Below are positions 1 through 64,000 of a stretch of DNA of 64,000 bases, piece by piece. Origin of the DNA: Acidobacteriota bacterium (GTDB taxonomy: Bacteria > Acidobacteriota > Thermoanaerobaculia > Multivoradales > Multivoraceae); NCBI GenBank assembly GCA_003388555.1, contig QQVD01000043.1, positions 62,001 through 126,000 on the forward strand, read 5' to 3'. The notes under the pieces were generated by a model. It worked only from the letters and a program-made list of their open reading frames with translations. It had not been told where the DNA came from and did no database searches. The number at the start of each line of letters is the position of its first letter. Position 1 is the first letter of the stretch. Position numbers and translations under genes: made by a program.

Positions 1-2241
1 TGGACTGCTTGCCTCGCGGCGGTCGACAAGGAGCTGGCGAACAAGGAGGGGCGATATCACTGGTGGGATGCGCACTCTCCTGGAGTGTTGACCTATCTCG
101 AGGAGGAGTTCGGCGAGAGCATCGCCCATCCGGACTACACACAGGTCGATGTCGGGGTGCGCTACTGGAAGATCGCACCCGGCAAGAAGGCGTGGAACTG
201 GGACAGGTGTCGCGAGGGTGGCTTCATCGCGATGGGTTGGTCGCTCCTGGGCGATCTGCGGCGCTTCGAGTCCCAGGAGGAGTTCGAAGAGGAGCGAGAG
301 CGAATCCATGCGAAGGAAGGCGACTACTCGAAGGTGGGCTGCGCGCAGCTCTGGACCTTTCGGAGCATTGCGCCTGGCGACAAGGTGGTGGCAAATCGCG
401 GCAAGAGCGAGGTGCTGGGCATCGGTACGGTGACTGAGGGCTACCACTTCGATCCCTCAAGCGAGCGGCATCATCATCGGCTTGGCGTGCACTGGGAGCA
501 CACCGAACCATTTCAGGTGAACGAGCGAGGCTGGCAGCGCACCCTGATCGAGCTTGGGAAGACGAAGTTCCAGAAGCTGACGGATCGCCACCGCAAGCAG
601 GACGCAGCCGAGCCAACAGGCTCCTTCGCAAAGCTGAGGGATGGGCTGCGGGAGCAGGGCCTCTTCTTCCCCGACGAGATCGTGGCCAACTTCCTGCTCG
701 CCCTGCAGTGCAAGCGTTTCGTAGTGCTCAGCGGGATCTCGGGCACCGGGAAGACGCAGATCGCGCTGGCTGTGGCGAAGCACTACCGGGGGTCGGTTGC
801 TGCTCGTGTTTCGGCTGGGGCGGAAGAGGGAGTGGTTGGCATCGAAGTCAAGCCCTACATGCTGCGCCATCGCCGTACTTCCCTCCCGGAAGAAGTCCTG
901 TCTGACTTGGAAATGGGCCCGCTCAATGCAGCGAACGCGACGACGGTAACTGTGGTCTACCCAGGCGGCTCGAATCTCTGCCGGCTCTGGAAGAGTCCAC
1001 AGAGCCGTGGTGGTTCGCTCACGCTGTCCGGTGACCTGGGAGATTGGTTTCGGCGTGAACTCCAGGTGGGAGAGGAGTTTCGAATAGAGGTGGTGCTGGG
1101 CCGGAATGAACCTACCCTGCATATCTCGGTTCCCGAGACCAACAATCAGGAAGTCGATCTCGAAAACTTCGAGGTGATCGCGGTCCGGCCCGATTGGACC
1201 GACAACCGCGGTCTCCTGGGCTTCTACAATCCGCTCACCGAACAGTACGTCGGCACGCCGTTCCTCGATCTGCTGCTCCGGGCGAAGGAAGAAGAGGAGC
1301 GCGCCGAGGCGGAGGGTCGCGAGCCGTGGCCGTTCTTCGCCATCCTCGACGAGATGAACCTGGCGCGGGTGGAGCAGTACTTCTCGGACTTCCTGTCTGC
1401 TCTCGAGTCGGGCGAGCCGCTGCATCTGCACGAGTCGCAGGAGGTCGAGGAGGGTTCGTCGGCAGGGCCGCAGGTGCCGAGAGAGCTCGCCGTGCCCAGC
1501 AACGTCGCGTTCGTGGGCACGGTGAACGTCGACGAGTCGACCTACATGTTCAGCCCCAAGGTGCTCGATCGGGCCTTCACGGTGGAGTTCGACGAGGTGG
1601 ACCTGAGGGCGATGGCGGGGCTCGAGAGGGAAAGGGAGGGCGGCGCTCTCTGGCTGGGCGACCTGCCGGACCGACTGACCTTCGGTGGCAAGCCGACGAG
1701 CGCCGACTGGAAGCGGCTCACGGAAGATCATCGGGACAAGGCCGAAGCGTTGATGCAGTTCCACGAGCTGCTTGCGCATGAGCGCCGGCACTTCGGCTAT
1801 CGGGTGGCAAACGAGATCGCGCGGTTCGTGCTGTTGGCGGTGGATCAGGCCGGGGAGGACGCAGCCGCCGACGCCTTCGACCTGGCTGTGCTGCAGAAGG
1901 TGCTGCCCAAGCTGCACGGCACCCAGCAGGAGCTCGAATCGGTGCTCGACTGGCTCTTCGCGTTCGCTGTGCAGGGTGGCGGCTCGTCTCCTGCACAGGC
2001 CGACGTGGAGAAGCTCCGCACGGCGGAGGACTGCGAGATCGTCGGCGGCCTCCTGCGCTGGACGGGCCGGGGGGCGGGTTCGAGCGATGGCCTCGCCGAG
2101 TCCAATGCGGAGGACGATTCCGATGACGCCGAGATGGATACCGACCAGGGAGTGACGGTCGCCTATCCACGCACCGCAGCGAAGCTCTGGCGGATGCGGC
2201 GGCGGCTTCGTCAACAGGGCTTCACGGCCTTCATCGAGTGA
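1..2241 (+). CDS. McrB-like AAA+ GTPase/ATPase with EVE-like reader domain (5' partial)
   Basis: NTP-dependent motor subunit of a McrBC-type (type IV, modification-dependent) restriction system. The frame is open and coding-like from base 1, so the true start is probably outside the window; GTG 85 is only the first in-window start and has a poor Shine-Dalgarno. Numbering from GTG 85: residues ~20-165 look like an EVE/PUA-like domain (GxIAxGW, GDxVVANRG, LGIGTVTEGY), the kind of fold that reads modified bases. Walker A GISGTGKT is at 217-224, the McrB-typical RPDWTDNRGLLGFYNP near 368-383, Walker B FFAILDEMNLARVEQYFSDF near 417-436, and the sensor segment FVGTVNVDES near 476. A beta-rich insert (~275-352) lies between Walker A and B. 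The C-terminus has an acidic linker. The stop overlaps the McrC-like gene by 4 bases. Family assignment is firm; ligand and nucleotide preference (GTP in classical McrB) are inferred. Confidence 0.9.
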   Translation, partial: WTACLAAVDKELANKEGRYHWWDAHSPGVLTYLEEEFGESIAHPDYTQVDVGVRYWKIAPGKKAWNWDRCREGGFIAMGWSLLGDLRRFESQEEFEEERERIHAKEGDYSKVGCAQLWTFRSIAPGDKVVANRGKSEVLGIGTVTEGYHFDPSSERHHHRLGVHWEHTEPFQVNERGWQRTLIELGKTKFQKLTDRHRKQDAAEPTGSFAKLRDGLREQGLFFPDEIVANFLLALQCKRFVVLSGISGTGKTQIALAVAKHYRGSVAARVSAGAEEGVVGIEVKPYMLRHRRTSLPEEVLSDLEMGPLNAANATTVTVVYPGGSNLCRLWKSPQSRGGSLTLSGDLGDWFRRELQVGEEFRIEVVLGRNEPTLHISVPETNNQEVDLENFEVIAVRPDWTDNRGLLGFYNPLTEQYVGTPFLDLLLRAKEEEERAEAEGREPWPFFAILDEMNLARVEQYFSDFLSALESGEPLHLHESQEVEEGSSAGPQVPRELAVPSNVAFVGTVNVDESTYMFSPKVLDRAFTVEFDEVDLRAMAGLEREREGGALWLGDLPDRLTFGGKPTSADWKRLTEDHRDKAEALMQFHELLAHERRHFGYRVANEIARFVLLAVDQAGEDAAADAFDLAVLQKVLPKLHGTQQELESVLDWLFAFAVQGGGSSPAQADVEKLRTAEDCEIVGGLLRWTGRGAGSSDGLAESNAEDDSDDAEMDTDQGVTVAYPRTAAKLWRMRRRLRQQGFTAFIE

Positions 2242-3914
2242 GTGGCCTCGAATCCGGTCTCCGCCTCTCCACGCGGCGCGGAGGCCTCACCCCGAAGTTC
2301 GTGAACGGTCGGGTCCTCCTGGACTCGCGCCAGCGGTGGGTCGTCGAGGGGCCGAAGCCGCGGCTCGAGGCGGTGGCCGCCTCGCTGGGGAGCATGGCCG
2401 AGCGGCTCGGCTCGGTGGTGCTGCTGGACTTCGGCAACTCGGTGGGGCAGTTCGAGGTGCCGGGGATCGGCACTGTGGAGGTGCACTCCTCGAAGTGGCG
2501 AAGTGACGACTTCGACGCCATGCTCGCCGAGCTCACTCGGGTGGCCGCGGAGCTCCCGTTCGCGGCGGATCGGGCCGGCGCTCTGCCGTACGACCGCACG
2601 CTGGTCGCCGAGCGCGACGTGCTCTACCACCTCTTCGTCTATCTCCGGTACGCGCTGTCGGAGAGGGGTTCTGGAGAGGAGGCCCTGATCCCGGCGCTCG
2701 CGGCGATCGTGCGCGATCCGCACCGCAAGCTGCTGAAGGTGGCCCACCGCTCGCCACTCGCGCTCGCCCGCGACGTGCGGCCGGGCGAGCTCGCGGCGAT
2801 CGTCAGCGGCGCGCGTCCGATGCTGAGAGCCCGAGGAGCCATCGCTGGTTCGACCATGGCGGTGCGGATGGGCGGCCAGGTCCCTGAGGAGGTCGATGAG
2901 GTCCGCACCCGCTGGACCCTCGACACTCCCGAGAATCGGTTCGTGAAGTCGTTCCTCGACCTGGTGGCCGGCGTGCTCGATCGGATCGAAGAGGTCTTCT
3001 CGGGGTCGAAGGTCTTCGAGGCGACGGTGAGGGCCGACTGCGCGCGCATGCGGCACAGCGTCGAAGGCTTCCGGCGCGCCGGGATGTGGCGCGACGTCGG
3101 CCGGCTGGCGCACTTCCCGGCCGCGTCCACCGTGCTGCGGGGCAGGCGGGGATACAAGGGGGTGCTGCGCTGCTACGTGCGCATGCGCCTCGGATCGCGC
3201 CTGCCGCTCGACGAGGAGCAGGCGAGGCGCCTGCTCGAGATCCGCGACATCGCCGATCTCTACGAGCTGTGGTGCTACTTCCGGATGGTCGAGGAGGTGA
3301 GCCGGGTGCTCGGGACTCCCGCAGCCGCGTCGCGCTTCCGCGCTGACCATCGCCAGGTGAAGGTGCCCTACGACTTCAGGGTGCGGTGGCCGGGCGGGCA
3401 GACCCTCGACTACAACTCCTCCTTCCGCCGCAGCGCGTCCAGCCAGCGTCGCTCCTACTCGGTGCCCCTGCGCCCCGACATCGCTCTCGAGATCCCCGAG
3501 GGCCCCGCCGCCGGCCTCCACCTCTTCGACGCCAAGTTCAAGCTCGACTCCCTCACCGGCCTGGCGCCGCAAGGCGATCAGCTCGGTGGAGAGGGCGGAG
3601 AGCCAGAGCACGGCGAGGGCGACGAAGCCATCGAAGCCGAGGAGAAGCGCGGCCACTTCCAGCGCGGCGACCTCTACAAGATGCACACCTACCGCGACGC
3701 CATTCCGAAGGCGCGCACCGCGTGGATCCTCTATCCCGGCTCCGAGTCGCGCTTCTTCGCGGCGGAGGGTGAGTTCGAGGGTGTGGGGGCGATTCCGTTG
3801 GTGCCGGGAGGGAAGAAGGTGGACGAGATCGGGCGGCTGTTGGCCGTCCATGCTGAGGCCCGCGTCTCGCTAGCCAAGGTCGAGGGCCGCCGTTCCTCTC
3901 GTCAGGTGGAGTGA
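2238..3914 (+). CDS. McrC-like DUF2357 / PD-(D/E)XK nuclease
   Basis: Probable nuclease partner of the upstream McrB-like motor. GTG 2238 overlaps the upstream stop (GTGA), so translation is coupled. The 558-residue protein has a DUF2357-like central region ending in the typical LEIRDIADLYELWCYFRM segment (~333-350). A C-terminal PD-(D/E)XK-like core follows: RPDI (D413), DAK (D431, K433), then the YKMHTYRDA helix (~480-488). An acidic Gly/Glu-rich insertion (~445-470) separates the catalytic beta strand from that helix, somewhat longer than expected. Classical McrC cuts DNA only with McrB bound; the same is inferred here. No methyltransferase or specificity subunit is adjacent, which fits a modification-dependent rather than a self-protecting system. 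Confidence 0.88.
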   Translation: MSGLESGLRLSTRRGGLTPKFVNGRVLLDSRQRWVVEGPKPRLEAVAASLGSMAERLGSVVLLDFGNSVGQFEVPGIGTVEVHSSKWRSDDFDAMLAELTRVAAELPFAADRAGALPYDRTLVAERDVLYHLFVYLRYALSERGSGEEALIPALAAIVRDPHRKLLKVAHRSPLALARDVRPGELAAIVSGARPMLRARGAIAGSTMAVRMGGQVPEEVDEVRTRWTLDTPENRFVKSFLDLVAGVLDRIEEVFSGSKVFEATVRADCARMRHSVEGFRRAGMWRDVGRLAHFPAASTVLRGRRGYKGVLRCYVRMRLGSRLPLDEEQARRLLEIRDIADLYELWCYFRMVEEVSRVLGTPAAASRFRADHRQVKVPYDFRVRWPGGQTLDYNSSFRRSASSQRRSYSVPLRPDIALEIPEGPAAGLHLFDAKFKLDSLTGLAPQGDQLGGEGGEPEHGEGDEAIEAEEKRGHFQRGDLYKMHTYRDAIPKARTAWILYPGSESRFFAAEGEFEGVGAIPLVPGGKKVDEIGRLLAVHAEARVSLAKVEGRRSSRQVE

Positions 3915-4040
3915 GGAGTAGATCTGCTCGAGTTCCGGCCGTGCTCACTTCCGCTCGTCGCACTGGGCCGGCCCTTGATGGTCCTTCGGGGCCACGTCAG
4001 GCTGCAGGCAGCTCAGAAGGCCGACTGGGCGGAGCAGCAA

Positions 4041-4055
4041 TAGTGCGTTGCACTA
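4041..4055. promoter_or_regulatory. Inverted repeat upstream of the helicase gene
   Basis: A perfect inverted repeat, TAGTGC-gtt-GCACTA, sits 49 nt before the RecQ-like start, inside the 189-nt gap after the McrC-like gene. It could be an operator for the second half of the operon. A six-base arm is short enough that chance cannot be excluded. Confidence 0.3.
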
Positions 4056-4103
4056 GATCTCTCCGCTCCGGCAAGATCGCCCATCCTTTTCAGGTGGGGG
4101 ATC

Positions 4104-7100
4104 ATGCGCACCACGTGGCGCGAGCGTCTTGCCAGGCGAGGTTGGGAGATCGAGTACACGGTGGTCGGCGGCTCGCTGCCCGACGACCCACTGCTGGCTC
4201 TCGACGACGGTGCGAGAAGTCTGGCGGCTCGGGCTCGCTCGCAGGTGATGGTTGCGGCTTCTCCTGCGAAGCGAGCTCCATCGGCGGACGTCAGCTACTG
4301 GGCGGCCGTTTGCCGCAAGATCCTCCAGCGTGGTTCGAATCCGACCAACCACCACGCGGCGATGGCTCAGCTCTCGGGCTGGGCCCCCAGCGAGGAGCTG
4401 CTGAAGCGGGCGGTGGTCGGGCGTGTCTGCGATGGGCCACTCGATCCGTCGATCGAGCTGCATCCGACACATGAGGTTCCGTTCTGGGAGCGGGTGACGG
4501 AGGGCAATCCGTGGCTGCGTCGCTTCTTGTATCCGCAGGCGAGTCTGGCGGCGCTGACGGGTGAGGACTCGGCGGAGAAGGGGAGCTGGGTCGACTTCCT
4601 GTTCTACGTACCGTGGCACCCCAAAGCGGTGGTTCTGGAGATCGACGGCGCCGGCCACGAGTCGAGCGCGGCGCTCGACGGCGAGCGGGATCAACTGCTT
4701 CGGCGGCGGGGGATGCTCGTCGAGCGGGTTCGGGGCGCGGAAGTGCACGACCCGGTTTCGGCAGTTCTGGGGAGGCTCGAGCGGAGCGCTCCTCTCTGGC
4801 TCTCCGAAGCGCCCCGTGAAGCGCTACGAGCAGTGCATGGGCCGGCGGCGTGTGCGCGACTCACCTTCGCGCTGGTGGAGTGTGTCGAGCGTGGATTCGT
4901 GGAGGCCGGCGGCCCGTGGGCCGTCGAGCTCGCCGACGCCGACGGGCTGACCGACGGCTTGGAGCCGGCAGCATTGGATCTGCTGGCGCTGGTGGACGAC
5001 CTCTGGGAAACGGGTGTGGTGCCCGATCTCGTGGTTCTGAATCGCCGCGTCTGGAAGCGCGGCCCGGATGGGCGCTTCCATCGTGACGCCAGTGAGGTGA
5101 GAGTCGAGTCCACTGCCGAGATCCGTCTCGAAACGTTCGTCTCTCCGCATGCCGAGCTGACCGATCGAGGCAAGCCCTCTGTGGTGATGCGGAGCGCACT
5201 GTTGCCGGTCGACCTCTCCTGGGGCAGACAGGCGTCCCTGGAACGCCGCGCGGTTGCGATCTCGGAGAGGGGCCGGCAGGCGCTGCATGGGCTGCTGGGA
5301 GACCTCTTCGGGCACACGGCGTTTCGTGCCGGGCAGCTCCGGGCGATCGAGCGCACTCTGTTGGGCCGCGACTCGTGCGTGCTGCTTGCCACGGGCGCTG
5401 GGAAGTCGCTGATCTTCCAGGTGGCCGGCTTGGTGCGTCCGGGAGTGACTCTTATCGTCGCCCCGCTGCAATCCCTGATCGACGACCAGGCCCGGCGGCT
5501 CGAGGAGATGGGTGTCGAGCGGGTGGTTGCGTTGCACAGCGGCCGGGCCTCTTCGGCTGAGGATCGCAGGTCCCTCGAGGAGGCCATCGCGCGCGGCGAG
5601 GCCCTCTTCGTGCTGGTGAGCCCGGAGAGGCTGCAGAGCAAGTCGTTCCGGGCCCACCTGGTGGCCGCGGCAGCCCGGCAGGCGGTGAACCTCGCGGTGG
5701 TCGACGAGGCGCACTGCGTCTCGGAGTGGGGGCACGACTTCAGGCCCTCCTACCTCAAGCTGGGGCGGAACCTGAGGAGGCTCTGCGCCGATCGGGCAGG
5801 TGAGCCACCGCCCGTCCTGGCCCTCACAGCGACCGCGTCGCCGCGGGTCTTGGATGAGGTCCTCGAGGGCCTGGAGCTCGATCGCTCCGATCGTGAGGTG
5901 GTGCTCAAGTCCGACTCGTTCGATCGCCCCAACCTGCACTATCGGGTGGTTCGCGGCCGACCGGTCGAGCGTCGGGGGAAGTTCACGGAGTGCCTGAAGG
6001 AGATCGCCGGGAAGCTCGGCGTCGAGGTGCACGCGCTGGCCGAGGTCGCTGGCGCCGAGACTCTCGGCGGAGTCGTCTTCGTCCCCCACGCCAACAGCGG
6101 CCTCGAGCTGGGGCTGTCCACGTATCGATCGGCCGCCGCGCGAGCGCTGGGAATCGAGGAGGCCCAGGTCGCCGTGTACTCGGGCAAGAGGCCGAAAGAC
6201 CTCGGCTCTCCGGACTGGAATCGGGAGAAGGTCGAACAGGTGACGGCGTTTCGTCGCAACGAGAAGGCACTGATGGTGAGCACGAACGCCTTCGGCATGG
6301 GCATCGACAAGCCGAACGTGCGCTACACGATTCATGTGACTCAGCCGGGATCGATCGAGAGCTTCGCTCAGGAGTGCGGTCGGGCCGGACGCGACGGGAA
6401 GCCGAGCTTCTGCTACCTGATCTCGGCAACCGACCAGAACGTGGACGAGACGTGGATCGATCGGCGCCGCTCGATCGAGACGCAGTTCGCGCGGTGCGAC
6501 ATCCGGATCAACATCGGACGTCTGAACGACAAGCAGCCACCGCCGAAGGCTCAGCTCGCGGTGGCCACGGCGGTCTTGGACGAGTTGCTGGGCGAGGAGG
6601 CTTCGGCGGTCAGGATCCCGCGGTCCCAGCCTTCGAAGGAGGCGAGCCGGAGCGGCTATGGAGATCGAGAAGCCGCTGACCGGGAACGGGCGCTGTACCG
6701 GCTGATGATGCTCGACTTCGTCGACGACTACACGGTCGAATGGGGCTCTGGGGGCTACTTCGAGGTCCAGAAGGCGTCGTTGGATCCAGCGCGTCTACGC
6801 GCCCGCGCGATGGAGGTGGTTCGGCGTCTCAGCGGAGGCAACCGGAAGCACCTGAAACGCGTCGAGGACCTCGGGCTGGACCTGCTACCGAAAGACCTGA
6901 TCGTGGCGGCGCTGGAAGTGCTCATCGACGTTTTGAGCGAGACGCTCGAGCCTGGGCGCGCGAACGCTCTGAGAGAGATGTACCTGCTGACGAAGATCGA
7001 CGATGGCGAGACGATTCGTCGGAAGATCAACGCCTATCTCGGCGACGGCCCGGTGTCGCTGATCCTCGACAAGGTGGTTCGATCCGAGGCGACCTTTGCC

Positions 7101-7595
7101 GATGCACGCCGTCAGCTCTCCGAGACGCTGCCGTCTTCGGAAGAAGAGTGGAGCGGCTCGGCAGGGCGCTTCCTCGAGGCCTATGCCGGCCATCCCTTTC
7201 TCTTGACCGTGCGGGCCCTCGGGGAGACCTGGCTGCAGGCCGGATCGAGGGAGGAGTTCGCGCGCTGGCTTGGGAACCTCGTCGCCTCGATGGCCACCTT
7301 TGGGCTCGATGAGGTCGACCAGACCACGTTGCTGCAGTGGGCACACCAGCACCTCCGCGAGATGGTCGGTGGCACGCGGCGGGCTTGGACGGGAGAGATC
7401 TGGTCGCTCCTGGAGAACTCTCCCTCGCTGTCCCGGCTCGCGGAGAGCCTGGAGGGCACCGTTCTCGACCTCCTGGCCGGAGGTGACTGCGACGAGGAGG
7501 AGGTGGCGGTGGTTCTTTCGCGCCGACTGGGCCGCGCGCAACGAGCCGCGTTTCTCCTGGTCGATCGGCTGACGTTGATGGAGGAGCCAGTGTGA
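4104..7595 (+). CDS. RecQ-family helicase with N-terminal DUF559/Vsr-like nuclease domain
   Basis: 1163-residue DNA helicase with a probable endonuclease module. ATG 4104 is preceded by AGGTGGGGG. Residues ~160-215 carry a DUF559/Vsr-like signature: WVDFLFYV, VVLEIDGAGH, a downstream D-x-x-R helix and GMLVERV, resembling the PD-(D/E)XK core of very-short-patch-repair-like nucleases. From ~395 the RecQ core is complete: motif 0 FRAGQLRAIE, Walker A ATGAGKS (~429), DEAH box VVDEAHCVSEWGHDFRP (~532), LTATAS, FDRPNLHY, GMGIDKPNVR, and motif VI QECGRAGRDG (~756). The remaining ~400 residues are helical with no recognised RQC zinc motif or HRDC domain. The gene lies 189 nt after the McrC-like gene on the same strand and overlaps the next gene by 4 bases. 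Likely role, by inference: unwinding and cutting DNA captured by the McrBC-like pair. Confidence 0.92.
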   Translation: MRTTWRERLARRGWEIEYTVVGGSLPDDPLLALDDGARSLAARARSQVMVAASPAKRAPSADVSYWAAVCRKILQRGSNPTNHHAAMAQLSGWAPSEELLKRAVVGRVCDGPLDPSIELHPTHEVPFWERVTEGNPWLRRFLYPQASLAALTGEDSAEKGSWVDFLFYVPWHPKAVVLEIDGAGHESSAALDGERDQLLRRRGMLVERVRGAEVHDPVSAVLGRLERSAPLWLSEAPREALRAVHGPAACARLTFALVECVERGFVEAGGPWAVELADADGLTDGLEPAALDLLALVDDLWETGVVPDLVVLNRRVWKRGPDGRFHRDASEVRVESTAEIRLETFVSPHAELTDRGKPSVVMRSALLPVDLSWGRQASLERRAVAISERGRQALHGLLGDLFGHTAFRAGQLRAIERTLLGRDSCVLLATGAGKSLIFQVAGLVRPGVTLIVAPLQSLIDDQARRLEEMGVERVVALHSGRASSAEDRRSLEEAIARGEALFVLVSPERLQSKSFRAHLVAAAARQAVNLAVVDEAHCVSEWGHDFRPSYLKLGRNLRRLCADRAGEPPPVLALTATASPRVLDEVLEGLELDRSDREVVLKSDSFDRPNLHYRVVRGRPVERRGKFTECLKEIAGKLGVEVHALAEVAGAETLGGVVFVPHANSGLELGLSTYRSAAARALGIEEAQVAVYSGKRPKDLGSPDWNREKVEQVTAFRRNEKALMVSTNAFGMGIDKPNVRYTIHVTQPGSIESFAQECGRAGRDGKPSFCYLISATDQNVDETWIDRRRSIETQFARCDIRINIGRLNDKQPPPKAQLAVATAVLDELLGEEASAVRIPRSQPSKEASRSGYGDREAADRERALYRLMMLDFVDDYTVEWGSGGYFEVQKASLDPARLRARAMEVVRRLSGGNRKHLKRVEDLGLDLLPKDLIVAALEVLIDVLSETLEPGRANALREMYLLTKIDDGETIRRKINAYLGDGPVSLILDKVVRSEATFADARRQLSETLPSSEEEWSGSAGRFLEAYAGHPFLLTVRALGETWLQAGSREEFARWLGNLVASMATFGLDEVDQTTLLQWAHQHLREMVGGTRRAWTGEIWSLLENSPSLSRLAESLEGTVLDLLAGGDCDEEEVAVVLSRRLGRAQRAAFLLVDRLTLMEEPV

Positions 7596-8035
7596 GCGAT
7601 GAGTTGAGAGTCGCCGTCGAGCGATTCAAGGACGCCGAGCAGAAGTTGGGGAGCTTCGTCGAAGGAATCGACAAGCTGCAAACAGCGTCGCGTTCTCTCG
7701 GGGAGACGCGTGCCAGCTTGACCGTCGCTTCGGAAGCGGTCGCAGTGAGCGCCGGGCAGACGACCCTGGCTGCCCAGCAGCTGGCGGATGTGGCACGAGG
7801 TGTCGCCGCGGCGACCGAGACCCTTCTCCGCTTCGATCCCGCCGAACTGCGCTCCAAGCAGGAGGAGCTCGCTTCTCAGTTGGCCGAAATCAAAAGGGAA
7901 GTCGACCTAGGTGCCGCACAGGCCGTCCTGTGGCGTCAAAGCATCGGCCGTCGCCTCGTGTGGATCGCGGTTCTGGTCGGCTTCTCCGCGGTTGGCATCG
8001 GGATGCTCGCGGGTCTGACGCTCTTCGGTGGCTGA
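7592..8035 (+). CDS. Coiled-coil protein with C-terminal membrane anchor
   Basis: 147-residue protein starting at GTG 7592, which overlaps the helicase stop as GTGA, so it is translationally coupled to the helicase. Residues 1-115 are Ala/Glu/Gln/Leu-rich and predicted helical (VAAATETLLRF, KQEELASQLAEIKREV), consistent with a coiled coil. Residues ~122-145 form one hydrophobic segment (LVWIAVLVGFSAVGIGMLAGL) with positive charge before it, giving a tail-anchored or single-pass topology. No catalytic motif is visible. Position suggests it oligomerises and tethers or regulates the nuclease-helicase complex at the membrane, but this is inference. Confidence 0.8.
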   Translation: MSDELRVAVERFKDAEQKLGSFVEGIDKLQTASRSLGETRASLTVASEAVAVSAGQTTLAAQQLADVARGVAAATETLLRFDPAELRSKQEELASQLAEIKREVDLGAAQAVLWRQSIGRRLVWIAVLVGFSAVGIGMLAGLTLFGG

Positions 8036-8384
8036 GACGACGACGGTCCTCTGGTTGCAATCGCACCGAGGCGCTCGCGATCGTTGCGGTTTGGCGTCTT
8101 GCGGTCCTCCTGGCGGGGGTGCAGGGCCGGGTCCGACGACCGCGATCACGATCGGCTGAAGTGGCGTGCCGGCTAGGAAAGTGGATCAGGGCGAGTGTCG
8201 GCGAAAGTCCGATTGTCGCTGCCAGTCGCCTGGCAACTCGAGTTCCTGCCATCTCTCAGACACACGCTCGATCGCGAGCCAACGGTCCGGGTATTGCCGA
8301 CATCGCCACAGGACTCCAGAAAACGGGCTCACGCGTCCGTCTTTCCTCCCAAGTGCTCTTGGTGCGTGAATTGGGAGGAATCCG
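8036..8384. other. Intergenic region, no gene seen
   Basis: 349 bases between the coiled-coil gene and the large membrane protein. No frame shows consistent coding bias. It contains a GGGAGGAA ribosome binding site for the next gene and a short AACTCGAGTT palindrome near 8235. The length suggests the next gene has its own promoter, although no convincing -35/-10 pair was found. Confidence 0.5.
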
Positions 8385-11306
8385 ATGTCGGAGAAACCGG
8401 AGACGGCGGTAGGTCGAGCGAAGACGGTTCTGGGGCTGGTTGCGGCGCTTGGCACATTCGCCACGGGCTTGGGCGTGGTCGCCTTCGTGGCTGGCTACCA
8501 GGCGCTCAGGGCGCAGTATTCGTTCCTGCAGGTGCCCTTCGTCTTCGTCGACTACTGGGCCTACGCAGAAACCGGCTTCGCCGGGATCACACGGTCCGTG
8601 CTCGATGCAGCCCGACACCCCTTGGGCCTGCTGACTCTCTTCTTGAGCTCAGTTGGCATCGTGCTTCTGCTCGAGTGGAAACTGTTTCGGCGGTTGGTCG
8701 ACCGGGCAGACGTGATGTTCGTCTTCTCTCTGCTGATGATCGGGCTCACGGTGCTTCTCGTCCGCCAGCAGCTCGTGGTGCAGGATCTGACGCGGTCGAC
8801 TTCGACGCTCTCGACGCAAGGCGAGGTCGCTCGTGATCCCGCGATCTCGGTTCCCGCCAAGATCCCGTTCTCACTCGGGATGGACAAGGCGTTCGTCCCA
8901 CCGGCCGCGTCCGATATTCAGCATCCCGCTACCTCCTTCGAGTTCTGGGAACGCTTGGCCGAGGAGATCGAAGAAACCACTGCGAGCGGTTCGCCGATCT
9001 TGCCCGTTCGCACGCCACCTTCTTGGATCTATCCGGCGGCGATCAACGGGGACCATTCGGTGATCGGTGTCGCCTCGGAGTCTCAGAACCCGTTCCAGCG
9101 ACGATCCGAGAAGCTCTATGCGCGCTTGTGCGCGGCGGCAGCCGTCGTGATCTGGGGGGTCTTCGTGCTCGGGCAATGGACCAGGCGTGTGCGGCGAACC
9201 CTCGACTCTCCGGCCGAACGATCTCGGCTTTCCGAGGAGCTCTGGTTCGCGACGCGGCACATTTGTGTGCCGCTGCTGGTGCTGCTTGTCACCGTGTCGC
9301 TCCTCCATCTCATGCCCCAGAGCTACGGCCTTCTGGCCGTCCCCAGCATCGGGCACGAGTACGTCGAGATCTCGCAGGCTCATTCAGGAGGTGCAGGCGA
9401 CGAGGACACCGAGAGAAGACAGCTCAATGAGCGAATCGCTGGTCTGCGGACAGCGCTGGATGAAGAAGAGCCGTTCCTCCTCGACGTCGCGGCCGAGAAG
9501 GTGCTGCGTCACGCGCGTGCTCATTCATGGGCGGTGAAAGAGATCATGGACGCGGTTCGCACGCTGCCAGAGTTCGAGGAGCTCGACTCTCCGGAGGGCA
9601 GGGGAGTCCGAGGCCTCTACAGGAGACTCTCGGAGGTGAATCGGGGCTTCATCCTCCACTATCCCCGTTCGCAGGAAGGCGCTCTGCGACTGCTGCAGCG
9701 GTCTTCCGACGAAGCTGGCTTCAGCTGGCAGGTGAGGTCGTATCCGTCGAGCAGCGTGAGCCGAGTCTCCGTGATCGGAGATCCCTCGGCGGCGAGGATC
9801 ATCGAGATTCTCCGGCAGCTGAGGCTCGAAAGAGAAACGGAACGGATCGATCTCCTCTACGAAGCGGAGACCTTGGGCCACGACAGGCTCTTGGAGATCG
9901 CGATTGGCGGCACTCTGGACGAGTCACCCGCCATCCGGGCCTTCTCGGCAACCGACATCGGCCGCTTCTCGCTCGGTCTGGAAGACAGCCCCGGCGATCG
10001 ACTCCGGCGTCGTCTGGGATGGCGAAAGCTGCTCGAGATAGCCAGGAACCGGGCCGAAAGATCGGACATACGGGGCGCGGCAGCGACCGCCCTGGCGATG
10101 GTGGGCCTGGAGGAGGGCTGCCTTGACCTGGTCGAGTTGGCCGAAGAGGAGGACGACGAAAGCGACCCCTACTGGCACGTGCGCGGCACCGTGATGACGA
10201 CCATGGCGCGGATGGGCTGCCGCGACGCAGCGCCCTACCTGATGGCGGTCAGCGAGAGCTCCGCGCCACCGCGGGTGATGGTGACCGTGCCCTCGACTCT
10301 CATCACTACGTCGACCTTGTCTTCTTCGATCGGGCTCCTGGGCGAGTTCGTCATGCACGGCGACGACCACGATCTGGTCGGCACAGCGCTCACGGCCCTC
10401 GCAGCACTACCAAGAGATTCGCATGGGGCGGTGCTCGACGCTGGTCAGCTGGTCGCCGACTTCTTGGACTTCGCGGCGCCGAGCTTCGAGGGCCGAGCAC
10501 GGGTTCAGTTGATGGGAGCTGCGGTTGCCGTCCTGCGGTCGCTCGGATCCTCGGAGGCGGTGCGGGTCTTCGAGTCGATGGCGGGCGACGAGGACCTGCA
10601 CGAAGAGGTCCGTGTCGGAGCCATCGTCGCTCTCCAGGATCAGCAGGTGCCCTCGTCCGAGGACCTACTCCTGCGGATCGCACAGAACCGGGAGAACTCC
10701 AGGATGGTTCGTAAGGCATCTCTGCTCTCGCTCAGCTTCTTCGACAAGGACAGTGTTTCGCGATCGCTCTGCGACGCAGCCGGAGACGACTCGGATCTCA
10801 TCGAGAGTGCGGTAGCGGCGCTGAGGAAGAGAGCTGAATCAGGCTCTTCGGTGGCGAAGTACCTAGCCGACGAGTGCGGCCGGATGGCGAGTATTCCTAC
10901 CCTCTCCGAGATCATGGAGCGGCGAGGGGTAGATCTCCTCGAATCACAGGCAGAAGAAGTGCCGGCTAGCACTTCGGAAGAGGGCGACATCTTCTCGTCG
11001 ATTCGATCCGTGTCGCCCCGGGCGGGCTCGGTTCCGGTGGATCTGCCGGACGAGGGTCAGCCAGTCCTCCTTCAGATTCCATTCACGCCCGGAAGCCTGG
11101 TGAGCCTGCGTACCGACTCGAACCCAGGTGTAGACCCTGCTTTCGTGGTCTTCGATGAAGCCGGGAACGTTGTCGCTACCGACGACGATTCCGGCGGAGG
11201 GCTCGAGGCTCAGAGCCGGTTCGTCGCTTCAGGAGCGGTCGTGGTGTCGCTCGGAGGTCTATCGGGCCCTGGGCGGACGCGGTTGATCATCGAGGTGGAG
11301 GAATAG
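8385..11306 (+). CDS. Large membrane protein with HEAT-like repeats and C-terminal PPC-like domain
   Basis: 973 residues, unrecognised as a named family. ATG 8385 follows GGGAGGAA at 5 nt. Hydrophobic segments lie near residues 14-36, 80-97, 108-127, ~242-262 and ~293-314, giving about five membrane spans in the first third. The middle (~450-870) is built of charged helical pairs with repeated motifs such as RGAAATALAMVG, VRGTVMTTMARMG, VRVGAIVALQDQ and VRKASLLSLSFFD, typical of HEAT or PBS-lyase-like repeats. The last ~80 residues resemble a pre-peptidase C-terminal (PPC) beta domain (VVFDEAGNVVATDDDSGGG). It follows the McrBC/RecQ cluster on the same strand after 349 nt, so it could be part of the island or merely a neighbour. 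A scaffold role is likely; specific function is unknown. Confidence 0.75.
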   Translation: MSEKPETAVGRAKTVLGLVAALGTFATGLGVVAFVAGYQALRAQYSFLQVPFVFVDYWAYAETGFAGITRSVLDAARHPLGLLTLFLSSVGIVLLLEWKLFRRLVDRADVMFVFSLLMIGLTVLLVRQQLVVQDLTRSTSTLSTQGEVARDPAISVPAKIPFSLGMDKAFVPPAASDIQHPATSFEFWERLAEEIEETTASGSPILPVRTPPSWIYPAAINGDHSVIGVASESQNPFQRRSEKLYARLCAAAAVVIWGVFVLGQWTRRVRRTLDSPAERSRLSEELWFATRHICVPLLVLLVTVSLLHLMPQSYGLLAVPSIGHEYVEISQAHSGGAGDEDTERRQLNERIAGLRTALDEEEPFLLDVAAEKVLRHARAHSWAVKEIMDAVRTLPEFEELDSPEGRGVRGLYRRLSEVNRGFILHYPRSQEGALRLLQRSSDEAGFSWQVRSYPSSSVSRVSVIGDPSAARIIEILRQLRLERETERIDLLYEAETLGHDRLLEIAIGGTLDESPAIRAFSATDIGRFSLGLEDSPGDRLRRRLGWRKLLEIARNRAERSDIRGAAATALAMVGLEEGCLDLVELAEEEDDESDPYWHVRGTVMTTMARMGCRDAAPYLMAVSESSAPPRVMVTVPSTLITTSTLSSSIGLLGEFVMHGDDHDLVGTALTALAALPRDSHGAVLDAGQLVADFLDFAAPSFEGRARVQLMGAAVAVLRSLGSSEAVRVFESMAGDEDLHEEVRVGAIVALQDQQVPSSEDLLLRIAQNRENSRMVRKASLLSLSFFDKDSVSRSLCDAAGDDSDLIESAVAALRKRAESGSSVAKYLADECGRMASIPTLSEIMERRGVDLLESQAEEVPASTSEEGDIFSSIRSVSPRAGSVPVDLPDEGQPVLLQIPFTPGSLVSLRTDSNPGVDPAFVVFDEAGNVVATDDDSGGGLEAQSRFVASGAVVVSLGGLSGPGRTRLIIEVEE

Positions 11307-11447
11307 CGGCCTCTGTTCTCGGCGGACGACGCGATTCGCGTTCCGAGTGCGTACTCCTCGATGGGTTGAGAGGCGACGGCTTGGCGCCTCGGCCTGTGCC
11401 GAAGTCTCGGCGCGGAGTGAAACGGAGGAGACGAAGGGAGCCTCACC

Positions 11448-11981
11448 GTGTTCGTCCGATCGATGATCGGAGGCAGTCTGCTTCTCGGTCTGCTGTTCAC
11501 CGCCGTGGGTGTGTGGGTGGCCTACGAGAGCCTGGGCGCGGTGACCTGGGATGCGGTGCAGGCGGAGGTGGTGAGAACGGAGGTGCGCCGGATCACGTCG
11601 AGCCAGCGACGCGGCTCGCTGCGTGACCTCGAGTTCGGCTACGCCCCGCGGGTGACGTATCGCTGGGGGATAGGCGGCGAGACGTTCGTCGGCGATCGCT
11701 ACCGCATCGGTGAGGGCAGCTCCCTGCCCTGGCACGAGACGCGGGAGGAGGCTGAGGAGGCGGCCAGCGCCTATCCGGCGGGAGCGGAGATCACGATCTA
11801 CGTGGATCCGGACGCGCCGGGCTCGGCGGTCATCGACCGCTCGGCGTCACCCTTCATCCTGGTGCCGCTGGCGTTGGCGACGCCGTGCCTGCTCGGCGCG
11901 GCGGTGGGCTGGCGGAATCGCGAGCGGATCGAGGAGGCGCTACGGCGGGGGGCAGGCGCAGCGGCGGTTCGGGAGGCCTGA
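11448..11981 (+). CDS. DUF3592 membrane protein
   Basis: 177-residue protein with an N-terminal membrane segment (~7-27), a soluble beta-rich domain that contains VTYRWGIGGETFVGDRYR and a C-terminal membrane segment (~138-157) followed by a basic tail. This matches the two-helix architecture of DUF3592, whose function is unknown. GTG 11448 is preceded by AAGGGAG at 8 nt. Its last ~65 coding bases recur in degenerate form near 15418, beyond the kinase operon. Confidence 0.7.
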   Translation: MFVRSMIGGSLLLGLLFTAVGVWVAYESLGAVTWDAVQAEVVRTEVRRITSSQRRGSLRDLEFGYAPRVTYRWGIGGETFVGDRYRIGEGSSLPWHETREEAEEAASAYPAGAEITIYVDPDAPGSAVIDRSASPFILVPLALATPCLLGAAVGWRNRERIEEALRRGAGAAAVREA

Positions 11982-12004
11982 GATCCCTTGCTTTCGCGCT
12001 GCGG

Positions 12005-12066
12005 CGTTTCAGCTGAAACGCGTGAGAGCTGTTTCGGCTTCGAGCTAAGGCGTTTCAGCTGAAACG
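12005..12066. repeat. Two identical 16-bp perfect palindromes
   Basis: The palindrome CGTTTCAGCTGAAACG occurs at 12005-12020 (extending to an 18-bp perfect palindrome at 12004-12021) and again at 12051-12066, 46 bp apart. They lie in the 132-nt gap between convergent genes (DUF3592 on plus, hypothetical on minus). A half-site, GTTTCGGC, sits between them. There is no following T-run, so simple intrinsic terminators are unlikely; protein binding sites or transcript-end hairpins are possible. Confidence 0.7.
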
Positions 12067-12113
12067 TGAATGCCTGAGAGGCGGAGTCCGGAGACGGAAC
12101 TAAGTGGGGCGTC

Positions 12114-12608
12114 TCAGCCGCGCGGCCCGACGTCGTGCACGTCGGGGTCCCAGATGAACTCCCACTCGAAGCGGAAGACGATCTCGAACTGGTAGTGGGC
12201 GTGGGTGCTCTTGCCGGCGACGTGGGTGAGCATCACGCCGCCGGGGCCGATGTTGACGTCGAGGTCGCCGTCGAAGAACGTCTGGTGGGCGCCGCCGGGC
12301 ACCACGGACTCGTCGTTCTCGCGCCTCGATTCCACCTTGATGGCGGTGTCGAGGTTCTTGTCGACGCGCTCGTCACCGTCGGGCTCCTGCCACAGGTAGA
12401 GGGTGCAGACGAGCTTGTCGGGCATGCGGTCGTAGCGGATGTAGTCGTCGGTGGCGAGCCAGAGCTCGGCACCCTCGCGCATCAGGAAACGATCGGTCTC
12501 GCCGATGACGATGCCGGCCTGGGAGCGGGCGACGAGCTTGCCGCTCTCGATCTTGAAGGCGACGCTGAGCCGGTCGCTGACGTCGCGGGTCTGTCCGGGA
12601 TCTGGCAT
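12114..12608 (-). CDS. Conserved-looking hypothetical protein
   Basis: 164-residue soluble protein without signal peptide or membrane segment, unrecognised. Composition is acidic, with alternating hydrophobics suggesting a beta-rich fold (LVCTLYLWQEPDGDE, FEIVFRFEWEFIWDP). ATG 12608 has AGGAGGT upstream. It lies 42 nt downstream of the Ser/Thr kinase gene on the same strand, so the two are probably co-transcribed and it may be a kinase substrate or regulator. Confidence 0.6.
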   Translation of the reverse strand: MPDPGQTRDVSDRLSVAFKIESGKLVARSQAGIVIGETDRFLMREGAELWLATDDYIRYDRMPDKLVCTLYLWQEPDGDERVDKNLDTAIKVESRRENDESVVPGGAHQTFFDGDLDVNIGPGGVMLTHVAGKSTHAHYQFEIVFRFEWEFIWDPDVHDVGPRG

Positions 12609-12650
12609 CGGGTGATTGACCTCCTGGGAAGCGGAGAGGAATGGGAGTGG

Positions 12651-15257
<2,607 letters not shown>

Positions 15258-15299
15258 CGATCTGGGCTCGCGCGGGCCGAGCAGGGGCGACAAGTGTTT

Positions 15300-15323
15300 G
15301 GCGGCTGATCGAGTGTAGCCGCC
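15300..15323. promoter_or_regulatory. Inverted repeat upstream of kinase gene
   Basis: GGCGGCT (15300-15306) and AGCCGCC (15317-15323) form a perfect 7-bp inverted repeat with a 10-nt spacer, 43-66 nt before the kinase ATG. It may be an operator or a leader hairpin. GC richness makes chance pairing plausible. Confidence 0.3.
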
Positions 15324-15417
15324 GGACGGAGACGGCCTTCGTCGTGCGTCGCGGGGCGGGTGGGCGGAGCCGCCGGCCTGTCGCGGTCGCGGGGTCTCGC
15401 CGGGCCTGGGTGGAGTT

Positions 15418-15485
15418 GGCGGTGGGCTGGCGGAATCGCGAGCGGTGGGAGGAGGCGCTGAAGCGGGGGCTGGCGCAGCGGGCTG
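15418..15485 (+). pseudogene. Relic of the 3' end of a DUF3592 gene
   Basis: This stretch aligns base for base with 11904-11970, the end of the DUF3592 gene: both read GGTGGGCTGGCGGAATCGCG, then GAGGAGGCGCT, then GGCGCAGCGG. The encoded VGWRNRERWEEALKRG matches VGWRNRERIEEALRRG of the intact copy. No start, upstream membrane segment or remaining domain is present here. It is most simply a decayed duplicate. Confidence 0.65.
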
Positions 15486-15764
15486 ATGCGAGGGTGACTC
15501 GGGCCGGAGCCTGGAATGGGGTTCGGAGACTCGGCGGCGCTTCGCTTGTCGTTGGTGGGGCGGTGGGTTGGTGCGTCGGGAAAGGGGAGTTGCCGCCGGC
15601 TGGGAGGCGTGGACCCTTAGATCAAGTCCGGGGTGACGGAGGGGGGGCTTGGTGCTTGATGCGTTCCGGCGGCGCGCCGCCGATCGGGTGGAGTCGGCGC
15701 TGGAGAGAGATTCTGAGCCCGGCAGGGGCGTCCCGCGCGTCGGGTTGCTGTGACCTGGAGTCAC

Positions 15765-16076
15765 TCAGCGAGCGAGGATTCTGCCGATTTGTTGCCTCGT
15801 GCAGCCGAGCGCGAGGTTGGCCTTGACGAGGAGGTCGAGCGAGACAGAGGAGTCTCCCGCCTCCATCTTCGCCACCCGTGACTGGGACGAGCCCAGCACG
15901 GAGGCCACCGCCTCCTGCGTCAGCTCCTGCTCTTGCCTGAGCCTCCGCAGGCTCTTCGCGAGCTGATGGCGCATCTCGAGGAGAGCCGCCTCCTGGTCGC
16001 TGAGCTGGAGGAAGTCGCGGGTCGTGCCGATCTTCCAGCCGGCCTTCTCCAGCCTGCGCTTCTTGGTTTGCTTCAT
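15765..16076 (-). CDS. XRE-family helix-turn-helix regulator
   Basis: 103-residue DNA-binding protein. Residues ~38-95 form a Cro/C1-type HTH: LRRLRQEQELTQEAVASVLGSSQSRVAKMEAGDSSVSLDLLVKANLALG, with the expected Q-x-x-VA helix and SxxSRVxxxE recognition helix. The N-terminus is Lys/Arg-rich. The size resembles HigA- or MqsA-type antitoxins, but no RelE/HigB-like toxin gene is adjacent on either side, so it is an orphan regulator as seen here. It is divergent from the Rhs toxin gene with 142 nt between starts, so it may control that promoter. Confidence 0.85.
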   Translation of the reverse strand: MKQTKKRRLEKAGWKIGTTRDFLQLSDQEAALLEMRHQLAKSLRRLRQEQELTQEAVASVLGSSQSRVAKMEAGDSSVSLDLLVKANLALGCTRQQIGRILAR

Positions 16077-16218
16077 GGTTGTCGTGGTTCGGTTGATCGC
16101 GGTGGTCGGAAGTCATTGCGACAACACGGCTTTGAGGTGATGTTGCGCGGCCGAGCTGGCGCCGGTGCTGAGCGTGCGTACCGTTGCCACAATCCACTTT
16201 AGTTGACAGGGGGCAGGC

Positions 16219-17742
16219 ATGCGACAATTTTTTGTTTCTAGCCTCGGTGCGCTCATCGCGACGCTCGGCGCGGCGTTGCCGGCCTCGGGGCAGGAGCCGA
16301 TCGGGCTGCACCCAGTGCTGGCGGAGCTCTGGCAGGGCGAGGAGCGCTGCGCGGAGATCACGCCGGAGCAGTGGCTGCTGACGCTGCAGCTCGGAGTGGG
16401 TGAAGCGGCGTCGATCGCCGGCGACGCGAAGGTGGTGCCGTGCCGCCACGTGCTGGAGGAGCTGGTGCAGGTGGCGCAGGCGCGGGGTGCGCCGGTCGCG
16501 GTTGCGCAGAAGCGTCGCTCGGCTCGGCCGGATCGCTCGGTGCACTTCGCCTCGGCGGGCGCGTCGGCGAACCGGTTCGGGTTCACCGGCCACGAGATGG
16601 ATCCCGAGTCGGGCCTGATCTACATGAAGGGTCGCTACTACGACCCGGGCACCGGCACCTTCCTCTCGATGGACCCCTTCGAGGGCACCGTCGAGGCGCC
16701 GCAGTCGCTGCATCGCTACAACTACGCCTACTCGAACCCGCTGGTCTACGTCGATCCGGACGGGCGCTGCGTGGGCAGGCTGCAGGGTACGCGGCCGTGC
16801 CAGGCGATCGCCGAATCCCTCCGCTACCAGATAGTCGGCGATCCGATGGCGATTGCCGATCAGGAGATCGAGCGCCAGATCCTGGTCACGAAGGGACGTC
16901 GTCAGTTCCGGGAGGAGACGGGCCGCAACCCGCAGCCGGGCGAGATCGTCTACCGCGACGGCACGCGCGCACTCACCGCCGACTACCGGGAGATCGATCT
17001 CAGCGGGAGGATCGAGGCCGACCACGCTGAGTACGCGTTGGTGAGCGCCGGCGTCGGCACCCGGGCGGCCGTCAGCAGTGCGCGCGCTGGTGGCGCGGGC
17101 GCCGTCGGCCAGGTCACCGCCGGCAGCGCCGCGCTCGCCGACGAGGCGTTCGGCGAGGCCTTCGGCGTGAGCCCCGGCAACGTGCGCGACGTGGCGCAGA
17201 TGGCGACGAGGTCGCGCGGGCCACCGTCGTGGTCGAGCTCGGAGCCACCCCCGCCCCGGCAGAAGTACACGCTGGTCGGGGAGAGCCAGAGTGGCCCAGG
17301 GGTAGAGTTTGGTGACTCGGCGTTCGCTAAGACCGTATCGCTTCAACCGACTACCGAGACACAGGTCTTATCGGCGTTCCCTAGGGACCGAAGGGTCGCA
17401 GGTACTCGCGGTGGTCGACGTCCCATCGATCCATCTCCAGGGCTCAGCGAGTTTGGCGCTTTCGAGTGGACGCCCGAGAACGTGGCGCGAATGGAGCGAG
17501 GCCAGCCGCCAGTCGGCACAGATGGTCGGCTGGTGCAGCTGCATCATCGTGGTCAGAATCCTCGGGGCCCTCTCGATGAGCTTACGGCTAGGACTCATCA
17601 GCAGGTCGAGCATCCCGATCGCCCAACCCGAATCGACCGTTCGCAGTTCGCAGGGGAACGTAGACGCTACTGGGTCGAAAGGGTTCGACGCGCTCACGGT
17701 CAGGGATCGATTCCACAGGGACTAAGTGAGGACAACCCTTGA
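16219..17742 (+). CDS. Minimal Rhs protein with LHH-type nuclease C-terminus (toxin)
   Basis: 507-residue polymorphic toxin. ATG 16219 follows AGGGGG. Residues 1-25 are a signal peptide (LIATLGAALPASGQ). Residues 120-182 are the RHS-associated core: FGFTGHEMDPESGLIYMKGR, YYDPGTGTFLSMDP, RYNYAYSNPLVYVDPDG. After a variable linker, the tip (~432-507) carries QLHHRGQNPRGPLDELT, then H-Q-Q-V-x-H-P and a basic helix, resembling LHH/HNH-superfamily nuclease toxins. Typical Rhs proteins exceed 1000 residues with many YD repeats; here none precede the core. It is thus either a naturally compact secreted form or a displaced C-terminal cassette that acquired a start and signal. The coupled SUKH gene supports toxin function. 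Confidence 0.85.
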   Translation: MRQFFVSSLGALIATLGAALPASGQEPIGLHPVLAELWQGEERCAEITPEQWLLTLQLGVGEAASIAGDAKVVPCRHVLEELVQVAQARGAPVAVAQKRRSARPDRSVHFASAGASANRFGFTGHEMDPESGLIYMKGRYYDPGTGTFLSMDPFEGTVEAPQSLHRYNYAYSNPLVYVDPDGRCVGRLQGTRPCQAIAESLRYQIVGDPMAIADQEIERQILVTKGRRQFREETGRNPQPGEIVYRDGTRALTADYREIDLSGRIEADHAEYALVSAGVGTRAAVSSARAGGAGAVGQVTAGSAALADEAFGEAFGVSPGNVRDVAQMATRSRGPPSWSSSEPPPPRQKYTLVGESQSGPGVEFGDSAFAKTVSLQPTTETQVLSAFPRDRRVAGTRGGRRPIDPSPGLSEFGAFEWTPENVARMERGQPPVGTDGRLVQLHHRGQNPRGPLDELTARTHQQVEHPDRPTRIDRSQFAGERRRYWVERVRRAHGQGSIPQGLSEDNP

Positions 17743-18188
17743 ACGAGAATCCCTTCGAAGTTCCAGACGGGCTGGAGTACGAGTTCGCCGGGGGCGCCAG
17801 CGCCGACGTTGTCGCTGCGGCCGAGCGGAAGATTGGCATGAAGTTCCCTGCTGCCTTCCGACGGTTCCTGGAGCGGCACGGATCGGGCTTCGTGGAGCAC
17901 CAGGAGTTCATCGGGCTGGGAGGGCCGGCGCATCGCGACGTTGTCGAGCTCACGAGAACCCTGCGCCGAGAGCTGGGGGAGGAGGTGTTCCAGCGCGACC
18001 TGATCCCGGTGCTCGCCGATGGCTACGGCAACTACGAGTGTCTGCGCGAAAGCGCTGGTCAGAACGAATGGCCAGTCGTGTTCTGGCGCCACGAAGCAGG
18101 GGCTCATCAAGAGCTCGAGGTCCTGGCGCAGGACTACGAGGCCTGGTTCGGTCAGACGATCGTCGAGATTCTTGATCAGGTCGACTGA
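17739..18188 (+). CDS. SUKH (SMI1/KNR4) family immunity protein
   Basis: 149 residues; TTG 17739 overlaps the toxin stop (TTGA), making immunity synthesis depend on toxin translation. The N-terminal pattern ADVVAAAERKIGMKFPAAFRRFLERHGSG is the classic SUKH motif, followed by the FIGLGG segment and later VVFWRH. SUKH proteins bind and neutralise nuclease tips of Rhs/CDI-like polymorphic toxins, so cognate immunity against the upstream LHH domain is the natural reading. Confidence 0.88.
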   Translation: MNENPFEVPDGLEYEFAGGASADVVAAAERKIGMKFPAAFRRFLERHGSGFVEHQEFIGLGGPAHRDVVELTRTLRRELGEEVFQRDLIPVLADGYGNYECLRESAGQNEWPVVFWRHEAGAHQELEVLAQDYEAWFGQTIVEILDQVD

Positions 18189-18658
18189 TGTCGCCTCGCG
18201 GAGTGTTGGCCTGTGGGCGGAGCGTCTCTTCGTATCGGTTGGAGTTCCCCCGAGAGATGAAGCGCGCATGGATGCCAGCCCTGGATCCAGACCGTGCCAG
18301 GCTCTTGGCTGGCGTTACAAGGAAGGCACGGCGGTGCCGGCGACCGCCGTACGGAGGAGATGCATGGTTCCCAGCCTTCGCTGGGATGACAGAAGCGGGA
18401 GAGCTTCGATCGGTGGCCCCTGCGCCACTGACAGGAGCCGGAGAGCAGGTTGAGTCGCGGCAGAGGGCAGAGGCCGACGCCGCGCCTGGCCACCTAACGC
18501 GTGGATCCCCGCCTTCGCGGGGATGACGATCATCTGCAGGAGCCTCAGAGGTCGATGAAGCGTCGAAGTGGCTGGCCAGCAGACGTATGCCGAGGCCTCC
18601 TGCTTCCCGCCGAAAGTGCCACCAAAGTCCGTCGCCGGCACCTCGAGCGACGGCCTCC
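18189..18658. repeat. Intergenic REP-like palindrome cluster
   Basis: 470 bases with no convincing gene. They hold at least two 27-nt stem-loop elements of one family: 18365-18391 (starting TGGTTCCCAGCCTTCGCTGG) and 18502-18528 (starting TGGATCCCCGCCTTCGCGGG), both ending GGGATGAC or GGGGATGACG. A third, degenerate member starts near 18269 (TGGATGCCAGCCCTGGATCC). A related element is at 53525-53553. Such TTCG-looped repeats are typical bacterial interspersed REP elements. Confidence 0.7.
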
Positions 18659-19711
18659 TCAGGGGACGAGCGATTCTCCGATCCTGCTGCGATCGCTCGA
18701 CCAGTAGACGAAGGTGGCGGTGCCGACGACGTGGTCGAGCGCGATGGGGCCCAGATGGCGGCTGTCGTAGCTCTGGCTGCGGTTGTCTCCGAGCACGAAG
18801 ATGTGACCCGACGGCACCACGGTGTCGACGATCACGTCGTGCTGATCGACGAGATGTTGTGCCATCTTGCTCTCACGGATGGCCCATTCTTCCGGCTCGG
18901 CCAGGCCATTGCGCACGAGCTCGTGATCGGCGATCTCGATCCGGTCGCCGGGCAGTCCGACCACTCTCATGACGAAGGGACCGCCATCGGCATCGGGAAG
19001 TGCATAGAGGACGATGTCGCCGTACTCCGGTGGGCCATCCGTGGAACGGTGAAGGCGAGCGACGATGCGGTCGCCGTCGAGAATCGTCGGCTCCATGCTC
19101 ACCGACGCCATGCGGTACGGGTTCACCCGTTGGATGTAGGGAGACGCGAACCACGAGACCCCCTGGAACAGGAGAATCGCGGCGACCGCGACGTACCAGC
19201 GCTCGAACCACGCTCGCCGACTGCGTGTGGGGGCGACGAGACGCGCGGCATCGGCAGCACTCCACAGGCGAAGCACCCACAGCGCCAGGACGAGCGCGAC
19301 CATTGGCAGGAAGGCCACGCCGAGTGCTCCCGTCAGCATCAGCAAGACGAGCGCCGCAAATCCCAGCCAGACCAGTAGAGCCCGATTCAGATGCCCGGCA
19401 TACATCTGGCCAACGCCCGGCGTGACCAGCGAGGCCAGGAAGGCGAAGGTGCGCCGCGCACGTGGGCTGCCGAGGGCCGTGGCGTGTAGGACGCCGACAT
19501 ACCGAAGGCCCAGAAGGGTCGTCACCAGCCCTACGACGAGAAAGCCGGCGGTGAGGACGAGTGTGGCGCCGTCGCGATCACCGACCTGGATCATCCGCCA
19601 GGCGCCCAGAACGCCGAAGAGGAGGAGGAAGGCGCCCGTGGCGAGCGCTAACGTGCCGACGACGACAGCCAGCAGCCGCGGTGCCGCGCGCTTGCCGCTC
19701 GCATGATTCAT
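18659..19711 (-). CDS. Signal peptidase I-like protein with extra N-terminal membrane domain
   Basis: 350 residues from ATG 19711 (a GTG lies one codon upstream); GGGGTGAG precedes it. Residues ~1-160 contain five or so membrane segments, including LASLVTPGVGQMYAGHLNRALLVW, a TM2/DUF5683-like module often fused to LepB in this kind of bacterium. From ~170 it is S26 peptidase: NPYRMASVSMEPTILDGDRI supplies the nucleophile Ser205, and box E GHIFVLGDNRSQSYDSRHLGPI is intact. However box D reads FVMRVVGLPGDRIEI: the position of the general-base Lys (E. coli Lys145, KRxVGLPGD) is Met248, an AAG-to-ATG-sized change. Either activity is lost, another residue substitutes, or it is a sequence error. 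Confidence 0.85.
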   Translation of the reverse strand: MNHASGKRAAPRLLAVVVGTLALATGAFLLLFGVLGAWRMIQVGDRDGATLVLTAGFLVVGLVTTLLGLRYVGVLHATALGSPRARRTFAFLASLVTPGVGQMYAGHLNRALLVWLGFAALVLLMLTGALGVAFLPMVALVLALWVLRLWSAADAARLVAPTRSRRAWFERWYVAVAAILLFQGVSWFASPYIQRVNPYRMASVSMEPTILDGDRIVARLHRSTDGPPEYGDIVLYALPDADGGPFVMRVVGLPGDRIEIADHELVRNGLAEPEEWAIRESKMAQHLVDQHDVIVDTVVPSGHIFVLGDNRSQSYDSRHLGPIALDHVVGTATFVYWSSDRSRIGESLVP

Positions 19712-20127
19712 CACTTCTCACCCCCCAAAGGTTGCACGTGGCAGCCCACGCGCAGGCGTCTCGTCCAGTCCTCAGTCAGCGATCGAATGGAATGAGCGAA
19801 GGCTACAGCAAGTCGAGCTCGATCTGCCTAGAGGTCGGAGCGATGGAGGCGAACCGAGTCCTACTTCGGCCTGCGCTCGTGTCTCCTCGTGGGCGGGGGC
19901 TCGAGCCGAGAGGTTCCTTCCTCGAGGCGGTGGAAGAGTCTGCACGGGGGGCTTGCCACACAAGAGTCGATTCTGTGTGGTAGAAGCAGCTGCGGTGCTC
20001 GAGCGTCGTTCTAGCGTTTGACCCTTGTCGAGAAGGCTGGCGAGAGCGGATTCCAGACTTCGGGCTCGTAGCGGCGTCGAGCCGCGCCACGCTTGACGCA
20101 CGCACTGCGCATGCACCCGAGAGCTTG
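19712..20127. other. Intergenic region, no gene seen
   Basis: 416 bases between the divergently read signal peptidase-like gene and a small plus-strand gene. I see no coding bias, repeat or hairpin that stands out. Confidence 0.4.
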
Positions 20128-20382
20128 ATGAGCAAGAAGCCACTTGAGGTACGAGAATCGTCCGACGGGACCCGCGAGGCCTCGGGTCAGCGGGCGCGGC
20201 GCGAAGAGCGCAGCCTGGCGCAGCAGGGCACGGCCGAGCTGCGGCGCTCGCTCGAGGTCGACAGCACACCGCGACGCGCTCTCGTGGCTCGGATACTCGA
20301 GGAGCTCGAGGCCACAGGGGAGCGGGGCCTGCCCGGCGGGATGACGCCGGAGGCGCTGGTCCGCGCCGATCGCCTCAGGTGA
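20128..20382 (+). CDS. Small hypothetical protein
   Basis: 84 residues from ATG 20128, with GAGAG a few bases upstream. Codons are strongly G/C-ending, unlike the flanks, which supports coding. The protein is charged and helical (RARREERSLAQQGTAELRRS, ALVARILEELEATG), without signal peptide or recognised domain. Confidence 0.5.
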   Translation: MSKKPLEVRESSDGTREASGQRARREERSLAQQGTAELRRSLEVDSTPRRALVARILEELEATGERGLPGGMTPEALVRADRLR

Positions 20383-20610
20383 GAGCCGCTGACGTCAGGA
20401 GGCGTCGGGCGCTGACAGTGTGGAGTCGGTACTGGGTGCGTCGGCTTCGCCGCAGCTCGTTGGCGGAGGCTCCATGGTCTGGTCGGTCCAAGCCGGAATG
20501 GCCAAGAGCCGACCAGCCACGGGCGATCTGAATATCCGAGCGGCCATCGAAAGCGTGACCTCCAGCTCTGCTTGTCGGCCGACCTGGCCGCGGCGACCTG
20601 CCCCGGCCCC

Positions 20611-21444
20611 TCAGCGCGCCGACTCTCCCAGCCAGCGCCGCGGTGCCGCCGCCGGGCCGTAGGTGAGCCCGAACTGGTGCAGGGCGCGCTGGGTCACGAA
20701 GTCGAGACACTCCTGGACCGAGTCGGTGACCAGCAGCAGTTCGAGGTCTTCGGCGGAGATGCGTTTGCTGGCCAGGAGCCGGTGGTCGAGGAAGTCGATG
20801 AGCGGCTGCCAATAGGCGCGGTCGACGAGCACGATGGGGAAGTCCTGCAGCTTGCCGGTCTGCACCAGGGTGAGGACCTCGAAGATCTCGTCGAGGGTGC
20901 CGTAGCCGCCGGGCAGGGCGATGAAGGCGTAGGAGTACTTCACCAGCATCACCTTGCGCACGAAGAAGTAGCGGAAGGTGATCCAGCGGTCGAGGTAGGG
21001 GTTGTGGCCCTGCTCCTCGGGCAGCTCGATGTTGCAGCCCACCGAGCGGCCGCCGGCTTCGCGGGCGCCGCGGTTGGCCGCCTCCATGACGCCGGGTCCG
21101 CCGCCCGTCATCACGGTGAAGCCCATCTTCGCCAGCCCGCTGCCGATGGCGCGTGCCGTCTCGTAGCTGGGCTGTCCCTCGCTGGTGCGCGCCGAGCCGA
21201 ACACGGTGACGCAGGGGCCGACGAAGTGCAGCCGGCGGAAGCCGCGCAGGAACTCGGCGGCGATGCGCAGCAGCCGCAGCAGCTCGGAGCCGCGGCGCTG
21301 CGGCCCGCGCAGGAAAGGGATCTCTTCGTTCGAGCTCGGCGCCCTGCCCCAGTCTTCGTCCTCGACCGCCGCCTCGCCGGGGGATTCGATGCCGGAGTGC
21401 ACGCGCTCCTCGACGGGCTTGCCCGGCTGCTCTCGCGAGGTCAT
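20611..21444 (-). CDS. LOG-family Rossmann protein (TIGR00730)
   Basis: 277 residues. The lysine-decarboxylase-like LOG fold is shown by VTVFGSAR, the nucleotide-binding MTGGGPGVMEAANRGAREAGG and the signature ALPGGYGTLDEIFEVLTLVQ. Characterised members cleave N6-substituted or plain nucleoside 5'-monophosphates to base and ribose phosphate (cytokinin-activating in plants). The ~65-residue acidic N-terminal extension before the Rossmann core is common in the longer bacterial subgroup. It lies 21 nt downstream of the OsmC-like gene on the same strand. Confidence 0.88.
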   Translation of the reverse strand: MTSREQPGKPVEERVHSGIESPGEAAVEDEDWGRAPSSNEEIPFLRGPQRRGSELLRLLRIAAEFLRGFRRLHFVGPCVTVFGSARTSEGQPSYETARAIGSGLAKMGFTVMTGGGPGVMEAANRGAREAGGRSVGCNIELPEEQGHNPYLDRWITFRYFFVRKVMLVKYSYAFIALPGGYGTLDEIFEVLTLVQTGKLQDFPIVLVDRAYWQPLIDFLDHRLLASKRISAEDLELLLVTDSVQECLDFVTQRALHQFGLTYGPAAAPRRWLGESAR

Positions 21445-21465
21445 CTCCAGAGAGGGTACTCCTCT

Positions 21466-21924
21466 TCAGGCGGTCGCCTCGGCCTGCGCTGCGGCGGGTC
21501 GCACGACGGCATCGACGTGCACCTCGGCGTGCAGCGAGTTGGCGATCAGACTCGCGGCTCCGGCCTGCTCGAGGAGGCGCCGGGCCATCGCCAGGTCGGT
21601 ACCGGCTGGCACCTCGAGCTCGGCGCGCGTGTCGATGCGGGTGAACCGTGTGGTGCCGTCGGCGCGGTCGAGGGTGCCCTCGGTCGAGCTGTGCAGCGAC
21701 GTCCAGTCCAGCTTCGAGACGCGGGCGATGGTGCGGAAGGTGAGCACGAAGCAGTCGGCGACGGCGGCCACGAGCAGTGTCTCGGGAGACCAGAGATCAC
21801 CAGAGCCGCCGTACTCCTCCGGCGGCCCAGAGCGCAGGGCCGGCAGTTGGTGGCTGTCGAGGAGGATGTCGCCCTCGTCGGCGGCGCGTGCGCTCACCGA
21901 GTGGCGGTGGGGAAGCGATTTCAT
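21466..21924 (-). CDS. OsmC-like protein lacking the second catalytic cysteine
   Basis: 152 residues with the OsmC/Ohr fold pattern: GGSGDLWSPETLLVAAVADCFVLTF holds the peroxidatic-type Cys58. In OsmC/Ohr a second Cys precedes the ISNSL-like segment; here that position is Ser125 (AASLIANSL), and the protein has only one cysteine. Thiol peroxidase activity by the usual two-Cys route is therefore doubtful. It is between CBS and LOG genes with short gaps (38 and 21 nt), so the three are probably one operon. Confidence 0.85.
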   Translation of the reverse strand: MKSLPHRHSVSARAADEGDILLDSHQLPALRSGPPEEYGGSGDLWSPETLLVAAVADCFVLTFRTIARVSKLDWTSLHSSTEGTLDRADGTTRFTRIDTRAELEVPAGTDLAMARRLLEQAGAASLIANSLHAEVHVDAVVRPAAAQAEATA

Positions 21925-21962
21925 CGTGAAGCGTCTCGGCTCGTGGCGGCTGTCGATCGCCG

Positions 21963-22382
21963 TCAGGTGTTCCTCTTCTTCTTCCTCGACTCCGACGGTG
22001 CCGGCTTGGCCACGAAGCGGTGACCTTCGACCAGCTTCAGCAGGTCGAACGAGCTGATGATGCCGACGATCTTCTTCTCCTTGGTCACCACGACGTGGTG
22101 CACCTTGCGCCGGCGCATCACCCGCGCCGCCATCGACACGTCGTTGTACTCGGGGATGGTGTAGACGCGTTCGGTCATCACCTTGCTGAGAGGGGTGCCT
22201 TCGTTCAGCTCGCCGGCGAGGTCGGTGGTGGAGACAATGCCGAGCACCTCGCCGTCGGAGCCGACGATCGGCAGCGCACTGAGGCGCCTCTTCTTCACCA
22301 GCTCACGCGCGTCGGTGACGGTGTTGTGACGCTGCAGGGTGAGCACGCGCTTTTGCATCAGATCGTGGATCTTGACGTTCAC
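21963..22382 (-). CDS. Two-CBS-domain protein
   Basis: 139 residues from GTG 22382. Two CBS motifs occupy nearly the whole length: IHDLMQKRVLTLQRHNTVTDA with LPIVGSDGEVLGIVSTTDLAG, then VMTERVYTIPEYNDVSMAA with VVTKEKKIVGIISSFDLLKLVEG. Such proteins sense adenine nucleotides and regulate partners. The Lys-rich tail (SRKKKRNT) is unusual. First gene of the likely CBS-OsmC-LOG operon. Confidence 0.9.
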   Translation of the reverse strand: MNVKIHDLMQKRVLTLQRHNTVTDARELVKKRRLSALPIVGSDGEVLGIVSTTDLAGELNEGTPLSKVMTERVYTIPEYNDVSMAARVMRRRKVHHVVVTKEKKIVGIISSFDLLKLVEGHRFVAKPAPSESRKKKRNT

Positions 22383-22734
22383 TTCGCTCGCCGCCCTTTC
22401 GAGGTCGTCGTCGGGGGGTGGGCCGTGGCGGAGAATGCGCCGCGGTGACCGCTTCCCAAGCTGATTCCCACACTAAGCGCGCCGGCCCCGCCGCTTCACT
22501 GACGGAAAACCACGACATCTCTGCGGGAAAGCGCTGGCTCGGAGCGCGCCAGAGTCCGCTGCGCGGCGAGGATCCCGGCGCAGGCGCCAGGTGTTTTGGC
22601 TGGCGCTGCGCTCGGGGCCTGTGGCGCGCTGTCTCGAGGAGGAGTGAGTCCGCTGAGGCCGTCCTCCTCCGCGGGCGCCGCGCTTTTCCGGTCTGGTGTT
22701 CTTCGTGGCGGCTCCCGCGCCGCGGCGGCCTTGG
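22383..22734. other. Intergenic region, no gene seen
   Basis: 352 bases between the CBS operon and the end of the cysteine-rich gene. It would hold the CBS operon promoter and the 3' end of the secreted peptide transcript. No coding bias or clear hairpin was identified. Confidence 0.4.
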
Positions 22735-23157
22735 CTAGTCGCAGTAGCAGCGCGGCTTGCGTGTGCACTTGCACTTGCCGTTGACGTCCCAGCGGAAGGC
22801 GCCGGTGACGCAGTGGGCCGCCTCGCCCTTGCCGCAGGAGATCGAGCAGCCGCCGCAGCAGGCCACCGACTTCGCCTTGCACGACGACGCGGCGGCGCCG
22901 GGCGCGGCGGTGGCGGTGAGGATCTGGCGCACCTGCTGTTCGGTGAGGTGCTGTGGCGAGGCCGAGACGAGGGGCTTGAGCTCCTCCGAGGTCACCTCGG
23001 TCGCGGCCGGCTGCTCGACGTGGGCGTCGGCGTTCGGCGTCGCCAGCGCCTCTCCGGGAGGCGTGGCGGCAGTGGCGGAGAGAGCGGCGGGCAGACAGAG
23101 GGCGAAGAAAAGCACCATGGCGAACGTAGAGAGATGCGCGGGCGGGCGTCGAGTCAT
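22735..23157 (-). CDS. Secreted cysteine-rich small protein
   Basis: 140 residues. ATG 23157 is chosen because GGAGGAG precedes it at 5 nt; the open frame runs further upstream without a ribosome site. Residues ~1-32 are a signal peptide (TFAMVLFFALCLPAALSATA). A ~60-residue Glu/Thr/Ala-rich spacer with HLTEQQVRQILTA follows. The last ~48 residues contain ten cysteines: SSCKAKSVACCGGCSISCGK, then HCVTGAFRWDVNGKCKCTR and RCYCD. This suggests a disulfide-knotted or metal-binding extracellular module, possibly released from a propeptide. Family not recognised. Confidence 0.7.
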   Translation of the reverse strand: MTRRPPAHLSTFAMVLFFALCLPAALSATAATPPGEALATPNADAHVEQPAATEVTSEELKPLVSASPQHLTEQQVRQILTATAAPGAAASSCKAKSVACCGGCSISCGKGEAAHCVTGAFRWDVNGKCKCTRKPRCYCD

Positions 23158-23416
23158 GAGTTCTCCTCCAGTGTGGTGGGTCCTGTGGGAGTGGACGGAC
23201 CCGGATCGGCGTTTTTCGGCAGTGGAGGTCGCATGGCGAAGCAGCCACTTCGTCGACCGAGGCCTTCGTCGCCAAGACCGGCGGCGCTGTCCGTCTGTGC
23301 CCCCGACTGGCGTTGAACTCTCACAGGAGTCCCTGGGAGTCCAAGAGAACGTCTCGTGAGGGGAGCTGGAGCTTTGGCTGCAGCGACTCACGGCGCAGCG
23401 GAGGGAGGAGGCGAGC

Positions 23417-25165
23417 ATGGCCTCGGCGGCGATCGTCATCGGCATCGCGAACACCGAGCACCTGACGCCGCTGCAGGGGGCGGTGCCGGGGGCGCACGAC
23501 TTCGCTCAGTGGGCTGGGGGTCAGGGGATGGACGTCACCCTGATCACCGACGAAGGCGGCAGGAAGGTGCGCCTGAGCGACCTGATCGACGCCGTGGACC
23601 CGATCGTCGAGGCGCGCACCTACGAGAAGCTGGTGGTCTTCTTCGCCGGCCACGGCTTCCTGCTGGCGCCGCAGACCGAGGTTTGGCTGCTGCCGGAGGG
23701 CCTCGAGCGCTCGAGCGAGGCGGTGAACGTGTCGCTGTCGCGCAACGGCGCGCGCTACTGCGGCATACCCCACGTGATCTTCGTCTCCGACGCCTGCCGC
23801 TCGGGCGGCACGTCGCACCGCCACCGCCAGGTGCTCGGCGGCTCGATGTTCCCGGTGCCGGCGGCGCTCGACCAGGACGCCGAGATCGACACCTTCTACG
23901 CCTGCCGTCCGGGCGACCCGGCGCTCGAGTTCAAGGACGACGTCGAAGCCGCCACGAATCACAAGGGCATCTTCACCGAGTGCATGCTGCGCGCCCTCGG
24001 GGGCTTGGAGCCCGAGGTGCTCGAGCAGGACGCCGCGGCGGGCGTGCCCTACGTGGTGCGCAGCTTCAGGCTGCGCGACCACCTGCGCAGGACGGTGCCG
24101 GCGCGCGCCGAGGCGATCTCGATCAAGCTGGCGCAGGCGCCCGAGGTGCGCGCCGAGTCGCACCCGCCGAAGTACTTCGCGGCGGTGCGCAGCGTGCCGG
24201 CGGGCATGACGATCCCGACGGGTGGGCCGCCCGCGGCGCCGGACGACTCCGACGGCCTGGACGTGGCGGCCTACTCGGCGGCGCTGCGCGACCTTACGCC
24301 CGAGCCCTACATCGAGCAGCCGGCAGACCTCGCGGCGCCGCGCGGCGAAGCGCAGGAGCGCTTCCGCTCGCAGATCGACGTGCTCGAGCAGCAGCTCGGA
24401 AGGCCGGCGTTCGAGACCGAGACCGGCTTCACGGTGCACGCTGCGGTGCGCTCGGTGACCCTCGGTGGCGGCATCGGCCACGACCTGTTCCACGAGGACG
24501 TCGGCGGCCAGGACGTGCAGCACGTGCGCGTGCACTGCGGGTACGACGCGGTGGCCTCGGCCCTGGTGGAGTTCGAGGACGGCACCGGCACGGTGGTGGC
24601 GATCAAGCCCGGCTTCGTCGGCGCCATCCAGGCCGAAGGGCAGCGGGTCGTCAACGTCAACTACACGCCGGCGGTGGGTACCCCGCTGTGGATCGACGAG
24701 GAGATCGGGAACCGGATGCCGGCGGTGTTGCGGCGGCGAGCCTACGTGGCGGCGGCGACGCGCAACGGCGTCTTCGATCCGCAGGAGGATCCGGGCTACG
24801 CCGGGCGCTTCCTGCGCATGCTCAAGCGCGTGGACCCGACGCTCGGCGTCTATGCCGCCTACGCCTACCACGAGGCCGGCAACCTGAAGAGCGTGCGCAG
24901 CGTGCTCGCCTACATGCGCGACGACCCGCCGCCGGTGCCCTACGACGTCGCGCTGCTGGCGCAGATCGAGCGCGCCCAGTGGCCGGCGACGGCGCCGTTC
25001 GGCCCGATGCTGACCCAGGGGTGGGCGCTGCTCGCGCTCGGCGGCGACGCTGCGGCGAACCTGGCGCCGCTGCGCCAGCACCTGCTGCCGGCGCTGTGGA
25101 ACACCCTCGACGAGGACGGCGTGCGCTGGGTGCGCGAGCGCCTCGAGTCAGGAGAGCTGCAATGA
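23417..25165 (+). CDS. Caspase-like (C14) cysteine protease
   Basis: 582 residues; ATG 23417 follows GAGGGAGGAGG. Residues 1-150 are a caspase-hemoglobinase fold: AIVIGIANTEHLTPLQGAV at the start, catalytic His79 in VVFFAGHGF, and Cys127 in VSDACRSGG, both preceded by hydrophobic beta strands as in metacaspases. The remaining ~400 residues are not recognised and may be the recognition or effector-binding part; they include a beta-rich stretch (VVAIKPGFVGAIQ) and a helical C-terminus. No membrane segment or NTPase domain is seen. The stop overlaps an alpha/beta hydrolase start (ATGA), so the two are strictly coupled. Prokaryotic caspase-like proteins often work in suicide or defence modules; that role is inferred. 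Confidence 0.88.
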   Translation: MASAAIVIGIANTEHLTPLQGAVPGAHDFAQWAGGQGMDVTLITDEGGRKVRLSDLIDAVDPIVEARTYEKLVVFFAGHGFLLAPQTEVWLLPEGLERSSEAVNVSLSRNGARYCGIPHVIFVSDACRSGGTSHRHRQVLGGSMFPVPAALDQDAEIDTFYACRPGDPALEFKDDVEAATNHKGIFTECMLRALGGLEPEVLEQDAAAGVPYVVRSFRLRDHLRRTVPARAEAISIKLAQAPEVRAESHPPKYFAAVRSVPAGMTIPTGGPPAAPDDSDGLDVAAYSAALRDLTPEPYIEQPADLAAPRGEAQERFRSQIDVLEQQLGRPAFETETGFTVHAAVRSVTLGGGIGHDLFHEDVGGQDVQHVRVHCGYDAVASALVEFEDGTGTVVAIKPGFVGAIQAEGQRVVNVNYTPAVGTPLWIDEEIGNRMPAVLRRRAYVAAATRNGVFDPQEDPGYAGRFLRMLKRVDPTLGVYAAYAYHEAGNLKSVRSVLAYMRDDPPPVPYDVALLAQIERAQWPATAPFGPMLTQGWALLALGGDAAANLAPLRQHLLPALWNTLDEDGVRWVRERLESGELQ

Positions 25166-26025
25166 GGATCGTCTTCATCCACGGCCGCTCGCAGGGCGGC
25201 AAGGACCCGGTGGCGCTGCGCAAGGAGTGGGAGGACTCGTTCGACGAAGGCCTCGCCAACTGCGGCCTGCAGAGGCCAGCCGGTCTCGAGATCCGCCTGC
25301 CGTTCTACGGCGACCTGGTCGACGACCTCGTCGCCCAGCTCGAGGCGCCGCTGGTGGCCGACGTGGTGGAGCGCGGCGCCGACGCCGACGACGACGAGGC
25401 CGAGTTCCGCGGCGAGTTCCTCGCTGAGCTCGCCGAGGGCAACCGCATCGCTGCCGACGAGATCGCCCAGAACTACGAGGGCGACGTCACCGAGCGGGGT
25501 CCGCTCAACTGGCGCTGGGTGCGGGCGATCATGAAGACGCTCGACAAGTCGAAGAAGCTCGGCTCGCTGGCGATCGACAGCTTCACCCGCGACGTCTACG
25601 TCTACCTCACCAAGGAGGTCGTGCGGCGCCGCATCCTCGACCTGGTCGAGAGAGACCTCGGCGGCTCGCCCTGCGTCGTCGTCGGCCACTCGCTCGGCTC
25701 CGTCGTCGGCTACGACCTGCTGCGTCGCTCCAACCACCAGGTGGCGCGCTACGTCACCCTCGGCTCACCCCTCGCCGTGCGCGCCGTCAAGCGCCGCCTG
25801 CAGGCGCCCCTGGTGATGCCGGCGAAGACCACGAGCTGGTACAACGCGCTCGACCGCCAGGACCCCGTGTCGCTCTATCCCCTCGACGCCGAGAACTTCG
25901 GCCTGCAGCCCCCGATCGTCAACTACTCCGGCGTCGACAACCCCACCGACAACCAGCACGGCATCGTGGGGTACCTGCCGGACCGGTGGGTGGCGGCGGC
26001 GATCCATGGGGGTTTGGGGGTTTAG
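25162..26025 (+). CDS. Alpha/beta hydrolase coupled to caspase-like gene
   Basis: 287 residues from ATG 25162, overlapping the protease stop. The protein begins MRIVFIHGRSQGGKDP (oxyanion-type HGxS near the N-terminus) and has the nucleophile elbow VVVGHSLGSVVGYDLL (GHSLG). Asp and His candidates are in LDRQDPVSL and NQHGIVGYLPD. An acidic lid-like segment (~70-110) separates strand 1 from the elbow. Lipases or esterases with this layout can damage membranes; pairing with a caspase suggests the protease activates or controls it, but no cleavage site has been identified. Confidence 0.85.
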   Translation: MRIVFIHGRSQGGKDPVALRKEWEDSFDEGLANCGLQRPAGLEIRLPFYGDLVDDLVAQLEAPLVADVVERGADADDDEAEFRGEFLAELAEGNRIAADEIAQNYEGDVTERGPLNWRWVRAIMKTLDKSKKLGSLAIDSFTRDVYVYLTKEVVRRRILDLVERDLGGSPCVVVGHSLGSVVGYDLLRRSNHQVARYVTLGSPLAVRAVKRRLQAPLVMPAKTTSWYNALDRQDPVSLYPLDAENFGLQPPIVNYSGVDNPTDNQHGIVGYLPDRWVAAAIHGGLGV

Positions 26026-26105
26026 AGGCAAAGGTCACAGCATACTCGGAGACTTCCTGCGCGACTCGGGAGAGATCGCCATCGGTCATTTGTGAGTGGA
26101 TCGGC

Positions 26106-27638
26106 CTAGTCGCCCTTGCGGTCGACCTTCCATTTGAGACCGAAGTTGGCGCTGAGCTTCTCGTCGACCTCGCCGAGGAACTCGTCGCGATTGGCCCAGA
26201 TGGCTGAGAGCGAGACCGAGGTGCCGTTGGTCAGACGCTGGGTGAGAGTCGCCGTGTAGACCTGCCGGTTGTGCCGCATCTCCTCACTGTCACCGGTGGG
26301 ATCCTCGTAGGCCGCCTCGAAGTCGAGCCGCATGCTGTCCTCGCTGCCGGCCTGGAGGATGCTCGGCCCGGCGAGCTCGAAGCCGTAGGTGAGACTGCCA
26401 ACCCACTTGTCGCGTGCCGGCAGAGAAAGCGTCAGCGGATTCTCCTCGGCTCCGTCGTCGAACTCGTAGCGGTCGTCCTGCCGGTACTGGATCGAGATGG
26501 AGAGTCGATTGGCCTTCTCGCCGCGGTCGGGATGGTCGGCGAGGAACCTCTCCAGACAACTCTTCTGGCTGGAAAATTCAGGCTTGGTGACGTACATCCT
26601 TCCGAGCCTGGATCCCTGATGGACGGCCTCGCAGAGTTCCTTCTGCGCGTGGCCTCTCGCCCAGCGAGCGAACTGGTTGATGTTGCCGAAACCCTTTTCG
26701 AAGGAGAGGTCGTAGAGCCACTGTGAGACGCCGGTCAGCTCGTCGCGCTCTTTGCGAGTGACGTCGAGCACGAGCTGAGGCTGGTTGTTGATCAGCTCGG
26801 AGATGCTCTCGAGACTGCTGTCGATGGCGGCAAGGCGCTTCTTCTCCTCGGTGACGGCCGCTCGGATCGCGGCCTCGACTTCGGTGGCCTGCTCTCGTTC
26901 GACTGGGCTGAAGGAACTTCGGTTCTTGACGAAGAGATCGGGCGACACGGCGGGATTGGTGGAGGACGACAGCAGACGCGCACGCTCGCGCAGACTGTCC
27001 TTCGCCTTTGCCTCGGCGTTCTCGGCAAGAGTCTCGGCGAAGGCTGCGTCGAGATAGTCGACATAGTCCTGCGGATTGCGTCCCCACCGATAGAACCCCG
27101 AGTTCTCCTCCAGTGAGATCCGGAAGCGGATGTCGACGGTGTCGAAATCCTCGAGATCCTCCTCCAGCGCCGCCTTCTTGTCCGCGAGGCCCTCCTCTGG
27201 GATGAGCTTCGTCAGCTGGTCGAACAGCTCGGGATCGGTGAGCTGAGCACCGAGTGAGTAGGCGAGCGGTCCAGTGCGTCCGCTGAATAGGGGATTGTCG
27301 AAGCCCAGACGCAGGCCGTCGGCCTCGAGGCCTCCGACCCCGACGGTCGAGAGGAAACCGGGAAGGAAGTCGGTGAGGCTCGAGGCAAGCTGCGGATCGA
27401 TTCCCGGAGCGATCAGCTCGGAGAGCTGCGCGTAGGTCGCCTGCACCGCGATCTCGTCTGCGGGCTTGCGGAGCAGCCGCTGAAAGCAGTCGAGCAGCGT
27501 CTCATCGGCATCGATGCAGATGGCGTCGCCGGGGTCTTGCGCAGAGATCGGGCCGATGGCGAGCAGGCCCAGGAGCGAGCCGGCGATGAGCCAGGTGAGG
27601 AGATGCGATCTGCGAGGGGTGGAGTTGGAGGAGCACAT
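26106..27638 (-). CDS. Secreted or outer-membrane hypothetical protein
   Basis: 510 residues with a signal peptide (LTWLIAGSLLGLLAIGPISAQ). The middle (~200-300) is helical and coiled-coil-like; the last ~130 residues alternate strands (LSISIQYRQDDRYEF, WVGSLTYGFELAG, YTATLTQRLTNGTSVSLSAIW, ANFGLKWKVD), consistent with a C-terminal beta-barrel segment. No family recognised. ATG 27638 shares its A with the TGA of the 128-residue gene upstream, so the two are coupled. Confidence 0.7.
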   Translation of the reverse strand: MCSSNSTPRRSHLLTWLIAGSLLGLLAIGPISAQDPGDAICIDADETLLDCFQRLLRKPADEIAVQATYAQLSELIAPGIDPQLASSLTDFLPGFLSTVGVGGLEADGLRLGFDNPLFSGRTGPLAYSLGAQLTDPELFDQLTKLIPEEGLADKKAALEEDLEDFDTVDIRFRISLEENSGFYRWGRNPQDYVDYLDAAFAETLAENAEAKAKDSLRERARLLSSSTNPAVSPDLFVKNRSSFSPVEREQATEVEAAIRAAVTEEKKRLAAIDSSLESISELINNQPQLVLDVTRKERDELTGVSQWLYDLSFEKGFGNINQFARWARGHAQKELCEAVHQGSRLGRMYVTKPEFSSQKSCLERFLADHPDRGEKANRLSISIQYRQDDRYEFDDGAEENPLTLSLPARDKWVGSLTYGFELAGPSILQAGSEDSMRLDFEAAYEDPTGDSEEMRHNRQVYTATLTQRLTNGTSVSLSAIWANRDEFLGEVDEKLSANFGLKWKVDRKGD

Positions 27639-28024
27639 CAGTTGGTGCTCACGAAGAAGATCTGGCTCATCGTGCCGTTCGCGGCCTTACCCTCGATCCA
27701 GCAGTGGATTCGAGGACGGATCTGCGTGCCACCCTGCGACACACGGACTCCGAGATGGGCTCGGGTGACGCCGTTGGTGTGGAACGTGACGGTGAAGCGC
27801 ACGAAGTAGGCCGTGCCGCCTGTGAGCGCCGGCTTGTTCGGCGCGTTGGGGGGCGCCTGGTTCACCAACTGCTGGTGGTTGAACGAGACGTCCTCCGCCG
27901 CCACGGGGCCGACGATGTCGCAGGCGGAAGAGAAGGCCGTTGCGTCTCCTTCGGTCCAGACTTCGAGCTTGGTGCCGGCGGGAAGTTGCTGGTAGCTGCC
28001 CTGAGCTTGGTTGCATGCCGTCAT
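27638..28024 (-). CDS. Hypothetical beta-rich protein
   Basis: 128 residues, no signal peptide, unrecognised. Alternating strands (AYFVRFTVTFHTNGVTRAHL, GVRVSQGGTQIRPRIHCWIEG) suggest a small beta sandwich. It has three cysteines. It is the first gene of a two-gene operon with the secreted 510-residue protein. The gene starts 45 nt from a pair of overlapping hairpins. Confidence 0.6.
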   Translation of the reverse strand: MTACNQAQGSYQQLPAGTKLEVWTEGDATAFSSACDIVGPVAAEDVSFNHQQLVNQAPPNAPNKPALTGGTAYFVRFTVTFHTNGVTRAHLGVRVSQGGTQIRPRIHCWIEGKAANGTMSQIFFVSTN

Positions 28025-28068
28025 CGAGTCGTCCTCCCTTGTCGTTGGCTGAACGACGATCTAGACGG

Positions 28069-28103
28069 AATCGCGAAAGCGATTTTCCATCCCCGGAAAA
28101 TCG
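28069..28103. promoter_or_regulatory. Two overlapping, mutually exclusive stem-loops in divergent promoter region
   Basis: AATCGC-gaaa-GCGATT (28069-28084, GNRA loop on plus) overlaps CGATTTTCC-atcccc-GGAAAATCG (28080-28103, 9-bp perfect arms). Bases 28080-28084 belong to both stems, so only one can form at a time in RNA. They sit 45-79 nt before the minus-strand start 28024 and 223 nt before the plus-strand start 28326, within a 301-base region that has no gene. They may be DNA operators or a leader RNA switch. Confidence 0.5.
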
Positions 28104-28325
28104 AACGTACGGCTCCTAGGCCTCCACGTTCCCCACGATGGCTCCGCAGTTGGGAGCGGAGAACTTCTACCCGTTGCCTGGTGGCGCGGTGGCGAAATCC
28201 CGCCCGGCGTCCGTCCAGAGTGTCAGTGGTTTGAGGCGACCTCGTGTGCGCGCAGGCCGATTCGCGGCGCTTGCTCTCAGCGCTCGGGCATCGCCATCAG
28301 GGCATCGGAGGCCAGGGGAGGACAC

Positions 28326-28955
28326 ATGGACGACCGAAGGACGATCGCCTGCCTGTGGGCCTTGGCGATCTATCTGAGCTCCGTCGTTGGACTGAGCATC
28401 TACACAATGATCCAGGTCTTTCCGTCGAACTGTAGCGACGGAGGGACGAGGGCCACGGGTGCTGCTGCCGAGGAATCGACTTCCACGGCCGGCCAGGTCG
28501 CGGAGAGCTCCTCCGGGCCTTGTCTGGAGTTCGACGCCTTCAGTCTCTTCGCCAAGGAGTTCAAGGGGCCGGACAGCGAATCGGGAATGATCCTGATCGC
28601 GGTTCTGGCGGGAGCGATCGGCGCCTTCCTGCACGCTGCCCAGTCGCTGATCTCCTACGCTGGCAACGGCGACTTCAAGCCTTCGTGGACCCTCTGGTAC
28701 GTCCTGCGTCCGGCGATCGGAGCGGTGCTCGGGATCTTCCTCTACTTCGTCTTTCGGGCCGGGCTGCTCAGCGCCTCGGCGGGGGACGTGAACCCCTACG
28801 GTGTGGTGGCCCTGGCTTTGTTGGGTGGGCTGTTCTCCAAGCAGGCGACCGACAAGCTCGCCGAGGTCTTCGATCAGTTCTTCAGCAACCGGGGAGATCT
28901 CGAGCGCGAGGACAAGCTGACGAAGAAGGACTCGGCAGCGGAGGACGGGTCGTGA
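28326..28955 (+). CDS. Multi-pass membrane protein coupled to nitrilase-like gene
   Basis: 209 residues with hydrophobic segments near 7-30, 87-108, ~128-148 and ~160-178. Cys36 and Cys66 flank a Ser/Thr/Ala-rich extracytoplasmic loop and could form a disulfide. The C-terminus (AEVFDQFFSNRGDLEREDKL) is charged and cytoplasmic. No family is recognised. The GTGA overlap with the next gene makes it the membrane partner of the nitrilase-like protein. Confidence 0.75.
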   Translation: MDDRRTIACLWALAIYLSSVVGLSIYTMIQVFPSNCSDGGTRATGAAAEESTSTAGQVAESSSGPCLEFDAFSLFAKEFKGPDSESGMILIAVLAGAIGAFLHAAQSLISYAGNGDFKPSWTLWYVLRPAIGAVLGIFLYFVFRAGLLSASAGDVNPYGVVALALLGGLFSKQATDKLAEVFDQFFSNRGDLEREDKLTKKDSAAEDGS

Positions 28956-31417
28956 CGGCGCCGGCGGTGGAGCGCGCGAGTACCGTCCTCGAGGACCTCG
29001 CGGGCGACCTGTGCCTCGAGGACTCGGTCGATGTCTATCTCTGGCCGCCGGACGTCTTCGCCCTGACCTCGGAGACACTCAAGGTGACGGGCGCCTACCG
29101 CCTGGCCACCGACGCGACGATCGAGAATCCGTGGCCGCCGAAGGAAAACTGGGTCCGGGCGGCGAGACGGCAGGGGCGAGAGTGGTGGAAGTTCGTCTAC
29201 GACTTCGGCATCGAGCGGAATGAAGCCCCGGCAGTGGAAGATCTCGAGCAGAACCTCGCTTCTGTCGGCGAGCTCCGGACCAAGCTGATCGAGTACCGCG
29301 ATCTGCCCATCGACGCGTTCGACGCGATCGGCTCTCCCGAGGCGGGAGGTGAGGAAAGGAAGGCAGCAGAGGAGGTCGCGGTCGCTCTGCTCACGCTACA
29401 CGGACTGGCCGACGAGGCTTGTGCTGGTTTCGGTGTGCTCAGTGGAGCTCGCGGCATGGCCTCGATCATCCACTTCGCCGCCAACTCGCTGCTCTCCGAG
29501 ACCGGTTCGCTCTCGAGGCGTACTCGCAGCCGCGGGCTCGTGTTGCCGAAGATGCGCACCTCGCAGGTCGGTCTCACACTGCGATCCTTCTCGCACCACC
29601 TGACCTTCCACCAGACCGAATCCCAGGTCACCTGGCGGGCGGTGCCCTGGACCTCCGAGGACGAGACCACGCTCAACATCCTCATGGTCCCCTTCCCGTA
29701 CCGGGTCTCGGCGAGGGCTTTCCAGCCGCGCCCTACTCTCGGCCAAGCTCGCTCGATCCGCAATGGGAGGTTCTTCGAGTACTCGGAGCACGGCGAGGCC
29801 CTCGACGTCGACGAGGTGCTCGACCTCGTGCGCGTTTCCGAGGCGCATGCCGGGCGGGTTCACGTGATCCTCCTGCCGGAGCTGTCGATCGGGCGACAGA
29901 AGCTCCTCGAGCTTCAGGACAAGCTCGTCCAGGCGCGCGGCAACCTGCCGATTCCGATGATCCTCGCCGGAATCGCCGATCGCGGCGAGGGTCGGGATGC
30001 GGCCGCCAGGAATCGTGTGGTGCTGTGCACCTACTTCGCGGGCAAGTGGTACGAGCTGGCTCAGGACAAGCATCATCGCTGGAAGCTGGATGCACCTCAG
30101 GTGTTGCAGTACGGCCTCGGTGGCGTACTCACCGGAGGCCGCGACTGGTGGGAGGCGATCAGCATCCCGAACCGCTGTCTCTCGATGCTGGTTCCGAGTG
30201 GCTGGTTGGCGCTTGCTCCCCTCATCTGTGAGGACCTGGCCCGTCTCGACCCGATCAGCGAGCTCATCCGCGGTATCGGACCGACTCTGACGATCGCTCT
30301 GCTCTTCGACGGCCCCCAGCTGAAGGAGCGGTGGCCGGCCCGGTATGCATCAGTGCTCGCTGATGATCCCGGGTCCTCGGTCCTGACCTTCACGAATCTC
30401 GGCATGGCGCGGCGATCGCGTATCTGGAAGGACGACTCCCTGAAGACGCGAAGCAGCCTCGGCAACAGGACGGTGGCCTTGTGGAAGGACGACGTCCGCG
30501 GTTGGCACACTGTCACTCTGCCGCCGAACTGTCGGGCCTCGCTTCTCACCGTGACGGCCGAATGGGATGAGGAGTACACGGCCGACGGGCGTTCAGACGG
30601 GCGGCACGCAGCGCGATTCGTGCTCCAAGGCGTTCACCCGATCTACCCGAGCCGCGAGCGAGAGGCGCTGGACGGGAGGTGCGACGAGGGTGCATGGGAC
30701 GTCTGCTCCTTGCCGGATCGAGAGGACGTCTCGGAGTCGACGAAGCAGCCTCTACCGAAGTTCTATGGGCACGCGAGCGGTGCAGACCTTCTGGAACTGT
30801 CGTCGGTCACTTACCTGGCTGACTCGCTACTCGACTGTCGGAGTGAGGACGTGATCCGGATCGCGAATCTGGCGCGATACAAGCGTCAGGGCGACTCTCC
30901 TCTGCTGGCGTCCGTTCACGGTGTGCTGTGCCGGCGCAGTTCCTTGCGCAACGGCCAGGATGCCGAAGGCGACGACGATCAACTCGACCAGTACCGGTTC
31001 ACGACCCGCCGCCTTCGACGACGGATCGACATCGCGGAACGCCCACCCACCGGCGAGCGCATCGCCCAGATTCGGAGCAAGGAACGACGTCAGTACTACT
31101 CCTGCCTAGTCAGGCACTGTGCTGAGACTCTCGATTGCTTTTCGGATACCGAGTGTTCGCTGGAAGAAGTGCTCGGGGAGCTCGAGATCGGCAGGCAGCG
31201 GGAGCTGTCGCCCATCACCTGTCTGAGGCTAGAGATGCTCGTCGTCCACACCGTTCTGTGGACGGTGCACAAACGCGTCTCCGAGTTTCGCCGCCAGGGG
31301 CGACTCTCCAGCCTCTGGGCCGACCTGCTCTGCCGCACCGAGGACGAGCTGCAGAGAGAAGGGCTGCGCCTTCTCGATCGCTTCCACGGGGAGAAGTGGC
31401 CTGACTCAGACGCTTGA
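28952..31417 (+). CDS. Nitrilase-fold (C-N hydrolase) protein with large helical extensions
   Basis: 821 residues from GTG 28952, which overlaps the upstream stop (GTGA). Residues ~1-250 are helical and unrecognised. Residues ~250-520 form a carbon-nitrogen hydrolase domain with all three catalytic positions: Glu310 (VILLPELSI), Lys373 (AQDKHHRWKL) and Cys426 (LAPLICEDL). Following strands (TIALLFDGP, VLTFTNLGMARRS) fit the nitrilase fold. The C-terminal ~300 residues are charged, helical and unrecognised. Ordinary nitrilases are ~280 residues and act alone; the extensions and membrane partner suggest a sensor-effector arrangement, possibly cleaving an amide or nitrile bond of a cofactor. Substrate unknown. 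Confidence 0.8.
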   Translation: MTAPAVERASTVLEDLAGDLCLEDSVDVYLWPPDVFALTSETLKVTGAYRLATDATIENPWPPKENWVRAARRQGREWWKFVYDFGIERNEAPAVEDLEQNLASVGELRTKLIEYRDLPIDAFDAIGSPEAGGEERKAAEEVAVALLTLHGLADEACAGFGVLSGARGMASIIHFAANSLLSETGSLSRRTRSRGLVLPKMRTSQVGLTLRSFSHHLTFHQTESQVTWRAVPWTSEDETTLNILMVPFPYRVSARAFQPRPTLGQARSIRNGRFFEYSEHGEALDVDEVLDLVRVSEAHAGRVHVILLPELSIGRQKLLELQDKLVQARGNLPIPMILAGIADRGEGRDAAARNRVVLCTYFAGKWYELAQDKHHRWKLDAPQVLQYGLGGVLTGGRDWWEAISIPNRCLSMLVPSGWLALAPLICEDLARLDPISELIRGIGPTLTIALLFDGPQLKERWPARYASVLADDPGSSVLTFTNLGMARRSRIWKDDSLKTRSSLGNRTVALWKDDVRGWHTVTLPPNCRASLLTVTAEWDEEYTADGRSDGRHAARFVLQGVHPIYPSREREALDGRCDEGAWDVCSLPDREDVSESTKQPLPKFYGHASGADLLELSSVTYLADSLLDCRSEDVIRIANLARYKRQGDSPLLASVHGVLCRRSSLRNGQDAEGDDDQLDQYRFTTRRLRRRIDIAERPPTGERIAQIRSKERRQYYSCLVRHCAETLDCFSDTECSLEEVLGELEIGRQRELSPITCLRLEMLVVHTVLWTVHKRVSEFRRQGRLSSLWADLLCRTEDELQREGLRLLDRFHGEKWPDSDA

Positions 31418-31463
31418 GCGATGCTGGCGCCGGCCGTTGCACGTTGCTGGAACTAGGTGAGGA

Positions 31464-32549
31464 CTATCGAGGCTCGAAGACCGAGACCGTCGGCTGATCG
31501 ACGAACACCAGGGGCTGCGCCACCTCTCGACCATTCCGCTTCGCCACCTCCACCAGGTGCTCGTACCAGTTGAAGAACGGTGCCGTCCGCTCAGCGGCCT
31601 CTCGAAGTGCTCGCTCGGCCAGCGGGCGCACCAGGTCGTCCCAGCGCCAGGGGTCGTCGAACAGCGTCTCGGCGTCGTCGTAGCGGCCGAGATCGAACGC
31701 GGGGTCGATGCCGTAGGTGAAGGGCACGACGCGCCCGTCGGGCTCGACGACGAGGGTGTCGACGAGTTGGGTGAAGGATGGCGCCATGGTCGTCGCTGCG
31801 GCGGCGCGGGCGGCGGGCCAGACTGTGGTGGGGTCGCGGCGCAGGCGCTCGCTGTTGACCAGATCGACCTCGACGCGCAGGCGGCAGGAGTCAGCGGCCA
31901 GAGCCCAGAGGTAGGCGCGGGAGACATCGAGAGGGGAAAGGGCCTCGGCGTCGAGGTGCTGGCCCTGCCCGACCTGCTCGAGGGGATGCAGCCGCAGCGC
32001 GGCGGCACCCTCGTCGATGGCGAAGTGGAGCAGCCACTCGAGCTCCTCGAAACTCGAACGCCGCAGGGTGTGCACGATCGCGAACGGCATGCCGAGATCG
32101 CGCAGGGTGGCGAGCCCGCGGCGCGTCACCTCGAAGGCGCCAAGGCGACGGCGGAAGGCGTCGTGGCGCTCGGGCGATCCGTCGACCGACACCCCGAGCA
32201 GGGCGAAGCGCTGGACGGTGTCGGGCCTGGTCGGCGGGCCGAGGCGGGTGCCGTTGGTCACGGCGCTGAGCGTCCAGCCCTGCAGTGTGGCTTCTTCGAT
32301 CAGCTCGTTCAGGCCTCGGTAGAGGAACGGCTCGCCGCCGGACAAGGAGAGTCGCTCGTAGCCGGCGGCGCGAGCGCGGCGCAGGAAGTCGACGAGGGGA
32401 TGCAGCGCCAGGGCCTCGCTCTGGCGCGGCCCCGAGTCCGAGTAGCAGTGGCTGCAGGCGAGATTGCAGCGCCGCGTGAGGTGCACCTGCACGGTGCGGT
32501 GTCCCTCGCGCGGCGCTTCGTCGCCCGATCCCAGCCTCCTGTGGGTCAC
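31464..32549 (-). CDS. Radical SAM enzyme (peptide-maturase type)
   Basis: 361 residues from GTG 32549. CNLACSHC places Cys28, Cys32 and Cys35 for the [4Fe-4S] cluster that splits S-adenosylmethionine; SLSGGEPFLY is the GGE motif and AVTNGTRLG the ribose-binding strand. The C-terminal third (VVEPDGRVVPFTYG) resembles SPASM/Twitch folds but lacks the cysteines needed for auxiliary clusters. The gene starts 27 nt after a 109-residue gene, the usual place for a maturase relative to its peptide substrate. PqqE/AlbA-like maturases are the closest general comparison. Confidence 0.88.
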   Translation of the reverse strand: MTHRRLGSGDEAPREGHRTVQVHLTRRCNLACSHCYSDSGPRQSEALALHPLVDFLRRARAAGYERLSLSGGEPFLYRGLNELIEEATLQGWTLSAVTNGTRLGPPTRPDTVQRFALLGVSVDGSPERHDAFRRRLGAFEVTRRGLATLRDLGMPFAIVHTLRRSSFEELEWLLHFAIDEGAAALRLHPLEQVGQGQHLDAEALSPLDVSRAYLWALAADSCRLRVEVDLVNSERLRRDPTTVWPAARAAAATTMAPSFTQLVDTLVVEPDGRVVPFTYGIDPAFDLGRYDDAETLFDDPWRWDDLVRPLAERALREAAERTAPFFNWYEHLVEVAKRNGREVAQPLVFVDQPTVSVFEPR

Positions 32550-32576
32550 CAGGATCTCGTTTCGTACGTTGGGGGT

Positions 32577-32906
32577 TCAGCGCGAGATCTGGGTCATCTT
32601 CGCCCTGACCTCGAAGCGGTCGGGCGCGATGATTCCCTTGGGGAAGATCTGCAGATCGGTGCGCAGGTCCTTCAGCTCGGCGAGGCGACTCACCAGGTCG
32701 CCGAGCTGGTCGTGCTTCACCTCGAAGTGGGCTCCGGCACCCTCCTGGATGATGATCCCGATCGGGAACACGTCGGTGGGTGAGAAGCCGTCCGCGTCGA
32801 GCTTGGCGATCGAGGTGGCCAGCTCGGTGAGGGCCTCGTCCGACAGCTCCTTGCGGGAGAGGCGGAGGCGGATCTTCTCGGCGTCGTAGCCAGGGGTCTC
32901 GCTCAT
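32577..32906 (-). CDS. Small protein next to radical SAM enzyme, possible substrate
   Basis: 109 residues from ATG 32906. The N-terminal half is helical and leader-like (EKIRLRLSRKELSDEALTEL). The C-terminal half has an internal repeat: DVFPIGIIIQEGAGAHFEV and QIFPKGIIAPDRFEV, sharing [VI]FPxGII then FEV. There is no signal peptide or cysteine. As first gene of a two-gene operon with the radical SAM enzyme it may be a RiPP-like precursor, although 109 residues is long; a chaperone or partner subunit is the alternative. Confidence 0.65.
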   Translation of the reverse strand: MSETPGYDAEKIRLRLSRKELSDEALTELATSIAKLDADGFSPTDVFPIGIIIQEGAGAHFEVKHDQLGDLVSRLAELKDLRTDLQIFPKGIIAPDRFEVRAKMTQISR

Positions 32907-32929
32907 GGTGCGGGTCTCCGGATGGTGGG

Positions 32930-33241
32930 TTGATCGAGCGGAAGGGCGCCAAGGCTCTTCCCATCTCTCTGGACGGACGCGCGGAGCGATTTCTCGTGCT
33001 CCGTGGCAACAGCCACTCGCCCATGGGTCGCTCGCGGAGCCTCTTGGCCGCGGCTGATGGCTGCGATGCGGCTTCGATTCGGCGATCCCCGGACCTGGCG
33101 CGTCGCCAGGCCGAGCGCGAAGACCTCGACGACGGCGTCTACCGCCTCTGCATCCCGGTGCAGCAGAGGATCTGGCCGGGCATCGAAGGCGATCTGCTGA
33201 TCGAGCCGCGAAGGTGGAATGGGGCGCCGCGGGTTGGGTAG
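32930..33241 (+). CDS. Possible small or degenerate gene
   Basis: In this 523-base gap (32907-33429) the plus frame ending at 33241 has strongly G/C-ending codons in its last ~45 residues (LDDGVYRLCIPVQQRIWPGI, then EGDLLIEP), as expected for coding sequence. The upstream part, from TTG 32930, has weak bias and no ribosome site. It may be a remnant of a longer gene. Unrecognised; low confidence. Confidence 0.25.
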   Translation: MIERKGAKALPISLDGRAERFLVLRGNSHSPMGRSRSLLAAADGCDAASIRRSPDLARRQAEREDLDDGVYRLCIPVQQRIWPGIEGDLLIEPRRWNGAPRVG

Positions 33242-33429
33242 CTCCGGCGCGGCGGGTCAAAGGGGCGGGAGCGTCACTCGAGCTTCACGCAGGGGAAAAA
33301 GGGTGGGCATGGGGGCCTGCGTGCCCTGAGGGTTCGCCCCAGACATCGAGAGACAGAATTGGTAGAGGGCAGCGGTGGAGGGCACCGTGGACGAAAAGAG
33401 CTCGTCGGCGTTGGGTGTCCCGACGCTCC

Positions 33430-35799
33430 CTAGCCGCTGGTCGAACTCCAGGAGGAGGTGTTTCCCGACTCGAACCCGTCGCTGAAGATCACCCCTCCGC
33501 AACCGGAGTTGGGCCCTGGCGCTGAGGGCGTCTGCGGGCACCAGTCGCTGCCGGAGTTGCTGTCGCTGCCGTCCGGGGACCGCCCGATGACGTCCGCATC
33601 GCTTGGCACACTGGGAGCGTTCGGCGCTGACCAGGTGGTACCACTCGGAGGCGGTGTGGAGGATATGCCCCAGCGCACGAAGTCCACGCCGGTACCGCTA
33701 CCGTTTGAGAGCGCGACCGAACCCGAGTCCGCCGAGACCCAGTTGAAGTTCTGGCCCGTGTAGACGGTCGCCGTCGCCGGACTGCCGGTGTTCTCGAAGA
33801 CCCGTACGAAGGCGCCAGGGCTCAGGTTGTAGGACGGCAGGGTGTGGGTGTCCGTTGCTCCTCCGGTGGAGACCAGCGTCCAGCCCGACAGGTTCTGAGA
33901 CGAAGATCCGGAGTTGTAGAGCTCGACGTAGTCGACCGGCCCGGTGTGGATCTCGTTGACAACGATTCCACCCGATGAGGTCGACCAGGTGGCTCGCACC
34001 GAGTAGCCGATCGGTCCCGTGTCCCAGTTGTTGACGCCGACCCACCAGCGTCCGGCCGAGGGTGTAGGGAAGGTGCAGGCCTCGGAGTTCGTGCTGCCGA
34101 AGAAGGGGCGACAGTCCCACAGCGAATCGGTGGGTTGGGCTCCGAACCTCACATAGAGGTCGAGGTCCCCGCCGAGATCGAAGAGCTCGACAACCAGGTT
34201 GCTGGCACCTGCGGCGAGGTCGGCGTAGTAGTAGTTCCAGCTGCCTTGCTGTACGGAACCGTTGATCGATCCGGCCTGGGTGACGCCATTGGAGAGGGCC
34301 GCACCGCCGCCACAGCTCGCGGTGGAGAAACTGAGGGTGGCGCCATTGGTCGAGCCACCGGCGCTGGAGGCCCTAGCACGGAAGTAGTACTGGGTTCCGC
34401 AGCTCAATCCTGTGAGGCTTTGAGGCGTGGAGACCGGTGAGGTGCCGGATCCGATACCGCCGTGGGTGACCGTACTTCCGAGCCCCGGTGTAGTGCCGTA
34501 GTCGAAGAAGACGGTGGTGCTCGACCCGTTGGGGTCGACCGACGCGTTGAGGGTGGCGGAAGTCTGGCCGATGGACGTGGCCGCGTTCGTGGTGACGGTC
34601 GGTGGGGGTTGGGGGCATGCAGTCGTGTTGAAGTTCAGCGTGTTTCCGTTGCTGGTGCCTCCGCTGTTGGAGGCCCTAGCACGGAAGTAGTACTGGGTTC
34701 CGCAGCTCAATCCTGTGAGGCTTTGAGGCGTGGAGACCGGTGAGGTGCCGGATCCGATACCGCCGTGGGTGACCGTACTTCCGAGCCCCGGTGTAGTGCC
34801 GTAGTCGAAGAAGACGGTGGTGCTCGACCCGTTGGGGTCGACCGACGCGTTGAGGGTGGCGGAAGTCTGGCTGATGGACGTGGCCGCGTTCGTGGTGACG
34901 GTCGGCGCACTGGCCGGGGGCGAGTACTCGACGAAGATGTAGGGAGCGTCGGTTCCGAACTCACTCGCCGTCACTTGCAGTTTCGCGCCCGAAGGGGGGT
35001 TGCCCGAAGGTGCCACGAAGAGCCCGTTGTTGTTGTGGCTGCCGGCGTTCCACTGCTGAGCGATGCTGGTGATATCCATGAACTTGTAGTAGTCGGAAGC
35101 AGTGCCGACCGTCTCGAAGTCCTGGAGGTCGCCGAGTGCCGGTTGGTTGTTCCATGTGACCGTGCCCTCAGACCAGAAGTTGGCTGCACCGTCGGCCACG
35201 GCCCATGCGCCGACCGTCCAACTGCCGACGGACTGCTCGACGTGATAAGAGAGCGTCGCGTTGGTAATCGTTCCATTGACGAAGAAGGTGGAAGCCCTGA
35301 AGAGGATGTACCCAACGCCGGGAAGAAACGATTCCGCGTCGAGTCCAGCGTAGATCGGACTCAGATCGCCCGAGTTGAAATCTGGGGTTCCCGACCAGAC
35401 ATCGGCATCGTGATTGAAAAAGAAGTCGGCGGAACCGCGCAGCCCGCCTTCTGGAACCGACTCGGCTTCGAAGACCCGCCGCGTATCGATGGCCGGGAGG
35501 TTCGGGGGCGGAGTCCAGAGCTCGATCCTTGGCGGTATCGCAGCCGAAAGGACCATCCCGTAGCTCCCGTCCTCGAACTCGAAGAACAGCGCGCCGCGCT
35601 CGACCCAGGTATGGGCAACGCTCCGGTTCGAGATCTTCTCACTGTCGGACTCCACCCTCTCGATGAACGAGAAGAGGGACGTGAGCTCGCTCGCCGACAG
35701 TGAGGCGACGAGGGCAGGTCGGGCCGCTGTAGCTTCAAGCCCGGTGCACAGGGCCATTGTGATCGAGAGGAAGATCCTGCCTGCTGGACACGGACGCAT
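33430..35799 (-). CDS. Secreted multidomain protein: DNRLRE, two Fn3-like, PPC, lamin-tail domains
   Basis: 789 residues; ATG 35799 follows AAGGAGG. After a signal peptide, residues ~105-300 resemble a DNRLRE-type beta domain (GTVTWNNQPALGDL, MDITSIAQQWNAG, GLFVAPSGNPPSGAKLQV). Two Fn3-like repeats of 101-residue spacing follow (TVTTNAATSI to FRARASN), then a PPC domain (DLDLYVRFGAQPT, WWVGVNNWDTGPIGYSV) and a lamin-tail domain (IVVNEIHTGPVDYVELYNSG, LSGWTLVS). The end VIFSDGFESGNTSSWS is a GFESG-type terminus recurring in secreted proteins of related bacteria. Likely an extracellular adhesive or carbohydrate-interacting protein; no enzyme motif seen. Confidence 0.82.
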   Translation of the reverse strand: MRPCPAGRIFLSITMALCTGLEATAARPALVASLSASELTSLFSFIERVESDSEKISNRSVAHTWVERGALFFEFEDGSYGMVLSAAIPPRIELWTPPPNLPAIDTRRVFEAESVPEGGLRGSADFFFNHDADVWSGTPDFNSGDLSPIYAGLDAESFLPGVGYILFRASTFFVNGTITNATLSYHVEQSVGSWTVGAWAVADGAANFWSEGTVTWNNQPALGDLQDFETVGTASDYYKFMDITSIAQQWNAGSHNNNGLFVAPSGNPPSGAKLQVTASEFGTDAPYIFVEYSPPASAPTVTTNAATSISQTSATLNASVDPNGSSTTVFFDYGTTPGLGSTVTHGGIGSGTSPVSTPQSLTGLSCGTQYYFRARASNSGGTSNGNTLNFNTTACPQPPPTVTTNAATSIGQTSATLNASVDPNGSSTTVFFDYGTTPGLGSTVTHGGIGSGTSPVSTPQSLTGLSCGTQYYFRARASSAGGSTNGATLSFSTASCGGGAALSNGVTQAGSINGSVQQGSWNYYYADLAAGASNLVVELFDLGGDLDLYVRFGAQPTDSLWDCRPFFGSTNSEACTFPTPSAGRWWVGVNNWDTGPIGYSVRATWSTSSGGIVVNEIHTGPVDYVELYNSGSSSQNLSGWTLVSTGGATDTHTLPSYNLSPGAFVRVFENTGSPATATVYTGQNFNWVSADSGSVALSNGSGTGVDFVRWGISSTPPPSGTTWSAPNAPSVPSDADVIGRSPDGSDSNSGSDWCPQTPSAPGPNSGCGGVIFSDGFESGNTSSWSSTSG
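34366..34905. repeat. 237-bp near-identical direct repeat inside the secreted protein gene
   Basis: Bases 34366-34602 and 34669-34905 match with a single difference (C at 34569 versus T at 34872), offset 303 bp or 101 codons. Each encodes one Fn3-like repeat. The identity at synonymous sites implies very recent duplication or gene conversion. Confidence 0.85.
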
Positions 35800-35868
35800 C
35801 GATGCCTCCTTGGGGGTAGAGACGGGCTCGACGTTGTGTTTCGTCGAGGGTTCGCAGTGACCTGCCCT

Positions 35869-36777
35869 TTAGTCGCGCAGGAGCGTCGCGAGCTCCTGCG
35901 GCGGTGGCGCGCCGCGCACGATCCGAGAGACGATCAATCCGTCGGGCTCTCGGGAGGCGATCGCCAGGGTCGGTGTTGCGCTGACGGCCAGTGTTTCGGC
36001 GACCGAGCTCGCAGCGGCGCGGTACTGGCTCCCTCCGTAGGGCGCCTTGTCAGGGCTTGAGGCGCACAGGGCCGCGGGATCTTCGGCCTCGATCAGGAGC
36101 CGTGCGGCGGCGACGCTGGATTGGTGCCGATCTCCTGAGCTGAGACATTCGAAGGCTGCGGCTTCTCGGAGCCTCCGAGGGGAAGGTGCCGTGCTCGGCA
36201 GCCAGGGGACGACCATCACCTCCCAGTGCTCGAGCTCCGCCAAGAGTCCCCCGCTCTGCTCGAGGAGCTTCCTGGTAGCTGAGCACGAGAAGTCCGCGAC
36301 GATGACGAGTACACGGTTGCCGATCGCGATCGAGTTCGCTGGCAGGGCGCTGAGATCGATCTCCACGCGATCGCTCTGGCCCGCGTTGTCTTGCGGGAGA
36401 GTGCAAACGACATGGATGTCGTTGGCGGTCTTCGCGGATCGGCGGAGTTCCCCACGATCCTCGTTCCAGTAATGGGCGAGAGCGGTGTCGATCTCCGAGC
36501 TCCAGAACCACGATGGTGATTCGTCGAGGGCCCGGACTTCCTCGACTTCGCGTGGAGACGGCAAGGTGCCTTGGTATCTCGACTCGCACAGAGTCATGGC
36601 GGTTCGCCAATCGGCCTCGAGGCCGAGACTGACGAACGCGGCGCTCTTCGGCTCGATGTCGCTCGAGGCCTCGGGCGAGTGCACCGTGAGTCCTGAAGCC
36701 ATGACGCTGAGGGGCGTTGCGAGTGTCGTGAGGGCCGCGAAGGCCGGAAGCAGACGGGTGCTAGTTCGTCTCAGCAT
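35869..36777 (-). CDS. Exported thioredoxin-fold-like protein with a single active-site cysteine
   Basis: 302 residues with signal peptide (LLPAFAALTTLATPLSVMAS). VLVIVADFSCSATRKLLEQ followed by WEVMVVPWLPS, and near the C-terminus AVSATPTLAIASREPDG, match a DsbA/DsbC/G-type fold: strand, Cys-helix, and cis-Pro loop (TP). The CxxC is CSAT, so the resolving cysteine is absent; isomerase, glutaredoxin-like or non-redox roles are possible. The start overlaps the end of the upstream cysteine-repeat protein gene by 17 bases, linking it to a cysteine-rich export substrate. Confidence 0.65.
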   Translation of the reverse strand: MLRRTSTRLLPAFAALTTLATPLSVMASGLTVHSPEASSDIEPKSAAFVSLGLEADWRTAMTLCESRYQGTLPSPREVEEVRALDESPSWFWSSEIDTALAHYWNEDRGELRRSAKTANDIHVVCTLPQDNAGQSDRVEIDLSALPANSIAIGNRVLVIVADFSCSATRKLLEQSGGLLAELEHWEVMVVPWLPSTAPSPRRLREAAAFECLSSGDRHQSSVAAARLLIEAEDPAALCASSPDKAPYGGSQYRAAASSVAETLAVSATPTLAIASREPDGLIVSRIVRGAPPPQELATLLRD

Positions 36778-39214
36778 GGGTGATCTGCTCGCTGAAGAGC
36801 ACGATTCGCGGCGTCTGGAAGGCGTCGTGCACCTTGTATTGACCGAACAGCGTCACCGGTGGGCTCCCTGAGTTCCAGGTCTGCAGGGGGATCACGAGAG
36901 CGACGGAGATGTATCCGCGATCGATGATGAAGAGGTCCTCCGGCAACCAGTCGAAGTCGAGGTAGAGCATCTCGTTGCCATAGAACCCCCCACCGGGCGT
37001 CGCTCCGGCCTTCATCATCTCGGGGTACACGGAGGACCGGTCGCCTCGCCACTCCGACGAGTTCCAGAACTGATTGAGTAGCGATGTGGTGGCTTGCCAG
37101 GTCGAGACCACGGCGCCGGGGCCGACTTTCGCCGCGTTCGTCGCCAGCTGGAAGAGGGTCCTGCCCAGTCGCACCGCCGGCTGCAGGAAGGAACCATCTC
37201 CTTCCGATACTGCGTTGAGGTCCTGTCGCGAGAAGGCCGTAGGAAAGCTGAGGCTCAGCGGGTCGTGCATCGGATCGCTGAGGCCCAGGACCTGGGACCG
37301 GGTGATCGACCTGGTCACCAGTAGCGACGCGCCGCGGTTCCAGTCGAGACCGACGCTGCGTGGTATCGCGATGGAGAACCCGCCGTCCTCGATGATGTCG
37401 TCCCAGTTGCCGTTCACTTCGGGGCGGATCTCGACCACGATCTCCTTCCGGCTTGGCACGTAGTAGAGGCCGATGCGGTGCGCTTGATCGGGGTGACCGC
37501 CTCCGACACCGATCGTGCGAATCGTGCGCCAGGATCCGCCACCGCCACCGCCGCCCGAGGACTCACAGAAGTCGTAGGTGGCAGGGAAGCCATAGTTGGC
37601 TCCGACGTCGATGGCGCAGATCAGACCGGCCTGGCACTCGGCGTCGCCGTCGCAGTCGCCCTGTCCGATTCCGCAGGGTCCGCAGTCACGGCAGAAGTCG
37701 ACGTCTCCGTTGGAGAGGTTGCAGCCGCCGCCTCCGCCGCCCGGTGACTCGCAGACGTCGTAGAGGGGCGGGAAACCGTAGTTGGTGCCGACGTCGTTTC
37801 GGCAGATCAGACCGGCCTGGCACTCGGCGTCGCCGTCGCAGTCGCCCTGTCCGATTCCGCAGGGTCCGCAGTCGCGGCAGAAGTCGACGTCTCCGTTGGA
37901 GAGGTTGCAGCCGCCCCCTCCGCCCGGTGACTCACAGAAGTCGTAGGTGGAAGGAAAGCCGTAGTTGGCTCCGACGTCGATGGCGCAGATCAGACCGGCC
38001 TGGCACTCGGCGTCGCCGTCGCAGTCGCCCTGTCCGATTCCGCAGGGTCCGCAGTCGCGGCAGAAGTCGACGTCTCCATTGGAGAGGTTGCAACCGCCAC
38101 CGCCCTGTGTTTCGCAGACGTCGTAGCTCGCTGGGAATCCGTAGTTGGCGCCGACGTCGGTCGCGCAGGTGAGACCCGGCAGGCATTCGCCGTCACCGTC
38201 ACAGTCGCCTTCTCCGATTCCGCAGGGTCCACAATCGCGGCAGAAGTCGACGTCTCCATTGGAGAGGTTGCAACCGCCACCGCCACCGCCCGATGCCTGC
38301 ACGGAGAGGGTGAACGAGCCGGTCGTGCTCGGAAGGTAGGTGGTTGCCTCGACCGTGTAGGTACCTGACGATCCGAAGGTGAAGGAGAGGTTGATTCTCG
38401 AGTTGTAGCCTGTGCCCGAGTCGTCATCGACTGCGATCGGGGTTCCCGAAGCCGACGAACCGTTGTAGAGAAGCAGATAGGTGTCGACCGTCGCCGACGT
38501 CAGATCGATCTGCAGACTCGTCTGGCCGCTCATCGAGAAGGTGTAGAACTTCGCGTACCGACCCGGGCGGCCGACGGAGGCGCAGCTCGTCGTCCAGGTG
38601 CCCTGATGTGAGGAGGGAAGAGTGATGTTGTTGTCGCAGTGAGTTCTCGAGCCTGCGGCGGAGATCTCGGGTCGGGCCGATTCCATCGCGCCGAAGAGCT
38701 CTCGGTACTCGATCGGAGCAGACTCGATGGCAACCGCGACGGAGCCGTCACGGAAGACCAATCGGGGCGTCGCAGAGAGTGCCTCTTCGCCGAGGCCCCG
38801 GAGGGCGAAGAACAGCGCATCCTCGAAGTGGAGCACTGGACGTTCCGCGACCCTTGCCAGCCTTTCGTTCCGACCCGGGCTCTCGATCACGAAGTAGCTC
38901 GACCGGTCCTCGTCGAGCGCTTCGATCAGCCATGTTTCCGTGCCTGGTCGCTCCTCATTCTCGAGTGGCCAGGAGCGCAACACGCGCTTCGATAGCTCTT
39001 CCTTCAGGAGGGGGGAGCGATTCACGAGGCGGTCCAGGATCCGGGTCGATGAGCTCATGGAGGCCTGGACGGCGGCTTCGGGGAGTACCGAGCGAAGGCT
39101 CTCGAGCCGGTCCTTTCCGGTCGCCTCTTGCGTGAGGCCGGTATCCGGGATAGCCAGACATCCGAGGATGGCCGCCAAGAGGATTGCCGCAGAGACGTGT
39201 GCCCTAGAAGTCAT
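36761..39214 (-). CDS. Secreted protein with PPC-like domain and four cysteine-rich repeats
   Basis: 817 residues with a signal peptide (SAAILLAAILGCLAIPDTGL). Residues ~195-310 resemble a PPC beta domain (VDTYLLLYNGSSASGTPIAVDDDSGTGYNSR). Four ~60-residue repeats follow, separated by Gly runs, each with CNLSNGDVDFCRDCGPCGIG, then DCDGDAECQAGLIC and GANYGFPATYDFC: eight cysteines and a DxDGD calcium-like loop each. The C-terminal ~250 residues are unrecognised. It looks like a large extracellular, disulfide- and metal-stabilised protein. The downstream Dsb-like gene overlaps its end. Confidence 0.8.
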   Translation of the reverse strand: MTSRAHVSAAILLAAILGCLAIPDTGLTQEATGKDRLESLRSVLPEAAVQASMSSSTRILDRLVNRSPLLKEELSKRVLRSWPLENEERPGTETWLIEALDEDRSSYFVIESPGRNERLARVAERPVLHFEDALFFALRGLGEEALSATPRLVFRDGSVAVAIESAPIEYRELFGAMESARPEISAAGSRTHCDNNITLPSSHQGTWTTSCASVGRPGRYAKFYTFSMSGQTSLQIDLTSATVDTYLLLYNGSSASGTPIAVDDDSGTGYNSRINLSFTFGSSGTYTVEATTYLPSTTGSFTLSVQASGGGGGGCNLSNGDVDFCRDCGPCGIGEGDCDGDGECLPGLTCATDVGANYGFPASYDVCETQGGGGCNLSNGDVDFCRDCGPCGIGQGDCDGDAECQAGLICAIDVGANYGFPSTYDFCESPGGGGGCNLSNGDVDFCRDCGPCGIGQGDCDGDAECQAGLICRNDVGTNYGFPPLYDVCESPGGGGGGCNLSNGDVDFCRDCGPCGIGQGDCDGDAECQAGLICAIDVGANYGFPATYDFCESSGGGGGGGSWRTIRTIGVGGGHPDQAHRIGLYYVPSRKEIVVEIRPEVNGNWDDIIEDGGFSIAIPRSVGLDWNRGASLLVTRSITRSQVLGLSDPMHDPLSLSFPTAFSRQDLNAVSEGDGSFLQPAVRLGRTLFQLATNAAKVGPGAVVSTWQATTSLLNQFWNSSEWRGDRSSVYPEMMKAGATPGGGFYGNEMLYLDFDWLPEDLFIIDRGYISVALVIPLQTWNSGSPPVTLFGQYKVHDAFQTPRIVLFSEQITHAETN
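37555..38285. repeat. Four tandem ~180-bp cysteine-rich coding repeats
   Basis: Four in-frame units of about 180-190 bp within the 817-residue protein gene. The three closest to the 3' end share long identical stretches (for example the part encoding GQGDCDGDAECQAGL), whereas the 5'-most unit is more diverged. Poly-Gly linkers of varying length between units suggest slippage or unequal recombination. Confidence 0.8.
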
Positions 39215-39552
39215 TTGATCCCTCGTCTTTCAATACAGATTGGCGAATATAGAAAGTTCCTAATCATTGAGCGGGCTGGTCGAGCCTGCTGGAGGTTTGC
39301 GAGCCGGCCGAGTTGCCCGCTATCCTTCTCGGGCTCTCTTCTTTGCGAGGACCATGCTCGAGTGCAGGTGGGCCGTCGCGGATCACAGATCCGTAGACGA
39401 TGTCCTCGCTATCTGGTGTTCGAGGACGTCCTTATGCCAGCGCTCCAGCGCTTCGGGCAACCGCCAAGCAGCGGTTTGGCGACTACTGGTGGTTACTGGT
39501 GGTCGCGGCGCGCTCTGAGGGTTCTCTGCGGGCGCTCGGGACGAGGTTCCGC
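39215..39552. other. Intergenic region with A/T-rich segment
   Basis: 338 bases between divergent genes. The first ~50 bases are the most A/T-rich stretch nearby (ATATAGAAAG, TAATCATTG) and probably contain the promoter for the minus-strand operon. TACTGGTGG is directly repeated around 39484-39505. The plus frame is open from 39400, but its codon bias becomes gene-like only from 39553. Confidence 0.45.
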
Positions 39553-41733
39553 ATGACGGACCAGGGCAGGCGGATCGACGGTCTCAAGCAGATCGCGCGC
39601 TACTGCGGCTGGGACTCGGTGACCACGGCGAAGAAGTACTTCGCCGAGGAGAACCTGCCCCTGCGCACCCTCGGCTCGGCGAAGAAGCCGCGCTACTTCG
39701 CCTGGTCGGCGGAGCTCGATGCGTGGCTGGAGGAGCGGTCGCGGCCGGAAGAGGCCGATTACGGAGCCGACGACGGAGCTGAGGGTGGAGCGGCCGTAGC
39801 GGGCCTCGAGGGGGTTGGCCAGAAGAGCTTGACGGCGCCTGGTCAGGGCGCTCCATTGCGAGACCGAGCATCACGACCGGCCGCTCGGGGATCGGTGTTG
39901 TGGGCCCGATGGCCGTGGCTCTGGATTCCGGTGGCTGGGTCCTTGATCGCTGTGGCCGTGGTGATCGGCGCGCGATTGCGCGTCGCCGGGGACGAGCTTC
40001 CGAGGATCCTCGGAGATGCCGAGCGGGGGCTCGAGGCGCGGCGGGGCGACGAGGTGCTGTGGATTGATGAGGGGCTCGATCCGCGCCGGGTGACCTACGC
40101 CCGCGTGACGCCGGAGGGCCCCGGGACTCTCGTCGCTCTCGACGAGGCGGTCCCGGGCAGCTCCGCCGAGACGCCTCGCCTGAGATTCCTCGACCCAGAG
40201 ACCGGCGGAGAGGTAAGGCCTCCGGCCAATCTGGCCCAGGGACACTTCTTCTTCCCCGAGTACACGCAGGACTACCTAGGAACCCTGCAGGCTGTAGACA
40301 TCGATGGCGACGGTGTCGACGAGATCGTGGCGCGTTTCAACCACCACCCCAACTGGCCTTCGTATTCGGTGCTCTACGAGCCGTCAGCGAACCGATCTCG
40401 GGTGGCCTTCGCGTCGACCGGCCACCACTCGCTCGTCGCGGCGCAGGATCTAGACGGCGACGGCCGGGCGGAGCTGCTTTTCGAAGGCCCCAACAACCTG
40501 ATGGGTTGGCGCTCGGGACTGGCGGCGGTGCGTCTGACGCCATGGATGGACGATGGGGGTGTGGCGGTCTCGGAGGCGGGGTCACCCAACCGGGACTACG
40601 GGCTGGCGGCGCGCGACTCGTTGCTCTGGTATGCCCTCGGGTGGGGGCGGGGCTGTCTCAGTGAGATGCCGTGTGTCGAAATCGATCAGCAGTCGCGCTC
40701 GATCGAGATCGTCGCCGGGAGCCGGGCGGGGACGGTGCTCGACTTCGACGGCTTCGACCGTTCGGTGGGTTCGAAGCTCTCCCGGGAGGAGAGGATCGAG
40801 GCGCGCGACCGCATCTACGAGCTGGTGCGCGAGTCGGACCGGATGATCGAGCGGGGACGCGCGGACCTGGCGCCGGCGAAGGTTCGCGAAGCGGTCGAGT
40901 TCGCTGCGCAGGCGGGCATGCCGCAACTGCTCGAGTGGGTGCGGCACCTCGAAGTGCGCGCTCTCGCTCTGGCCGGCCGCGCCGACGAAGCCAGGAGGGC
41001 CGCGGATGCGGTAGCGAGCGAGCTGGCCCAGGCCTCCGAGGGCTTCGAGGTGTTCGAGCTCGCCAAGGCCTTCCACGTCGCCGGGATGTGGCGCGAGGCG
41101 GCCGTCTGGTACGAGCGCGGCCTCGGGGAGTACAGCACTGGGCTCGGCTTCGGCCGCCCGCACTGGGAGTACCTGCGAGGTCTGGTGCTGGTCCTCGTCG
41201 ACCTCGGCGAGATCCGGCGTGCGCGTGACTCGCTGGCCGCGTACAAGGACTATGTCGCCAACAGTGACTATGCCGTCGGCCTGCGCGCCTACGTCGACTG
41301 GCACGAGGGCGTGTCGGTCGACGACGAGACCGTTGCTCTGCTGCGGGCGGGCGTCCCTGACTACCTGCGCTACTGGGGCCTCGAGATCCTCGCCGCGCAG
41401 AGCCCGGCGGGGGAGAGCGAGCAGATCCTCGAAGCAGTGCTTCTGGAGCTGGAGAGGAACTCGGAGGCGCGCCAGATGCTGCGCTCGCTCGAGGCGGAGC
41501 TCCTCTTCGAGCTCGGCCACGTCGAGCAGGCGCGGCTGCTGCACCGCGAGGTCGTCGTCGCCGCGGTGCCGCTGGCGAGGAGCAACGCGGTGGTGCGCTC
41601 CCACCTGGCTTTGATGAGTCGGCGGGCGGAGGCGGCAGGGGCCTCGGACGCATTGGGGCCAGCGACCGTTCTCTCCGAGCACCCGTCGTCGGAACGCGCG
41701 CGGTCTCGGCAGCTCGTCGACTCGAAACGCTAG
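39553..41733 (+). CDS. HTH - membrane - FG-GAP - TPR protein
   Basis: 726 residues; ATG 39553 is chosen because the domain begins there (RIDGLKQIARYCGWDSVTTAKKYFAEENLPLR), a MerR/excisionase-like winged HTH of ~65 residues. A linker and one membrane helix follow (~115-137, WIPVAGSLIAVAVVIGARL). The extracytoplasmic part has two FG-GAP/VCBS-like calcium loops (VDIDGDGVDEIVARF, DLDGDGRAELLFEG) and ~300 residues of TPR-like helices. This is a one-component transmembrane architecture in which an extracellular module could control a cytoplasmic DNA-binding head. No direct family match was recognised. Confidence 0.75.
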   Translation: MTDQGRRIDGLKQIARYCGWDSVTTAKKYFAEENLPLRTLGSAKKPRYFAWSAELDAWLEERSRPEEADYGADDGAEGGAAVAGLEGVGQKSLTAPGQGAPLRDRASRPAARGSVLWARWPWLWIPVAGSLIAVAVVIGARLRVAGDELPRILGDAERGLEARRGDEVLWIDEGLDPRRVTYARVTPEGPGTLVALDEAVPGSSAETPRLRFLDPETGGEVRPPANLAQGHFFFPEYTQDYLGTLQAVDIDGDGVDEIVARFNHHPNWPSYSVLYEPSANRSRVAFASTGHHSLVAAQDLDGDGRAELLFEGPNNLMGWRSGLAAVRLTPWMDDGGVAVSEAGSPNRDYGLAARDSLLWYALGWGRGCLSEMPCVEIDQQSRSIEIVAGSRAGTVLDFDGFDRSVGSKLSREERIEARDRIYELVRESDRMIERGRADLAPAKVREAVEFAAQAGMPQLLEWVRHLEVRALALAGRADEARRAADAVASELAQASEGFEVFELAKAFHVAGMWREAAVWYERGLGEYSTGLGFGRPHWEYLRGLVLVLVDLGEIRRARDSLAAYKDYVANSDYAVGLRAYVDWHEGVSVDDETVALLRAGVPDYLRYWGLEILAAQSPAGESEQILEAVLLELERNSEARQMLRSLEAELLFELGHVEQARLLHREVVVAAVPLARSNAVVRSHLALMSRRAEAAGASDALGPATVLSEHPSSERARSRQLVDSKR

Positions 41734-41814
41734 CTTCGGCGAAGTCTCGCCAAAGATTCCAGGAAAGAGGCCGGAGGCTCTGCGCCTAGCGCTCGGCCCC
41801 TCGGCGATCGGCGG

Positions 41815-42510
41815 CTACTCGTTCGGGTCCCCTTCCGGCCGCAGCACGATCACGCCGCCGCCGGCGGTGATGCCGATCTCGCCGAGCGCCTCGACCAGCT
41901 CCTCGGTGCTCGGCGGCCGCTCGCCGAAGCGGGCCTGGGAGAACTCCTCGAGGAAGACGGTCGGCTGCAGGGCGATCATGTCGTCCTCGGGGATGTTGTA
42001 GCGCGGGCTGCAGCGGGCCTGGACGATCTTGAAGCCGGAATGCCACGCGACCTTCTCGAGGGTGACCAGCTTCTCGTCGGCCTTGTCGTTGTCGAGGAAC
42101 TGCTGCACAAGGTCGACCTCGGCGGCGAGGAAGCCGGGGCTCTTGGCTCCGTACTTGAGGTAGTGGCCCTGGTCCGCGGCGGCGAGGAGGCCGTTCCGGT
42201 AGTCAGTGTCGGGGACCAGCAGGCCGATCGCGGCGGCGGTCTCGGACAGGTTGGGGAGGCGCAGCAGGTCCCTGGTGTCTTCGAAGGCTTCGATGGCGGG
42301 TCGGACTTCTCCCCAGCGGGGACCGAGCAGCAGGGCAGCGTGCGCGAGGTCGCTGACGCCGAGCGGGAAGCCGTAGATCTTCAGCTCGCGTTGCAGGTCG
42401 AGGGCCGGGAAGTTGGAACCGTCGACAGCCGCTCGGAGCCTGCCGCAGAAGTGAGAGTCGACGAGCATGCCGCCGAGAACGACCCAGAACGGATTGATCG
42501 TGGCTGCCAT
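41815..42510 (-). CDS. Hypothetical protein, paralog of the downstream-numbered neighbour
   Basis: 231 residues, unrecognised. It shares landmarks with the 329-residue protein at 42695-43684: NPFWVVLGGML at the N-terminus, LSDLAHAALL-like SDLAHAALLLG, AAAIGLLVPDTDYRNGLL, VTLEKVAWHS and RYNIPEDDMIALQPTVFLEE. It lacks the paralog's C-terminal membrane hairpin. There is no signal peptide. It follows the paralog by 184 nt on the same strand. Confidence 0.65.
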   Translation of the reverse strand: MAATINPFWVVLGGMLVDSHFCGRLRAAVDGSNFPALDLQRELKIYGFPLGVSDLAHAALLLGPRWGEVRPAIEAFEDTRDLLRLPNLSETAAAIGLLVPDTDYRNGLLAAADQGHYLKYGAKSPGFLAAEVDLVQQFLDNDKADEKLVTLEKVAWHSGFKIVQARCSPRYNIPEDDMIALQPTVFLEEFSQARFGERPPSTEELVEALGEIGITAGGGVIVLRPEGDPNE

Positions 42511-42694
42511 GGAAGGAGTATCCCCTTTCGGTGCGGAATGGCGGTTGCCGGAAGGCGACGAAGCTCTCGCGACTCGCTGCAGTGGCGACTGGCGCCCAGG
42601 CTGTGGGGCGAGAGCGGGTACCGGAGTTGAACCCTCAACTGTAGTCCGTTTTCCCCCTGCACCGCGTCTTCCCGCCGTCAGCCCTTCCTGGGAA

Positions 42695-43684
42695 CTACCC
42701 GGCCTTGCCGAAGATCAGGGCGATCGCCCGCTCGATGCCGAAGGCGAGCGCGAGCAGCAGGACGAGGGCGAGGAGCCCCGGCGGCTGCGGCAACACCAGG
42801 AACGCGATGAGCGTGAGGATCATCGCGATCAGGGTGGCCAGGAGAGAGCCTGGTAGAGGAGGGGCCACCGGCGAGGGCTTCGGTTCCGAGGTCGTCGCCC
42901 CGTCTCTCTCGTGATCTCGGCCGCTGCCCGGCCCGTGCGCCGGACCGACGGCGGCGGGCTGAGCCGGCGCCGGCTCGACGAGCCTGTAACCGCTTCCCTC
43001 CTTGGCCCCGAGCGTCTCCAGCGCGGCGATCACGTCTTGATGCGTCGGAGTGTCTGGAAGGAGGGGTAGAGAGATCGGTATCTGCTTCGCCTTCTCGATC
43101 ACCTCCTCGAGGAAGAATCCCGGCTGGATGCGAAGGGTGACGTAGCTGGGGACGTTGTAGCGGCCACCGCACCTGGAGAAGATCGGGGGATTGGGGTTCG
43201 AGTGCCACATCACCTTTTCCAAGGCGTCGAGCCTCTCGTCGACCTTCGGATCGCTCAGGAATTCCTTGACGTGGCTGTCGTATGCGGCGGGATCGAGTTT
43301 GGGGCTCTTGTAACTCGTTCCAAGGAAGGTCTTCTTCGTGGCGTCGCCAGTCGTCGGGTCCAGGAGGCCGGCGCGATAGTCGGTGTCGGGGATCATCAGG
43401 CCGATGGCGGCAGCACTGGCTCGATGGGTGGGGAGCACGAGGATGTCGTTCTTGGTGAGCTGGTTGATTGCTGACCAGACGGGGTTCCACAGCGTCGTCA
43501 GCAGGGTCGCCACGTGGGCCAGATCGGTGAGGTCGAGGAAGAGGTCGTAGTCCCTCAGCCTGGTCTTGAGGGCCTCTTCTGGATTGGCCACACCGTTGAC
43601 GTGGTTGAAGAGGTCCTCGCGGAAGGCCTTGCTGGCGATCAGGCCTCCGAGCACGACCCAGAGAGGATTCTTGTCGTCGGCCAT
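42695..43684 (-). CDS. Hypothetical protein with C-terminal membrane hairpin, paralog of 41815-42510
   Basis: 329 residues; ATG 43684 has AAAGGGG upstream. Residues 1-220 form the same unrecognised domain as the neighbour (NPLWVVLGGLIASKAF, DLAHVATLL, AAAIGLMIPDTDYRAGLL, LEKVMWHS, GRYNVPSYVTLRIQPGFFLEE). A Pro/Ala-rich linker leads to two membrane segments (LLATLIAMILTLIAFLVL and LLALVLLLALAFGIERAIALIF). Thus one soluble and one membrane-bound version of the same domain are encoded in tandem, downstream of the kinase gene. Function unknown. Confidence 0.7.
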   Translation of the reverse strand: MADDKNPLWVVLGGLIASKAFREDLFNHVNGVANPEEALKTRLRDYDLFLDLTDLAHVATLLTTLWNPVWSAINQLTKNDILVLPTHRASAAAIGLMIPDTDYRAGLLDPTTGDATKKTFLGTSYKSPKLDPAAYDSHVKEFLSDPKVDERLDALEKVMWHSNPNPPIFSRCGGRYNVPSYVTLRIQPGFFLEEVIEKAKQIPISLPLLPDTPTHQDVIAALETLGAKEGSGYRLVEPAPAQPAAVGPAHGPGSGRDHERDGATTSEPKPSPVAPPLPGSLLATLIAMILTLIAFLVLPQPPGLLALVLLLALAFGIERAIALIFGKAG

Positions 43685-43758
43685 GAGTGGACCCCTTTCT
43701 CGAATATGAATGTCACTGTGCTCTCGCGAGCGCGTGCGAGCCCTCGAGGCTCTCGGCG

Positions 43759-46695
43759 CTACTGAGCTAGACGGACCTCCTCCAGGCGATTCCGCGCCGC
43801 CAGCCAATCTCCGACGAAACCGAAGGTGAGAATCTCGCCCTTGCGCTGCTCGACGAGCTCGGTGAGGAGCTGGACTTCGCGCTCCTTTTCACCACGGGCG
43901 GCGGCGGTGGCGGCGGCGAGCTGCAGGCTGAGGTGATCGCGGTGCTCGCGCAGTGCGCGGACGGCGTGCTCGTCGGCGAGGTCTGGGTCGCCACGCAACA
44001 GGGCGAGCGTTCCGTCGAGCTGATCGACGGCGGCGCGCGACAGGCCGCTCGGGAAGCGCTCGGAAAGCGGCGCCAGGAGGGCGCGGATCTCGATGAGCTG
44101 GGCTTCGAGGCCGACGCGGGCGAGGCTGGCGGCGATGTGACGGCCGCGCTCGAGGGTTCGCGGAGTGTCGGGATCCAGCAGGTCCGGAGTCCACCGCGCG
44201 GCATCGAGCAGGCGCTGCGAGCGGCCGCGGTCGTGCTCGATGCGCGCGCTCCACAGCTCGGACACGAAGGTGGCGTGGTCGTCGCGGGCGAGCTCCGCGT
44301 CGGTGGCCAGCAGCTCGAGGTCGACCAGCGCCGCCTCGGGATTGCCGGTCTCGACGTGGGCCTGGGCACGCAGCGACCTGCCGAAGCGCACGTAGACCGC
44401 GGTGCCGCTGTCGGCCATGACGGTGAAGGCCGCGATTGCCGAGTCGAGGTCGCCGGCCATCTGGTGGGCGATGCCCTCGGCCCAGTACAGGTACGTCTTC
44501 TCCGGCGCCTCGAGCTCCCGCCGCGCGCGCCGGACGAGCTCGAGCGCCTGTTGGGTGTTGCCTCGCTTGGCCTCGAAGAGCGCGTACATCCCTCGGTGGA
44601 TCGGGTTCTCGGGATCGGCCTGTGCTGCGAGCCGAGCGAAGCGGGTGGCTCGGTTGGAATCCGGCACCCACTCGAAGGCGAGCGCGATCTGGTGGTAGGC
44701 GCTGGCAAGGCCCGGGCTGCCGAGCGCTGCCAGGCGCTCGAACTCGAGTGCAGCCTGGTAGTGCTGCAAGCGGATGCGGTGGTAGAGGGCCTGGATGTAG
44801 CGACGCTCGCGTTCGGTGGTCTCCTCGCGCAGTCCGTACGCTTTCGCCGAGGATTCGACCGAAGCCGCGTGACGCCCGGCGCCGCTCTGGTAGTCGGCGA
44901 GGCGATTCCAGGCCATGGCGAAGCCAGGGTCGATCTCGACCGCGGTCTCGAGCAGCGCCATCGCTTCGTCGTAGCTGCCCTCGCGATGCAGCAGCTGCGC
45001 CTCGGAGAATCGCTCGAGCGCCTCGAGCGACTCGGTGGTGGCCTTCTCGAGCGGGAGCAGGTCGCCGACGCTCGACGCCGAGTCCGAGATCTCCGCCAGC
45101 AGGGGGCCGATGTGCTCACCCAGGGTCGCGATCAGCTCGTCGCGCGACGCCGTGAACATGCGCTCGTGGCGTTGGCCGGAGAGGCTGCTGGCGATCAGGC
45201 GCACTTCGATTCCGCCTGCCGCCGGAGCCACCGAGCCGCCGAGCGCCGCCAGGAAGGCCTCCCGGCGGACCATCTCCGCGGCGCGTTCCAGCGACAGCTC
45301 GGACTCCTGATGCTGCATCCGTTGCAGGGCGGCCTCGCGTGCGCTGGCCGCGATCGGTTCGAGCCCGCGGCTCTCGACGAGGGCCAGGTCGAGGAGCTCC
45401 TCGATCGCTTCGTCGAGTGCGGCGTCGTCGGTGCGGTTGTCGACGTCGGCGACGACCACCACCCGGCTGGACGGACCGGCGGGCGACTCCTGCGACAGCA
45501 CGATCCAGAGCATCGCCGCCGTGAGCGCCAGCATCACCAGCGCCATCGCGGCGAGCGGGGCAGCGCGTCGGCCGCCTGTTGCAGGTGGACCGGTCGAGGC
45601 CTCGGCGCCACCGCCGGGACCGACGTCGACGAGGTAGCCGCTGAGCGCGTCCTCGAGCTCGCCCATGGTCTGGAAGCGCTCGCCTGGCTTCGGCGCGATC
45701 GCCCGGTTGAGGATCGCGGCGAAGCGGCGGTCGACGTTGGGCCGTGCGTCGGTGAGGTGCAGGCGCTGTTGCGCCTTGTGCTTCGAGCGCAGCTCGTGCC
45801 AGTTGGCGCCCTCCACCGGGTAGCGCCGGGTGCAGAGGAAGAAGAGCAGCACGCCGAGGCTGTAGACGTCGGTGCGGGGGCTGGCCTCGGCTCCGTCGAG
45901 CAGCTCGGGAGCCAGGTAGAGCGGGGTGCCGCGCACCGGTGCACCGGGCTCGGCGCGCCGGCTCTCGAGGCTGACGCCGAGGTCCATCAGCACGATGCGC
46001 CCGCCCCGCTCGCGCATCACGTTCTGCGCCTTGATGTCGCGGTGCACGATGCCGCGCTGGTGCAGCGCCGCGGCGGCGCGCGCCACCTCGATGCCGATCA
46101 GGGCCGCCTCGCGCTCGCTCAGCGGCCCCTGCTGCTCGACCACCTCGGTGAGCGACGAGCCCTGCACGTACTCCATCCAGATGCCGATCAGGCCGGCGAG
46201 CTCGTCGGCCCCGAAGACGGTGACCACGTTGGGGTGGCTGACCCGCGCCAGCAGCCGCCCCTCGACCACCTCGCGCGGCAGGCCAGACTCGGAGACGTCG
46301 CCCGAGGAGGGCACCAGCTTGAGCGCCACCGGGCGATCGAGCACCGAATCGCGGGCCGAGTAGACGACGCCGTGCGCCCCCTCGCCGAGCTTGGCGCCGA
46401 TACGCAGGTGCCCCCACGAGTCGCCCTCGGCCGGGTGCACCCGCGGCTGCCTGGACGGCCGCGGCATCGCCAGGGTTTCCGCTTCGGTGAGGGTCTGGTG
46501 CGAGCAGGCGATGCGCAGGATCTGCTCCATCGCCGCCGCGGTCTCCGCGTCGCTCGAGCGCAGCTCGTCGATGCGTCGGCCGGGGTCGGCTCTCTGCTCG
46601 TCCTCCGCTTCTCGGGGCGGGTCGCTCTGGCCGCTCGGTGCGTCCACCGCGTCGGCCACGGCGCGTGCCACGTCGAGCAGCCAGTCGTCGTTCAT
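43759..46695 (-). CDS. Serine/threonine protein kinase with TPR sensor region
   Basis: 978 residues. A ~95-residue N-terminal segment precedes the kinase domain: GEGAHGVVYSARD (Gly loop), Lys126 (PVALKLV), HRDIKAQNVM (Asp220), and DLG at 238-240 instead of DFG, a tolerated variant in bacterial kinases. GTPLYLAPELLDG marks the activation segment. A membrane helix (AAPLAAMALVMLALTAAMLWIVL) separates it from a VADVDNRTDDAALDE domain and TPR-like repeats. The start overlaps the ECF sigma stop (ATGA), so kinase and sigma are made together; phosphorylation control of the sigma factor is the likely circuit. Confidence 0.92.
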   Translation of the reverse strand: MNDDWLLDVARAVADAVDAPSGQSDPPREAEDEQRADPGRRIDELRSSDAETAAAMEQILRIACSHQTLTEAETLAMPRPSRQPRVHPAEGDSWGHLRIGAKLGEGAHGVVYSARDSVLDRPVALKLVPSSGDVSESGLPREVVEGRLLARVSHPNVVTVFGADELAGLIGIWMEYVQGSSLTEVVEQQGPLSEREAALIGIEVARAAAALHQRGIVHRDIKAQNVMRERGGRIVLMDLGVSLESRRAEPGAPVRGTPLYLAPELLDGAEASPRTDVYSLGVLLFFLCTRRYPVEGANWHELRSKHKAQQRLHLTDARPNVDRRFAAILNRAIAPKPGERFQTMGELEDALSGYLVDVGPGGGAEASTGPPATGGRRAAPLAAMALVMLALTAAMLWIVLSQESPAGPSSRVVVVADVDNRTDDAALDEAIEELLDLALVESRGLEPIAASAREAALQRMQHQESELSLERAAEMVRREAFLAALGGSVAPAAGGIEVRLIASSLSGQRHERMFTASRDELIATLGEHIGPLLAEISDSASSVGDLLPLEKATTESLEALERFSEAQLLHREGSYDEAMALLETAVEIDPGFAMAWNRLADYQSGAGRHAASVESSAKAYGLREETTERERRYIQALYHRIRLQHYQAALEFERLAALGSPGLASAYHQIALAFEWVPDSNRATRFARLAAQADPENPIHRGMYALFEAKRGNTQQALELVRRARRELEAPEKTYLYWAEGIAHQMAGDLDSAIAAFTVMADSGTAVYVRFGRSLRAQAHVETGNPEAALVDLELLATDAELARDDHATFVSELWSARIEHDRGRSQRLLDAARWTPDLLDPDTPRTLERGRHIAASLARVGLEAQLIEIRALLAPLSERFPSGLSRAAVDQLDGTLALLRGDPDLADEHAVRALREHRDHLSLQLAAATAAARGEKEREVQLLTELVEQRKGEILTFGFVGDWLAARNRLEEVRLAQ

Positions 46696-47282
46696 CGCCC
46701 GCTCTCGCGCGCCATCTCGCTGGCGAGCCTCGCTATCGCGCGCGCAACCGCCATCCGCGCCGCGTCGGCGCTCGGCTTGCCGAGGGCGAGGGCGACGTCC
46801 TTGTAGGCGAGACCGAGCTCGATGCGTGTGTGCACCGCGGCGCGCTCGCCATCGCTGAGGAGGGCGAGGGCGCGTTCGTAGCGCTGCAGCGACTCGCGCC
46901 CGATCAGCTGCTCGATAGGCGACGGTCCGTCGTCGGGCACCCGCGAGTCGACCACGGCCGAGGCCGACTCGGGGCGGGGAGCGGCCTTGCGCACCTCGTC
47001 GGTGACGCGGTTGAGGATGCTGCGCCGCAGGTAGCCGTGGAAGACGCCGGGATCGCTCGTGCGCAGGGTCGAAAGGTGCTTCGCCGCCCCGGCGAGCGCC
47101 ACCTGCACGAGGTCGGCGGTCTCGAGCATGCCGCGTGCCTGGGCCGGCAACCGGCCGCGCGCCCAGCGCGAGAGCGGCTCACGGTAGCGCTCCAGCAGAC
47201 GTCCGGTCGCCGCGTCGTCGCCGGCCTGCGCCTGCAGCAGCAGCGACTGGGTGGACTCGAGGTCCTGTGCGTCGGCGGTCAC
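46692..47282 (-). CDS. ECF-type RNA polymerase sigma factor (kinase-linked)
   Basis: 196 residues. Region 2 (QAGDDAATGRLLERYREPLSRWARGRLP, TADLVQVALAGAAKHLSTLR) and region 4 (LLSDGERAAVHTRIELGLAYKDVALALGKPSADAARMAVARAIARL) match the ECF subgroup typical of kinase-linked loci. No anti-sigma gene is adjacent; instead a Ser/Thr kinase overlaps it by 4 bases, consistent with sigma activation by phosphorylation. It is divergent from another sigma gene, with 149 nt between starts. Confidence 0.9.
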   Translation of the reverse strand: MTADAQDLESTQSLLLQAQAGDDAATGRLLERYREPLSRWARGRLPAQARGMLETADLVQVALAGAAKHLSTLRTSDPGVFHGYLRRSILNRVTDEVRKAAPRPESASAVVDSRVPDDGPSPIEQLIGRESLQRYERALALLSDGERAAVHTRIELGLAYKDVALALGKPSADAARMAVARAIARLASEMARESGR

Positions 47283-47431
47283 GGCTCCTCCGGCAGGACG
47301 GCGCGCTTCCCCTGGTCGCCGCTCGTGGCCCCGGCGGCCTTTTCTCGTTCGGTTCCTGCGACGGCTACGTCAGTACGGGTACAGGAGCACCGTCCAGTTC
47401 GTCGAACGCCAAGTCCGCACGGAGGGATTTC

Positions 47432-48244
47432 ATGAGCGAGGTTTTTGTGAGCGAAGGAAGCAGCAACCAGTTTATCCACGACCACAACCGGATGATCGCC
47501 AGGGCGATCCGGCTGGTCTCCAGGCGCATGGGGCTCGGGATCGAGGAGCGGGAGGAGCTCGAGTCGGAGGTGTGGCTGCACTTCGTGCAGAACGGCGAGC
47601 GGATCCTCGATCGCTTCGAGGGCCGCTCGTCGCTCCGCAGCTACCTGTGCACGGTGGTCGCCAACCTCGGGCGCGACTACAGGATCCGCAAGTGGGGCAA
47701 GTGGCGGCCGAGCGCCGCGGCGCTGCGGCTGGGAGCCGTGGCGGTGCGTCTCGAGGTGTTGCTGCACCGCGACGGCTTCACGCACCGCGAGGCGCTGCGT
47801 CGCGTCATGGCCGAGCACGCGCGGTGGAGCGAGGCGGAGCTCGAGGAGCTGCTCGAGCAGCTGCCGGAGAGGGCGCCGAGGAGGCGCGAGGTGGAGCTGA
47901 CCAGCGAGCCGGGCAGCCCGTCACGCGCCGACGAGCAGGTGGTGCACGCGGACCGAGCCGACGGTCTGGCGCGTATCAAGGCGGAGATCGCCCGCGCGAT
48001 CGGCGACATGTCGCACGACGAGCGCCGCCTGATGCGCGAGCGCTTCCTGCGCGGGCGCACCGTCACCGAGATCGCCGCCGAGAGCGACGTCGACCGGCGC
48101 GTCCTCTATCGGACGGTCGAGCGCTGTCTGCTCAGCATCCGTCGCCACCTCGATTGGGCGGGGATCGACCGCGACCAGCTGCTCGCGGTGGTGCAGTCGA
48201 CCGACCTGTCGATCACGTTCTCGGTGCTGGAGGCGTCGGGGTAG
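47432..48244 (+). CDS. Sigma-70 family (ECF-like) sigma factor
   Basis: 270 residues; ATG 47432 (MSEVFVSEGSSNQ) is chosen over the long upstream frame because GGAGGGA precedes it and the upstream part is antisense to the other sigma gene. Region 2 is HDHNRMIARAIRLVSRRMGL to RSSLRSYLCTVVANLGRDYRIR; region 4 is MSHDERRLMRERFLRGRTVTEIAAESDVDRRVLYRTVERCLLSIRR. The linker between them (~100 residues) is long for an ECF factor and contains a Glu/Arg-rich helix. No anti-sigma gene follows. Confidence 0.85.
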   Translation: MSEVFVSEGSSNQFIHDHNRMIARAIRLVSRRMGLGIEEREELESEVWLHFVQNGERILDRFEGRSSLRSYLCTVVANLGRDYRIRKWGKWRPSAAALRLGAVAVRLEVLLHRDGFTHREALRRVMAEHARWSEAELEELLEQLPERAPRRREVELTSEPGSPSRADEQVVHADRADGLARIKAEIARAIGDMSHDERRLMRERFLRGRTVTEIAAESDVDRRVLYRTVERCLLSIRRHLDWAGIDRDQLLAVVQSTDLSITFSVLEASG

Positions 48245-48405
48245 GGCAGGGGGGTCCAGGGGCGCGGAAGGGGTTGGGGGTCAGGGGTTAGGGGTTGGGG
48301 GCGCGGAAGGGGTCAGGGGTTGGGGGGTTGGGGGAGAAGAGGGAGAGAGGAGAGAGAGAGAGAGAGGAGAGAGAGGAAAACGGGGAAAGGAAGAGGAGGT
48401 CGTGG
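48245..48405. repeat. G-rich then AG-rich low-complexity tract
   Basis: Following the sigma gene, the plus strand has about ten runs of 3-6 G (GGGGTTAGGGGTTGGGGG and variants to ~48330), then a GAGAGA/GGAGAGAG purine tract to ~48405. Almost no pyrimidines occur in the second half. The G-runs meet the pattern for G-quadruplexes and the purine tract that for triplex DNA. Similar tracts, mostly on the complementary strand, occur near 48925, 58290 and 62226. Confidence 0.8.
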
Positions 48406-48424
48406 CGAATGCCCTCGCCGGTCC

Positions 48425-48844
48425 CTACGCCTCCACCGACGACATCCTCCGCTCGCCGGCTCCGAGCCGCGCCCCGCACACGGTCGCGGCGACGAACACC
48501 ACGTAGTTGGCGACCTCGAACCAGAGCGGGTACGGCAGCATCGACTGGTTCATCGCCACCGCCGCCAGCAGCAGCAGCCCGACGCACCAGCCGTGCGCCG
48601 GATGCCGACCTTCGCCGAGGCGCGTCGCCATCCACGCGGCCAGGAACGTCGTCGCGCCCCACCACACGACGACGAACGCCAGCACCCACTGCGGATAGGC
48701 GGCGACGTGCTCGAGCATGTCGAACTCGCCCTCGGGGAACGGATGAAGGATCGAGCTGACCCACTCGAGCGCCACCACCAGGATGAAGGCGACCAGCAGG
48801 CTCAGCGCGACGGCTCCGGCGCTGCGCAACACGGATCGGAGCAT
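48425..48844 (-). CDS. Small four-helix membrane protein
   Basis: 139 residues with four hydrophobic segments (~8-32, 48-70, 84-104, 108-130) and short loops. No cofactor motif or family is recognised. ATG 48844 has AAGGGAG upstream. It lies between low-complexity tracts with no close operon partner. Confidence 0.65.
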   Translation of the reverse strand: MLRSVLRSAGAVALSLLVAFILVVALEWVSSILHPFPEGEFDMLEHVAAYPQWVLAFVVVWWGATTFLAAWMATRLGEGRHPAHGWCVGLLLLAAVAMNQSMLPYPLWFEVANYVVFVAATVCGARLGAGERRMSSVEA

Positions 48845-48924
48845 TGGCGGACTCCCTTCTCGTGGCCGGACTCGGGCTCCGGTGCGGTGGACTCTGGGGA
48901 CTGCTTGACAGCGTATTCCACCGG

Positions 48925-48992
48925 GCGCTCCGCCCCCCCAACCCTCTCTTCCCTCGCCCTGCTTCCCCTAGACCCCTAAACCCTGACCCCTT
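48925..48992. repeat. C-rich low-complexity tract
   Basis: The plus strand is C-rich (CGCCCCCCCAACCCTC, CCCCTAGACCCCTAAACCC, TGACCCC), i.e. GGGGTTTAGGGGT-like on minus. It lies between divergent genes, upstream of the nucleotidyltransferase pair. Confidence 0.7.
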
Positions 48993-49035
48993 CCGTGTGC
49001 CCCTTGTGTGGGTGGCGGCAGGATCGTAATCCGCT

Positions 49036-49041
49036 TATGAT
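49036..49041 (+). promoter_or_regulatory. -10 box for the 88-residue gene, leaderless arrangement
   Basis: TATGAT is followed by only 6 nt before ATG 49048, so transcription would start at or next to the ATG. No Shine-Dalgarno lies in those 6 nt. No good -35 box is visible. The VapB gene has the identical box and spacing. Confidence 0.55.
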
Positions 49042-49047
49042 AGAGCC

Positions 49048-49314
49048 ATGGCCGAGACGGTGCACCAGTACCTCTCCCGCATCGGGCGCAAGGGAGGCAG
49101 GAAGAGTCGCCGCACCCTGACGCCGCAGCAGGCGAGGGAGATGGTGAAGGTGCGCGAAGCAAGGCGTGCCTACCGCGAGTTCCATGCGAGCTGCTTCTGG
49201 TCGCACGATCCCGGCTACCGGATCACGCTGGAGGACGTGCCGTGGGTGGCGGCGCAGCTGATGAAGCACGGCGGGCGCAGGGGGTGGGAGATCGGAGCGA
49301 AGCTATCCCGCTGA
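49048..49314 (+). CDS. Small basic protein paired with nucleotidyltransferase (antitoxin-like)
   Basis: 88 residues, basic N-terminus (SRIGRKGGRKSRRTLTPQQA) then a helical R/E-rich part (REMVKVREARRAYREF) and a Trp-containing tail. It overlaps the following nucleotidyltransferase gene. It does not resemble AbiEi; a DNA-binding or inhibitor role as antitoxin is inferred from position and size. Translation is probably leaderless. Confidence 0.75.
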   Translation: MAETVHQYLSRIGRKGGRKSRRTLTPQQAREMVKVREARRAYREFHASCFWSHDPGYRITLEDVPWVAAQLMKHGGRRGWEIGAKLSR

Positions 49315-50099
49315 CCACGTTCCAGCGGGAGATCGCCCGCCTGCTCGCCCGCAACCGCACGCCGGACAGCTACCTGGCGGGCGGCGCGGCGCTGCACATC
49401 GAGCCGCGCTCGACCCGCTACAGCAACGATCTCGACTACTTCCACGATTCGGAGGAGCGGGTGGCCGCGGCGTTCGCGGAGGATCGCGTGCTGCTCGAGG
49501 AAGCGGGCTGCACGATCGAGGTGCAGCTCAACCAGCCCGGGCACATTCGCGCCGTGGTGAGCAGGGGCTCCGAGGCGACGAAGATCGAGTGGGCGCACGA
49601 CAGCGCCTGGAGGTTCCTGCCCCCAGTCAAGAGCCGCGTCGCGGGCTATCAGCTGCATCCGGTCGACTTGGCGGTCAACAAGCTCCTCGCCCTTGTCGGC
49701 CGCGACGAGCCGCGCGACTTCCTCGACGTACTCGAGCTCCACCGCAAGACGCTGTCGCTCGGCGCGCTGTGTTGGGCCGCGGCAGGGAAGGACCCCGGTT
49801 TCACGCCGAGCACGCTCCTCGAGCTGCTGAAGCGGCGCGGGCGGATCCGCGAGGAGGATCTCGACCGTCTGCACCTGCGGCGGCGGCCGCAGCTCACGGC
49901 GCTCAAGAGCCAGTGGCTCGAGGCGTTGGCCGAGGCTGAGACCTTCATTGCGGAGCGACCGCCGGACGAGGTCGGCTGTCTCTACTGGTCGCCGTCGGCG
50001 CAGCGCTTCGTCGATCGGCTCGACGACACAGACGGCGTGGTGCCGCACTTCGGGCGGCCGGGTGGCGTGCTGCCGCGGATGATGGAGGTCGAGGGGTAG
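49242..50099 (+). CDS. AbiEii/MenT-like nucleotidyltransferase (toxin-like)
   Basis: 285 residues from GTG 49242, which has GGAGGA at 6 nt but overlaps the upstream gene by 73 bases; GTG 49284 is an alternative, and the conserved fold begins near 49311. The active site is clear: YLAGGAALHIEPRSTRYSNDLDYFHD, i.e. GG-A and D-x-D (NDLDYF) of the DNA-polymerase-beta-like nucleotidyltransferases of the AbiEii/DUF1814 group, followed by the LHPVDLAVNKLLALVGRDEPRDFLDVLEL helix. Family members add nucleotides to tRNA acceptor ends or other targets and act as toxins in type IV-like pairs. Target here unknown. Confidence 0.82.
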   Translation: MGGGAADEARRAQGVGDRSEAIPLTTFQREIARLLARNRTPDSYLAGGAALHIEPRSTRYSNDLDYFHDSEERVAAAFAEDRVLLEEAGCTIEVQLNQPGHIRAVVSRGSEATKIEWAHDSAWRFLPPVKSRVAGYQLHPVDLAVNKLLALVGRDEPRDFLDVLELHRKTLSLGALCWAAAGKDPGFTPSTLLELLKRRGRIREEDLDRLHLRRRPQLTALKSQWLEALAEAETFIAERPPDEVGCLYWSPSAQRFVDRLDDTDGVVPHFGRPGGVLPRMMEVEG

Positions 50100-50142
50100 G
50101 GGGTGCGCTCGCGCTCGATCCGCGTCGCGTACACGTGCCGTG

Positions 50143-50148
50143 TATGAT
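50143..50148 (+). promoter_or_regulatory. -10 box for vapB, leaderless arrangement
   Basis: TATGAT lies 6 nt before ATG 50155. Just upstream, ACACGTGCCGTGT is an imperfect palindrome overlapping the promoter, a plausible VapBC autoregulatory operator. Confidence 0.55.
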
Positions 50149-50154
50149 CGGTGT

Positions 50155-50367
50155 ATGGCAAGAGTCCGCACGAACATCGAGATCGAGGACGAGTATCTGC
50201 GCGCGGTCATGGATCGCTACGGCGTGCACACCAAGACCGAGGCGGTGGACTTGGCACTGCGCCATCTCGCGGGACAGCCGATGACGCGGGAGGAGGCTCT
50301 CGCGATGCGCGGAGCACGTGCGATCACGGACGTGCCCGTTGACGGGGACGCCGCGCGCTCGCGATGA
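50155..50367 (+). CDS. vapB: VapB-type antitoxin
   Basis: 70 residues from ATG 50155 (MARVRTNIEIEDEYLRAVMDRYGVHTKTEAVDLALRHL), a ribbon-helix-helix N-terminus followed by a toxin-binding tail (MTREEALAMRGA). The stop overlaps vapC start (ATGA). Confidence 0.9.
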   Translation: MARVRTNIEIEDEYLRAVMDRYGVHTKTEAVDLALRHLAGQPMTREEALAMRGARAITDVPVDGDAARSR

Positions 50368-50765
50368 TCCTGGTCGACACCTCGGTGTGGGTCGAGTATG
50401 ACCGCGCCACTGGCAGCGCCGAGGATCGACGGTTGACTCGGCTCATCGAGGAGGACGGACCGGTTGCAGTGACCGAGCCCGTGATCATGGAGGTGCTCTC
50501 CGGGGCGCGGAATCAGGCACGGGAGGTCGATCTGCGCCGCCTCCTCCTACGCTTCGACCTGCTGAGGTTCGAGGCGGTGGTGGACTTCGACGGAGCCGCA
50601 AGGATCTACCGGGCGTGTCGCGGGCGGGGAGTCACGCCTCGTGGTTTGATCGACTGCATGATCTCGGCGGTGGCTCTCAGGACGGGTGCGACGCTCTTGG
50701 CGCTCGACTCGGATCTGGAGAGGGTGGCCGGGGTGGTCGGGGTCGTCCTCGATGATGAGACTTGA
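50364..50765 (+). CDS. vapC: VapC-type PIN-domain ribonuclease toxin
   Basis: 133 residues. The PIN acidic residues are in place: ILVDTSVWVEY (Asp5), VTEPVIMEVLSG (Glu43), TPRGLIDCMISAVAL (Asp97), ALDSDLERV (Asp115). VapC toxins cleave tRNA or rRNA and are neutralised by VapB. Start overlaps vapB. Confidence 0.92.
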   Translation: MILVDTSVWVEYDRATGSAEDRRLTRLIEEDGPVAVTEPVIMEVLSGARNQAREVDLRRLLLRFDLLRFEAVVDFDGAARIYRACRGRGVTPRGLIDCMISAVALRTGATLLALDSDLERVAGVVGVVLDDET

Positions 50766-50822
50766 TGGAGCGTGAACGGGTTCATCGCAGCCGTCAGGCG
50801 CCCATGGCGCGTCGCCCGGACC

Positions 50823-51983
50823 TCAGCAAGTTCCCAGTTCGGCTCCCGTGGGTTGCTCGACGGTCCAGAAGCCGTTGCCGCCGCCGAAGAGCACAACGGG
50901 GCCGTCCCACGCGGTCGAGAAAACGGCACGTCGGATCTCGTGGTCGATCGGCTGAGTCTTGTGGCGGCGGTAGAGCTTCACGCTCTTTTTGGAACGGCAC
51001 AAGTCGACTCCGTAGGTCGGGGCTTCGAGATGCTGCACCGTGGCAAGTCGCGGGTGGGCGTGTGAGTGGGCGGAGTACTTGCCGCGCCAGTAGGCCGGAC
51101 CGTGCGACATCACGGCGATCTTGGGGTTCATGGCACGAACGAGAGCTTCGTTCGTCGCGTTGTGCGAGCCGTGATGTCCCACCTGGTAGACGTCCACCTC
51201 CAAGAGATTGGGAGTCGCGTTGCGATAGCGCGCCAGGACGCGCTCGATTCCGGCCTGGTCGTCCGGATTGCACTCGAACGAGTCCGAGATCTCCAGGTCG
51301 CCGGTGAAGAGGATGGAGGCCCCTCCGTAGTCGACCCGTAGCACGATGCTGTGGTTGTTCTCCTCTTCGAAATCGGCATCGCACCAGCCTGTTTCATTCG
51401 TCGGCCGGCCCCACAGAACTCGGACCTCGGGGTCGAAGTCGCCGTCGTACGGAAACGGGTCGATGACGGTGGACGTCAGAGGGCCGTTCGCCGGCAGCTT
51501 GCCGAGAGTGATCTCCTCCACAGCGACTCCGGCTTCGTTGTTCGCGTAGTTGTCGACCCACTTCGCGACCGGCCGGTCGCCGTTGTGCACCACGTTACGG
51601 GGCCGGTAGGTGTCGAGGACGGGCCGGAGGCTGCTGTTCCACCAGGGGGCAGGCTTCATGCCCTGGTAGTGGTCCGGGTGGGGGTGCGTGATCACCAGCA
51701 GATCCAGGCGTCCACCGAGGTCGGTGCGTCGATCGAAGAAGGCGTCGAGCTCCCGATTGAGGCCGGGCCGGAAGTCGTAGGAACCGCCGTCCTCGCCGCC
51801 CGTGTCGACGAGGATCGAGCCCTTCGGCAGTTCGATCAGGGTCGCATCGCCCTGACCGACATCGAAGAAGTGGACCCGCATGCCCGGTTGCTGCGCCTGA
51901 GCCTCGGAGTCGCATAGCGCTGAGGCGACGACCAACAGGGCAGTGTGGGCGAGTCGTGCCTTCGGGGGCCTGGCGAGCTTCAT
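50823..51983 (-). CDS. Secreted metallo-beta-lactamase-fold hydrolase (ComEC-like)
   Basis: 386 residues; ATG 51983 with AAAGGAG upstream. Signal peptide (TALLVVASALCDSEAQA). MBL motifs: FDVGQGDATLIELPKGSILVDTGG, ITHPHPDHYQGM (HxHxDH), LFTGDLE, VYQVGHHGSHNATN and VMSHGP. This is the ComEC/Rec2 C-terminal type of MBL, here free-standing and exported. Substrate is likely a nucleic acid or phosphodiester. No competence genes are nearby. It converges with vapBC. Confidence 0.88.
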   Translation of the reverse strand: MKLARPPKARLAHTALLVVASALCDSEAQAQQPGMRVHFFDVGQGDATLIELPKGSILVDTGGEDGGSYDFRPGLNRELDAFFDRRTDLGGRLDLLVITHPHPDHYQGMKPAPWWNSSLRPVLDTYRPRNVVHNGDRPVAKWVDNYANNEAGVAVEEITLGKLPANGPLTSTVIDPFPYDGDFDPEVRVLWGRPTNETGWCDADFEEENNHSIVLRVDYGGASILFTGDLEISDSFECNPDDQAGIERVLARYRNATPNLLEVDVYQVGHHGSHNATNEALVRAMNPKIAVMSHGPAYWRGKYSAHSHAHPRLATVQHLEAPTYGVDLCRSKKSVKLYRRHKTQPIDHEIRRAVFSTAWDGPVVLFGGGNGFWTVEQPTGAELGTC

Positions 51984-52343
51984 GGCGGTCGTCTCCTTTC
52001 AGTGCGCCGCCGTCGCTCGGTGCGTCGACTGCGTCGAGAGTCGTCGGCTCGACGCGAACGTCGATCGCGGCGTCCTGATGGCCTTCCCTCTTCGACGGAC
52101 ACCTGTCCTGCTTTTCGCCGGGACCAGGACGAAACGACTTGGCTCCGCAGATCCTTAGCAGAAGGAGTGACGGGAGCTGGGCGAGGTCTCGCATGGACGA
52201 CGATCCATCGTCGCCCCGCAGATGCCGCCGAGGTCGTCGAACTCGAGTTGCCCAACCCGGGACGGGATCGCGAGAGCTACCTCTGATCAGCAGCGCTCGT
52301 GCTCCGGAGTCCTCCCTTCGGAGCTCATGCGGACCGCCGAGCG
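51984..52343. other. Intergenic region, no gene seen
   Basis: 360 bases between the MBL gene start and the end of the FMN reductase gene. No frame shows sustained G/C-ending codons and no clear hairpin is visible. It should hold the MBL gene promoter. Confidence 0.4.
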
Positions 52344-52898
52344 CTACGACTCTCGTGCGAACTCGACGAATCCCTCGAGGAACTCGCGCAGCTGCTTCTC
52401 GAGCTGCTCGTCCTTCAGCGAGCCGTCCTCGGCGAAGACGGTGTGGGCGCGCGAGACCATCAGGCGTTGGCCGAACCAGGGGCGGGTCCTGAGGGTGCGC
52501 AGCACGGGCAGCCAGGCGGCCTGGGCGAGCACGGTGCCGAAGCCGCCGGGAGTGGCGCCGACGACGACGGTGGGCTTGCCGCCGAAGCGGTGCTCGCGCC
52601 CGTCGACGGGTCGGCTCATCCAGTCGATGGCGTTCTTGAGCACCCCGGGCACGGAGTTGTTGTATTCGGGGGAGAAGAGGATCAGTCCGTCGGCGTCTTC
52701 GAGCTGCTGATTCAGCGTGATGACGGATTCGGGGACGCCGTGCTCGTCCTCGAGGTCGCCGTCGTAGAGGGGGACACCGCGGATCTCGCCTTGTACCAGC
52801 TCGCTGCCCTCGGGCATGAGCTGCCGGGCGGCGGCGAGGAGCTTGCGGTTGAGGGAGCCGGAGCGCGGGCTGCCGGCGATGCCGAGGATCTGGGTCAT
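52344..52898 (-). CDS. NADPH-dependent FMN reductase
   Basis: 184 residues from ATG 52898 (MTQILGIAGSPRSGSLNRKLL); the frame upstream is low-complexity. Flavodoxin-like fold with the FMN phosphate loop GSPRSGSLNR and FSPEYNNSVPGVLKNAIDWMSRP, plus a GGKPTVVVGATPGGFGTVLAQ segment. This is the ChrR/azoreductase-like group that reduces quinones, chromate or azo compounds. Confidence 0.9.
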   Translation of the reverse strand: MTQILGIAGSPRSGSLNRKLLAAARQLMPEGSELVQGEIRGVPLYDGDLEDEHGVPESVITLNQQLEDADGLILFSPEYNNSVPGVLKNAIDWMSRPVDGREHRFGGKPTVVVGATPGGFGTVLAQAAWLPVLRTLRTRPWFGQRLMVSRAHTVFAEDGSLKDEQLEKQLREFLEGFVEFARES

Positions 52899-53717
52899 GG
52901 TGTTTTCTCGCGCGTCGCGTCGTTGTCGTTCGCCGGTCACCCTAGGAGAGGGCGTCGGGGCTGTCAAAGCGGGGATGGGCGGTGGTCAGGGCTGGCGAAG
53001 GTGGCCTTCGGCGGGCGGACGCCGACGGTTGCAAGTTGATGAGTCTGTCGCCGCAGCGAGGATGGATTCGCCGCGACCTGAAGAGGAGATTCGGAAGGCG
53101 TACCGGGTCTTCCCGCGCGGCCGCGATGAGCGCGATGAGGTTGGTCGTCCCTGCGCTCGGTGGTGGCCTCCGTATTGGGGTAGAGCTCGCCGTCCCGGCT
53201 CTGTCGTGAGGAGCGTCCTGATCGCCGTCACGACGCGAGGCGCAGCCGTCGGTCTTGGCTGGTTCTCGAACGTCGAGCGTGCCAATTCGCCTCTCCTCCG
53301 TCACCCCGGACTCGATCGGTGGGTCCACCCGTTCCCTGGATAGGGCGTGCGAAGAGGTGGCGGGTCGACGGCTGGAGGGGCGCGTCGCCGGTCCGTCTGC
53401 GGCCCGGAATCCCGACGACTGGCACACGAGTGTCGGCGCCTGCGCGCCACGACGGGCATTCGGGATCGTTCGCTCCCTGGGACAGTCCCGACGCCATCGG
53501 ATCGGAACGGTTCCTCGAGGCGCGTGGACTCCGGGTCTTCGCCCGGAGTGACGCGGTAGGAGATCTCCTCGGCGAGTGCCGAACCGTCACGGCGGCTCCG
53601 TCACTCCTTCGGCGGCCGGGCATCGGGTCGAGCGGGGGGTTCCAGACGCGTCCGCCGTCTTGCGGTGCACCGCCACAGCCCGCCGATCCATGGCGCCGCG
53701 GGCTAAGCTGGGCCCTC
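52899..53717. other. Long intergenic region with one REP-like element
   Basis: 819 bases without a convincing gene; frames are open but codon bias is poor on both strands. A 29-nt stem-loop at 53525-53553 (starting TGGACTCCGGGTCTTCGCCC, ending GGAGTGACG) belongs to the same REP-like family as those at 18365 and 18502. A TAAGCT box at 53704-53709, 8 nt before the next ATG, may be the -10 of a leaderless transcript. Confidence 0.5.
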
Positions 53718-54248
53718 ATGCACCTCGCCCAGTTCAACGTCGCACGCCTGCGCGCGCCGCTCGACGATCCCTCGATGCGCGGCTTCGTCGACGGCCTGGC
53801 GCCGATCAACGCGCTGGCGGACGGCTCGCCGGGGTTCGTCTGGCGGCTGCAGGACGACAGCGGCGACAGCACGGCGGAGCGGCCCTACCCGGACGATCCG
53901 GAGGTGGTGATCACGCTCTCGGTGTGGGAGTCGGTGGAAGCGGTGCGCGAGTTCGTCTACCGCTCGCACCACGTCGACTACCTGCGCCAGCGGAGCAGCT
54001 GGTTCGAGCCGATGCAGGGTTACACGCTGGTGCTGTGGTGGATCCCCGCCGGCACGCTGCCGACGATCGAGGAAGCGAAGCAGCGGCTCGAGAAGCTGCG
54101 CGACACCGGCCCGACGCCGGAGGCGTTCACCTTCCGCCGGGCGTTCCCGCCGCCGGGTGGCGAGAAGTCGCAGGCGGCGGACCGGGCGGCGCACGGCGAG
54201 CCGACACGTTCCGAGAACCCAGGCAGCCCGGAGCCGGCGACGCGCTGA
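53718..54248 (+). CDS. DUF3291 family protein
   Basis: 176 residues from ATG 53718 (MHLAQFNVARLRAPLDDP). The pattern AQFNxARL, DGLAPINALADGSPGFVWRLQ, ITLSVWESVEAVREFVYRSHHVDYLRQRSSWF and LVLWWIPAGTLPTIEEAKQRL matches DUF3291, a dimeric ferredoxin-like (ABM-like) fold of unknown function. The C-terminal ~25 residues are polar. It precedes the phosphatase gene by 34 nt. Confidence 0.88.
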   Translation: MHLAQFNVARLRAPLDDPSMRGFVDGLAPINALADGSPGFVWRLQDDSGDSTAERPYPDDPEVVITLSVWESVEAVREFVYRSHHVDYLRQRSSWFEPMQGYTLVLWWIPAGTLPTIEEAKQRLEKLRDTGPTPEAFTFRRAFPPPGGEKSQAADRAAHGEPTRSENPGSPEPATR

Positions 54249-54282
54249 ATCGTCGCGACGCCGCAACGCGTCGGATCCACCG

Positions 54283-56547
54283 ATGGCCAACCAACACGAG
54301 TCCCCGGACCCGCTCTCCGAGCTGCCGATCGGCGGTCGGACGGCTTCGGCGAGAGCGGGAGGCTCGCGTTGGGCGCGGCTGCCGCTGTGGGTCCGGGTGT
54401 GGTGGATCACCGGAGCGGTGCTGACGACACTGCTGGCGTTGTTCTCCGCCCTGCCGGGCGCTGGCTGTCTCCAGTTCCTGATCGGCCTGCTCTTCGTCAG
54501 CTGGCTGCTGCCGACGCTGCTCTGGGTGGTCTACTGGCTGTGGACGCACCTGACCTACCGGGTCGGCGTGCGGCTGCTCATCTCCTACCTGCTCGTCGCT
54601 CTGCTGCCCTTTCCGCTGCTGCTGACGTTGGCCGGCTTCGGCGCCTACCTGCTGATCGGCCAGTACACGTCGTCGTCGCTCGACCAGCTCGTGGAAGTAA
54701 TCGAGGAGCGGCCCGAGGAGCTGGTGGAGGACGCAGAGCCGCTGCCGCGGCCGGCGGCGCTCGAGACGCTGCGCGAGGGGCCGCGTTTCCCCGACGATCT
54801 GCAGGAGCTGCGCGGCCAGACCGCCTGGATGCTGGTCGAGCGGGGGCGTGTGGTCGAGCGGTCGCCGGAGCCGCCCCGGGTGAGGGCCACCGACGCGGCC
54901 GAGGGCGCTGACGGCGCGGAGGGAGACGGAGGGGAGCCGGTGCGCGCCTCGCCCGAGCCGCTGCCGGCCCCGTCCTGGCTCGAGTCGGGTCTCGAGAGCG
55001 GGCCGTTCGTGACTCCCCGCGGACCGGTGCTGGCGGCGATCTCCCGTCGCGGCGAGCGCACGGTGGCGGTGTGGCTGCCGCTCGGCGCGGCGGCCTCCGA
55101 GGTGGTCAGCCGCGATCGCTGGTTCGAGGCGCGCTTCCTGCGCGAGGCGGCGCAGATCGAGGATCAGGACCGCGGCTTCGTCTTCCGTACCGACGTCGAC
55201 AGCGACGAGGATGACGAGAACGGCAGCGGCTCGGGAGATCTCGGCCTCGACGAGCAGGGCGGTGGACTGAGCACCGCGCTGAGCGGCGAGGGGCTGTGGG
55301 AGAAGCGCTGGGTCTTCTTCATCCGGCTGAGCCCCGAGGTCCGCGACTGGCGCAGCGGCGAGGTGCTCGAGCAGCAGTCGAACATCACCCTGCTCACCAC
55401 CTCGCCGCGCGAGGCTCTGTCGCACCTCTTCCGCTCGCCTTACCAGATCGGCACCGCGATCTGGGGCATGGTGCTCGGCATCGGCTCCTTCTTCCTGCTG
55501 ATCTACCTCGCGGTGGCGCTGCTCGCGGCGTGGCTGATCTTCCAGATCGCCTGGTCGACCAGCCGCCTGACCCGCGGCGCGCGTCAGGTGGAGGCCGGAG
55601 AGCTCGGGCACCGCATCCCCTCGCGCCGCCGCGACCAGCTCGGCGACCTGGCGCGCTCCTTCAACCGTATGACCGAGTCGGTGCAGCACATGCTCGAGGA
55701 GGTCGCCGAGAAGGAGCGGTTGAAGAGCGAGCTGGGGCTGGCGCGGGAGATCCAGCAGAGCCTGCTGCCGGCGCGCAGCATGACCCACGGCGGGCTGCGC
55801 GTACTGGCGCACTTCGAGCCGGCGGCCGAGGTCGGCGGCGACTACTTCGACCTCTTCCCGCTCGAAGAGGGGCGGTTGATCGTCGCCGCGGGCGACGTCG
55901 CCGGTCACGGCCTGCCCACCGGACTGCTGATGGCGATGGTGAAGTCGGCGGTGGCGACGCTGGTGCGCGAGGGGCACCGCGGCGCCGATCTGCTGCAGCG
56001 CCTCAACCGCTTCATGCTCGAGCAGCCGCGCGGTCATCGCATGGTGACCCTGGCCCTGGCCGAGATCGATCTCGGCCGGCGCTCGGTGGAGATCACCAAC
56101 GCCGCCCACCCGCCGCTCTTCCTCACCGGCGAGAACGTCGAGGAGATCCTGCTGCCGGCCCTGCCCGTCGGCTTCGCCTGGAGGCGTGAGCCGCCGTCGC
56201 GCCGGCTCGATCTCGGCGCCGACTCGCGGCTGGTCTTCTACTCCGACGGTCTGGTCGAGGCGGTCGACGCCGAAGGCGAGCAGTTCGGCTTCGAGCGCCT
56301 GCAGCAGTTCCTGCGCGATCACCGCGAGGTGGTGTCGGAAGAGCTGATGGCGCTGCTGCTCGCCGAGCTGCACCGCCACGTCGGCGAGCGTACTCTCGAC
56401 GACGATCTGACGGTGCTGGTGGTGGATTGTGGGGTGGGCGGAGCGGAGGAGCCGGCGGAGCGCGATGGCGTCCCCGTGCTGCCGCCCCGCGAGGATGCCG
56501 GCCCGGTGACTTCTGAAACGGTGAGGGCGTTGCGCGACGAGGAGTGA
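54283..56547 (+). CDS. Membrane SpoIIE-type protein phosphatase with HAMP domain
   Basis: 754 residues from ATG 54283. Two or three membrane spans at the N-terminus (~35-125), an extracytoplasmic sensor region with a very acidic loop (DSDEDDENGSGSGDLGLDE), another membrane span (~395-425), HAMP (STSRLTRGARQVEAGELGHRI), then PP2C/SpoIIE phosphatase: AREIQQSLLP, EVGGDYFDLFPLEEGRLIVAAGDVAGHG, YSDGLVEAVD and LDDDLTVLVV. RsbU-like enzymes dephosphorylate anti-anti-sigma or other Ser/Thr phosphoproteins; it may counter the kinases encoded elsewhere in the window. Substrate unknown. Confidence 0.9.
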   Translation: MANQHESPDPLSELPIGGRTASARAGGSRWARLPLWVRVWWITGAVLTTLLALFSALPGAGCLQFLIGLLFVSWLLPTLLWVVYWLWTHLTYRVGVRLLISYLLVALLPFPLLLTLAGFGAYLLIGQYTSSSLDQLVEVIEERPEELVEDAEPLPRPAALETLREGPRFPDDLQELRGQTAWMLVERGRVVERSPEPPRVRATDAAEGADGAEGDGGEPVRASPEPLPAPSWLESGLESGPFVTPRGPVLAAISRRGERTVAVWLPLGAAASEVVSRDRWFEARFLREAAQIEDQDRGFVFRTDVDSDEDDENGSGSGDLGLDEQGGGLSTALSGEGLWEKRWVFFIRLSPEVRDWRSGEVLEQQSNITLLTTSPREALSHLFRSPYQIGTAIWGMVLGIGSFFLLIYLAVALLAAWLIFQIAWSTSRLTRGARQVEAGELGHRIPSRRRDQLGDLARSFNRMTESVQHMLEEVAEKERLKSELGLAREIQQSLLPARSMTHGGLRVLAHFEPAAEVGGDYFDLFPLEEGRLIVAAGDVAGHGLPTGLLMAMVKSAVATLVREGHRGADLLQRLNRFMLEQPRGHRMVTLALAEIDLGRRSVEITNAAHPPLFLTGENVEEILLPALPVGFAWRREPPSRRLDLGADSRLVFYSDGLVEAVDAEGEQFGFERLQQFLRDHREVVSEELMALLLAELHRHVGERTLDDDLTVLVVDCGVGGAEEPAERDGVPVLPPREDAGPVTSETVRALRDEE

Positions 56548-56674
56548 GCCAGCGGAGAGCCTGTGCTCGCTTTGCCCTCGGCCATCGAGGGCTGAGCCGT
56601 CCGGCCGGGCACTCGTGCAACACTTCGATTCGGCGCTGCGCCATCCGCCCCTTCCCGATCGACCGGAGCACGAC

Positions 56675-57955
56675 ATGACGATCTCGGAGAGCCTGCCCAC
56701 ACAGCGCGCCAGGAGCCCGTTCGCGCCGCCGACCCTCGACGAGGCGCGGCGTCACGCGGCGGAGGTGCCGCTGGCGGAGATCGACATCACCCACTGGGAC
56801 CTCTTCCGCCACGACATCGTGTGGCCGTACTTCGACCGCCTGCGCCAGGAGAGCCCGGTCTACTTCCACCGGCACACCCGCTACGGGCCGCTCTGGTCGG
56901 TGACCAGCTACGAGCACGTCAAGGCGATCGACACCGACCACCATCGCTTCTCCTCGGAGCCGACGATCAGCCTGCTCAACCTGCTGGACCCGCTGCCGAT
57001 GTTCATCGCCATGGACGAGCCGCGGCACAGCAGGCAGCGCAAGACGGTCTCGCCGGTGGTCTCGCCGCGCAACCTGATGGCGCTCGAGCCGACGATCCGC
57101 CGGCGCGTCGTCGCGATCCTCGATGCGCTTCCGGAGGGCGAGACCTTCAACTGGGTGGAGAAGGTGTCGATCGAGCTCACCACCCAGATGCTGGCGACGC
57201 TGTTCGACTTCCCGTTCGAGGACCGTCACCTGCTGACCCGTTGGTCGGACATCGCCACCGGCGGCAAGGACTCGGGCCACGTCGACACCTGGGAGGAGGC
57301 GGGGCTCGAGCTGCAGCGCTGCCTCGACTACTTCACCCGCCTGCGCGACGAGCGGGCGCGCCAGGAGCCCGGCAACGACCTGCTGTCGCTGATGGCGCAC
57401 GGCGACGCGATCGACGACCTCGATCCGTCGCAGTTCCTCGGCAACCTGCTGCTGCTCATCGTCGGCGGCAACGACACGACCCGCAACTCGATCTCGGGCG
57501 GCGTGCTGGCGATGAACCTGTTTCCCGAGGAGGAGGCCAAGCTGCGCGCCGACCCGTCGCTGATCCCCAACGCTGTCGCCGAGATCATCCGCTGGCAGAC
57601 GCCGCTCGCCTACATGCGACGCACCGCCAAGGAGGACGTCGAGATCGCCGGCGAGACGATCCGCGCCGGCGACAAGGTGGCGATGTGGTACCTCGCCGCC
57701 AACCGCGATCCGTCGGTGTTCGAGGACCCGCACCGCATCCTCGTCGACCGCGACAACGCCCGCAGCCACATCTCCTTCGGCTTCGGCATCCACCGCTGCA
57801 TGGGCAATCGCCTCGCCGAGATGCAGCTGCGCGTCGTGTGGGAGGAGATCCTGCCGCGCTTCGCCGCCATCGAGGTGGTCGGCGACCCGGCGCGCACCAA
57901 GTCGAACTTCGTGCACGGCTACACCGAGCTGCCGGTGGTGGTGCGGCGGAGGTAG
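56675..57955 (+). CDS. CYP153-like cytochrome P450
   Basis: 426 residues from ATG 56675 (GGAG 7 nt upstream). Heme-binding loop FGFGIHRCMGNRLAEMQ gives Cys375; I-helix LIVGGNDTTRNSISGG carries the Asp-Thr pair; ExxR is in EIIRWQTPLAYMRRTA. FIAMDEPRHSRQRKTVSPVVSP, the NDTTRNS helix, and the C-terminal SNFVHGYTELPV are characteristic of CYP153, bacterial terminal alkane or fatty-acid hydroxylases. No ferredoxin or ferredoxin reductase gene is adjacent, so electrons come from elsewhere. Confidence 0.92.
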   Translation: MTISESLPTQRARSPFAPPTLDEARRHAAEVPLAEIDITHWDLFRHDIVWPYFDRLRQESPVYFHRHTRYGPLWSVTSYEHVKAIDTDHHRFSSEPTISLLNLLDPLPMFIAMDEPRHSRQRKTVSPVVSPRNLMALEPTIRRRVVAILDALPEGETFNWVEKVSIELTTQMLATLFDFPFEDRHLLTRWSDIATGGKDSGHVDTWEEAGLELQRCLDYFTRLRDERARQEPGNDLLSLMAHGDAIDDLDPSQFLGNLLLLIVGGNDTTRNSISGGVLAMNLFPEEEAKLRADPSLIPNAVAEIIRWQTPLAYMRRTAKEDVEIAGETIRAGDKVAMWYLAANRDPSVFEDPHRILVDRDNARSHISFGFGIHRCMGNRLAEMQLRVVWEEILPRFAAIEVVGDPARTKSNFVHGYTELPVVVRRR

Positions 57956-58336
57956 GACGCGGGAGGCGCTCGCGGGCTCGATGTGCTGCAGCGCCTCGAG
58001 GCCGTCGTGCCGAACCTCATCGCGGGATCCACGCACTTGCACGAAGCGTTTGCGAGGCGCGGTGCGAGGAGGCGGATGACTGGGAAACCCCCACGCCGAA
58101 GCGAGCGCCAGCGAGCTGAGCCGCATGAGCGAGAGTGAGAGCCGGCGAACACTGGCGCTCACTCCCTGGCCTCCCCCTGCAGGGGGAGGAGGTCAGAAGG
58201 CGCTCCCTCCCCTTTCAAGTGGAGGGTTGTGGTGGGGTTGTCCCAGGCATTCGGCTCGCTGCATTGCGCGGCAGTCGACCCTTCAGGACTTCCCCAACCC
58301 TGACCCCAACCCCTCGTCTCTTCCCTCGTCCCTCTC
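57956..58336. repeat. Intergenic region with 20-bp palindrome, REP-like and dispersed repeats
   Basis: 381 bases without a gene. At 58170-58189 CCTCCCCCTG meets CAGGGGGAGG as a perfect 20-bp palindrome; nearby, CCCTCCCCTT and AAGTGGAGGG (~58206-58225) form a second, imperfect stem of similar composition. A 29-nt segment at 58095-58123 (GCCGAAGCGAGCG...CTGAGCCG) recurs with two mismatches at 62004-62032. The last ~50 bases are C-rich like the tracts at 48925 and 62226. Confidence 0.7.
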
Positions 58337-61300
58337 TCAGCCGCCCCCGAATCTCCGCGACACCACCACCCAGTAATACGTCTCCTCCACGCCACGGCTG
58401 GGCTCGGCGCCGAGGCCGCGGCCGACGCCGAAGTGCCAGTCGGTCTCGAATGGGCCGTGCAGGTCGAGGTTGAGCTGGCCGCCGAGCAGGCGCTGCTCGA
58501 ACTGGCTGGTGGGGTCGCCGGGCAGCGCCTCGGTGTCGATGTTGACGGCGTCGAGGCGGATGCGCAGCGGCAGGCGCCAGATGCGGAAGTTGTAGCTCGC
58601 GGCGGCGTGGGTGCCGCGGTCGAAGCCGATGCCCCCGCTGTAGCCGGGCACCCGGGCGCCGACCTGGAAGAGGCGGGGGCGCGAGAAGCGGTCGTCGTTC
58701 GCGGCGGTGATCAGGGCGAGGGAGGCGCCGACGGTCTGCGAGCGGCCGAACGAGTGCGAGGTCGAGACCCGCAGGCTGGCGACGTCGAAGCTGGTCTCGC
58801 CGGGCTGGGAGGCGTCGATTCCCCAGTCGCGGAACTCGTCGCGCTCGCCGTGCATCCAGCGCAGCTCGGTGGTGAAGTGCCGCCGGGTCCAGGTGAGGTC
58901 GAAGCCGACCTGGTGCTCGGTGGTGTCGCGCGGCAGCACGAAGGCCGGGTCGGTGCCGGGACGCCGCTCGAAGACGAGGTCGTGCAGCTCGTAGCGCAAC
59001 CGCAGGCCGAGCTGGCCGGTGAGCGGGCGCGACAGGGAGAAGCGGATCGAGGTGCGCTCGGTGTCGAGGCTGAGGTTGCGGAAGGAGCTCTCGTCGCCGG
59101 GCGCCTGCGGTTCGACGTCCTGGAACAGGAAGTCCTCCTCGGGATTGAATCGCACGTCGAAGGAGGTGGTCGAGGACCAACGTGAACCGAAGAACGACGG
59201 ATCGGTGAGCGAGATCAGGCCGTCGTCGTCGAAGCCGCCGATCCAGAAGTAGAGCTCGCCCTTGCCGCGCTTGCCGCGGCCGAGGAAGTCGAAGTTGACG
59301 TAGTTGAAGCCCCAGAAGGTGTCGCTCTCGGCGGCGCCGGTGCCGCCCGAGGCGCCGAAGCTGATGCGACTGTTGGAGGGGAAGGCGTGCAGACCGGCGA
59401 GCACGGCGTCGCCGCCGGCGGTCGGCACCGCGAGATCTCCCAGCTCGGAGCCGAGCGGCGAGGTGTCGGCCGCCGACGAAGTCTCCTGCTGCTGCAGGGT
59501 GGGCTCGATGCGGGACGCCACGGTCACCTCGCCGCAGCGCCCCGGCACGTCGCAGTCGTCGCGCTCGCGCAGCAGGCCGACGGCGTCGGTGCCATCCAGC
59601 GGCCCGTAGGGCAGATCGCCGCGGCCCGGCTTCAGGTCGTCGCCGCGCAGCAGCCAGCGGTGGCCGTCGGGCGGCGTCGCGACGTGGATCAGGATGTCGC
59701 TGGCGTGGGCCTGCTCGACCTGACGCTCGATGTCAGCGCGGTTGAAGTAGAACTCGCTGCGCTCGTAGTCGATGGTGTAGGAACCGGTGAAGTCGAGGTA
59801 GTCGACGGTCTCGGTGCCGCGTCGCAGGCGCCAGTCCCAGTAGCAGTCGCCGCTGCCGCTGGCGTCGGGGACCCACTCGAAGTCGGTGGTGTACTCGCCG
59901 GAGAGCACTCCGACGCCGAGGTTGCGGTGGGCGGTGCGGATGCGCAGGTGGGCGCCGGTCTGCTGGTCGATCCACACCGTGCCCGAGACCAGTCGCCCCT
60001 CGGTGACGGGCTCGAAGCCGATCTTCCACGCCGGCCGACCGTCGACCTCGCCGCGCCCCTCGTAGGTGTAGCGGTAGGTCTTGCGGTTCTCGACCGTCAG
60101 CGGCTCCATCTCGATGCGGTCGATCGGCCGGCCCAGCACGCCCTTGTAGAGCTTGTCGTGCGGCACCTGCACGCCGTCGCGCCACAGGTTCAGGTGGTGG
60201 TACTCGTCGTGCCAGCCGCGCCGCGACAGGATGCGGTGCTCCCAGCGCGAGCGCCGTCCGTCGCGCCACATCGGGGTGATCGTGGCGTACTCCATGACGT
60301 CGAGGGAGAGGCGCCGGTCGTCCTCGCGCTGCTGGAAGATCTGGTTCTGCACCACCACCTCGTAGGGGTCGACGATGACGTCGTCCTCGACCATCACCCG
60401 GCCGCTGCGCGCGATGCGCGAGCCCGGCTCGAGCTCGACGATCCAGTGCCGCGCGCTGCCGTCGAGCTGCAGCGCGATCGAGCGCCCCTCGAAGTCGCTC
60501 GCCACCTCTGCCCCGGTCGGGAAGGCGACGCGCGCCTCGGCGATCGGCTCGAGCTGGAACCAGAGGCGCTCGCTGGTGCCCTCGTGGGCGGTGATGGCGA
60601 CCAGGTAGCGGTTGGTCTGCGGGTCGAGGAAGAACTTCGCCGAAACGCCGTCGGGTGCGATCAGCGACGGTTGGCCGTCGAGCAGCCCCGCCTCCAGGTT
60701 GCCGAGCGCGTCGAGGAAGGCTGTCTCCTTGGGGTCTGGATCGGCGTCGGCCACCAGCACGAGAGCGGCGCCGCGACGGCTGCCCTCGAGAAGCACATCG
60801 AGCAGGGAGTCGCCGCTGCCTCGAGGGCCGGCCGCGATCGTGGTGCGCAGCCAGGGGCGCCCCGAGTCGTCGATCGCGGGCACGAAGAGAGGCGATGCGG
60901 AAGCGTCGGATCCCGGGGTCAGATAGCCGTCGACGTAGGGGGCCAGCTCGGCGTCGACCAGTGCCTCGAGGGTGGCGGGCTCCGCTTCGAGGGCGAAGCG
61001 GGACCGGCCGAGACGGGCCCCGAGGTCGACGACGAGGTTCTTGAGCTCGAAGGCGATGCGCCGGCGCACGGCGAGATCGCCGAGCGGCTCGGCGCCGAAG
61101 ATCGACAGATCGCCGAGCCGCACGATGACGTGACTCCACGCACCCTCGCCCTCCAGCTCGACGTCTGCGGCGCGGCGGACGTCCGGGTAGTCGACCGTCA
61201 GCACCTCGGACTCGATCTCGTTGCGGCCGAGCCACTCCGGCAGAGCGGTGAAGTCGTCCTCGCGGCGCAGCAGAGGACCGGCGTCGCGGCGCAGGCGACG

Positions 61301-61711
61301 TAGCGCGGCGGCGTCGAGCTCGGGCCCGGGCACCACGGTGAGGGTGCCGTCCTCGAGCGCCGCCACGTCGAGCGCGTACGGCTCGACGAGCCTGCGCAGC
61401 AGGTGCTGGCCCTCGGCCGGCGTGAGGCGCTCTGGAGGCGGCCAGCCCTCCAGGTTCCCCCGCACCAGGTAGGCCGGGGAGAGCAGGTTCTCGCTGTAGG
61501 CGATGCGCAGGCCGCGCGAGCGAAGCGCGTCGACCGCCTCGGTCACCGGCCGGCAGGCGAGCGATCTTGCGGCATCGCGGGCAGAGGTGGAGACGGGAGT
61601 GGTGAGCAGGGTCGCGAGCGAGGCGGCAGCGATGCAGAGGGCGGTGGCGACCGGGGGCCTGGGGGAGCAGCCTCGGCGGTCGTCGTGCGGCGTTGGAGCG
61701 GGGGAAGGCAT
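58337..61711 (-). CDS. Very large exported protein with STN-like N-terminus and beta-barrel-like C-terminus
   Basis: 1124 residues; ATG 61711 is chosen for GAGGAGG at 6 nt upstream. Signal-like hydrophobic segment (ATALCIAAASLATLLTTPVSTS). Residues ~65-135 resemble an STN (secretin/TonB short N-terminal) domain: VTEAVDALRSRGLRIAYSENL, LRRLVEPYALDVAALEDGTLTVVP. The large middle is beta-rich (YTIDYERSEFYFNRADIERQ). The last ~300 residues alternate amphipathic strands and end near YYWVVVSRRFGGG, suggesting an outer-membrane barrel. No TonB-plug motifs were identified. It is divergent from an ECF sigma/FecR pair, as surface-signalling receptors often are, so it might be its receptor; no direct proof. 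Confidence 0.75.
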   Translation of the reverse strand: MPSPAPTPHDDRRGCSPRPPVATALCIAAASLATLLTTPVSTSARDAARSLACRPVTEAVDALRSRGLRIAYSENLLSPAYLVRGNLEGWPPPERLTPAEGQHLLRRLVEPYALDVAALEDGTLTVVPGPELDAAALRRLRRDAGPLLRREDDFTALPEWLGRNEIESEVLTVDYPDVRRAADVELEGEGAWSHVIVRLGDLSIFGAEPLGDLAVRRRIAFELKNLVVDLGARLGRSRFALEAEPATLEALVDAELAPYVDGYLTPGSDASASPLFVPAIDDSGRPWLRTTIAAGPRGSGDSLLDVLLEGSRRGAALVLVADADPDPKETAFLDALGNLEAGLLDGQPSLIAPDGVSAKFFLDPQTNRYLVAITAHEGTSERLWFQLEPIAEARVAFPTGAEVASDFEGRSIALQLDGSARHWIVELEPGSRIARSGRVMVEDDVIVDPYEVVVQNQIFQQREDDRRLSLDVMEYATITPMWRDGRRSRWEHRILSRRGWHDEYHHLNLWRDGVQVPHDKLYKGVLGRPIDRIEMEPLTVENRKTYRYTYEGRGEVDGRPAWKIGFEPVTEGRLVSGTVWIDQQTGAHLRIRTAHRNLGVGVLSGEYTTDFEWVPDASGSGDCYWDWRLRRGTETVDYLDFTGSYTIDYERSEFYFNRADIERQVEQAHASDILIHVATPPDGHRWLLRGDDLKPGRGDLPYGPLDGTDAVGLLRERDDCDVPGRCGEVTVASRIEPTLQQQETSSAADTSPLGSELGDLAVPTAGGDAVLAGLHAFPSNSRISFGASGGTGAAESDTFWGFNYVNFDFLGRGKRGKGELYFWIGGFDDDGLISLTDPSFFGSRWSSTTSFDVRFNPEEDFLFQDVEPQAPGDESSFRNLSLDTERTSIRFSLSRPLTGQLGLRLRYELHDLVFERRPGTDPAFVLPRDTTEHQVGFDLTWTRRHFTTELRWMHGERDEFRDWGIDASQPGETSFDVASLRVSTSHSFGRSQTVGASLALITAANDDRFSRPRLFQVGARVPGYSGGIGFDRGTHAAASYNFRIWRLPLRIRLDAVNIDTEALPGDPTSQFEQRLLGGQLNLDLHGPFETDWHFGVGRGLGAEPSRGVEETYYWVVVSRRFGGG

Positions 61712-62346
61712 CGCGGTCCTCCTCGGCAGTGATCCGCCTGCAGCTCCAGAGCTCCGAGACCGTAGATCCCGTGCGTGGATCCTGTGGTCGAAAGGCCAGA
61801 GCATGGCAGCTCTTGGTCGTCACACTGCCCGGCGGTGTCGCGTGTTCTGACGAGTTAGACCGGCGGGGTGACGGGAATCCTTCGGCCGATGGTTGCCGGA
61901 GCGGTGAGGAGGAGTCGCCTCAGGAGACGCGGCGCGTTGTTGAAACAGGGAAGTGGTCGCCGCTCAGCAGCGATTTCGTTCCAAGGCCATCCTCACCCCC
62001 TTTGCCGAAGCGAGCGTGAGCGAGCTGAGCCGAAAGACCGGCAGTCGAGCCTGTGAAGACTGACGGTCTACCCTCGGTTGGGCGGAGTCGCTCGAGGAGA
62101 CGCGGGCGCCTCGGGAGACCGGGAAGTCGTCGCCGCCCAGCAGCGATGCCATCCTCACCCACCCTGAGCCGCATGGTTCGCGGGCTCTTCGAGCTTCGAA
62201 GGATCGTCGCCGACTCCAGCGTCTAACCTGCGACAGTCTCTCTCTTTCTCTCTTCCCTTTCCCACTTACCCTTTCCCTTTTCCCTTTTCCCTCCTCCCCC
62301 CACCCCCCACCCCCAACCCCAACCCCCAAACCCCTTCCGCCGCCCC
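61712..62346. repeat. Repeat-rich divergent intergenic region
   Basis: 635 bases between the STN-like gene and the ECF sigma gene, with no supported gene. An imperfect direct repeat is at 61911-61998 and 62084-62160 (shared GGAGTCGC, GAGGAGACGCGG, GGGAAGT, CAGCAGCGAT, GCCATCCTCACCC). A copy of the dispersed 29-nt repeat is at 62004-62032. From 62226 to ~62345 the plus strand is almost pure pyrimidine (CTCTTTCTC runs, then CCCC runs), ending right at the GTG start of the sigma gene. Confidence 0.7.
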
Positions 62347-62982
62347 GTGTCCCTCTTCCCCCAAACCCACGACCGCCGCCTCCAAGGCCGTCTCCTGCGC
62401 GGCGACACCGCGGCGTTCGACGAGTTCTTCGCCACCTACCATCCGGCTCTGGTGCGCTTCGCGCTGGCGCGGCTCGGCGGCGAGATGGAGCTGGCGGAGG
62501 AGGTGGCGCAGGTGACGCTGTGCCAGGCGGTGCGCAAGCTGCACACCTGGCGTGGCGAGGCTTCGCTGCTGACCTGGATGTTCACCATCTGCCGGCGGCA
62601 GATGGCCGACGAGCTGCGGCGCCTGGGGCGACGGCAGGAGATCCCGGTCAGCGAGCTCGACGACGAGATCCTCGCTGCGCTCGAGTCGCTCAGCGATCCG
62701 GAGAGCGACGCCTCGAGGCGGGCCAGGCGGCACGAGCTGGCCCAGCGGGTGCGGGCCACGCTCGAGCGGCTGCCGAGCCGGCAGCGTCAGGTGCTCGAGG
62801 GCAAGTACCTGCGGGAGCTCAGCGTGCGCGAGATCGCCGCGGCACTCGGGGTCAGCGAGAAGGCCGCCGAATCGCTGTTGTCGCGGGCGCGCGCGTCGTT
62901 CCGCGAGGCGTTCGTGCTGGTCGAGCGGGCGGCGGCGACGGCGAAGGCTCCGCGACCTATGGCCGAGGCGGAGACGCCATGA
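62347..62982 (+). CDS. ECF sigma factor (FecR-linked)
   Basis: 211 residues from GTG 62347. Region 2: FDEFFATYHPALVRFALARLGG, AEEVAQVTLCQAVRKLHTWRGEASLLTWMFTICRRQMADELRR; region 4: LERLPSRQRQVLEGKYLRELSVREIAAALGVSEKAAESLLSRARASFREAF. The upstream pyrimidine tract leaves no Shine-Dalgarno, so initiation is unusual or leaderless. The stop overlaps the FecR-like gene (ATGA). Confidence 0.9.
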   Translation: MSLFPQTHDRRLQGRLLRGDTAAFDEFFATYHPALVRFALARLGGEMELAEEVAQVTLCQAVRKLHTWRGEASLLTWMFTICRRQMADELRRLGRRQEIPVSELDDEILAALESLSDPESDASRRARRHELAQRVRATLERLPSRQRQVLEGKYLRELSVREIAAALGVSEKAAESLLSRARASFREAFVLVERAAATAKAPRPMAEAETP

Positions 62983-64000
62983 CGATGCCCTCGCACGATT
63001 CGCGCGATCCGCTCGCCGAGCTGCTCGAGGTCGGTTTCGAGGAGGCCGCGGCGTCGCCGACCGACGGGTCGTCGCGCGGCAGCGCGCAGGGCGTCGCGCC
63101 TCGGGTCGGCTCGGCCGACGACGGCGTTCCTTCCGACGACGCCGGGGAGTCGCTGACGTCCCAGGCAGCCCGACCGGAGGCGACCGCTCGGGCCTACGAG
63201 ACGGCGCGCTCCGCCTGGCGCGAGGCGCTCTCGCGCCGACGTCGCCAGCGCTTTGCAGTCCTCGCCACCGCGGCGACTCTGCTGCTCGGCTGTGCGCTCG
63301 GCGTCGCGTGGTGGCGCCAAGGTATGCAGCGACCGGCGGCGATTCTGCGGGTCGTGCAGGGCGAGGTGTTGCAGGGCGACGGCCAGCCGCTGCGCGGCGC
63401 CGAGCTGCAGCTGGCCCGCGACAGCGTGCTGGCGACCGGCTCCGACAGCGGCGCCGCCTTCGAGCTCGCCGGCGGCGCTCACCTCAGGCTCGGCCGGAGC
63501 AGCCGTGTGCGCCTGCGCGACGCGCGCAGCATCGAGCTGCAGCAGGGTGGCGTCTACTTCGACTCGCGGCGCGACGCGGAGAGCTCCGGCTCGTCCGGCC
63601 GCGACGACGGGGCGGCGCGCCGGGCGGCATCGGCGAACCAACCGGGCACCTCGGTGGTCGTCTCCGTCGAGACGCCGCTGGCGACTCTGCGCAATCTCGG
63701 CACCCGCTACCAGGCGAGGGTCGAGCGGGAGCTGCTGCACGTCGCGGTGCGCTCCGGGACGGTGCTGGTGAAACCGCGGCGCGGCAACGAGATCTCGCTG
63801 TCGGCCGGTGAGTGGCTGACGCTCGCCGGCGACGGAGTCCGCGAGCGCGGTCTGGTGTCTGCCTTCGACCAGCGCTGGAGCTGGACCTGGAGCCTGGCGC
63901 CGCCGTTTGCCACCGAAGGGCGGACGCTGGGCGAGTACCTCGGCTGGGTGGAGCGCGAGCTCGGAGTGGAGCGCCGCGTGCTCGCCGAGCCGAGCGTGGT
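62979..64000 (+). CDS. FecR-like transmembrane anti-sigma regulator (3' partial)
   Basis: 340 codons to the window end, no stop. ATG 62979 overlaps the sigma stop. Residues ~1-85 are a cytoplasmic, Asp/Ser-rich segment; one membrane helix (~90-110, FAVLATAATLLLGCALGVAWW) follows. The periplasmic part has the FecR beta-helix pattern: ILRVVQGEVLQGDGQPL, SGAAFELAGGAHLRLGRSSRVRL, VETPLATLRNLGTRYQARVERELLHVAVRSGTVLV. FecR proteins hold or activate the cognate sigma factor on a periplasmic cue, so it likely controls the overlapping ECF gene. Confidence 0.9.
   Translation, partial: MTMPSHDSRDPLAELLEVGFEEAAASPTDGSSRGSAQGVAPRVGSADDGVPSDDAGESLTSQAARPEATARAYETARSAWREALSRRRRQRFAVLATAATLLLGCALGVAWWRQGMQRPAAILRVVQGEVLQGDGQPLRGAELQLARDSVLATGSDSGAAFELAGGAHLRLGRSSRVRLRDARSIELQQGGVYFDSRRDAESSGSSGRDDGAARRAASANQPGTSVVVSVETPLATLRNLGTRYQARVERELLHVAVRSGTVLVKPRRGNEISLSAGEWLTLAGDGVRERGLVSAFDQRWSWTWSLAPPFATEGRTLGEYLGWVERELGVERRVLAEPSV

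Follow-up and report, generated by a model that had tools for sequence, protein, structure and literature searches.

The closest described systems are radical SAM enzymes that mature RiPPs. According to PMC8326336, SkfB, the sporulation killing factor maturase, acts on a RiPP and has a twitch region at its C-terminus. The same source presents the proteusin epimerases PoyD and OspD as enzymes with a single radical SAM cluster and a C-terminal RRE, which act on cyanobacterial peptides, and a third comparison is offered by the spliceotide system PlpX/PlpY (PMC11002830), whose target motif ends in Gly. The locus compared with them here is a pair of genes in the window, by which we mean the whole 64,000-nucleotide stretch analysed; no paper on this pair or its motif was recognised in the open-licence literature. 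We read the pair, at a probability of roughly 0.6, as a minimal radical SAM maturation unit, in which the small protein would be the substrate and its FPxGI segments the target of the enzyme.

The two genes and the main features of the enzyme, all on the reverse strand, are the following:

31464..32549, minus strand: radical SAM enzyme (P0002), 361 aa, recognised by Pfam Radical_SAM (E 4.7e-18), the family alignment and trees
32445..32468, minus strand: CxxxCxxC of the radical SAM cluster, enzyme residues 28-35, with C28, C32 and C35 present in 13/13 aligned rows
31671..31760, minus strand: C-terminal segment DTLVVEPDGRVVPFTYGIDPAFDLGRYDDA, enzyme residues 264-293, free of Cys and, from the alignments, read as a twitch/SPASM-like segment
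32577..32906, minus strand: small partner protein and proposed substrate (P0001), 109 aa, from the ORF reading and the family alignment
32916..32919, minus strand: GGAG, a possible ribosome-binding site 10-13 nt 5' of the ATG, read from the sequence

Both genes lie where an earlier note on this DNA had placed them, and the gap of 27 nt that it gave between the small gene and the enzyme gene is exact. The small ORF looks like a real gene, given its GC content by codon position (0.64/0.40/0.93 for positions 1/2/3), the GGAG before its ATG and the low dN/dS of small genes in related pairs (0.13 for L026/L049 and, as a rough value at a dS of 1.3, 0.22 for L124/L125). The unit seems to comprise these two genes only, since the downstream neighbour is convergent with the enzyme gene and the product of the upstream neighbour carries CBM96, PPC and lamin-tail domains. 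The convergent ORF (28520-31417, plus strand) encodes up to 965 aa without a Pfam match at E 0.01, and part of it resembles a carbon-nitrogen hydrolase. The upstream protein (33430-35799, minus strand) also carries two nearly identical Fn3-like repeats in tandem, and further upstream a protein (36761-39214, minus strand) has four tandem Cys-rich repeats (CNLSNGDVDFCRDCGPCGIGxGDCDGDxEC).

Membership of the enzyme in the radical SAM superfamily is indicated by the Pfam match together with the CxxxCxxC. Its cysteines number four, at positions 28, 32, 35 and 222, and the absence of SPASM cysteines reported in the earlier note is borne out, C222 being the only one outside the CxxxCxxC; no Pfam SPASM match was obtained at E 1, so that the enzyme has neither mark of a SPASM/twitch auxiliary cluster. 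No RRE was seen in it, as the CxxxCxxC already starts at residue 28 and Pfam gave no such match. The best match in the PDB was SkfB, both by profile (E 4.5e-37) and by model (Z 24.1 over 276 residues, rmsd 3.4). Kinship with viperin or NirJ was considered and rejected, the NCBIfam matches to these being far below their cut-offs.

When genome contigs were scanned with the enzyme as query, 80 of 310 loci were retained. The four best by E-value (L024, L025, L026 and L049, E 6e-52 to 2e-33, with the next at 1e-25) were taken as the family and the remaining 76 served as controls, while profile searches added G029, G083, G144, G335, G824 (the genome of L129) and G1320. At E 1e-45, 6/396 genomes of the window's own phylum passed, including the window's genome and G302; the phylum of L024 gave 3/292, among them L024's own genome and one partial match, with G824 as the addition, and the family of G083 gave 3/119, adding G1320. 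Other genome sets (1/289, 4/274, 1/99 and 1/2) returned the query genome alone or with partial matches, and within the genomes searched the enzyme family is rare and patchy. Four genomes that passed E 1e-45 (G744, G1075, G1268 and G1273) were dropped because their matches stop after roughly the first 200 of the 351 positions. Viral contigs held 13 weak radical SAM relatives, whose best segments cover part of the enzyme at 25-38% identity, and plasmid searches with two group enzymes as queries returned one and five records, the same record appearing in both and the other four matching about half of the query. Of the plasmids, the one from Mycolicibacterium was taken into the further analysis.

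An earlier tree of 13 rows had the sister pair described below as its only outgroup and so could not show a single group, for which reason 44 control enzymes were added. In the resulting 57-row tree the 11 group enzymes form one branch (100/96), which joins the sister pair L126/L139 in a branch of 13 (99/96) before any of the 44 controls. The window enzyme groups with L105, L026 and L049 (93/90) on a long branch, its exact place being unsure according to the tool, which attached a long-branch warning to this tree with the window among the branches concerned. L024 and L129, together with L025, L123 and L137, make up a branch of five rows (100/96), and the partners of L123 and L137 are proteins of 106-107 aa. 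A C-terminal Cys is kept in 7/11 of the group and in both sister enzymes, and is lost in the L026/L049/L105 branch and in the window.

In the sister pair, L126 (in G302) and L139 (on the Mycolicibacterium plasmid NZ_MF600313.1, 140026-141552), a related radical SAM enzyme follows shortly after an ORF of 111-118 aa. These enzymes have 11-12 cysteines, compared with 4-8 in the group of 11, and are placed outside it by the trees; their small proteins differ from those of the group at the N-terminus and lack the tandem motif, with PYPKGI once in L126. That motif had made L126 a candidate member of the family, which the trees and the extra cysteines ruled out. By eye, the two sister ORFs share a similar N-terminus (I.P..L..I...GRL.EF), and the L126 genome belongs to the window's phylum. 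A search for other plasmids carrying the L139 small protein found none.

The association of the two genes was assessed from ORFs of 40-160 aa ending between 200 nt before and 60 nt after the assigned enzyme start. An ORF with FPxG[IVF] adjoins the enzyme in 10/11 group loci, where its end ranges from 90 nt before the enzyme start, as assigned in this analysis, to 5 nt past it, and the window pair was counted from its 109-aa reading, the ORF from an upstream TTG being 227 aa and beyond the size limit. Among the other radical SAM loci the strict motif occurred in 0/76 and a looser one in 1/76; these controls were searched for ORFs ending at most 450 nt before the CNLxCxxC nearest position 6030, by which a few of them may be misplaced. 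The arrangement expected of RiPPs, a precursor gene beside its modifying enzyme and conserved with it, is therefore found in 10 of the 11 loci, with the small ORF as putative precursor. The remaining locus, L025, has the enzyme without any FPxG[IVF] ORF in 13 kb.

In two cyanobacterial members of the group the small ORF is predicted to encode a GG-leader-like peptide, with FPVGI twice in L024 and FPYGIPADLFRL once in L129. The predicted 69-aa ORF of L129 reads ...LTPEELEELEALKGGGLSYLGDFTYRPFPYGIPADLFRLKTLDVANRVVRY, with GGG followed by RPFPYGIPADLFRL, and matches the HMM of the second repeat at 14.2 bits, a score reached by none of 2000 shuffles. The predicted 89-aa GG-leader ORF of L024 has PFPVGI twice, ends in PFPVGIPVGVPVHHPFPVGIPVGIPVGILVPLNES and lies 16 nt before the enzyme; it matches Bacteriocin_IIc below the cut-off (E 0.0063), and it shares the motif alone with the repeat HMMs (3.3 and 2.9 bits, equalled by 11 and 6 of 2000 shuffles). 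Among cyanobacterial cores the pattern FPVGIPVG may be widespread and have no connection with this enzyme. A C39-peptidase ABC transporter and an HlyD protein, of the kind that normally exports GG-leader peptides, are encoded 4.3 kb away on the other strand of the L024 contig. Next to the L024 enzyme (L024:7220-8969), a TIGR04103 radical SAM/SPASM maturase is preceded by a Nif11-leader precursor that contains PLYGVV and PMYGVI; this has the look of a spliceotide unit and may be compared, in its LYG and MYG, with PlpX/PlpY. It is because GG-leader peptides replace the small protein in these cyanobacterial members that we infer the small protein to be the substrate.

Within P0001 the motif and its surroundings (...DVFPIGIIIQEGAGAHFEVKH...LQIFPKGIIAPDRFEVRAKM...) are arranged as follows:

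32751..32768, minus strand: first motif copy, FPIGII, residues 47-52, with G50 invariant in 8/8 aligned small proteins
32718..32726, minus strand: FEV of the first repeat, residues 61-63, read from the sequence
32628..32645, minus strand: second motif copy, FPKGII, residues 88-93, with F88, P89 and G91 invariant in 8/8 aligned small proteins
32607..32615, minus strand: FEV of the second repeat, residues 98-100, read from the sequence
32715..32840, minus strand: repeat unit 1, residues 23-64, predicted helix-strand-loop-strand, from hhalign of the halves and the model
32589..32714, minus strand: repeat unit 2, residues 65-106, predicted helix-strand-loop-strand, from hhalign of the halves and the model

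FPxGII...FEV is thus present twice, as the earlier note had observed, and two copies of FPxGI arose in 0/200,000 shuffles of the P0001 letters. When residues 22-64 were compared with residues 65-106 in the eight-row alignment, hhalign gave a probability of 96% and E 4.6e-9, with a score of 38.7 over 35 columns that none of 200 column shuffles reached (best 15.6). Alignment at the family level therefore supports the repeat as a true duplication. The helix part aligns less well between the halves than the motif part does, and the repeat unit looks like about 40 residues, a whole alpha-beta-beta module that seems to include the helix once read as a leader. Since the two halves align over a stretch that takes in the predicted helix 23-38, this helix probably belongs to repeat unit 1 and is not a separate leader, which leaves only residues 1 to about 22 outside the compared halves. 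The idea of two modification cores fares better in part: relatives keep the motif, and it appears again in the GG-leader peptides, whereas the picture of a leader helix followed by two unstructured cores does not agree with alpha-beta-beta modules and a predicted fold. No cleavage motif was recognised in P0001.

Comparison of the repeats across homologs, which had been set beforehand as a check, found the motif kept, with F, P and G as the most conserved positions. Across the eight aligned small proteins just four positions, G50, F88, P89 and G91, never vary, and all four lie within the motifs; in the six divergent rows the 14 motif columns have a mean entropy of 1.11 against 1.82 for the other 79 (permutation p 6e-5, the motif columns having been chosen after the alignment was inspected). 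The small protein of L026 matches P0001 at E 1e-5 in a two-sequence comparison, and a three-row profile of small proteins finds that of G083 at E 7.5e-17. The motif varies elsewhere in the group: the L123 partner has FPYGF once with a degenerate first copy, HCKGQP, the first copy of the L137 partner is likewise degenerate (LIRGIP), and the L129 peptide has a single copy. In the branch of L026, L049 and L105 a cysteine stands on either side of the first motif (CPYGIC, CIYGIC).

No family for P0001 was found in Pfam or NCBIfam, even at E 1, and for the small partners of five of the nine other loci (L024, L026, L105, L124 and L129) NCBIfam at E 0.1 and Pfam at E 1 gave only below-cut-off matches, for L129 and L024. 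A single-sequence search with P0001 in 60 genomes, including its own, found nothing but the window locus itself below E 0.01, with some match at E 1 in 21/60; the weak match in G029 (E 0.168) lies directly ahead of a group enzyme. Weak profile matches in G158 (E 8.1e-4) and G096 (E 0.0072, with an internal stop) were left out of the family, and no enzyme/small-protein pair was present among the ORFs around the latter.

P0001 is predicted, at moderate confidence, to fold. The AlphaFold2 model, a proposal built on a shallow alignment of eight sequences, has a mean pLDDT of 76 and a pTM of 0.66 (five models ranging from 76 to 54), with helices at 9-17, 23-38 and 65-76 and strands at 43-49, 56-64, 81-89 and 97-106, an alpha-alpha-beta-beta-alpha-beta-beta order in which FPIGII and FPKGII each take up the final part of a hairpin's first strand and the loop that comes next. 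Of solved structures, the model comes closest to the periplasmic domains of PilO, GspL and GspM, whose alpha-beta-beta-alpha-beta-beta fold it would share (VIA Z 7.6-9.7, rmsd 2.1-3.0), and to Amuc_1100 (Z 8.8, rmsd 3.6); Foldseek gave a best E of 6.5e-4, and the tool cautions that proteins with no real relationship typically reach a best Z of 7-8. PilO/GspM-like domains come with a membrane anchor and a secretion or pilus operon, and neither was seen for P0001: only 8 residues precede its first predicted helix, its sequence shows no hydrophobic stretch, and no pilus or secretion family was found among the four neighbours scanned. As modelled, the likeness is that of a common ferredoxin-like arrangement and shows no function.

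Such a predicted fold is unusual for a precursor peptide and counts against the small protein as substrate, as does the pattern in L124/L125, where the small protein is 64% identical along its whole length (enzyme 61%), as a structural partner would be expected to show. Other points on the same side are that the four neighbours of the window pair that were scanned included nothing recognisable as a protease or exporter, that L025 has no partner and that L024 is linked by the motif alone. These observations bear on a competing explanation, in which the small protein would be a folded partner of the enzyme (a scaffold, substrate-delivery or RRE-like subunit), the FPxGI segments would be docking or structural loops and the real substrate would be encoded elsewhere. 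It draws on the PilO/GspL/GspM-like fold, the full-length conservation in L124/L125 and the lack of a visible RRE in the enzyme, the splicease PlpX being described in PMC11002830 as working with a separate RRE protein, PlpY. We consider it rather unlikely, because the ORF at this place in L024 and L129 is a motif-bearing GG-leader peptide too short for the two-unit fold, conservation is highest at the motif residues, and the predicted fold is not the winged-helix fold that PMC8326336 gives for the RRE. Among the 50 fold matches listed for the model no RRE entry was recognised, which in itself does not speak against an RRE. That FPxG[IVF] is constant across partners of different shape is what would be expected of an enzyme target, although a docking motif would give the same pattern.

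If the small protein is the substrate, a folded protein with two sites fits the model better than a classical leader/core peptide. The window substrate would consist of two alpha-beta-beta units in tandem, with an FPxGI displayed by each at a strand end and in the following loop, which makes two sites per protein. The enzyme, with its one radical SAM cluster, would most likely recognise the F-P-x-G-[IVF] segment and carry out a 5'-deoxyadenosyl-radical reaction there. As a tentative and somewhat doubtful extension, a duplicated RiPP core hairpin may have become a stable folded domain that displays two radical-modified FPxGI loops and is kept in the cell, uncleaved and unexported, as a functional protein or protein-borne cofactor.

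An auxiliary cluster is a usual electron acceptor. Because it is missing here, we lean weakly towards epimerisation, rearrangement or fragmentation, reactions that involve no net oxidation, and away from an oxidative crosslink. One form of substrate modification would be inversion at Calpha in the FPxGI segments, as by PoyD or EpeE, which the match of the enzyme model to EpeE (Z 17.9-18.4) and the radical SAM cluster alone, likewise reported for proteusin epimerases in PMC8326336, would suit. We think it unlikely: known epipeptide and proteusin epimerases, as described in the same source, use a critical Cys, and an epimerase of known type is unsupported here because no Cys column outside the CxxxCxxC is conserved in all 13 rows, the best being 9/13 with Ala in the window enzyme. 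An oxidative crosslink, for example from Phe to x of F-P-x, or a cyclopropane before Gly as in TvgB, which forms cyclopropylglycine from Val in a repeated TVGG (PMC9062424), appears improbable. The motif does begin with an aromatic residue and is repeated, but the cysteines for the SPASM/twitch clusters that such enzymes are reported to carry are absent, and residue x varies across members (I, K, Y, R or V), so that no single side-chain reaction at x fits them all. Excision of the residue before Gly is suggested by the last or only motif being PYG in 7/10 loci with a small ORF, PlpX excising tyramine from Xaa-Tyr-Gly (PMC11002830). This splicease-like outcome is nevertheless very improbable in the window, where the motifs are FPIG and FPKG without Xaa-Tyr-Gly and the enzyme lacks the SPASM domain and cysteines of the class to which PMC11002830 assigns PlpX; the residue before Gly is also Val in L024 and Ile in L137.

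Were the small protein to be the substrate, as we prefer, a leader/core peptide and a folded two-repeat protein would both be targets of probably the same reaction with the FPxG kept, and the change between cut-out peptide and modified protein could be tested by comparing a few enzymes. If its reading as a folded protein also holds, one enzyme group would span GG-leader peptides in cyanobacteria and folded two-site proteins in the window's phylum and Rhodobacterales. An enzyme without auxiliary-cluster cysteines would offer a small and simple system for peptide radical chemistry.

Set against the described systems, the window enzyme has SkfB as its best match and differs from it in having no N-terminal RRE and no auxiliary-cluster cysteines, and a Cys thioether like that of SkfA is impossible in the window because P0001 contains no Cys. 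It shares with PoyD and OspD the single radical SAM cluster, but neither their C-terminal RRE nor a conserved Cys beyond the CxxxCxxC was seen in it, and no PoyD-named NCBIfam model occurs among the best 25 of its 67 matches. With PlpX/PlpY the pair has in common a motif that ends in Gly, as in FPxG, and is distinguished by an enzyme without SPASM cysteines and a window motif without Tyr. We would regard the pair as a new form of peptide maturation by radical SAM enzymes and would not assign it to any named RiPP class.
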